From NCBI GenBank assembly GCA_947628185.1, contig CANQYW010000022.1:1-32136 (forward strand): a stretch of DNA of 32,136 nt, given 5' to 3'. Made by a program: the position numbers and the translations under genes. Positions 1-32,136 of the stretch are shown in pieces. The notes beneath the pieces are model-generated. The model did not search any database, was not told where the DNA came from, and was given only the letters and a program-made list of their open reading frames with translations. Position 1 is the stretch's first letter. The number at the start of each line of letters is the position of its first letter. The DNA comes from an uncultured Oscillospiraceae bacterium. Its GTDB lineage: Bacteria > Bacillota > Clostridia > Oscillospirales > Oscillospiraceae.

Positions 1-51
1 AGCCGGTCTTTCAAATTACGGAATAGGGGCGGTTGCCTATCAAATTATTGT

Positions 52-95
52 GTTACTTTACCGCACATGAGCATTATGTGCACGGTTGAAGTAAC
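52..95. repeat. Imperfect palindrome, possible RNA hairpin
   Basis: Outer arms GTTACTT (52-58) and AAGTAAC (89-95) pair. Inside them CCG (61-63) pairs with CGG (83-85), and CACAT (64-68) pairs with ATGTG (76-80). Neither strand shows a U-tract after it, so it is not a clear terminator. It lies downstream of the minus-strand alpha-glucosidase in a gene-free stretch (1-154). No other feature was seen in that stretch apart from the hairpin at 121-153. Confidence 0.4.
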
Positions 96-120
96 TTCTT
101 GAGGGCATAGATACTTATTT

Positions 121-153
121 TGTCGGGCAAAGGCCGAGTGCCTTTGCCCGACA
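121..153 (-). terminator. Perfect 13-bp hairpin directly after alpha-glucosidase stop
   Basis: TGTCGGGCAAAGG (121-133) pairs perfectly with CCTTTGCCCGACA (141-153) around a 7-nt loop. It begins one base past the stop codon of the gene ending at 155. On the minus strand the following bases are A-rich rather than U-rich, so it may be a transcript 3'-end stabiliser or a non-canonical terminator. The structure is certain and the role is inferred. Confidence 0.55.
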
Positions 154-154
154 G

Positions 155-1768
155 TCATAATAGCATCATCTCCGCCTCGTAGGGGCGGAGGGTGCCTGCC
201 CGGGAGGGGTAGTTTGAGATGAGCGTCCTCGCGCCCTCGAACTCCTCCGGGGCGCTCCACTCCACCGTCTCTGGGGTGAAGTTGCAGACCACCAGCAGCC
301 TCTCCCCCGGCACGCCGCGGACGTAGGCGAAGACACGCTCGTCCTCCGGGCACAGCAGAGTGAAGTCACCCTCCGCTATTACCTCGTACTCCTTGCGGAG
401 GGCTATGAGCCTCCTGTAGTAGTGGAAGACGGAGTCCGGGTCCCGGAGAGCCGCCTCCGCGTTTATCTCGGTGTAGTTGGGGTTCACCTTGAACCAGGGC
501 GTCCCGGCGGTGAAACCGGCGTTGGGCCCCGACGTCCACTGCATGGGCGTGCGGGCGTTGTCGCGGCTGCGGGCGTAGACGGACTCCATGACCGCCTCCG
601 GGGACTCACCTGCCGCCACCCGCTCGCGGTACAAGTTCCTCGTCTCTATGTCCTCGTACTCCTCTATCGGCAAACGGATGTTCGTCATGCCGATCTCCTC
701 GCCCTCAAATATGTAGGGCGTGCCCTGGAGGCCGTGGAGGGCGGTGGCCAGCATCTTGGCGGACTCCACCCGGTACCTACCCTCGTCGCCCCAGCGGGAG
801 ACTATGCGGGGCATGTCGTGGTTATTCCAGAAGAGGCTGTTCCAGCCGCAGCCGTGGAGGCCCCGCTGCCAGCGCTCCAGTATCCCCTTTAGTTTCGGCA
901 GCGACAGGCGATCGAGCCGCCACTTGTCCCCGCCCACGCAGTCGGCGAAGTTGTGCTCAAACTGGAATATCATGCTGAGCTCCCGCCCGTCCGGCGAGCT
1001 ATACTCCTTCGCCTCCTCCACATCGGCGCTCCAGGCCTCGCCCACCGTCACGAGCCCCTCCTCCCGGAAGGCGTTGGCGGAGAGCTCCCGGATGTACCGG
1101 TGGAGGTTCTGCCCCCGGGCGGTTATCTTCCTGTCGGGCTCTTTCGCTATGGAGTCTATGACGTCCAGCCTAAAGCCCTCCACGCCCTTCTCCACCCAAA
1201 AGCGGATCATGTCGTAGAGCTCCTCCCGGACCCTCGGGTTGTCCCAGTTTAGGTCGGGCTGTCCCACCGCGAACTGGTGGAAGTAATACTGCCCCAGCTC
1301 CGGCACGTACTCCCAGGCGGAACCGCCGAAACATGCCCGCATGTCGTTGGGGGGCGTCCCGGGGACGCCGTCCCGCCAGACGTAGTAGTCGTGGTAGGGG
1401 TTGTCGCGGCCACGCAGGGCCTCCTTGAACCACCGGTGCTCCCGGGAGGTGTGGTTTAGGACCATGTCCATTATTATGGATATCCCCCGCCTCCGGGCCT
1501 CGCTAATTAGCCGCTCCATGTCCTCCATGGTACCGAAGGGCGGCCAGATGGCCCTGTAGTCTGAGATATCGTACCCGTTGTCCTCCTGTGGGGAGGCGTA
1601 CACCGGCGAGAGCCATATGCCGTCAATACCGAGCTGGGCCAGGTAGTCAAGTTTCCCTATTATGCCCCCCAAGTCCCCCAGGCCGTCGCCGTCGGAGTCC
1701 ATAAAGCTCTTGGGGTACACCTGATATATCACCGCTCTGCGCCACCAGCCGCGCTTTGATTTATCCAT
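155..1768 (-). CDS. GH13 oligo-1,6-glucosidase / alpha-glucosidase
   Basis: 537-aa cytoplasmic glycoside hydrolase family 13 enzyme with no signal peptide. It is full length for the oligo-1,6-glucosidase/DexB group. The four GH13 regions are visible: DMVLNH (101-106), GFRLDV with nucleophile D202, VGEAW with acid/base E244, and FWNNHD with D318. Further on is a TPMQW motif. The residue after the nucleophile is Val. In this subfamily Val there goes with alpha-1,6 (isomaltose-type) specificity, whereas Thr or Ala goes with alpha-1,4. The likely reaction is removal of non-reducing glucose from isomalto-oligosaccharides or limit dextrins. It overlaps the upstream debranching gene by 8 nt, and its strong AAGGAGA ribosome site lies inside that gene's end, so the two are probably co-translated. 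Exact substrate is inferred. A glucan 1,6-alpha-glucosidase or trehalose-type hydrolase is less likely. Confidence 0.93.
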   Translation of the reverse strand: MDKSKRGWWRRAVIYQVYPKSFMDSDGDGLGDLGGIIGKLDYLAQLGIDGIWLSPVYASPQEDNGYDISDYRAIWPPFGTMEDMERLISEARRRGISIIMDMVLNHTSREHRWFKEALRGRDNPYHDYYVWRDGVPGTPPNDMRACFGGSAWEYVPELGQYYFHQFAVGQPDLNWDNPRVREELYDMIRFWVEKGVEGFRLDVIDSIAKEPDRKITARGQNLHRYIRELSANAFREEGLVTVGEAWSADVEEAKEYSSPDGRELSMIFQFEHNFADCVGGDKWRLDRLSLPKLKGILERWQRGLHGCGWNSLFWNNHDMPRIVSRWGDEGRYRVESAKMLATALHGLQGTPYIFEGEEIGMTNIRLPIEEYEDIETRNLYRERVAAGESPEAVMESVYARSRDNARTPMQWTSGPNAGFTAGTPWFKVNPNYTEINAEAALRDPDSVFHYYRRLIALRKEYEVIAEGDFTLLCPEDERVFAYVRGVPGERLLVVCNFTPETVEWSAPEEFEGARTLISNYPSRAGTLRPYEAEMMLL

Positions 1769-3722
1769 TTCCTTTCTCTCCTTCCTCTATTCTCTCCAGC
1801 GCCTCGTAGACCCTTAGTATCTCCCCCACGCTCCATGCCTGGGCGAAACACCCCTTCGGGGGCCCGGGGGCAAGGCCGTCGTAGACCTCCGCTATCTCAC
1901 CGGCGCAGCCCTCCCGGAGAAAACGCCCCATCGGTCCAAGCCTCGCCCGGACCTCGGCGGCGGCCTCCCTGGAGTTCCCCTTCACCTTGAGATATGATAT
2001 GTACCAGGCCCCCAGCGGGAAGGGCCACACCGTGCCCTGGTGGTAGGCCATGTCCCTGTCATACTGACTGCCGCCGTAGGTGGGGTGGAACTGGGGGTCC
2101 TCCGGTGAGAGGGTCCTGAGCCCTATGGGGGTGTAGAGCCGGCGGAAAACCTCCTCCACCACCGACCGCTCCATGTCCGGCGGCAGCATGGTGAAGGGCA
2201 TAGAGACCGCCCAGATCTGGTTGCACCTAAATTGCTCGTCCGCCGCTGTGCCGGAGAGCACGTCCCGCAGGTACCCCCGCTCCCCCATCCAGAACTTCTC
2301 TATAAAGGACCGCCGCACCATCTCCGCGAGGGCGCCGTACTCCTCCCCGGGCTCCCCCGCGAGGGGCGAGAGCGATTCCATTATCTTGAGGGCATTGTAC
2401 CAGTAGGCGTTTATCTCCACAGGTTTCCCGTGGCGGGGCGTGGGGAGGTATCCCTCGATGCGGACGTCCATCCAGGTGACCTGGTCGTCCCCCGCCCCGG
2501 CCCAGATGAGGCCGTCGGAGTCCATATGTATTGAGTGGCGGGTGCCCTCCCTGTAGGCGGCGACTATCCGCCGCAGCGTGGGCAGGGCCTCCCGCACAAA
2601 GTCCTTATCATCCGTGTACTTATAGTAGAGCCAGACGCAGTTAATTAGGAGCAGGGCCGCGTCGGCGGTGTTGTACATGGGCTCCGCGCCGCCCTCCGGG
2701 AATAGGTTTGGGATGAGCCCATCCCGCTCGTGGGCGAGGAACGTTCTCAATATCCCGGCGGCCTCCCGGAAACGCCCGGTGGTGAGGCAGCACCCCGGCA
2801 GGGCTATCATGGTGTCCCGGCCCCAGTCGGCAAAGAATGGGTAGCCCGCTATCATGGTCATGCCCCCGGCGGCCCCGCGGGCGGCGATAAAGGCGTCCGC
2901 CGCCCGGGCGAGCTCCCGGCCCACCGGGTCCCGGAGGGGCGAGCTCTCAAGGAGACTCTTTCTCCGCGCCGCGGCCTCCAAAATTATCTCCCCGGCGCTG
3001 CGGGTCACGGGGGTATCTGAGAAAACTATCTCCAGACGTCCCCGGCTCCGGCCCTCCACCCTCAATGACACCCGGAAGAGCCGTACCCCCGCGCCCTCCG
3101 GCGACCGGCCGTCCACATCATCATCGGCGTAGTAAAGGCGCTCCGTCTCCCGCCGAATGGGCTCAAGCTCTCCGCTCGCTGAGAAGTACATCCTAAGTCC
3201 CCCGCCCATGACGCGCCGCTCACCCAGCGCAAGTTCAAGCTCCGGCCCTGTTTGGGGCGCCGCGCCCTTGGGGGAGAACTGCATGATGGGGGTAATAATT
3301 AGCGTCACCGGGGAATCAGATTTGTTCTCCACCTCGTAGACCACCGCCGCGGTGTTGGCGCCGTGCTCCATGGCGCAGGTCCTCACGACCCGCGCTGAGC
3401 CCAGATCATACCGCCACTCCGGCAGGTCCCCCATCTTGAAACTCTCAAGCCTCCGCCAGCCCTCCTCCGGGGCGGCTCCCCCGGCGAAGGACTGGGAGGA
3501 TATGAACTCCCGCGCCCCGCCGGAAACCACCTCCTCCGAGAGGCGGTGCAGTAGGCAGTACCTCCTACTGGGGCTCTCCGCCGAAATGAGCAGCCCCTGG
3601 TCACAGCGGGTCACGGAGAATATATCGGAGGTGGACATATATCCCCCCAGGCCGTTTGTGAGGAGCCAGCAGTTCCCCTCATGGGTTGGCGTGAGCTCCG
3701 CGCCGGAATATTCAAATTCCAT
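1761..3722 (-). CDS. Amylo-alpha-1,6-glucosidase (glycogen debranching enzyme)
   Basis: 653-aa protein with the two-domain layout of bacterial/archaeal glycogen debranching enzymes. An N-terminal beta-rich domain carries NGLGGY (23-28). The C-terminal (alpha/alpha)6 barrel carries WGRDTMIALPG (300-310) and, further on, a GDDQVTWMD segment. The Asp residues in these two motifs are probable catalytic or substrate-binding residues. It should hydrolyse alpha-1,6 branch points of glycogen or limit dextrin in the cytoplasm. The downstream, overlapping GH13 gene would then process released oligosaccharides, so the pair reads as an alpha-glucan utilisation unit. The start has a GGAGGT ribosome site 5 nt upstream. 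A terminator-like hairpin lies just before it, so it either has its own promoter or depends on read-through from proS. The family is clear and the natural substrate is inferred. Confidence 0.92.
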   Translation of the reverse strand: MEFEYSGAELTPTHEGNCWLLTNGLGGYMSTSDIFSVTRCDQGLLISAESPSRRYCLLHRLSEEVVSGGAREFISSQSFAGGAAPEEGWRRLESFKMGDLPEWRYDLGSARVVRTCAMEHGANTAAVVYEVENKSDSPVTLIITPIMQFSPKGAAPQTGPELELALGERRVMGGGLRMYFSASGELEPIRRETERLYYADDDVDGRSPEGAGVRLFRVSLRVEGRSRGRLEIVFSDTPVTRSAGEIILEAAARRKSLLESSPLRDPVGRELARAADAFIAARGAAGGMTMIAGYPFFADWGRDTMIALPGCCLTTGRFREAAGILRTFLAHERDGLIPNLFPEGGAEPMYNTADAALLLINCVWLYYKYTDDKDFVREALPTLRRIVAAYREGTRHSIHMDSDGLIWAGAGDDQVTWMDVRIEGYLPTPRHGKPVEINAYWYNALKIMESLSPLAGEPGEEYGALAEMVRRSFIEKFWMGERGYLRDVLSGTAADEQFRCNQIWAVSMPFTMLPPDMERSVVEEVFRRLYTPIGLRTLSPEDPQFHPTYGGSQYDRDMAYHQGTVWPFPLGAWYISYLKVKGNSREAAAEVRARLGPMGRFLREGCAGEIAEVYDGLAPGPPKGCFAQAWSVGEILRVYEALERIEEGEKGNG

Positions 3723-3742
3723 ACTCTACCTCCATGTAAAAT

Positions 3743-3776
3743 GGGCGGCCGCGGTATAAACTCTCCGCAGCCGCCC
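3743..3776 (-). terminator. Rho-independent terminator after proS
   Basis: CCGCAGCCGCCC (3765-3776) pairs with GGGCGGCCGCGG (3743-3754) with one mismatch and a 10-nt AT-rich loop. On the minus strand the stem is followed by ATTTTAC. It lies between the stop of proS and the ribosome site of the debranching enzyme gene, so it could fully or partly separate the two transcripts. Confidence 0.75.
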
Positions 3777-3797
3777 CGACGCCCCGATATTGCGCGA

Positions 3798-5234
3798 TCA
3801 GTACGCCACGCCCCAGATTATCATGTGTTTTGCCGGTTTCCCGCAGACGGGGCAGGTATCCCCCAAGTGCTCCTGCTCAAAGGGTATGCACCGGCTGGTG
3901 ACGCCGCAGAGCTCCTTCATGCGGACCTCGCACTCCTCGTCGCCGCACCACATGGTCTTGGCGAAACCGCCCTCGTTCTCCATAAACGCCTTGACCTCCT
4001 CCACGCTGTGGCAGGCGTGGGTGTGCTCCTCAAGGTTCTTTTGCGCCCGCTGGTAGAGGGACTCGTGGAGGTCGTCGAGTAGCCCCTTGACGGTCTCCTC
4101 CACACCCTCCAGGGGGACGAAGACCTTCTCTCGGGTGTCCCGGCGGCAGACGCAGCACTGGTTATTCTCGATGTCCTTGGGGCCGATCTCCACCCGCAGG
4201 GGCACGCCCTTCATCTCGTACTCCGCGGCCTTCCATCCCATGGACTGCTCGGACTCGTCTATCCTCGCCCGTATCCCGGCGGCCTGGAGACGCCCCAAGA
4301 GGGCCCTCGCGGCCTCCAGGACGCCCTCCTTGTGCATGGCCACCGGCACCACCATGGCCTGTATGGGGGCGACTCTCGGGGGCAGGACGAGGCCGTGGTT
4401 GTCGCCGTGGGTCATTATGACGCCGCCAATAAGGCGCGTGGAGACGCCCCAGCTGGTCTGGTGGGGGTAGTGGGGCTGATTGTCCCGGCCCGCGTATGTT
4501 ATATCGAAGGCCCTGGCGAAACCGTCCCCGAAGTAGTGGCTCGTGCCGCCCTGGAGGGCCTTCTTGTCGTGCATCATGCACTCCACGGTGTAGGTCTCCT
4601 CGGCGCCGTTGAACTTCTCCTTGTCGGTCTTGCGGCCCTTGACCACGGGCATCGCCAGCACGTCCCGCATGAAGTCCGCGTAGACGTTCAGCATCCGCTG
4701 TGTCTCCTCCCGGGCCTCCTGGCTCGTCTCGTGCATGGTGTGGCCCTCCTGCCAGAGGAACTCCCTGTGGCGCAGGAAGGGGCGGGAGGTCTTCTCCCAC
4801 CTGAGGACGCTGCACCACTGGTTGTAGAGCTTGGGGAGGTCCCGGTAGGAGTGGATGATGTTCTTGTAGTGCTCACAGAACAGCGTCTCGGATGTGGGGC
4901 GGATGCAGTAGCGCTCCTCCAGCTCCTCACTGCCGCCCATGGTGACCCAGGCACACTCCGGCGCGAAACCCTCCACGTGGTCCTTCTCCTTCTGGAGAAG
5001 GGACTCGGGGATGAGCATGGGGAGGTACACGTTCTCGTGGCCGTACCTCTTGAACTCCCTGTCGAGGGCATTCTGGATGTTCTCCCATATGGCGTAGCCG
5101 TAGGGGCGGTAGATGAACATGCCCTTGATGCTGGAGTAGTCTATGAGCTCCGCCTTGGTGCAGACGTCCGTGTACCACTGGGTGAAGTCCACGTCCATAT
5201 CGGTTATCTGTTCTACTTTTTTATCCTTTGCCAT
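3798..5234 (-). CDS. proS: Prolyl-tRNA synthetase, archaeal/eukaryotic type
   Basis: 478-aa class II aminoacyl-tRNA synthetase charging tRNA-Pro. It has the short architecture (ProS type 3). There is no bacterial editing insertion between motifs 2 and 3, and it has an extended C-terminal domain with Cys pairs (CCVC, CGDEEC, CPVC) typical of the zinc-containing domain of archaeal-type enzymes. Motif 2 is visible around [16 protein letters not shown], with the catalytic core following. I chose ATG at 5234 because a GGAG ribosome site lies 8 nt upstream. An in-frame GTG directly before it is only 5 nt from that site. It is last in the fnt-comM-thiI-M28-cinA-proS run, 37 nt after cinA, and is followed by a hairpin terminator. 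This ProRS class is known from many Clostridia, so it is not recent transfer by itself. Confidence 0.96.
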
Positions 5235-5274
5235 CACTATAACTCCAATTCTTTAGACTGAATATGAAAATCCG

Positions 5275-6531
5275 TCACTCTATGGGCAGTCCCGTGAGGT
5301 ACCGGCGGGCCATGTCAAAGGCGTGGTTCGCCGCCACGATGCGCACCCTGTCCCGCTGGGCGCCGAGGTGGAGACTGCGGACGGTAGTCCCCTCCTCACT
5401 TGCGAGGGCTATGAATACCGTCCCCGCCGGGAGGCCGGACTCGTCCGTCCCCGGTCCCGCGATGCCCGTTATGCCGACCCCTAAGTCCGCGTGGAAGACC
5501 CGGCGCGCGCCCCTCGCCATCTGGGCGGCAACCTCCTGGGAGACGGGGCCGAGAGATTGAAGTGTGTCCCTGTCAACGCCCAGTATGTCGGCCTTTGACT
5601 CCGTGGCGTATGTCACGGCCCCGCCCTTGAATACCTCCGAGGCCCCAGCTATGTCGGTTATCCTCTTTGAGAAAAGCCCCCCGGTGCAGCTCTCCGCCGC
5701 GGCTATGGTGAGGCGGCGGTCCCGCAGGAGGTTTGAGACAGTCATCTCAAGGGACCCCGTGTCAATGCCGTAGATGTAGTCCCCGATGGTCCCCCGGACC
5801 TCCTCTATGACCGGGGCCATCAGCTCCTCCGCCTCCTCCCTCGTGGGGGCCTGGGCCGTGACCCGGAGCCGCACGGAGCCCTCCAGGGCGTAGGGGGCGA
5901 GGGTTGGGTTCTTGAGCCTCAGCATCAGGGGCCTCAGCTTATCCTCCACATAGGACTCCCCCAGGCCGAAGATGTAGATGTTGTGGGAGTGGATCTCAAG
6001 CTCCGAGAGCCGCCTGAGATACGGCATGGCGCAGCGGCGGAACATGGGTATGCACTCGCTGGGCGGGCCCGGGAGCATGAGGACGTGTACGCCCTCCGCC
6101 TCAAAGGCGCAGCCCGGGGCGGTGCCGCACTCGTTGTGGAAGGGGACACACCCCTCCGGCAGCATGGCCTGGCGGTAGTTGTTGTCCGTCATGGCGTGGG
6201 AGTGGAGCCGGGTCCTGAAGTACTCCTCTATGTCCCGGGCCTCCGCCTCGTCGAAGACGAGTTTTTTCCCGAATGCCTCCGCCAGCGTCTCCTTTGTGAG
6301 GTCGTCGTACGTTGGCCCGAGGCCGCCGGTGGTTATTATTATGTCCGCCCGGGTCCTGGCCACCGCCACGGCGCTCTTGAGCCTCTCCGGGTTGTCCCCC
6401 ACCACGGTGTGGAAGTAGACGTTTATCCCCAGCTCCGAGAGCATGGTGGAGATGTCCCGGGCGTCGGTGTTGGCGATGTTCCCCAGTAGGAGCTCCGTCC
6501 CCACGGATATTATCTCAGCGGTGTGGTTCAT
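5275..6531 (-). CDS. cinA: CinA family protein (nicotinamide-nucleotide amidase / MoCF domain)
   Basis: 418-aa two-domain protein. The N-terminal MoCF/COG1058 domain (about 1-170) has GTELLLGN and the GGLGPT nucleotide-binding loop (69-74). In characterised homologues it acts as an ADP-ribose pyrophosphatase. The C-terminal CinA domain carries AESCTGG (279-285), the amidase signature, which deamidates NMN to nicotinate mononucleotide in pyridine nucleotide salvage. CinA was first named for competence induction in streptococci. Here it shares an operon with a comM-type gene. It starts 15 nt after the M28 peptidase stop. The sequence is full length with both signatures intact. An NAD-salvage role is the safer call, and a link to transformation is only suggested by context. 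Confidence 0.95.
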   Translation of the reverse strand: MNHTAEIISVGTELLLGNIANTDARDISTMLSELGINVYFHTVVGDNPERLKSAVAVARTRADIIITTGGLGPTYDDLTKETLAEAFGKKLVFDEAEARDIEEYFRTRLHSHAMTDNNYRQAMLPEGCVPFHNECGTAPGCAFEAEGVHVLMLPGPPSECIPMFRRCAMPYLRRLSELEIHSHNIYIFGLGESYVEDKLRPLMLRLKNPTLAPYALEGSVRLRVTAQAPTREEAEELMAPVIEEVRGTIGDYIYGIDTGSLEMTVSNLLRDRRLTIAAAESCTGGLFSKRITDIAGASEVFKGGAVTYATESKADILGVDRDTLQSLGPVSQEVAAQMARGARRVFHADLGVGITGIAGPGTDESGLPAGTVFIALASEEGTTVRSLHLGAQRDRVRIVAANHAFDMARRYLTGLPIE

Positions 6532-6546
6532 GCCGGCGCCTCCCTA

Positions 6547-7821
6547 TTATTTCTTCTCCTCGGTCTTCTTCTCCCGATGGAAGTACTTATCAAGTTTCTC
6601 CTTCATGTCCTCCGGCATACCCGTGCCCACCGGCATGGTGACGGCGTTGCCGGTCCTTGAAATGAGCGCCGCCGCGAAGTCCTCTATACTGCCAAACTCC
6701 CTGTCGCACAGGGGATATGTGAGGTCGTTGGAGCAGTGGATGGAGGCCGTGCGGGTGCCACGGGATATCCCCAGCGCCGGGACGCCCCTATCCGCGAAGG
6801 GGGCGGAGTCGCTGGAGTGGACGGTGGACTCTATCTTCGCCGCCCAGCCGAGCTCCCGGGACACGCTCTCGGCGTAGTGGAGTAGGTCCTCCCCGCCGGT
6901 CACGAATATCTGGTTGGGCCCGAGGACCGTGCCGCACATATCGAAATTAAAGCAGAACTTTATCTGCGGTATGAGCTCCCCGTGGGCCTCCACGAAGGCC
7001 CGGCTGCCCAGGAGCCCCTGCTCCTCGGAGCCGCACCAGATGAATTTTAAGGTCCGGGCTAAGGGCGCCTTCACGAACCGCCTATAGAGCGCCATGGCCG
7101 CCGCAGTGCCGGAGGCGTTGTCCCAGGAGCCGGTGCCCACGAGGACGCTGTCGTAGTGGGCGGTGACGACGATGATCTCCTGGGGCCTCGTTGTGCCCTC
7201 TATCGTGGCCACCACGTTCCTGGAGGTGTGCTCCGTGTCGGTCTGCCGGAGCTCCAGGCGCAGAGTCTCCGCGCCGTGGCGGACGAGCTCCGTGGCGTCC
7301 TTCGCCTTTACGATGAACCCCGGGATCCTCCCGTGGCGGGAGAGGTACGGGCGCAGTTTGTTTGGCACGAGGTCCAGCGTCTCGGGGGTGTCGAACCACT
7401 TGCCAATGAAGACTATGAACGCCGAGGCGTGTTTCTCGCAGAGCAGTTTGTAGGCGTCCTCGTTCATGGCGTTCAGCATGACCGCGTACCCCTCCAAAGA
7501 GTCGAGACCCGCGTAGTCCTCCTCCACGCCCCTGGGGGCGTACAGGAACTTTAGCTCCGCGCCGCCCTCCGGCAGTTCCCCGGAGAGCCAGTACGGCGCC
7601 GCCTCTATCTCCTCCTCGTAGGGGGAGGTGACGGTGAACGCGCACCGGTGGACATTGGAGGCCGGGACGGTGAACTCCTCCGCCACGCCGCTGCCGCCGG
7701 CGGCGGCTATCTCCTCCAGAAGTATGTTCGCGGCCCTCAGCTCCTCCTCGGTGCCGCCGTACCGGACGAACGCCAGTTTCTCCACCAGGTTCATGGCGTA
7801 TGCGCCCTTCTCCTCAATCAT
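6547..7821 (-). CDS. M28 family zinc aminopeptidase
   Basis: 424-aa metallopeptidase. The expected di-zinc ligands of the M28 family are visible: H222 (AHYDS), bridging D234 (SWDNASG), the general-base/ligand pair E266-E267 (SEEQGLLGS), D294 (FNFDMCG) and H362 (SIHCSND). Residues of about 100-200 form an insertion resembling a protease-associated domain. No signal peptide is visible, so cytoplasmic peptide turnover is likely. The start at 7821 has AGGAGGT 7 nt upstream. A later ATG (residue 10) has a worse ribosome site. The C-terminus ends in a Lys/Glu-rich tail. It lies between thiI and cinA with 12- and 15-nt gaps. Substrate is unknown, and annotation as leucyl or general aminopeptidase would be guesswork. 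Confidence 0.9.
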   Translation of the reverse strand: MIEEKGAYAMNLVEKLAFVRYGGTEEELRAANILLEEIAAAGGSGVAEEFTVPASNVHRCAFTVTSPYEEEIEAAPYWLSGELPEGGAELKFLYAPRGVEEDYAGLDSLEGYAVMLNAMNEDAYKLLCEKHASAFIVFIGKWFDTPETLDLVPNKLRPYLSRHGRIPGFIVKAKDATELVRHGAETLRLELRQTDTEHTSRNVVATIEGTTRPQEIIVVTAHYDSVLVGTGSWDNASGTAAAMALYRRFVKAPLARTLKFIWCGSEEQGLLGSRAFVEAHGELIPQIKFCFNFDMCGTVLGPNQIFVTGGEDLLHYAESVSRELGWAAKIESTVHSSDSAPFADRGVPALGISRGTRTASIHCSNDLTYPLCDREFGSIEDFAAALISRTGNAVTMPVGTGMPEDMKEKLDKYFHREKKTEEKK

Positions 7822-7833
7822 GGGTGATACCTC

Positions 7834-9006
7834 CTATTTTGAAATTACGATCCGCTCGATATTTGTAATTGCCTCCTCCACCAGGGCAGGGACGTCAAGA
7901 GATGACTCCGCCTCTCTGACCTCCTCAAGGCGGGGTTTCGTCCTGGGGTGGCGCGGTGTGAAGACGGTGCAGCAGTCCTCGTAGGGGAGTATGGATGTCT
8001 CGAAGGTGCCCAGTTTCCGCGCCAGCGCCACTATCTCCGCCTTGTCCATGCACACCAGGGGCCGGAGCACGGGTATGGCGACGCACTCCTGCGTCACGGC
8101 CATTGCCTCCATGGTCTGGCTCGCCACCTGGCCCAGGCTCTCGCCAGTCACTATGGCCCCGCAGCCGTTCATGCGGGCTATCTTCTCCGATATGCGCGTC
8201 ATGAACCGGCGCATTATCACGGTGAAGTACTCCTCCGGGCACTTGTCCCGTATCTCCTCCTGGATGTGGGTGAAGGGGACCACCTCCAGCGTCATCCTGC
8301 CGCACCAGGGGGATATGAGCCTCGCGAGCTCCGTCACCTTGTCCTTCGCCAGCTGCGAGGTGTAGGGGAAGGAGAAGAAGTGTACGGGTATTACGTGTAT
8401 GCCCCGCTTCGCCGCCATCCAGGTGGATACGGGGCTGTCTATCCCGCCGGAGAGCATGGACACCACGCTTCCGCAGGAGCCCACCGGCATCCCCCCGGCC
8501 CCCGGCGCCGGCACGGAGTGGACGTATGCCGCCTGCTCCCGGATCTCTATGTTCACCGTGAGCTCCGGGGAGTGGACGTCCACCCGGACCTCCGGGTATG
8601 CGTCCGCCAACAATCCCCCCACGTGCTGGCTTATGGCGATGCTCGTCATGGGGTATGCCTTGTCGGCGCGCTTTGTCTCCACCTTGAAGGACCGGGCCCT
8701 GGCGAAATCCTCCGCGAGATAGTCCCTCGCCACCTCAAAAATTTTATCCGGGTCCTTCTCCGCCGCCGCGGCCCTCACCACGGCTATGGCCCCGAAGACC
8801 TGCTTTGAGGCCTCAAAGGCGGCGTCCATGTCGCAGCTGTCCTCCAATGGCTCCACATACACCGTGGACTGGGCGGCGTAGACCCTGAAACGCCCCAGCG
8901 GCGCCATCCTGCGGCGCACGTTGGCCACAAGTTTGTCCTCAAATATCCGTCGATTCAGTCCCTTTAGGACTATCTCGCCCTGTTTCAGTAGTATAAGATC
9001 CCGCAA
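7834..9006 (-). CDS. thiI: tRNA 4-thiouridine synthase ThiI
   Basis: 390-aa sulfurtransferase that makes 4-thiouridine at position 8 of tRNA and in many bacteria also supplies sulfur for thiazole synthesis. The order of domains is an N-terminal ferredoxin-like and THUMP RNA-binding region (1-165), then an adenylating PP-loop domain with SGGIDS (186-191). Conserved Cys residues follow (C345-C346 in YEDCC). The C-terminal rhodanese domain of E. coli ThiI is absent, which is usual for Firmicutes, where a dedicated cysteine desulfurase donates sulfur. The start codon is TTG with an AGGAGAG site 7 nt upstream that overlaps the comM stop. The gene is tightly placed between comM and the M28 peptidase. 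Confidence 0.96.
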   Translation of the reverse strand: MRDLILLKQGEIVLKGLNRRIFEDKLVANVRRRMAPLGRFRVYAAQSTVYVEPLEDSCDMDAAFEASKQVFGAIAVVRAAAAEKDPDKIFEVARDYLAEDFARARSFKVETKRADKAYPMTSIAISQHVGGLLADAYPEVRVDVHSPELTVNIEIREQAAYVHSVPAPGAGGMPVGSCGSVVSMLSGGIDSPVSTWMAAKRGIHVIPVHFFSFPYTSQLAKDKVTELARLISPWCGRMTLEVVPFTHIQEEIRDKCPEEYFTVIMRRFMTRISEKIARMNGCGAIVTGESLGQVASQTMEAMAVTQECVAIPVLRPLVCMDKAEIVALARKLGTFETSILPYEDCCTVFTPRHPRTKPRLEEVREAESSLDVPALVEEAITNIERIVISK

Positions 9007-9018
9007 ATGTCCGCTCTC

Positions 9019-10536
9019 CTATCTCGTGACTTTAAAATCATAGGCCCTATATTGTATGGCCTCCGCCAGGTCCCGGGCCTCTATGTCCCCGCCGCCCCGG
9101 AGGTCCGCTATGGTCCTGGCGACCCGCAATATCCTGTCGTATGACCGGGCGGTGAGGCCCAGGCGCTCAAAGGCGCTCCGCATCAGTTTCTCACCGGCGG
9201 CGTCAAGCTGGGCGTTTGAGTGCAGTACGTCTGTACTGGCCTGGGAGTTTGAGTAAAACCCGTACTTCTGGTACCTCTTCCGCTGGATGTCCCTCGCGGC
9301 GTTGACTCTCGCCTTTATCTTCGCGGAGCTCTCCGCCGGGGCTCTGTTCCTCAGCTCCTCGTAGTCCAGGGCCGGGACCTCTATGTGCATGTCTATTCTA
9401 TCCAAAATCGGCCCCGAGACCTTCGCCCGGTATGCCTCCACCGACGCCGTGGAGCAAGTGCACCTCCCCGAGGGGTGCCCGAACCAGCCGCACCGGCAGG
9501 GGTTCATGGCGCAGACCAGCATGAACCGGCTGGGGTACGTGGCCGTGCCCGCCGCCCGGGAGACGGTGACCTTGCCGTCCTCCAGGGGCTGGCGAAGGGT
9601 CTCTATGACGTCCCGGTGGAACTCCGGCAGCTCATCTAAGAATAATACGCCGTTGTGTGCGAGGGACAGTTCCCCCGGCTGTAACTGCGCGCCCCCCGCC
9701 ATGCCGGAGTAGCTTATTGTGTGGTGGGGCGAGCGGAAGGGCCGCTCGTTCATTACGCTCACGCCCTTTATAGTCCGTCCGGCGGCGGAGTAGATGGCGG
9801 TGGTCTCCAGTTTCTCCTCCCGGGTCATGTCCGGCAGGATGGTGGGGAGCCTCTTTGCCAGCATGCTCTTCCCCGCCCCGGGAGGGCCAATCAGGAGCAC
9901 GTTGTGGCCGCCGGCGGCGGCTATCTCCAATGCGCGTTTCACATTCTCCTGGCCCTTCACCTCGGAGAAGTCCACCCCGTACCCCGGTGGCGGCGGCTCC
10001 GGGCAGGACTCCAACGGCTCAATTGGCGTGAACCCCGAGAGGTGGTCCAAAATATCCGAGACGCACCGGGCGGGGTAGACGGTGACGTTCCCCGCAAATG
10101 ACGCCTCCCGCGCGTTCCCCTCCGGGACGAATAGCTCCGTGACGCCGCTCCTCCCGGCCCGCATGGCCATGGAGAGGACGCCGCTGACGGGCCGCAGTTC
10201 GCCGGTCAGGGATAGCTCGCCGATGAAGGCCATATTCGGGGGCGGGCACTTTATGGCCTGGGAGGCGGCCAGTATACTTAATAAAATTGGCAGGTCGTAG
10301 AGGGTGCCCGCCTTCTTCCTGTCGGCGGGGGCCAGGTTCACCGTCACCCGGGACACCGGGAAGAGCTGTCCGCAGCTCTTGACAGCCGCCCGCACCCGCT
10401 CCCGGGACTCCTTCACCGCCGCGTCCGGCAGACCCACGATGTCAAAGGCCGGGAGTCCAGCGGATATCGCGCACTCCACGGACACGTCGAACCCCTCTAT
10501 GCCGGAAATGCCGAGGGACCTAATCTCACGTACCAT
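9019..10536 (-). CDS. comM: YifB/ComM family Mg-chelatase-like AAA+ ATPase
   Basis: 505-aa protein with an N-terminal Lon-protease-like fold (about 1-170), a central AAA+ domain with Walker A GPPGAGKS (217-224), and a C-terminal Mg-chelatase-like region. A Cys-rich segment (CRCGWFGHPSGRCTCS) follows the ATPase core, as in other YifB proteins. In naturally transformable bacteria ComM is a hexameric helicase that drives branch migration during integration of incoming DNA. The role in non-competent Clostridia is less clear. The start has a GAGGTGA site that overlaps the stop of the upstream channel gene (3-nt gap), indicating translational coupling. The family call is certain. The transformation role is established for homologues only. 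Confidence 0.95.
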   Translation of the reverse strand: MVREIRSLGISGIEGFDVSVECAISAGLPAFDIVGLPDAAVKESRERVRAAVKSCGQLFPVSRVTVNLAPADRKKAGTLYDLPILLSILAASQAIKCPPPNMAFIGELSLTGELRPVSGVLSMAMRAGRSGVTELFVPEGNAREASFAGNVTVYPARCVSDILDHLSGFTPIEPLESCPEPPPPGYGVDFSEVKGQENVKRALEIAAAGGHNVLLIGPPGAGKSMLAKRLPTILPDMTREEKLETTAIYSAAGRTIKGVSVMNERPFRSPHHTISYSGMAGGAQLQPGELSLAHNGVLFLDELPEFHRDVIETLRQPLEDGKVTVSRAAGTATYPSRFMLVCAMNPCRCGWFGHPSGRCTCSTASVEAYRAKVSGPILDRIDMHIEVPALDYEELRNRAPAESSAKIKARVNAARDIQRKRYQKYGFYSNSQASTDVLHSNAQLDAAGEKLMRSAFERLGLTARSYDRILRVARTIADLRGGGDIEARDLAEAIQYRAYDFKVTR

Positions 10537-10539
10537 CTC

Positions 10540-11304
10540 TCACCTCGCAAGGCTCCGGGAGGACATGTAGTAGGGCAGCGCCACGAAGAATACGCCGCCT
10601 ATCATGTTCCCCAACGACACCACTATGAGGTTCCGGACGTACTCCCAGAACCCCACCGCACCGTCCAGCAGCGCCACGCCCACGATGCTCATGTTCGCCA
10701 CGCTGTGCTCAAATCCCGAGACCATAAAGAGGAATATACACCAGAATATCATGATGAGTCTCGCGGACTCGGATTTGAGTTTCACCCCGCACCAGACGGC
10801 GAGGCACACGCATATGTTACAGAGCACCGCCCTTGTGAGTGACGCCGTCACCGGAAGGGAGAGTTTCGCCACGGCTGTGGAGGCGAAGTACCCGGCGGTG
10901 ACGCCATTATCAAGGCCCGTGGCCCTATAAAGCACCACGGCTATCCAGGCCCCAATTAGGTTCCCCGTCCAGCAGGCGAGCCACAGTCTCAGGGCGTCCA
11001 GTAACTTCACCCGTCCCGCCATCACCGCGCCGCCGACGACGAGGTTATTGCCCGTGAAGAGCTCCGACCCCGCCATAACAACGAGGCTCAGCGCCACGGT
11101 GAAGGAGGCCCCCGCCACGATCTTCGCCCAGGGGCTCCCGGCGGCGGAGAGGAGTCCCCCCACCGTCATGGCGACTATCCCGCCGAAGGCCACATATAGC
11201 CCCGCAAGGGCGCTGGCGAACATATAGCCCCAGGGCGAGGTCCTTAAATACTCGACCTTCGTCTCCGCCGCGCCGCACAGGGCCTCAAAGTCTTTTTTGT
11301 ACAC
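10540..11304 (-). CDS. Formate/nitrite transporter (FNT) family channel
   Basis: 254-aa membrane protein with six hydrophobic segments. It shows the FNT signatures SELFTGNN (80-87, the omega-loop region) and GFEHSVANM (197-205) with the central conserved His (H200). Family members are pentameric channels for small monovalent anions or their acids: formate, nitrite, hydrosulfide, acetate or lactate. Substrate cannot be told from sequence. In an anaerobic fermenter formate or hydrosulfide is plausible. The start is GTG at 11304. It is the first gene of the operon, with a well-formed promoter just upstream. FNT genes are not normally linked to comM-thiI, so the pairing may only reflect shared transcription. 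Confidence 0.92.
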   Translation of the reverse strand: MYKKDFEALCGAAETKVEYLRTSPWGYMFASALAGLYVAFGGIVAMTVGGLLSAAGSPWAKIVAGASFTVALSLVVMAGSELFTGNNLVVGGAVMAGRVKLLDALRLWLACWTGNLIGAWIAVVLYRATGLDNGVTAGYFASTAVAKLSLPVTASLTRAVLCNICVCLAVWCGVKLKSESARLIMIFWCIFLFMVSGFEHSVANMSIVGVALLDGAVGFWEYVRNLIVVSLGNMIGGVFFVALPYYMSSRSLAR

Positions 11305-11334
11305 TTCCCCACTACCTCTTCTCTATTTTTAAAC

Positions 11335-11363
11335 ATTATACACCTATTTTTCCTGTCTGTCAT
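11335..11363 (-). promoter_or_regulatory. Sigma-A-type promoter for the fnt-comM-thiI operon
   Basis: On the minus strand, ATGACA (11358-11363) and a perfect TATAAT (11335-11340) are separated by exactly 17 bp. It is correctly placed about 30 bp upstream of the GTG start of the FNT channel gene. It is back to back with the capA promoter in the AT-rich divergent region 11305-11433. Confidence 0.75.
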
Positions 11364-11384
11364 TTGTTGTTTTGATTTTGTTTC

Positions 11385-11413
11385 TTTACTTTATGGGGAA
11401 TCTTAAATATAAT
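11385..11413 (+). promoter_or_regulatory. Sigma-A-type promoter for capA-like gene
   Basis: TTTACT (11385-11390), a 17-bp spacer and a perfect TATAAT (11408-11413). Transcription should start near 11420, giving a leader of only about 14 nt before the ATG at 11434. The -10 box overlaps an in-frame TTG at 11413, which rules that codon out as the start. Confidence 0.8.
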
Positions 11414-11433
11414 TGTCGAAGGAGGTGGAACAC

Positions 11434-12423
11434 ATGCGAATTTTAAGCATTCTTTTGGCCTTGGGACTCTTCTTCAGCACAAACCCGCCCTCCACCCTGG
11501 GGCATCTGCCGGAGGAGCGCTCTGTCACCATGTCCTTCGTGGGGGACTGCATGATATCCTCAAGCCAGGGGGAGCGGGACAGCGGGAGCCTAAACTGGTA
11601 CGCCGAGAACTACGAGCCCTCCTACTTCCTCTCCCAGGTGGCGGAGTACTTCATGAATGACGACTTCACCGTTGTGAACTGTGAGACCGCCCTCTCGGAC
11701 CGGTCCCTCTCCCCCCGTGATAAGGGCGAGGGCACGAACTGGTGGTTCATCGGGCCCACGTCCAACGCCAAAATATTCTCAAGCGGCGGCGTGGAGATAG
11801 CGAGCGTCGCGAATAACCACGTCCGGGACTACGGCTCCGCGGGGTACGAGGACACCGTGGCGGCCCTCCTCGATGAGGGGCTCGACGTGGCGGAGGACGG
11901 GACCCCCATATACTTCGAGCACGACGGGATAAGGATATCGCTGCTGGCCTGCGGGATATGGTACCTGGGGGAGGAGCAAAACTACCTTGACGCCTTGGAG
12001 GAGATGTGCGGGGAGTCCGACTTCCAGATAATCTACCCCCACGGCGGCGCCGAGGGGAGTTTCGTCCCGGAGGAGTGGCGAAAGGAGTCCTACAGGGTAC
12101 TCATCGACCACGGCGCGGACCTGGTGGTGGCGAACCACGCCCACAGACTCCAGCCCATGGAGGAGTATAACGGCGGGAGGATAGTCTACGGACTGGGGAA
12201 CTTCTGTTTCGGGGGCAACGGGCACCCCAATAACAGGACCGCCATATACCAGTGCCGCCTCACCCGGGAGGGGGAGACGCTGAAGTTCGAGGACTGGATC
12301 GTCCCCTGCTACATCTATACCGGTGAGAGGAACGTCTGGCAGCCCTCGCCGGTGCCGGAGGAGGACCCGGTGTACCAGAAGATACTGGACTTCATGAACG
12401 GCGACTCCGAGAGTCCCATGTGA
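11434..12423 (+). CDS. CapA family protein (calcineurin-like fold, secreted)
   Basis: 329-aa protein. A hydrophobic N-terminal segment (about residues 2-23) looks like a Sec signal peptide or anchor without a lipobox Cys. The rest is a CapA/PgsA-type metallophosphatase-like domain. It has SFVGDCM near the start of the domain, VNCETALS, a VANNHVRDYG segment, YPHGG, and NHAHRLQP followed by YGLGNF. CapA proteins are needed for poly-gamma-glutamate capsule export in Bacillus, but most clostridial homologues have no known role and no capBC neighbours, as here. I set the start at ATG 11434 because GGAGG (11421-11425) lies 8 nt upstream, whereas the TTG at 11413 falls inside the promoter. It is a single-gene unit ending in its own terminator. 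The fold is confident and the function is open. Confidence 0.88.
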   Translation: MRILSILLALGLFFSTNPPSTLGHLPEERSVTMSFVGDCMISSSQGERDSGSLNWYAENYEPSYFLSQVAEYFMNDDFTVVNCETALSDRSLSPRDKGEGTNWWFIGPTSNAKIFSSGGVEIASVANNHVRDYGSAGYEDTVAALLDEGLDVAEDGTPIYFEHDGIRISLLACGIWYLGEEQNYLDALEEMCGESDFQIIYPHGGAEGSFVPEEWRKESYRVLIDHGADLVVANHAHRLQPMEEYNGGRIVYGLGNFCFGGNGHPNNRTAIYQCRLTREGETLKFEDWIVPCYIYTGERNVWQPSPVPEEDPVYQKILDFMNGDSESPM

Positions 12424-12443
12424 CGCATTTTTGACCGAATCGA

Positions 12444-12486
12444 GCCGTGGAGGGGTGGGAGACCGCCCATCCACGGCCCATTTTTC
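12444..12486 (+). terminator. Rho-independent terminator after capA-like gene
   Basis: GCCGTGGA (12444-12451) pairs with TCCACGGC (12470-12477). The inner arms GGGTGG and CCGCCC extend the stem, with one G-U pair. The tail is CCATTTTTC on the plus strand. It lies between the convergent stops at 12423 and 12491. Confidence 0.8.
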
Positions 12487-12490
12487 ATTT

Positions 12491-13327
12491 TCAGACGGTG
12501 AACTCCATCTGATCCCTCTGCCGCTGGAGGAGCCTATTATAGAATACGCCCCGGGAGAGGTATATATAGGGGGTGAGCCAGAGGCTCAAAATGTCGAGCC
12601 CCACAAAGCTCTCGATGATGTTACCAAGTATGCTCCAGCCTATGAAGGAGAGCTCCAGGATGAAGAACCGCCACTTTGCGCCCCGCATGAGCCTTCCAGA
12701 CTCCCTCATGCACTCTACTATCCCCTTTGAGGGGTCGTCCAACAGCACGTATATGGCCATGGTGTAGCGGAATGTCATTATGATGCCGGGGACCACCAGG
12801 AGTATCGTCCCGAGGGTCACAAGTAAGGCCGTCAGCAGCGTTATGGCGATGGACTTCCAGACCACCTTAAAGCCGAAGAGGAGGGAGTCAAACTTCGTCT
12901 GCACGCCCCGGGACTCCTGGAGCGTGTGGTATGAGTAGCCCGCCTCCAGGGGCACGTTCATGAGGAGGATGAGGTGCGCCAGGACCGTGGCGAAGACGCC
13001 CCGGTTGAACTGCATGAGGTTCGGCAGCTGCACCGGAGTGCCGAGAGCGCCCATGGCCTCGTCAAAGGCGTCCTCACTGCCGTACTGGATCTGTAGCATG
13101 AGCTCCGTGAACCGCTCAAGTCCCAACTGGGAGACGAGGGCGTTCGTCCAGGACTCCATCCTCCGCATTATCTCGTTTATCCAGTCCGAGAGGCCCGTGA
13201 GCCTCATGTAGAGCACGCTTATGAGCAGCGAGATGGCGTAAAACGCCAGCGACATCAGGAGCAGTTTCGTGAAACGCGCTTTTAGCACGGATCTGGCCTC
13301 GAGTTTCACATCACCCGAATACAGCAT
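12491..13327 (-). CDS. DUF975 family integral membrane protein
   Basis: 278-aa protein with about six hydrophobic segments (roughly 21-42, 110-126, 158-184, 186-197, 219-240, 243-260). It resembles the DUF975 family of Firmicutes: a long extracytoplasmic-looking loop between the first two segments, a GxILLVVPGIIMTFRY segment, and a DDPSKGIVECMRESGRLM motif before the last pair of helices. No enzymatic residues can be named and the family has no established function. It starts 42 nt after the MATE exporter stop and probably shares its transcript. Identification rests on recognition of the family pattern, so a generic membrane-protein label would also be fair. Confidence 0.8.
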   Translation of the reverse strand: MLYSGDVKLEARSVLKARFTKLLLMSLAFYAISLLISVLYMRLTGLSDWINEIMRRMESWTNALVSQLGLERFTELMLQIQYGSEDAFDEAMGALGTPVQLPNLMQFNRGVFATVLAHLILLMNVPLEAGYSYHTLQESRGVQTKFDSLLFGFKVVWKSIAITLLTALLVTLGTILLVVPGIIMTFRYTMAIYVLLDDPSKGIVECMRESGRLMRGAKWRFFILELSFIGWSILGNIIESFVGLDILSLWLTPYIYLSRGVFYNRLLQRQRDQMEFTV

Positions 13328-13369
13328 AAGTTTAACCTCCGTTCTTTGGTCCTCCGACGGGCCCGCCCG

Positions 13370-14725
13370 TCACAGTTTAGCTATTACCTTTTTATCGCTC
13401 CTTATGAGCAGGATCACAGATATGGTGAGGGACACCACCTCCGCTATGGGGAAACACCACCAGACGGCTCGGAGGCCGATGGTCTTGGCGAAGATGTATG
13501 CCACCGGCAGAAGGGCCACTATCTGCCGGAAGAAGGAGACGACGGCGCTGTAGACCCCGTTCCCCAGCGCCTGGAACACCGCCCCTATGACGATGCAGGC
13601 CCCGCAGATGAGGAAGTGTATGGATATTATCCTGAGGGCCGGTACGCCGATGGCCAGCATCTCCTCCGACGCCTCAAAGAACCCCAGGAGCCACTGGGGC
13701 GCCAGTTGGAATAGGGCGAACCCCGCGATGGTGACGCACTCGGCAAATATTATGCTTATCTTTATCGTCCTTCTTATTCTCTGCGGTTTCCGGGCGCCGT
13801 AATTGTAGGCGATTATCGGTATCATACCGCTGTTAAAGCCGAATATCGGCATACAGACAAAGCTCTGGACCTTGAAATATGCCCCGAACACCGCTGCGGC
13901 GGTGGAGGAGAAAGCCATGAGGATCCTGTTCATGCAGTAGCTCATGACGGAGCCTATGGCCTGCATGACGGTGGTTGGTACGCCCACCACCAGCATCCGC
14001 TTTATGAGCCCCCAGTCCACCCGGAAGAACCCCCGGAGCGTCACGGTTATCTCCCGATTCACCCGGCCGTGGAGTATGAGCCCCAGCGTCCCCGCCACGC
14101 ACTGGCCAAAGACCGTGGCCACCGCCGCGCCGGTGACGCCCATGACCGGGAAACCAAAGTACCCGAAGATGAGTATGGGGTCCAGGATTATATTTATTAT
14201 CGCACCCGTGGCCTGTATGACCATGGAGTAGACCGTCCGGCCAGTTGATTGGAAGAGCCTCTCAAATATTATCTGCGTAAAAATACCGAAGGAGAATATG
14301 CACACCACCGAGAGGTACTGGACGCCGTACTCAAGTATCTGGGGGTCAGTTGTGGCCGTCACCTGGGTGCGCATGAAGGGCCTTGCGAAAAATAGCCCCA
14401 TCACCAGGAACAGTATGTAGGACACGCCGGCCAGCATTATCCCGTGGCGCGCCACGCGGCTGGCCCCCTCCGGGTCCCTCTCCCCCAGCGCCCGGGAGAG
14501 CAGCGCGTTCGTCCCCACGCCCACGCCGTTGGCGAAGGCGATTATGAGCATCTGCACCGGGAACGCCAGTGAGACGGCGGTGAGGGCGTTCTCATTCACT
14601 TGGCTCACGAAAACGCTGTCCACGATATTGTATAGCGCCTGGACGAGCTGGGATATCATCATGGGGAGGCACATGTTGAAGAGCAGTTTGCCCTCCGGCA
14701 TTACCCCCATCTTGTTCTCTTGCAT
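13370..14725 (-). CDS. MATE family efflux transporter
   Basis: 451-aa polytopic protein with about twelve membrane helices in two homologous halves, typical in length for the MATE (NorM/DinF/MepA) family. Telling segments are MMISQLVQALYNIVDSVFVS near the N-terminus and ANGVGVGTNALLSRALGER. The latter resembles the G-x-G...SR-x-L-G pattern of prokaryotic MATE proteins. It should export cationic or amphipathic compounds using a Na+ or H+ gradient. Substrate is unknown. The gene has its own promoter (TTGACA at 14781-14786) and an AGGGGA ribosome site. It lies after the purine operon terminator, so it is transcribed separately and probably together with the DUF975 gene. Confidence 0.93.
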   Translation of the reverse strand: MQENKMGVMPEGKLLFNMCLPMMISQLVQALYNIVDSVFVSQVNENALTAVSLAFPVQMLIIAFANGVGVGTNALLSRALGERDPEGASRVARHGIMLAGVSYILFLVMGLFFARPFMRTQVTATTDPQILEYGVQYLSVVCIFSFGIFTQIIFERLFQSTGRTVYSMVIQATGAIINIILDPILIFGYFGFPVMGVTGAAVATVFGQCVAGTLGLILHGRVNREITVTLRGFFRVDWGLIKRMLVVGVPTTVMQAIGSVMSYCMNRILMAFSSTAAAVFGAYFKVQSFVCMPIFGFNSGMIPIIAYNYGARKPQRIRRTIKISIIFAECVTIAGFALFQLAPQWLLGFFEASEEMLAIGVPALRIISIHFLICGACIVIGAVFQALGNGVYSAVVSFFRQIVALLPVAYIFAKTIGLRAVWWCFPIAEVVSLTISVILLIRSDKKVIAKL

Positions 14726-14757
14726 CTCTCTGTCCCCTTATATATTTACCTTTCAAT

Positions 14758-14786
14758 AGTTTATATCTATGGAGCGGGATTGTCAA
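14758..14786 (-). promoter_or_regulatory. Promoter for MATE-DUF975 unit
   Basis: On the minus strand a perfect TTGACA (14781-14786) is followed after 17 bp by TAAACT (14758-14763). A TATAAA at 15 bp spacing overlaps it. It is placed about 30 bp upstream of the MATE start and after the purL terminator hairpin. Confidence 0.7.
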
Positions 14787-14802
14787 TGAATAACTTAACG
14801 CG

Positions 14803-14842
14803 CAGGAAAAAGCACCAGGAAATCTGCCGACTTTCTGGTGCT
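14803..14842 (-). terminator. Rho-independent terminator of the purine operon
   Basis: AGCACCAG (14811-14818) and CTGGTGCT (14835-14842) form the outer stem, and AAA/TTT pairs extend it inward. On the minus strand it is followed by TTTTTCC (14804-14810). It is the second of two tandem hairpins after the purL stop. Confidence 0.8.
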
Positions 14843-14856
14843 CTCCCGTAGTTCCT

Positions 14857-14880
14857 CCGGGGCGTCCACGGGCGCCCCGG
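14857..14880 (-). terminator. GC hairpin immediately after purL
   Basis: CCGGGGCG (14857-14864) pairs perfectly with CGCCCCGG (14873-14880) around an 8-nt loop, starting 5 nt after the purL stop. It has no U-tract of its own. It probably stabilises the mRNA 3' end or backs up the terminator that follows. Confidence 0.5.
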
Positions 14881-14885
14881 AATTC

Positions 14886-17800
14886 TCACTTAAAATACTT
14901 GACGCCTGACTCAAAGAGGCCCATGTCGTAATTGCCGGGGACGTTCCTATATAGTCCGCCGGCCCGCTCGGTGTGGCCCATCTTGCCGAAGACACGGCCG
15001 TCCGGGCTCGTTATGCCCTCGATGGCGCTGTAGGAGCCGTTGGGGTTGAATAGGACGTCCATAGTGGGCTCGCCGGAGAGGTCCACGTACTGGGTGGCTA
15101 TCTGGCCGTGCTCCGCGAGGTTCGCCAGCACAGCGGGCGAGGCTATGAACTTGCCCTCGCCGTGGGATATGGCCACGCTGTAGACCTCCCCCGGGGCCGT
15201 GGCGGCAAACCAGGGGGATTTATTGGAAACCACCCTCGTCCGCACGACCCTCGACTGGTGGCGGCCTATGGTGTTGAAGGTGAGGGTGGGACAGTTGGCG
15301 TCCGTCTCCACGATCTTCCCGAAGGGCACGAGGCCCAGTTTCACAAGGGCCTGGAAACCGTTGCATATGCCGCCCATGAGGCCGTCCCTGTGCTCCAAGA
15401 GCTCCGTCACCGCCTCATAGACTGGTCCGCTCCTGAAGAACGCCGTTATGAACTTGCCGGAGCCGTCCGGCTCGTCGCCGCCGGAGAACCCGCCGGGGAT
15501 GAAGACTATCTGGGAATCGCCGACCCTCCGGGCGAAATTCGTGACGGACTCGGAGATGGCGGAGGGCGTCATGTTGCGGACGACGAAAATCTCCGCCTGG
15601 GCCCCTGCCCGCTCAAATGCCCTCGCCGTGTCGTACTCGCAGTTCGTGCCGGGGAAGACGGGTATGAGCACTCGGGGACGGGCCGCCTTCACAGCCGGGG
15701 CCGCCCGGGTTATGGCGGTGTAGCTCGGTATGCTGACGGGCCCAGAGTCCCGGGTCCTCGTGGGGTAGACCTTCTCGAGACGCCTCTCGTAGACCCGGAG
15801 GAGTTCCCGCAGGGGGAGGCTGGAGCCGCCGAACTTTATCATTCTCGTATCCGTGGTCTCGCCCAGGAGCACGCCCCCGCACTCGCCCTCCGTGAGCTCC
15901 AGTATGAAGGAGCCGTAGGAGTGGGAGAATATGTCCTCCAGCGTCACGCTTTCGGCATACTTAAAGCCGACGGAGTTGCCGATGCACATCTTGAACACGG
16001 CCTCCGCGACGCCGCCGAAGGCGGGTGTATATGCCGCCGCCACGCGGCCCGAACGCATAAGCTTTGTCACCTTGCCGTAGAGGGCCCTCAGGCTCTCCCC
16101 CCGGGGGAGGAGACCCTCGTACTCAGGTTTCAGCCAATAGACTTTGTGGCCCGCCGCCTTAAACTCGTTGGAGACTATATCCCCCTCCCTGCCGGTGGTC
16201 ACCGCGAAGGAGACGAGGGTGGGCGGCACGTCCAGGTCCTCAAAGCTGCCGCTCATGGAGTCCTTGCCGCCGATGGCCCCCACGCCCAGCTCCCGCTGCG
16301 CCTTGAGTGCCCCTAAGAGCGCCGCCAGGGGCTGTCCCCAGCGCTCCGGCGCGGCGCCGGGACGGCAGAAGTACTCTTGGAACGTGAGGTACGTGTCCTC
16401 AAATGAGGCCCCGGTGGCGATGAGTTTCGATATGGACTCCACCACCGCGAGATACGCCCCGCTGAAGGGGTCCTTTTTGAATATCACTGGGTTATAGCCC
16501 CAGGCCATGAAGGAACAGCAGTCCGTGCTGCCCTCAAGGACGGGTATCCTGTGGGCCATAGCCTGGATGGGTGTCAGCTGATTCTTGCCGCCGAAGGGCA
16601 TGAGGAGCGTGGCCGCGCCGATGGTGGAGTCGAACCGCTCCGCAAGGCCCCGTTTCGAGCAGACGTTGAGGTCGGACAGGAGCGGGGCCATGCTCTCCGC
16701 GAATGTGCCGCGGGGGCCCTCCTCCGGGCTCTCCGGGGCTTTTACCCGCACGCTTATGTGTTTCGGCGCGCCGTTTGTATTTAGGAACTCCCGGGATATA
16801 TTGACTATCTCCCGGCCGTTCCACTCCATGACGAGCCTGGGCTCGCGGGTGACTGTGGCGATCTCCGTGGCCTCTAAGTTCTCGCCCTCCGCCAGTGCCA
16901 TAAAGGCGTCCCGGTCCTCCAGCGCCACCACAACGGCCATTCTCTCCTGGGACTCGGAAATGGCGAGCTCCGTGCCGTCCAGGCCCTCATATTTCTTCGG
17001 CACCCGGTCGAGGTCGATGTGGAGCCCGTCCGCCAGCTCCCCCACCGCCACGGAGACGCCCCCCGCGCCAAAGTCGTTACAGCGCTTAATGAGCCTCGTG
17101 GCACGGCTGTCCCTGAAGAGCCGCTGGAGTTTCCGCTCCTCCGGGGCGTTGCCCTTCTGGACCTCCGCGCCGCAGGTCTCCACGGAGTGGGCGTCGTGGG
17201 CCTTTGAGGAGCCGGTGGCGCCGCCGATGCCGTCCCGGCCCGTGCGGCCTCCAAGTAGTATCACCACGTCCCCGGGGACGGGCTCCTCCCGGCGGACGGC
17301 GCTCTCCGGCGCCGCCCCCAGGACCGCGCCGATCTCCATGTGCTTGGCGGCGTAGCCGGGGTCGTATATCTCGTCAACTATGCCCGTTGCAAGGCCGATC
17401 TGGTTGCCGTAAGAGCTGTAGCCCGAGGCCGCGCCCCGGACGAGCTGACGCTGCGGGAGCTTTCCGGCCATAGTCTCGGAGACCGGCGCCGTGGGGTCGG
17501 AGGCCCCGGTTATGCGCATGGCGGCGTAGACGTAGGAGCGCCCGGAGAGGGGGTCCCTTATGGCCCCGCCGATGCAGGTGGCCGCGCCGCCGAAGGGCTC
17601 TATCTCGGTGGGGTGGTTGTGGGTCTCGTTCTTAAAGAGGAGGAGCCAGTCCTGGGGCTCGCCGTCCACCTCCACCTTCATCTTCACCGTGCAGGCGTTT
17701 ATCTCATCGGACTCGTCGAGCTTCGTGAGGAGCCCCTTCTTCTTTAGGTACTTCGCGCCGATAGTGGCCATATCCATGAGGCAAACGGGCCGCCTGTCGC

Positions 17801-18563
17801 CAGACTCCTCCCGCATTTTGAGGTACTCCCTGTACTCCGCCTCCGCCGCCGGGTCCTCAAACTCCACGCTCTCGATGTGCGTGAGGAACGTGGTGTGGCG
17901 GCAGTGGTCGGACCAGTAGGTGTCTATCATGCGTATCTCGGTGATGGTGGGCTCGCGCCCCTCCGAGATGAAGTAGTCCCGGCAGAAGAGGAGGTCGTCG
18001 GCGTCCATGGCGAGGCCGTACTTCTTGACGAACGCCTCTATCTCCCGGTGGGTGAGGTCGTTGAACCCGTGGAGCGTCTCCACGGCGGTGGGGATGTCGT
18101 ACTTAACGCAAAGTGTCTCCACCCGCTCCAGGGACGCCTCCCTCGCCTCCACCGGGTTTATGACGTAGCGTTTCACCCGGTCCACATCCTCCCCGGTGAG
18201 CTGGCCGCCGAGGACGTACACCTTCGCCGTCCTCACCGCCGGCCTCTCCCCCTGGGAGATTATCTGGATGCACTGGGCCGCGGAGTCCGCCCGCTGGTCG
18301 AACTGCCCCGGCAGGTACTCCACCGCGAAGACCGTCCCCTGGGCCTGGAGCTCCGCGAATGTGTCGTCAAGCTGGGGCTCCGCGAAGACCCCGGCGAGAC
18401 TCTTTTGGAAGAGCGCCTCGTCTATGCCCTCCACGTCGTACCGATTGAGTATCCGAAGGCCCTCAAGGCGCTCTATGCCCACGAGCTCCCGGAGGTCCCT
18501 AAGAAGTGAGTCCGCCTCCAGCCGGAGGCCCGGCTTTTTCTCTACAAAAACCCGAAATACCAT
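14886..18563 (-). CDS. purL: Phosphoribosylformylglycinamidine synthase, single-chain clostridial type
   Basis: 1225-aa enzyme of purine step 4: FGAR + glutamine + ATP to FGAM. The long form fuses the synthase core to a C-terminal class I glutaminase. An N-terminal PurS-like region is followed by two AIR-synthase-related halves, with the HNHPTEIEPFGGAATCIGG motif region at about 300-330. The glutaminase triad is intact: C1067 in GGICNGFQ, and H1197 and E1199 in MGHTER. The length is close to the clostridial form rather than the roughly 1300-aa proteobacterial enzyme. It needs no separate purQ or purS, and none is seen. It is last in the pur operon, 50 nt after purD, with an AGAGG ribosome site 9 nt from ATG and two hairpins downstream. 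Confidence 0.97.
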   Translation of the reverse strand: MVFRVFVEKKPGLRLEADSLLRDLRELVGIERLEGLRILNRYDVEGIDEALFQKSLAGVFAEPQLDDTFAELQAQGTVFAVEYLPGQFDQRADSAAQCIQIISQGERPAVRTAKVYVLGGQLTGEDVDRVKRYVINPVEAREASLERVETLCVKYDIPTAVETLHGFNDLTHREIEAFVKKYGLAMDADDLLFCRDYFISEGREPTITEIRMIDTYWSDHCRHTTFLTHIESVEFEDPAAEAEYREYLKMREESGDRRPVCLMDMATIGAKYLKKKGLLTKLDESDEINACTVKMKVEVDGEPQDWLLLFKNETHNHPTEIEPFGGAATCIGGAIRDPLSGRSYVYAAMRITGASDPTAPVSETMAGKLPQRQLVRGAASGYSSYGNQIGLATGIVDEIYDPGYAAKHMEIGAVLGAAPESAVRREEPVPGDVVILLGGRTGRDGIGGATGSSKAHDAHSVETCGAEVQKGNAPEERKLQRLFRDSRATRLIKRCNDFGAGGVSVAVGELADGLHIDLDRVPKKYEGLDGTELAISESQERMAVVVALEDRDAFMALAEGENLEATEIATVTREPRLVMEWNGREIVNISREFLNTNGAPKHISVRVKAPESPEEGPRGTFAESMAPLLSDLNVCSKRGLAERFDSTIGAATLLMPFGGKNQLTPIQAMAHRIPVLEGSTDCCSFMAWGYNPVIFKKDPFSGAYLAVVESISKLIATGASFEDTYLTFQEYFCRPGAAPERWGQPLAALLGALKAQRELGVGAIGGKDSMSGSFEDLDVPPTLVSFAVTTGREGDIVSNEFKAAGHKVYWLKPEYEGLLPRGESLRALYGKVTKLMRSGRVAAAYTPAFGGVAEAVFKMCIGNSVGFKYAESVTLEDIFSHSYGSFILELTEGECGGVLLGETTDTRMIKFGGSSLPLRELLRVYERRLEKVYPTRTRDSGPVSIPSYTAITRAAPAVKAARPRVLIPVFPGTNCEYDTARAFERAGAQAEIFVVRNMTPSAISESVTNFARRVGDSQIVFIPGGFSGGDEPDGSGKFITAFFRSGPVYEAVTELLEHRDGLMGGICNGFQALVKLGLVPFGKIVETDANCPTLTFNTIGRHQSRVVRTRVVSNKSPWFAATAPGEVYSVAISHGEGKFIASPAVLANLAEHGQIATQYVDLSGEPTMDVLFNPNGSYSAIEGITSPDGRVFGKMGHTERAGGLYRNVPGNYDMGLFESGVKYFK

Positions 18564-18613
18564 CTCTCACAATTCCTCTATCAATTTCTGATTTGTTTTT
18601 ATTTAAGTCCCGG

Positions 18614-19885
18614 TCACTCCGCCGGCGCCCGGAGGGCCCTGGCGCCTATATCGCTGCGGCAGAAACCGTTCTCAAATTTGACCCGGCCGGCGTAATCGTA
18701 GGCCCCGGCCACGGCGTCTTTAAGCGTGTCCTCCACCGCCACGACCCCCAGCACGCGGCCCCCGTGACTCAGGAGTTTCCCGTCTTGGAGCTCCGCGCCG
18801 GCCACGTAGATCTCCCGGTTAGCCTCGGGCTCCGGGAGCTCTATCTCACAGCCGCTCTCGTACTTGCCGGGGTAGCCCTTGGAGGCCAGCACCACGCAGC
18901 AGGAGTGTTTATCGAAGAATTTGACCTCCACCTCCTTGAGCCGGCCCTCGGTCACCGCCTGCATGACGGTGAGCAGGTCAGACTCCAGCAGCGGCAGCAC
19001 CACCTGAGTCTCCGGGTCGCCGAAACGGCAGTTGTACTCGATGACCTTGGGGCCGTCCCTCGTCACCATGAGCCCAAAGTAGAGGCACCCCTTGAATGTC
19101 CTCCCCTGGGCGCGCATGGCCCTGATGGTGGGGATGAATATCTCCCTCATGCACCGCTCCGCCACCTCGGGGGTGTAATAGGGGTTGGGGGCCACGGTGC
19201 CCATGCCGCCGGTGTTGGGGCCGGTGTCGCCATCGTGGGCCCGCTTGTGGTCCATGCTGGATACCATGGGGACTATGGTCTCCCCGTCGGTGAAGGTGAG
19301 GACGGAGACCTCGGGCCCCTCCAAATATTCCTCGATGACAACCTTCCGGCCGGAGGCGCCGAACTTGCCGCCCTCCAGCATGTCCCGGACGGCGGTCTTC
19401 GCCTCCTCCACGCTCATGGCCACCGTCACGCCCTTGCCCAGGGCCAGGCCGTCCGCCTTCACAACGATGGGCGCGCCCTGCGCCTCGATGTACTCAAGGG
19501 CCGGGGCGAGCTCGGTGAACGTCTCGAACCTGGCCGTGGGGATGCCGTACCTGTGCATGAGCTCCTTGGAGAAGGCCTTGCTGCTCTCAATTATCGCCGC
19601 GGCGCTGTTGGGGCCGAAACACGGTATGCCCACGGCCTCCAGGGCGTCCACCGCCCCCATTGCCAGTGGGTCGTCCGGCGCCACCACGGCGTAATTCACC
19701 CGGTGCTCCGAGGCGAACCGCACGATGGCTCCGATGTCCGTGGCCTTTACCGGCACGCACTCGGCCTCGGAGGCCATACCGCCGTTACCTGGCAGGGCGT
19801 AGATCTTACGGACGATGGGGTTCTTTTTGATTGCGCGGACTATGGCGTGCTCACGCCCGCCGCCGCCAACGACTAATACTTTCAT
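18614..19885 (-). CDS. purD: Phosphoribosylamine-glycine ligase
   Basis: 423-aa ATP-grasp enzyme joining glycine to phosphoribosylamine to make GAR (purine step 2). The N-terminal VVGGGGREHAI motif (5-15) and the ATP-grasp segments are present (GAPIVVKADGLALGKGV, EEYLEGPEVSV, NTGGMG, EYNCRFGDPETQ). The length is normal for the family and no key element appears missing. Its start has a near-perfect AAGGAGGT ribosome site. It lies 39 nt after purV. It uses phosphoribosylamine, the unstable product of PurF encoded in the same operon. Confidence 0.97.
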   Translation of the reverse strand: MKVLVVGGGGREHAIVRAIKKNPIVRKIYALPGNGGMASEAECVPVKATDIGAIVRFASEHRVNYAVVAPDDPLAMGAVDALEAVGIPCFGPNSAAAIIESSKAFSKELMHRYGIPTARFETFTELAPALEYIEAQGAPIVVKADGLALGKGVTVAMSVEEAKTAVRDMLEGGKFGASGRKVVIEEYLEGPEVSVLTFTDGETIVPMVSSMDHKRAHDGDTGPNTGGMGTVAPNPYYTPEVAERCMREIFIPTIRAMRAQGRTFKGCLYFGLMVTRDGPKVIEYNCRFGDPETQVVLPLLESDLLTVMQAVTEGRLKEVEVKFFDKHSCCVVLASKGYPGKYESGCEIELPEPEANREIYVAGAELQDGKLLSHGGRVLGVVAVEDTLKDAVAGAYDYAGRVKFENGFCRSDIGARALRAPAE

Positions 19886-19924
19886 CCCTGTACCTCCTTG
19901 GCTTAAATGGTGTTTGTTCTATTA

Positions 19925-21109
19925 TCAATGGTGGAAAAGCCTCATGCCCGTGAAGGCCATGGCCATATTGTACTTGTTGCAGACCTCGATGACGTTGTCG
20001 TCCCTGACGGAGCCGCCGGGCTGGGCCACGTACCTGACGCCGCTCTTGGCCGCCCGCTCGATGTTGTCCCCGAAGGGGAAGAAGGCGTCGGACCCCAGGG
20101 CCACGCCGTCTATGGTGTCAAGGTACGCCCGCTGCTCCTCCGCCGTGAAGGGCTCGGGCCGGGAGGTGAAGTAGCGCTGCCACACGCCCTCCGCGCAGAC
20201 GTCCTCCTCGTTTTTGTTGATGTACCCGTCGATGACGTTGTCCCTGTCGGCGCGGCCGAGGCCGGGTTTGAAGGGGAGCTCCAGCACCCTTTCGGACTGC
20301 CTTAAATGCCAGGTGTCCGCCTTGCCCCCGGCGAGCCGGGTGCAGTGGATGCGACTCTGCTGGCCCGCACCCACGCCGATGGCCTGTCCGTCCACGGCGT
20401 AGGCCACGGAGTTTGACTGGGTGTATTTTAGCGTGATGAGCGCCACGATGAGGTCGCGTTTCGCGCTCTCGGGTATGTCCTTATTTTCCGTCACCACGTT
20501 CTCCAAGAGCGCCGCGTCTATCTTGAAGTCGTTCCGCCCCTGGGAGAAGGTGACGCCGAAGACGTCCTTCGTCTCCTCGTGCTCAGGGACGTACCCGGGG
20601 TCTATCCTGACCACGTTGTAGCCGCCCTTTTTCTTGGAGGAGAGTATCTCCAGGGCCTCGGGTGTGTAACCCGGGGCGATGACGCCGTCGGACACCTCCC
20701 GCTTAATTATCCTCGCCGTCACCACGTCGCACACATCCGAGAGGGCTATCCAGTCCCCGAAGGAACTCATGCGGTCAGTGCCCCGGGCTCTGGCGTAGGC
20801 GCATGCGAGAGGCGAGTCCTCAAGCCCCTCTATATCCTCCACGAACGCCGCCCGCTTTAGCCTCTCGCCGAGGGGCGCGCCCACGGCGGCCCCGGCGGGG
20901 GAGACGTGCTTAAAGCTGGCGGCGGAGGCCATGCCGGTCTCCCGCTTGAGCTCCCGCACAAGCTGCCAGGAGTTCAGGGCGTCCAGGAAGTTTATATATC
21001 CGGGCCGGCCGTTCAGCACCTCGATGGGCAGCTCCGCGCCGGAGCGCATGAATATCTTGGCCGGTTTCTGGTTGGGATTGCACCCGTACTTCAGTTCAAA
21101 TTCCTTCAT
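19925..21109 (-). CDS. purV: Stand-alone AICAR formyltransferase domain (PurV type)
   Basis: 394-aa protein equal to the C-terminal formyltransferase domain of PurH only. The N-terminal MGS-like IMP cyclohydrolase domain of bifunctional PurH is missing. The catalytic Lys-His pair is visible as FKHVSPAG (K67, H68), and the C-terminal region has YVAQPGGSVRDD. It transfers the formyl group from 10-formyl-THF to AICAR, giving FAICAR. The start overlaps the stop of the upstream purO by 4 nt (ATGA), so the two missing halves of PurH function are translationally coupled. The name purV follows comparative genomics usage for this split form. The domain identity is confident. Confidence 0.9.
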   Translation of the reverse strand: MKEFELKYGCNPNQKPAKIFMRSGAELPIEVLNGRPGYINFLDALNSWQLVRELKRETGMASAASFKHVSPAGAAVGAPLGERLKRAAFVEDIEGLEDSPLACAYARARGTDRMSSFGDWIALSDVCDVVTARIIKREVSDGVIAPGYTPEALEILSSKKKGGYNVVRIDPGYVPEHEETKDVFGVTFSQGRNDFKIDAALLENVVTENKDIPESAKRDLIVALITLKYTQSNSVAYAVDGQAIGVGAGQQSRIHCTRLAGGKADTWHLRQSERVLELPFKPGLGRADRDNVIDGYINKNEEDVCAEGVWQRYFTSRPEPFTAEEQRAYLDTIDGVALGSDAFFPFGDNIERAAKSGVRYVAQPGGSVRDDNVIEVCNKYNMAMAFTGMRLFHH

Positions 21110-21819
21110 GATCTCCCCCCGTTCTTATTGAATATTACGGTCTCGCTCTCCCCGGTGGTGAGGTACAAGTACCGCACAAAGAGGGAGACCTTGTTGTCCT
21201 CATTTAGGCTCTCCCAGAGGAGCCTCGCGAAACTAAGGGCGTCAGGGCTGTCAATGCCTATGAGTTCCGGCTCCCCCTCAAAGGAGGGGATGGGGTCCCC
21301 GTCGCGCTTGTAGGTGTGGATGAAGTGGCCGGTGCCGGCCTTGGGGCTCTCGTACTCATAGAAATACCTACAGCAGCAGCTCTCGTCCCCGTCGAGGCTC
21401 TTGAGTATAGAGAGGCTGTAGCGCCCGTCGGGCTCCAATACGCCGGAGATCCTGGGCGTCCAGTTGGGGCCGTCCGGCTCGAAGGTCCTGGTGGCGAGGG
21501 CGTGGCGGTAGCAGTGGCCCTGGGCCAGGTGGTCCCTTATGGTGTCCGTCTGGTCGCCGTTTGTGACTATCGTGACGCCGTTATACACCCGCACCGGGTG
21601 GTAGATTATGAGGCTCGGGTCCACCATCTGGGACTCGTCGTAAGCACGGGTCCTTATGCCGTCCTCCGTGGCCTCGAATATCCTGTTGCGGCTGTTGACG
21701 CTCCTGCCCATTATGAAATACGCGCAGACGGCCTTGTCCCCGTCCTCGGAGCGGCCCAGGATTATTCCCCGGCCCGGGTATGCGTTCTCCTTCAGGAGTT
21801 TCGATATATCGTACTTCAT
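21106..21819 (-). CDS. purO: IMP cyclohydrolase, archaeal PurO type
   Basis: 237-aa protein resembling the archaeal-type IMP cyclohydrolase family (PurO, an Ntn-hydrolase-like fold unrelated to PurH). Characteristic segments are NPYPGRG-like NAYPGRGI near the start, YFIMGRS.NSRNR, YNGVTIVTNGDQTD and a PNWTPRISG stretch. It would cyclise FAICAR to IMP, the last step. I chose ATG 21819 because AAGGAGA lies just upstream and it overlaps the purN stop as ATGA. A longer reading frame up to 21879 would run into purN and has no ribosome site. Pairing with a stand-alone formyltransferase directly downstream strongly supports the call. Confidence 0.85.
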   Translation of the reverse strand: MKYDISKLLKENAYPGRGIILGRSEDGDKAVCAYFIMGRSVNSRNRIFEATEDGIRTRAYDESQMVDPSLIIYHPVRVYNGVTIVTNGDQTDTIRDHLAQGHCYRHALATRTFEPDGPNWTPRISGVLEPDGRYSLSILKSLDGDESCCCRYFYEYESPKAGTGHFIHTYKRDGDPIPSFEGEPELIGIDSPDALSFARLLWESLNEDNKVSLFVRYLYLTTGESETVIFNKNGGRS

Positions 21820-22427
21820 TCTCTCTCCTTCATTATTCTCCGGGACACGGTCTCCGCCGCCTCCGGGAGTATTATCCACTCGGCGTTCTCCATGACGCGC
21901 CTCTGAAGTGTCTCCGGGGTGTCGCCCTCCTCAACGTACACCGCCCGCTGGGCGATTATCTCGCCGCCGTCGGGTATCTCGTTCACATAGTGTACCGTGG
22001 CGCCCGTCACCTTGACGCCGTAATCAAGCGCCGCCTCGTGGACGCGCAGCCCATAGTACCCCTTCCCGCAGAAGGAGGGTATGAGGGCGGGATGTACGTT
22101 TATTATCCGCCTGGGGTACCGGGAGGTGAAGCCCCCGGATAGGATGCTCATAAATCCCGCAAGGATGATAAGGTCGATTTTCCGGCTCTCCAACACATCC
22201 GAGAGCGCCGCCTCGAACTTCTCCTGTCCCCCCAATAACTTCTTTGAGAGCGTCACCGCCTCTATCCCGGCCTTTTTCGCCCGCTCCAGGGCGTAGGCCC
22301 CGGGCACGTTCGACACCACAAGCACTATTTCCCCGCTCTTTATGATGCCGCTCCCTTGCGCGTCGATGAGCGCCTGGAGGTTCGTGCCGCCGCCGGAGAC
22401 AAGCACAGCTATCCTCGCCTTCAGCAT
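21816..22427 (-). CDS. purN: Phosphoribosylglycinamide formyltransferase (10-formyl-THF dependent)
   Basis: 203-aa GAR transformylase (purine step 3). Substrate phosphate loop SGGGTNLQ (11-18) is intact. The catalytic triad can be placed as N110 and H112 in NVHPALIPSF and D153 in IPDGG. The length is typical. It overlaps purM by 7 nt at its start and purO by 4 nt at its end, so translation is probably coupled throughout. It uses 10-formyl-THF, the same cofactor as purV. Confidence 0.96.
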   Translation of the reverse strand: MLKARIAVLVSGGGTNLQALIDAQGSGIIKSGEIVLVVSNVPGAYALERAKKAGIEAVTLSKKLLGGQEKFEAALSDVLESRKIDLIILAGFMSILSGGFTSRYPRRIINVHPALIPSFCGKGYYGLRVHEAALDYGVKVTGATVHYVNEIPDGGEIIAQRAVYVEEGDTPETLQRRVMENAEWIILPEAAETVSRRIMKERE

Positions 22428-23461
22428 AGCTCCATCCTCACGTCCGACTCCCGGACCTCGCCGCAGACGTACGCCGCCTCACCGGCCTCGCGGAGGACCT
22501 CGACTGCCCTCTCCGCCTCTTTGGCCGGGACTATCACCGTCATGCCCACGCCCATGTTGTAGACGTTGAACATCTCCCTCTCCGGGACGCCCCCGAGGCG
22601 CGCGAGAAGGGTGAATATGGGCGGGATCTTGAGGCTCTCCCTATTAATTAACGCCCCCAACCCCTCCGGCAGGGCCCGGGGGATGTTCTCATAGAACCCG
22701 CCGCCCGTTATGTGGGCTATGGAGCGCACGTTGACGGCCTCTAAGAGCTTTAATATGGGCTTTACATATATCCTCGTGGGGGTGAGCAGCGTCTCGCCGA
22801 TGGTCCTGCCGCCCAGCTCCTCAAAGGTGTCCGTGAGGGCCGTGCCGGACTCAGCCAAGATCTTCCGGACGAGGGAGAAACCGTTTGAGTGGACCCCGGA
22901 GGATGGTATCGCGATGATCGCGTCCCCCGCCTCCACGCTCTCGGGCCGGAGGACCTTCCCCCTGTCCACGATCCCCACGGCGAACCCCGCAAGGTCGTAC
23001 TCCTCCTCCGGCATGAGGCCCGGGTGCTCCGCCGTCTCGCCGCCGATGAGGGCGCAGCCGCTCTGGACGCACCCCTCCGCCACGCCGCCCACGATGGCGG
23101 CGATCTTCTCGGGTATGTTCCTGCCGCAGGCGATGTAGTCAAGGAAGAATATAGGTTTCGCGCCGCAGCAGATGATGTCGTTGACGCACATGGCCACGCA
23201 GTCAATGCCCACGGTGTCGTGACGCCGAAGCTCGAAGGCGAGTTTCACCTTCGTGCCCACGCCGTCCGTGCCGGAGACGAGCACCGGCTCCCGCAAGCCC
23301 GCAAGATTTGGCACGAATGTGCCGCCGAATCCGCCCACGTCCTCCTCAGCGCCGGGGATGACGGTCCGGGCGATGTGCTTCTTCATGAGCTCCACGGCCT
23401 TGTACCCGGCGGTGATGTCCACCCCGGCGGAGGCGTAGAAGTCGGACTTAGAGTTCTCCAT
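22421..23461 (-). CDS. purM: Phosphoribosylformylglycinamidine cyclo-ligase (AIR synthetase)
   Basis: 346-aa enzyme that closes FGAM to AIR using ATP (purine step 5). It has the N-terminal YASAGVDITAGYKAVELMK segment, a VSGTDGVGTKVKLA loop and GIDCVAMCVNDI, all typical of PurM, then a GGETAEHPG-type glycine-rich region. The length matches family norms. The ribosome site lies in the last codons of purF (GGGAGG) with a 3-nt gap. The end overlaps purN. Confidence 0.97.
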   Translation of the reverse strand: MENSKSDFYASAGVDITAGYKAVELMKKHIARTVIPGAEEDVGGFGGTFVPNLAGLREPVLVSGTDGVGTKVKLAFELRRHDTVGIDCVAMCVNDIICCGAKPIFFLDYIACGRNIPEKIAAIVGGVAEGCVQSGCALIGGETAEHPGLMPEEEYDLAGFAVGIVDRGKVLRPESVEAGDAIIAIPSSGVHSNGFSLVRKILAESGTALTDTFEELGGRTIGETLLTPTRIYVKPILKLLEAVNVRSIAHITGGGFYENIPRALPEGLGALINRESLKIPPIFTLLARLGGVPEREMFNVYNMGVGMTVIVPAKEAERAVEVLREAGEAAYVCGEVRESDVRMELC

Positions 23462-23464
23462 ATC

Positions 23465-24889
23465 TCATTCCCTCCCGTTCCAGCAGTATGTGCAGAGCTT
23501 GCACTTATCTATACCCACGGCCTCCAAGGTGCCGTCCAGAGTCTGATACTCAAGGGAGTCGAAACCCAATTTCTTGCAGATGAGCTGCCGCATGGCCTTT
23601 CCCCGCTCGGTGGTACCGTCCACGTACTCACCGGCCTTCTCAAAGCCGCTCTCGCCCTCCAGTTCTCCGATGGTCCTGCGGGCGATGAGCTCCATCTCCG
23701 AGGTGCTGCGGGAGAAATTGAGGTACTTGCAGCCGTACATTATGGGCGGGCATGCCGACCGCATATGCACAGCCTTGGCGCCGTGCGAATAGAGGAATTC
23801 CACTGTCTCTTTGAGCTGTGTGCCGCGGACTATGGAGTCGTCTATAAGCAGAAGCCTCTTCCCCTTTATGAGTTCCTGAACGGGGATGAGTTTCATCTTC
23901 GCCACCTGGTCGCGTATCTCCTGCTTGTGGGGCATGAAACTTCTGGGCCAGGTGGGGGTGTACTTTATGAAGGGCCGGGCGAAGTCTATGCGGCTCTCGT
24001 TGGCGTAGCCGATGGCGTGGGCGGTGCCGGAGTCCGGCACGCCGCAGATGTAGTCCACATCCGGTATCCCCGCGCCGTTCCTGTCGTTTATCGCCATGAG
24101 GTGCCCGTTCCGGGCCCTCGCGGTCTCCACGGTGCTGCCCTCATAGACGGAGTTGGGGTAGCCGTAATAGGTCCAGAGGAAGGTGCATATCCTGGTGGTG
24201 TCCCCGGCGGGGGCCAGCGTCTCACAGCCCTCGGCTGTTATCCTGACTATCTCCCCGGGGCCCATGTCCCGGACGTAGGTGTAGCCGAGTTTTTCAAAGG
24301 CGAAGGACTCGAAGGAGACGCAGTAGCCGTCATTGTCCCGGCCTATTATGACGGGCAGGCGCCCGAACCTGTCCCGCGCCGCGATCATCTCGCCCTTGTC
24401 CGTCAGGATGAGCAGCGAGACGGTGCCCTCTATCTTCTCCTGGGCGAACCGGATGCCGTCCTCAAATGTCCTCTGCTGGTTTATCAGCGCCCCCACAAGC
24501 TCCGCCTGGTTGACCCGGCCTCCGCCCATGGCCTCGAAGTGGCCGTAGGTGGCGTCGAGAAACCGGCGGGTCAGGTCCTCCATGTTGCGGATGACGCCTA
24601 TCATACATATGGCATAGACCCCCAGGTGCGAACGGATGAGTATGGGCTGGGGGTCGGTGTCGCTTATCGTGCCGATGCAGGAGGGGCCGGTGAGCTCCAC
24701 CGCGTCGTGCTCGAACTTCGTGCGGAAGGGTGTGTTCTCTATGTTGTGTATCTCCCGCTGGATGCCCTGTTCCGGACACCAGGCGGCCATGCCGCCCCTG
24801 CGGGTACCCAGGTGCGAGTGGTAGTCAGTCCCGAAGAAAACGTCTATAACGCTGTTGCGCTTTGAGGCAACTCCAAAGAAACCGCCCAT
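23465..24889 (-). CDS. purF: Amidophosphoribosyltransferase-like protein lacking the catalytic Cys
   Basis: 474-aa PurF homologue. The C-terminal phosphoribosyltransferase domain is intact, with PRPP motif LLLIDDSIVRGTQ (346-358). Cys residues placed like the Fe-S ligands of B. subtilis PurF are present (C235, C387, C463, C466, plus C469). The N-terminal Ntn glutaminase domain is odd. The protein begins MGGFFG, where active PurF has a processed Cys (CGVFG). The usual HRGQxSAG motif is replaced by TRRGGMA (29-35). I chose ATG 24889 because GGAG lies 6 nt upstream. The frame is closed by a stop just above the in-frame TTG at 24901, so no Cys start is possible. It may use free ammonia or a partner glutaminase, or have another role. 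I recall similar Cys-less PurF sequences in other gut anaerobes but could not check. Second in the pur operon, 89 nt after purE. Confidence 0.85.
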   Translation of the reverse strand: MGGFFGVASKRNSVIDVFFGTDYHSHLGTRRGGMAAWCPEQGIQREIHNIENTPFRTKFEHDAVELTGPSCIGTISDTDPQPILIRSHLGVYAICMIGVIRNMEDLTRRFLDATYGHFEAMGGGRVNQAELVGALINQQRTFEDGIRFAQEKIEGTVSLLILTDKGEMIAARDRFGRLPVIIGRDNDGYCVSFESFAFEKLGYTYVRDMGPGEIVRITAEGCETLAPAGDTTRICTFLWTYYGYPNSVYEGSTVETARARNGHLMAINDRNGAGIPDVDYICGVPDSGTAHAIGYANESRIDFARPFIKYTPTWPRSFMPHKQEIRDQVAKMKLIPVQELIKGKRLLLIDDSIVRGTQLKETVEFLYSHGAKAVHMRSACPPIMYGCKYLNFSRSTSEMELIARRTIGELEGESGFEKAGEYVDGTTERGKAMRQLICKKLGFDSLEYQTLDGTLEAVGIDKCKLCTYCWNGRE

Positions 24890-24978
24890 TTTAATCTCCA
24901 ATCAAAAATAGAATATCACATGTCCCCGCCGGAGAGGATAGGCCCCCCGGCTGAGGAAAAGCGGGAAAATATCTCCAG

Positions 24979-25470
24979 TCAGCACAGCTCCTTTGATATC
25001 TCCCTGTCCGCCGCCAGGACCTTCTCGGCGCCCTCCCGGCGGGCGGCGTCGAGCTTTGCGGAGAGCTCCGGATCGGAAATCGCCAGCATCTCCACCGCGA
25101 GGAGAGCGGCGTTGGCCGCGCCGTTTATCGCCACCGTCGCCACGGGTATGCCGCTGGGCATCTGCACCGTGGAGAGAAGGGCGTCCAGCCCCTCGAGGTT
25201 GGAGGACTTGCAGGGTATGCCTATCACCGGCAGGGTGGTGTTTGCCGCCAGGGCCCCCGCGAGATGCGCCGCCATGCCCGCGGCGGCGATGAGTACGCCG
25301 AATCCCCTCTCCCGGGCGCGGAGGGCGAAGTCCCTGGCCTCCTCCGGCGTGCGGTGGGCGGAGTAGACGTGGGTCTCAAAGGGGACCCCGTACTCCCTGA
25401 GCACTACTGCTGCCTTTTCTACGACGGGCAGGTCGCTGGCGCTGCCCATCAAAATGCCGACCTTCTTCAT
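24979..25470 (-). CDS. purE: N5-carboxyaminoimidazole ribonucleotide mutase
   Basis: 163-aa class I PurE. Motifs GSASD (9-13), SAHRTP with catalytic His (37-42) and GMAAHL are present. Class I PurE rearranges N5-CAIR to CAIR and normally needs PurK to make N5-CAIR from AIR, ATP and bicarbonate. No purK is in this window. First gene of the pur operon, preceded by an AAAGGAG ribosome site and a leader of about 120 nt. The 89-nt gap to purF holds only a weak GC hairpin (CCGG arms at about 24937-24940 and 24955-24958). Confidence 0.95.
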
Positions 25471-25506
25471 TGGCCGCTCCTTTCACACTGCCGCGTCGCC
25501 CGCGGC

Positions 25507-25574
25507 AAAAATAGTAGGGGCCCTGCCCGTCTCGCGCTCCTCATTCTTGAAGTCCAAAAGACAGGTGTACCCCC
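25507..25574 (-). promoter_or_regulatory. Structured leader of the pur operon, possible attenuator
   Basis: In the purE leader (minus strand) GGGG (25571-25574) can pair with CCCC (25517-25520), and CCUGUC (25560-25565) with GACGGG (25526-25531). After five bases comes a run of five U (25507-25511). This is an imperfect terminator-like fold about 40 nt before the purE start. A second hairpin (GCCGCG/CGCGGC, 25490-25506) follows before the ribosome site. I could not match it to the purine, ZTP or PRPP riboswitch patterns. Confidence 0.35.
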
Positions 25575-25598
25575 ATCAGCACCAATATTCTGATACTA

Positions 25599-25627
25599 AT
25601 TATATTTTAGCGTTTTGTACAAGTCAA
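25599..25627 (-). promoter_or_regulatory. Promoter of the pur operon
   Basis: On the minus strand TTGACT (25622-25627) and a perfect TATAAT (25599-25604) are spaced 17 bp. Transcription would start near 25592, leaving a leader of about 120 nt before purE. It is placed divergently from the promoter of the oxoamine synthase gene, within the 346-nt gene-free stretch 25471-25816. That stretch otherwise holds only the leader fold, a palindrome and the plus-strand promoter. Confidence 0.8.
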
Positions 25628-25629
25628 GA

Positions 25630-25684
25630 TTTTTGAGGGCTCCGGCAAAAAGTCTGTATCTTTGTATAATCCGGGCCTCAAAAA
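25630..25684. repeat. Long palindrome between divergent promoters
   Basis: TTTTTGAGG (25630-25638) pairs with CCTCAAAAA (25676-25684), and inner CCGG (25642-25645) with CCGG (25671-25674). It directly abuts the pur -35 box. A TATAAT at 25665-25670 lies in its loop on the plus strand without a matching -35 box. It could be an operator or a transcription barrier. No PurR-box consensus was recognised. Confidence 0.4.
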
Positions 25685-25748
25685 ACCGGGAGTGATTCAA
25701 CAATTTTGCGGGCGGCCATTAATTTTATGTTTTTTGCTATCTTTATAT

Positions 25749-25792
25749 TTGACAAATCCTATTCAATGCTGTAGCATAATAGTGTTTATAAT
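25749..25792 (+). promoter_or_regulatory. Promoter region of the oxoamine synthase-SDR unit
   Basis: A perfect TTGACA (25749-25754) is followed 17 bp later by TAGCAT (25772-25777). A perfect TATAAT lies further on (25787-25792) but has no good -35 at standard spacing. Either could set the start. GGAGG (25806-25810) lies 6 nt before the ATG. Confidence 0.6.
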
Positions 25793-25816
25793 CTTTACTT
25801 CGACCGGAGGGTAACT

Positions 25817-27001
25817 ATGGATATATTTTCAAAACTTGTGAACGGCAACGTCCAGGCCCAGGAGGCCCGCGAGCGGGGCATCTACCCCTACTTCCACGCC
25901 CTGGAGTCCCGCCAGGACGTGGAGGTCATCATGGAGGGCAAGCGCCGCATCATGCTGGGCTCAAATAACTACCTGGGGCTCACCACCTGTCCCGAGGTGG
26001 TGGAGGCGGGCATAAAGGCCATCGAGAAGTACGGCACGGGCTGTTCCGGCTCCCGTTTCCTCAACGGCACGCTGCGTCTCCACCTGGAGCTGGAGGACAA
26101 GCTGGCAAAATTCTTAGGGAAAGAGGGCGTGGTCACCTTCTCCACCGGGTTCCAGTCGAACCTCGGCATAATCTCCGCCGTGGTGGGCCACGGCGACTAC
26201 GTCATCTGCGACAGGGAGAACCACGCCAGCATCTATGACGGCTGCAAGCTCTCCTACGGCACCATGCTGCGTTTCCGCCACAGCGATATGGAGGATCTGG
26301 AGCGCCAGCTCAAGAAGGTCCCGGAGGAGGCCGGATGTCTCATCGTCACCGACGGCGTGTTCTCCATGGGCGGGGACATAGCGAATCTGCCGGAGATATG
26401 CCGTCTCGCCCGCAAGTACGGCGCGCGGGTGATGGTGGACGACGCCCACGCACTGGGCGTCATCGGCAAGGGCGGCCGCGGCACCGCCAGCTACTATGGT
26501 CTCGAGGACCAGGTGGACATATACATGGGCACCTTCTCCAAGTCCCTGGCGTCCCTGGGCGGTTTCATGGCCTCCAGCGCCAACGTCTGCGACTACGTCC
26601 GCCACTGCTCCAGGCCCTTCATCTTCTCCGCCTCCATAACCCCCGCCTCATGCGCCACGGCCATCGCCGCCCTTGACTACTTAGAGCGCCACCCGGAGAT
26701 AGTGGACAACCTCCAGCACATCTCCTCCTACTTCAGAAAACAGCTCCTGGACCGGGGCATCAAGATCCGCATGAGCGAGACGCCCATCATACCCATCTAC
26801 ACCTACGAGATGATTGACACCCTCACCATCACGAAACAACTCTACGACGAGGGCGTGTACGTCAACACCTCCATTCCCCCCGCGGTGGCCCCCCACGAGT
26901 GCCTGCTGCGCACATCCCTCATGGCCACCCACACCGAGGCGCTTGTGGAGGAGGCCGCCGGCATCATCGAGAAGGTCCTCCGCGCCAACGGCCTATGCTG
27001 A
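25817..27001 (+). CDS. Alpha-oxoamine synthase, serine palmitoyltransferase-like
   Basis: 394-aa PLP enzyme of the family that condenses an amino acid with an acyl-CoA (SPT, KBL, AONS). PLP-binding Lys is K242 in GTFSKSLASLGGF. H136 (ENHAS) should stack on the cofactor, and D208 and H211 (VDDAH) hold the ring. The GTFSKS-x-GGF form fits serine palmitoyltransferases (as I recall for Bacteroides and Sphingomonas). Glycine acetyltransferase and BioF usually show GTxGKA. The N-terminal GIYPYFxxLES and the SGSRFLNGTL segments also resemble Bacteroides SPT. No biotin genes are nearby. The next gene, overlapping by 7 nt, is a reductase of the kind needed to reduce a 3-keto product. The product may be a sphingoid base or a related amino-ketone lipid. 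KBL or BioF activity remains possible. Confidence 0.85.
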   Translation: MDIFSKLVNGNVQAQEARERGIYPYFHALESRQDVEVIMEGKRRIMLGSNNYLGLTTCPEVVEAGIKAIEKYGTGCSGSRFLNGTLRLHLELEDKLAKFLGKEGVVTFSTGFQSNLGIISAVVGHGDYVICDRENHASIYDGCKLSYGTMLRFRHSDMEDLERQLKKVPEEAGCLIVTDGVFSMGGDIANLPEICRLARKYGARVMVDDAHALGVIGKGGRGTASYYGLEDQVDIYMGTFSKSLASLGGFMASSANVCDYVRHCSRPFIFSASITPASCATAIAALDYLERHPEIVDNLQHISSYFRKQLLDRGIKIRMSETPIIPIYTYEMIDTLTITKQLYDEGVYVNTSIPPAVAPHECLLRTSLMATHTEALVEEAAGIIEKVLRANGLC

Positions 27002-27801
27002 GGGGCGCGGGTAAAGTCGCCCTCGTGACAGGGGGCTCCAGCGGCATCGGCCTTGCGGCGGTCCGGGCCCTCACGGACGCCGGTGTCCGTGTGTATGAGA
27101 CGAGCCGTCGGGACATAGACCTCCCCGGCGGGGCCATCCACATAAAGGGGGACGTGACGGAGGAGTCCTCCATGGAGCGGGCTGTGAAGACCGTCCTGGA
27201 GGCGGAGGGGAAACTCGATATCCTCCTCTGCTGCGCGGGTTTCGGCATCTCCGGGGCCGTGGAGTTCACGAGGCTCGAGGACGCCAAGCGGCAGTTCGAG
27301 GTGAACTTCTTCGGCGTTGTGAACGCCGTCAAGGCGGCCCTCCCCGCCATGCGCCGCGCGGGCCGGGGCCGGATAGTCATCGTGAGCTCCGTGGCCGGGG
27401 CCATACCCATACCCTTCCAGACGTACTACTCCGCCACGAAGGCCGCCATCAACGCCTACACCTCCGCCCTATCAAATGAAGTGCGCCCCTACGGCGTGAC
27501 CGTCACGGCGGTGATGCCCGGCGACATCGCCACCGGTTTCACCGACGCCCGCGTGAAGAGCCACGAGGGCAACGGCCAGTACGGCGGCCGCATAGACAGG
27601 TCCGTCAGCAAGATGGAGCACGACGAGCGCAGCGGCATGAGCCCTGATACCGCGGGGCGGTACCTCACGGACATGTGCCTCCGGCGCTCCGTCCCGGTGA
27701 AGTCCACCATAGGCGCGACATATAAGCTCCTTGTCTCCCTGGCAAAACTCCTGCCCCAGGGACTTGTCTCGAAGGTCGTCTACATGATGTACGCAAAATA
27801 G
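26995..27801 (+). CDS. Short-chain dehydrogenase/reductase, candidate 3-ketosphinganine-type reductase
   Basis: 268-aa classical SDR. NAD(P)-binding TGGSSGIG (12-19), catalytic S132 and YxxxK with Y145 and K149 are intact. The C-terminal 30 residues (about 239-266) are hydrophobic, suggesting membrane association or binding of a lipidic substrate. I chose ATG 26995, which overlaps the previous gene by 7 nt. The open frame extends further upstream, but only within the neighbour's sequence. Coupling to the SPT-like gene suggests it reduces that enzyme's 3-keto product with NAD(P)H. The family is certain and the substrate is inferred from context only. It is followed by a strong terminator. Confidence 0.85.
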   Translation: MLRGAGKVALVTGGSSGIGLAAVRALTDAGVRVYETSRRDIDLPGGAIHIKGDVTEESSMERAVKTVLEAEGKLDILLCCAGFGISGAVEFTRLEDAKRQFEVNFFGVVNAVKAALPAMRRAGRGRIVIVSSVAGAIPIPFQTYYSATKAAINAYTSALSNEVRPYGVTVTAVMPGDIATGFTDARVKSHEGNGQYGGRIDRSVSKMEHDERSGMSPDTAGRYLTDMCLRRSVPVKSTIGATYKLLVSLAKLLPQGLVSKVVYMMYAK

Positions 27802-27812
27802 CGTAAAATATT

Positions 27813-27868
27813 AACTCCCCCCAGTGTTGGACCGCGACTTTTGGTGCGGTTCGCCCGGGGGGAGTTTT
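27813..27868 (+). terminator. Rho-independent terminator after SDR gene
   Basis: AACTCCCCCC (27813-27822) pairs perfectly with GGGGGGAGTT (27857-27866). An inner hairpin is formed by ACCGC (27831-27835) and GCGGT (27846-27850). The stem runs into TTTT on the plus strand. It marks the right end of the GC-rich core genes. Confidence 0.85.
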
Positions 27869-27929
27869 CAATGAAACAGCATCGAAACAGTACTGACATT
27901 GTGTAGCTGCCAAACAGGAGTACAACAAA

Positions 27930-27973
27930 GAGAACAGCCATACCTGGAAACCAATCTGGGCATGGCTGTTCTC
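27930..27973 (-). terminator. Terminator of the Res-DUF6414-AAA operon
   Basis: GAGAACAGCCAT (27930-27941) pairs perfectly with ATGGCTGTTCTC (27962-27973), 12 bp with a 20-nt loop. On the minus strand it is followed by TTTGTTGT, and it lies 34 nt past the AAA gene stop. The plus-strand tail (CTTTAAT) is weaker. The rest of 27869-28006 holds no gene that I can support. Confidence 0.7.
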
Positions 27974-28006
27974 CTTTAATATCTGAACCCTCTATTGCGG
28001 GTTGAA

Positions 28007-29128
28007 TTACTCCAAAATTCCCCGTGCTTTTAATACCTCAATGTTTAATGCATCCTCTATGTCATTTTTCAAGGTGCGCATATTATTATAGAAGCCCTGG
28101 CGAATTGCGTTTGTAAAGAAGTTTAATACCACATTTTCCTGTATAAGCTCTTGATCATCACTACTTAGTTGTGAATAAAGAGTTTTGTAATTCCTTGCCG
28201 CGATCTTAATTTTGTCTTCAATGCTGATCTCATCAAATTTTATTACTTTGGAGAATCGCGAGTAAATTGGAGCACCAAGACATTTTTCTGCTTCTTCTAC
28301 CGACGAAAAATTGCTTGTACAAATTATAATACAACTCTCAACATTTACAGAGTAATTTTTATCAACGAACACGCCCTCATCAAACATCTGATAAAACGCA
28401 TTATAAAAAGAGCGGTCAACTTTATCAAATTCGTCCAAAAGAATTACATTTGATTCTCTCCGAATTAGTTCTCTGGCAAAACTGTCTTCTCCATGCTCTC
28501 CCCCAAAAAAATATTTATATGCCTCTCCAGTTTGTTGCATCGAAAACTGTAAACGCAGCATTTCTCCACCAAATTTTGAATTTATAAACTTAGCTGTTTC
28601 CGTTTTGCCAACACCAGAACCACCCAAAAACAATATGGCGATTGGTTTCTTCCTTTTTGGGTTTACGAGAGAGTATAACGTGGGTAGCAGTTTACGCAAA
28701 ACCTTTGGCTGCCCTATAACTTCATTCTCATAATCTGACGCAATTTCTTTGAGCATTTGCAGATTAAGAGAAGGTCGATTAGAGAAAGTCTCAGTAATAA
28801 TGCTGGAGTATGTTCTTTTTACATCTTCATAAAGCTTTTTAGGCGGATTACTTAAGAATAGGTTTTTAATATGAATACGTGGATTTTTAAAAATATTGTT
28901 AGATGCTCCAAGAATGGCCCACTCTTTTATCCCACCATAATCATCAGTATATATTATTAGGTTATCAATTTCTAAAGGTTCATTGTATCGTTTTTCTGCT
29001 CCTTCAATCTCAATTATTACTTTGCTAATGTGCCCGAGTACGTTGCCAATTGTGTAGTATGATTCTATACTTTCTGTTAATTTTTTGAAGTCAGAATCAG
29101 ATCCAAAATGAATAATAACTTTTTCCAT
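28007..29128 (-). CDS. AAA+ ATPase, ClpB-D2-like, in putative defence operon
   Basis: 373-aa protein. Residues 1-130 are an unrecognised N-terminal domain. From VIGQ (137-140) it follows the layout of the second AAA+ module of ClpA/ClpB: Walker A GGSGVGKT (169-176), Walker B VILLDEFD (228-235), sensor 1 TSN (271-273), arginine finger R291 in SRFS, and sensor 2 R351 in NMRTLKND. An aromatic stretch (AYKYFFGG, 203-210) occupies the place of the ClpB pore loop. All ATPase residues are present, so an active ring ATPase is likely. There is no ClpP-binding loop or first AAA module that I can see. One 60-nt sample (28081-28140) is 33% GC, far below the core genes. It starts 1 nt after the DUF6414-like stop. 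A chaperone-like partner of the two upstream genes is inferred. Its precise role is unknown. Confidence 0.8.
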   Translation of the reverse strand: MEKVIIHFGSDSDFKKLTESIESYYTIGNVLGHISKVIIEIEGAEKRYNEPLEIDNLIIYTDDYGGIKEWAILGASNNIFKNPRIHIKNLFLSNPPKKLYEDVKRTYSSIITETFSNRPSLNLQMLKEIASDYENEVIGQPKVLRKLLPTLYSLVNPKRKKPIAILFLGGSGVGKTETAKFINSKFGGEMLRLQFSMQQTGEAYKYFFGGEHGEDSFARELIRRESNVILLDEFDKVDRSFYNAFYQMFDEGVFVDKNYSVNVESCIIICTSNFSSVEEAEKCLGAPIYSRFSKVIKFDEISIEDKIKIAARNYKTLYSQLSSDDQELIQENVVLNFFTNAIRQGFYNNMRTLKNDIEDALNIEVLKARGILE

Positions 29129-29129
29129 A

Positions 29130-29948
29130 TCAATCTGCTATCCCCGCAACAACAACGTCATAAACATCAATTTCCAACGGTTCTCCATTTTCGCTTGCTA
29201 CAGTATCATATTCAATTCTATTCTTGGTGGCGACCCCAAATTGAAATTCGCTTGTTAAATCCAATTTCTTCTTATCTATCTTGCCTACATTTACAGCATA
29301 TAAAGACAACTGCATTTTAGGGATATCTGACATAGTATAATTATTTCTAAATGCTGTACTACTAAATCTAAAAATAGTTTCATTTCCGTCAAGAATGGCA
29401 ATAAACTCATAATAACCACGTCCACGTGAAATAGCAGTTTCAATTTTAGATACGTCTATTGTAAACATCTCTCCATTCTGTCCATTAATTGGGACATTTC
29501 CCTTAATCATTGTAAAAAGAGGGGCCATTAACATCATGTATGAAAATGAATTTGCCTGTGGAAACAGTTTAACTTTTTCAAACTGCTTAATTGCGAGATG
29601 TCGTTTGTTTTCTTCTTTTTTCTTTTTTGAGTCGGAATCTATTAGTTCTACAAAATCAGCAAGTAAAGTGTTCTCTAAAATGGTCTTAGCAATCTTTTCT
29701 TTCTTTGCTTTAACATCGGCTTGACCATCTAATGACACCTCTGCGCCAATTCCCGTCAACGCCTTAAATAATGCTGGAAGTCCTTTACCCTTTGCGTTAG
29801 CGCTAACTTCGGCTTGGGCTCCTGCTCCAACATCACCGGTAACATCAGTAATAAACTCTGTTGTTTTCTTTAATTCTCCGCCTGACGTAATCTGCATATA
29901 GTCAGCCGCTGTTCCCTCGTCAAAATAAATTACTTTAACAAATTTCAT
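29130..29948 (-). CDS. DUF6414-like protein of unknown function
   Basis: 272-aa protein. The N-terminus (VIYFDEGTAADYMQI, 6-20) resembles what I recall of the DUF6414 family, which has no established function. Residues about 33-80 are rich in Ala, Gly, Ser and Val, with alternating polar and small residues, resembling an amphipathic beta-hairpin around a short helical stretch. A Lys-rich segment follows (108-116). The middle has SYMMLMAPLFTMIKG (136-150), and the C-terminal half looks like a beta-rich globular domain. No catalytic motif is visible and no signal peptide. AT-rich like its downstream neighbour. It is placed between a restriction helicase-nuclease (13-nt gap) and an AAA+ ATPase (1-nt gap), so it is likely an adaptor, sensor or effector of the same system. 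The family name needs a profile search. Confidence 0.65.
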   Translation of the reverse strand: MKFVKVIYFDEGTAADYMQITSGGELKKTTEFITDVTGDVGAGAQAEVSANAKGKGLPALFKALTGIGAEVSLDGQADVKAKKEKIAKTILENTLLADFVELIDSDSKKKKEENKRHLAIKQFEKVKLFPQANSFSYMMLMAPLFTMIKGNVPINGQNGEMFTIDVSKIETAISRGRGYYEFIAILDGNETIFRFSSTAFRNNYTMSDIPKMQLSLYAVNVGKIDKKKLDLTSEFQFGVATKNRIEYDTVASENGEPLEIDVYDVVVAGIAD

Positions 29949-29961
29949 CGTTCTATTCCCT

Positions 29962-32136
29962 CTATAGTTCTTTCACAATCTCCACAAGCTGCTTCATCCC
30001 AACCGCTCCCGGCAGCGGTTCGGCATCGTCAGCGAACACCATGTAATACCTGAACTGGCTCCCCGCCGCGTTGCGCCATGCCTGACCGAGGGCGATTTTA
30101 TCGCGGCTGTCATCGTTTTTCAGATGCTCGCCTTTTGTCTCGACAAGAATGATCTTCCCGCTGTTCGTCATCAGCATAATGTCCGGGTAGTGATTGATAA
30201 AGCCGTTGATGCAGAAACCGTGCCTTGCAATGTTCCGATGCCACCAGCGGATGTTGGGCAGGGCGGTTAGTTCCATCACCAAGTCCTGCTCAAGCTGATT
30301 CATATCTTCCTCTGCCTGATAGAGCGACCCGCCAATCATATCCGTGTTGTCCATCGGGTGAATGCACACGGGTAGGCGGTACGATGGGCGGCAGACGATG
30401 CGCTCCGTCTCCAGCCAGCGGGCAAAGGTTTCCCTGTAATGCTCCGTCAAAAGCGATTCAATCTTTGCCTTGATCTTTGCGGCGTATCTGAGAGGTGCTT
30501 TCTCCATAGCTGCAAGCTGGACTTTGCCCATCGTCCCCACAATCAAATCAATATAGGCCCTCAGCTCGGCGGCGTCCACCGTGTTCATCTTGTTGAGCTG
30601 TGAGAACATCATATCCTTGCACTGACGCACACGACTTTCCGGTGGCAGGCTGTTGAAATATTCCTTGAAATACCGTTGGTCGGCGCTGGACATCTTGAAC
30701 ACCTTCGGCAAACCGCCTTCGCTTTGCCGGACATCTACCTTGGCAATCTCATCGTCCGCAGAACCGAAGTCAATATCATATGCCTTGCCCTTCAGCGTAA
30801 AGCCCTCCGCAAGCTGTTCCTTTTCCAAAAACTCCAGCGTTCCTTCAGTAAAAAGAGACTCCGGCACCACTTGGAAAAACTGCGGAATCATAAGTTTATC
30901 CACATCTTCCCGGAACTGAGGTTGGACATAGAATGTTATCACCCTGTCACGCACCTCCCACGGAAGTGTGTTGATATAGGAATCGTTCTCCACGCCTTTT
31001 CGTGCGTCGTCGTAGTCCTGCCCCGCTTTTTCCGCTTCTGTCAGCATATTTTCCGCCCTTTGATGCGTTTCGGATGTTTCGCTCCGCGCACGACGCAGCT
31101 CCAGTTCCTTCCCAATTGCCTCGCCGTCTATATAATCGAAACTGTCCACATCTTGCATTTCCGGCTGCTGGATTTCAAGCTGTTCTGGCACATGAGGAAC
31201 GATTGGTTTCGGGACGGTCGAAGTGGAGAGGCGGTAGTCCTTATCGCTGAATCCGGCGTTGTTGAGCCCATGAATGATTCGGCGAACTGTCTCGTCAAAA
31301 TCGTTAGAGGATGTCAACACATAGGACATATTCAGTGCTGGCTGGCTGTGTCGAACAGTGTGCGGCAGCCGGAGGATACGCCCCAGAATCTGCTCCACAT
31401 CCACTTGGCTCGTCTTGTTGGCAAGAGACGCCAATATGTAGGCAAACGGGCAGTCCCAGCCCTCTTTGAGTGCGTTGACGGTGATAATATACCGTACCTG
31501 ACAGTCCGGCGACATCAGATCAACATTTTTCAGCTCGTTCACATCGGCAGTGCGAATCGCGATCTGCTCCGCAGAGATTCCGGCGTCAATCAACTTTTCC
31601 CGCAGTTTTTCAAATGTCGTCGCGTCCTCTTTGCCCTTTGGCTGAGCCTGAAACAGGGCGATAGGGCGGATGTACCGTCCCGTCTTTTTCCGTTCCGCGA
31701 CGGCGATTTCCTCTAACTTGTTCCGCAGATCGATGGCGTCGGTCAGAACCTCCGTCTGACTGTCCCGGTTATAGACGATCACGGGTAGCTTTACCATGTT
31801 TTCATTCTTGAGCTGCACAGCGTCCACATAGGAGATGATATTGCTCTCCTTTTTCGGTGTGGCGGTCAGATCAAGCACAAAGCAGGGATTGAAATTCGCC
31901 AGCATCTCGATACTCAACTCAGACCGTGCGTGGTGGCTCTCGTCCACTATCACGAGGGGCGACAACTGATTGATGATCTGAAACAGCGCGGACTCGTCCG
32001 CTTTCTCGATGGGATTTTCCGGCTTGCCCAGCACCTTTGCAAAATTCGCAAGATTGCTGTTTTCCTGATAGGCTTTCAGCCCCTCTTTACCGCGCCCACG
32101 GAATGAATCGTAAGACAGCACCATGATCGAAAGCTG
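29962..32136 (-). CDS. Type III restriction-like helicase-nuclease (Res), 5' truncated by window edge
   Basis: The C-terminal 724 residues are visible. The frame stays open to the window edge, so the N-terminus with Walker A is missing. Numbered from the Met at 32124: DEAH-box motif VIVDESHHARS (D61), motif III DLTATP, and helicase motif VI region QILGRILRLP following an ALKEGWDCPFAYIL segment. The C-terminus carries a PD-(D/E)XK nuclease pattern, YPD (D648) then VETK (E662, K664), as in Res subunits of type III restriction enzymes. A type III system would need a Mod methyltransferase, which may lie beyond the right edge. GC is intermediate (52% in 31021-31080), between the AT-rich genes downstream and the core genome. 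First visible gene of a three-gene operon with the DUF6414-like and AAA+ genes. Restriction or anti-phage function is inferred. Confidence 0.88.
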   Translation of the reverse strand, partial: QLSIMVLSYDSFRGRGKEGLKAYQENSNLANFAKVLGKPENPIEKADESALFQIINQLSPLVIVDESHHARSELSIEMLANFNPCFVLDLTATPKKESNIISYVDAVQLKNENMVKLPVIVYNRDSQTEVLTDAIDLRNKLEEIAVAERKKTGRYIRPIALFQAQPKGKEDATTFEKLREKLIDAGISAEQIAIRTADVNELKNVDLMSPDCQVRYIITVNALKEGWDCPFAYILASLANKTSQVDVEQILGRILRLPHTVRHSQPALNMSYVLTSSNDFDETVRRIIHGLNNAGFSDKDYRLSTSTVPKPIVPHVPEQLEIQQPEMQDVDSFDYIDGEAIGKELELRRARSETSETHQRAENMLTEAEKAGQDYDDARKGVENDSYINTLPWEVRDRVITFYVQPQFREDVDKLMIPQFFQVVPESLFTEGTLEFLEKEQLAEGFTLKGKAYDIDFGSADDEIAKVDVRQSEGGLPKVFKMSSADQRYFKEYFNSLPPESRVRQCKDMMFSQLNKMNTVDAAELRAYIDLIVGTMGKVQLAAMEKAPLRYAAKIKAKIESLLTEHYRETFARWLETERIVCRPSYRLPVCIHPMDNTDMIGGSLYQAEEDMNQLEQDLVMELTALPNIRWWHRNIARHGFCINGFINHYPDIMLMTNSGKIILVETKGEHLKNDDSRDKIALGQAWRNAAGSQFRYYMVFADDAEPLPGAVGMKQLVEIVKEL

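Follow-up and report, generated by a model that had tools for sequence, protein, structure and literature searches.

A Dodola gene pair behind a probable type III restriction-modification operon, with swapped restriction partners among its relatives

The right end of the 32,136-nucleotide stretch of DNA analyzed here (the window), from an uncultured Oscillospiraceae bacterium, carries a known Dodola gene pair (dolA and dolB, together DolAB) on a probable type III restriction-modification (R-M) operon. None of the parts is unusual, but their arrangement is informative and exemplifies a swapping of partners that recurs among relatives. Related pairs recur behind DNA-cutting systems of many unrelated kinds, which suggests that DolAB is a second line of defense of a plug-in type. 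We give about an even chance to the reading that the window holds a composite defense operon and that DolAB serves R-M operons as a second-line module that can be exchanged and is probably co-transcribed.

Genes at the right end of the window

The window is the entire contig C22 of a 1.8-Mb genome (40 contigs, 83% complete), and therefore nothing lies to the right of position 32136 on this contig. The features under study, with the evidence for each, are as follows.

28007..29128, minus strand: dolB, Clp-type AAA+ ATPase, 373 aa (PADLOC DolB, AAA_2, fold model)
29130..29948, minus strand: dolA, DUF6414 protein, 272 aa (PF19952, PADLOC DolA, fold model)
29949..29961, minus strand: 13 nt separating the stop codon of res from the start codon of dolA (ORF coordinates)
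29962..32136, minus strand: res, C-terminal part (724 residues) of a type III Res, with the helicase and nuclease end (REase_III, ResIII)
31925..32136, minus strand: stretch overlapping contig C19:1-212 at 91% (contig comparison)
Contig C19 (locus L003) 3-650, minus strand: Res N-terminus, 216 aa, with Walker A (sequence match)
Contig C19 (locus L003) 666-2288, minus strand: type III Mod, 540 aa (MTase_III, E 4.4e-206)

ORF coordinates confirmed three minus-strand genes with gaps of 13 and 1 nt, as described in the first-pass annotation of this DNA; the 1-nt gap separates dolA from dolB, and the 13-nt gap leaves no room for a separate promoter before dolA. In the HMM check that the annotation had proposed (Pfam and PADLOC), all three proteins matched known families. 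DolA matched DUF6414 (PF19952, E 1.1e-31, Pfam search) and the PADLOC DolA model (E 1.2e-69), and DolB matched the PADLOC DolB model (E 1.3e-115) and Pfam AAA_2. The two proteins covered the PADLOC models over almost their full length. With a DUF6414/DolA-family DolA, a ClpB-like AAA+ DolB and adjacent genes, the pair is, by sequence, the named Dodola system, which it equals in both models, in adjacency and in gene order. The earlier proposal of an undescribed trio or stand-alone system falls on these matches.

The structure predicted for DolB (pLDDT 91.5) matched the D2 domains of ClpA, Hsp104 and ClpB in a fold search. Its ATPase residues were invariant in 79 of 79 relatives (best 80 of 186 plus the viral set) and the aromatic loop was conserved. 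DolB looks like a protein-threading ring. Compared with the Clp/Hsp100 unfoldases (ClpA, ClpB, ClpC and Hsp104), it has one ring domain and an N-terminal part of its own. The tripeptide [LIVM]GF was absent from the window DolB, which therefore shows no sign of ClpP docking, and occurred somewhere in the sequence of 13 of 79 relatives. The predicted structure of DolA (pLDDT 74.3) gave weak fold matches, which lend weak support to an OB-like domain, and neither Pfam nor a PDB sequence search recognized an effector or toxin domain in this protein.

Res matched PADLOC REase_III (E 6.2e-62) and Pfam ResIII, in agreement with its first description as a type III-like enzyme with a helicase and a nuclease end; DExH, TATP, QxxGR and PD...ETK motifs, that of the nuclease included, were read by eye in the translation. 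The res frame is open at its 5' end, being truncated by the end of contig C22, whereas the open frames of full-length relatives run to about 871-884 aa. It had been suggested that the sequence be extended to the right of 32136 in search of a mod gene. Contig C22 ends there, but contig C19 of the same genome carries one, together with the Walker A part of Res, and its first 212 bases match the end of the window, oriented as they would be if the two contigs overlapped. Further, Mod and Res are direct neighbors in the same order in six loci of the same family (L210, L211, L212, L214, L216 and L217); about 0.9 kb separates the Mod and Res matches in L213, and L215 ends before Res. On the basis of the overlap and this order we joined contigs C22 and C19, and the operon order is probably Mod-Res-DolA-DolB, with mod and res split over two contigs. 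At 91%, the overlap falls short of an exact assembly overlap, and two strains may therefore be mixed. Synteny was examined in 20 same-genus genomes besides that of the window, which were queried with an SDR gene from the C22 side and a VanW protein from the C19 side. The two were on separate contigs in 17 of the 17 genomes with close matches to both (all drafts), and no VanW-side gene occurred in 11 stretches fetched around the SDR gene; this counts mildly against adjacency of C22 and C19.

Base composition changes along the proposed operon. GC content was 0.346 in DolB, 0.363 in DolA, 0.525 in Res, 0.484 in Mod (contig C19) and 0.60-0.62 in three core genes, and GC3 was 0.30, 0.28, 0.66, 0.56 and 0.82-0.88, respectively. 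The contrast with core genes that had been noted for the block is thus real, but the steepest step lies between Res and DolA, within the proposed operon.

Partners of DolAB in related loci

A scan of genome contigs supplied the best 80 of 186 relatives, a sample skewed to Bacillota and to the DolB of the window, and a scan of viral contigs added 3, making 83 loci. DolA adjoined DolB in 80 of these 83; in the other three (L064, L072 and L108), DolB begins less than 600 bases from a contig end and no adjoining DolA is in view. The neighbor table comprises 79 loci, leaving out these three and L056, which has no clean DolA ORF, and the DolB tree leaves out L104 and L113. Among the loci fetched in a separate search for DUF6414 in relatives, only that of the window, L015 and L018 matched DolA and DolB (tblastn); the remaining DUF6414 loci were left out of the Dodola counts. 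Phage records gave 1 match and plasmid records 17, all below 60% identity.

In the sample of the best 80 of 186 plus viral loci, DolB identity to the window was 51-80% in a close group of 12 and at most 45% in the others. The window and its 12 close relatives formed a clade of 13 rows with SH-aLRT 100 in the DolB tree (quick method), and none of the 3 viral-contig relatives fell within it. R-M genes lay directly upstream of DolAB in 7 of the 13 members, window included, or 7 of the 11 that could be judged, since the sequences of L036 and L037 reach no farther upstream than DolA or a point just before it. The partners differ. A type III Mod (EcoP15I-like), a Res and an AbiJ-like gene precede DolAB in L031, and an MmeI-type IIG gene precedes it in L039, where DolA starts at the end of that gene. 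L035 has a C5 methyltransferase and a Bpu10I-type nuclease (by search), and L038 was assigned the same partner from ORF lengths and positions alone, which equal those of L035. L041 has an Eco57I-like methyltransferase with a BsuBI/PstI-type nuclease, and L040 has two adenine methyltransferases. No upstream R-M gene was seen in L032, where an IS66 transposase lies, or in L033, L034 and L042.

The comparison with L031 displays the swap most directly. Among the best 80 of 186, L031 has the closest DolAB (84% protein identity in DolA and 80% in DolB), and the DNA of the two pairs is 75.6% identical over 1923 nt in a match that begins at the DolA start codon. In contrast, the Res proteins share 31% over 85 aa and the Mods 33% over 400 aa. 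Judged from these alignments, the type III system of L031 is unrelated to that of the window, and the Res partner of DolAB is not conserved.

Outside the close group, 40 of 67 loci (from the best 80 of 186 plus viral) had a same-strand upstream gene within 150 nt. These 40, with the genes of L043, L048, L095 and L109 at 150-276 nt, made 44 genes for an upstream Pfam scan. Among the first 25 of 37 families were MmeI methyltransferase (7), Lon_C (5), BrxL ATPase (4), HsdS (4) and AlwI (3), with one each of HaeIII, C5 methyltransferase, type ISP, GmrSD and N6_N4 methyltransferase; HsdR was found upstream in L109 by a single scan. Families were assigned to loci from BLAST clusters and ten single scans, the HsdS of L053 and L054 by inference. 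About 25 of the 44 close upstream genes were R-M or BREX parts. Other upstream genes encoded Fic (L058), PIN (L055), KAP (L043) and the core protein RlmD (L045, and by cluster L046 and L050). As judged from its upstream genes, DolAB follows type I, II, IIG, ISP, III and IV systems and also BREX. L088 is arranged as type III Mod, DolA, DolB and a Res start with a stop codon near the contig end. No R-M gene lay directly upstream on the same strand in seven plasmid regions viewed, from the 17 matching records.

By our labels, 33 of 79 loci, or 34 of 80 with the window, were linked to R-M or BREX (best 80 of 186 plus viral; the linked labels of L069 and L084 come from motifs alone), so that over half of this sample had no such link. 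On the DolB tree, linked and unlinked states changed at least 20 times, and partner class changed at least 16 times among linked rows; these counts were made without a shuffled-label comparison, omit five rows cut at contig ends and score L056, whose upstream side was unjudged, as unlinked.

Linkage controls and competing explanations

A methyltransferase motif occurred in the upstream same-strand chain (gaps of at most 200 nt) in 27 of 79 loci and in the downstream chain in 0 of 79, 31 of which have such a chain (best 80 of 186 plus viral). Background ORFs of at least 180 aa lying more than 4 kb away carried it in 9 of 340 cases. Downstream R-M-like genes comprised the Res start of L088, a Mod-like fragment (L090) and a GmrSD-like gene (L065), and L055 has a methyltransferase-motif ORF 501 nt downstream. 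Pfam found no R-M family for 68 downstream genes among 25 of 83 families, which include all with at least two members. For comparison with other defense genes, we counted same-strand chains of at most three genes in Dodola loci whose upstream flank spans 5 kb or more: the motif was present in 20 of these 58 loci and in 2 of the 46 controls (Fisher p 1.8e-4, which ignores relatedness). The positive controls were 1 of 24 Abi_2 and 1 of 22 HamA/Shedu loci. The same rule without the 5-kb filter gave 24 of all 80 Dodola loci, and counting either strand within four genes gave 21 of 58 against 3 of 46. Controls were fetched for 22 of 25 HamA/Shedu and 25 of 35 Abi_2 places, those skipped being mainly at contig ends or broken, and L198 had no ORF; most show 4-5 kb upstream, L156 and L160 less. 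The 21 genes upstream of HamA/Shedu included one HsdR, one N6_N4 methyltransferase and one Mrr among 25 of 31 families. L161 and L162, Dodola loci from a phylum sample, had no upstream methyltransferase motif.

In the reading that we prefer, the Mod-Res system would mark host DNA and cut unmarked invader DNA, and DolA-DolB, 13 nt past Res and probably on the same transcript, would act as a second line against invaders that escape restriction. On this view, related copies of DolAB became joined time and again to R-M and BREX operons of different kinds, in most cases at the 3' end. DolB would form a ring, driven by ATP, whose conserved aromatic loop threads or remodels protein, with DolA, or a target bound by DolA, as its putative main client. 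The OB-like part of DolA may recognize either nucleic acid or a product of the phage, and DolA may execute or trigger the block. The sequences themselves show the gene content and order, the recurring cassette, the exchange of partners and the conserved ATPase residues, while co-transcription, the contig join, the action of DolB on DolA and the activity of DolA go beyond them as inference. The suggestion of the first-pass annotation that the middle protein is a target of the AAA ring is reasonable, because DolA adjoins DolB in 80 of the 83 loci (best 80 of 186 plus 3 viral).

One alternative, that Res, DolA and DolB are one new machine, draws on the gaps of 13 and 1 nt, and we consider it very improbable. 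Neither part of the window Res matched any of the 83 Dodola loci at E 1e-4 (best 80 of 186 plus 3 viral). A search of 200 genomes of the same family found eight relatives of this Res (48-75% identity), none with a DolA or DolB match; the downstream flank is visible in seven, L217 being cut. Further, a Mod is at hand on contig C19, and base composition breaks between Res and DolA. The undescribed trio is rejected on the PADLOC Dodola matches, the 0 of 83 Res co-occurrence and the DolAB-free Res relatives, while the other option raised at the outset, a type III R-M system with two accessory genes, fits.

It is unlikely that DolAB and R-M genes are plain neighbors, independent of each other and gathered by defense islands or a mobile element, with the 3' placement borrowing a promoter. 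Such gathering agrees with the unlinked majority of the sample (best 80 of 186 plus viral), with the rlmD-like genes found next to several loci, an arrangement like that of an integration hotspot, and with the statement in the available text of PMC10924106 that defense genes commonly have R-M neighbors. However, the upstream motif is far more frequent in Dodola loci (20 of 58) than near HamA, Shedu and Abi_2 (2 of 46), its side bias is strong (27 of 79 against 0 of 79), and the same source reports the R-M/Dodola preference outside defense islands. A control of restriction, in which the Clp-like DolB would dismantle restriction enzymes to spare self DNA, with DolA as adaptor, has its analogy in the degradation of HsdR by ClpXP (PMC12707154, in the part available); we rate it as quite improbable. 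The conserved aromatic loop of DolB and the links to many R-M types would suit it, but DolAB alone defends against phages (PMC12322248, in the part available), unrelated nucleases are unlikely clients, and R-M systems without DolAB exist, the eight relatives of the window Res among them.

A rather unlikely rival, by analogy with PrrC and EcoprrI, is that DolAB would guard the neighboring restriction enzyme, sensing its inhibition or failure and stopping the infected cell. A phage anti-restriction protein is one example of a trigger. We retained this rival because such a mechanism is that of PrrC, whose gene lies within a type IC R-M locus, and PrrC and PARIS are described as R-M guardians (both from the available part of PMC12707154). 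The linkage recurs with unrelated R-M and BREX systems, DolAB is inserted between Mod and the Res start in L088, and chromosomal Dodola slowed growth (PMC12322248, likewise seen in part). Against it, no single protein is common to the partners, so that it is difficult to imagine one sensor that would detect the restriction enzyme itself in all cases; R-M is missing from many Dodola loci; and plasmid-cloned Dodola protects with no cognate R-M partner supplied, according to the same portion of PMC12322248. No toxin domain was recognized in DolA by Pfam or the PDB sequence search. A broader form, which we hold only tentatively and with low probability, is that DolAB would be a general guard of modification-based immunity, a portable AAA+ cassette on type I, II, IIG, ISP, III, IV and BREX operons that reacts to a common sign of failure and not to one enzyme. 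One such sign would be phage DNA to which the OB-like part of DolA binds. DolAB may only add to restriction or may instead sense its failure.

Known systems and significance

Dodola has been described as two genes, whereas the window pair trails Res by 13 nt and its clade repeatedly trails R-M genes. As in known type III systems, the Mod and Res models match, the probable Mod-Res order is that of relatives and the helicase and nuclease parts are present, but the window Res is followed by DolAB, which is missing from the seven Res relatives with a visible downstream flank. Like the R-M guardians (PrrC with EcoprrI, and PARIS; PMC12707154, in part), DolAB is an extra defense element tied to an R-M locus; PrrC, however, sits in a type IC locus while the partners of DolAB span several R-M types and BREX, and Pfam recognized no anticodon nuclease or other toxin domain in DolA or DolB.

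In the portions of the literature available to us, Dodola alone gives broad protection against phages and its mechanism is listed as unknown in Table 1 (PMC12322248), its effect was minimal in the assays of PMC11514479, and R-M genes tend to colocalize with Dodola outside defense islands (PMC10924106). The Dodola pair and this colocalization are therefore already in print, and the added value of the present results is the operon-level, partner-swapping pattern. The available portions of the open-licence papers searched yielded no description of operon-level attachment.

Dodola may thus act as a second stage of restriction, beyond its role as an independent system, and this is a testable lead. 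Nature supplies matched pairs for it: closely related DolAB copies whose R-M partners differ, and members of one Res family that either have or lack DolAB.

Dodola loci with restriction-modification genes

In L088, a related Dodola locus, a type III Mod gene is followed by DolAB and then by the start of a Res gene (positions 4817-9054), and the cassette lies within the restriction-modification (R-M) operon. The Res frame reaches a stop codon close to the contig end. Dodola or R-M-Dodola loci were flanked by rlmD-like rRNA methyltransferase genes in L039, L045, L046, L050 and L085, and this flank is possibly an integration hotspot.

Methyltransferase genes are adjoined by an ORF of 691 aa in L069 (7074-9149), a locus linked to R-M or BREX genes by motifs, and by one of 695 aa in L040 (287-2374). 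Neither ORF had a Pfam match, and both are candidates for unknown restriction enzymes. Further, a Pfam scan assigned 2 of the 68 genes downstream of DolB in Dodola loci to ArdA-family antirestriction proteins.

DUF6414 genes without a DolB match

In L004, L005, L007 and L008, loci from the taxonomic family of the window, DUF6414 genes were found with no DolB match, and the upstream neighbor in each was an ORF of 466-489 aa. These genes possibly represent another DUF6414 system.

A TIR-domain gene before dolA

An enterococcal plasmid (L027, 7269-9855) carries a TIR-domain gene whose end lies 12 nt ahead of dolA. The Dodola cassette may therefore be placed behind other defense genes as well.
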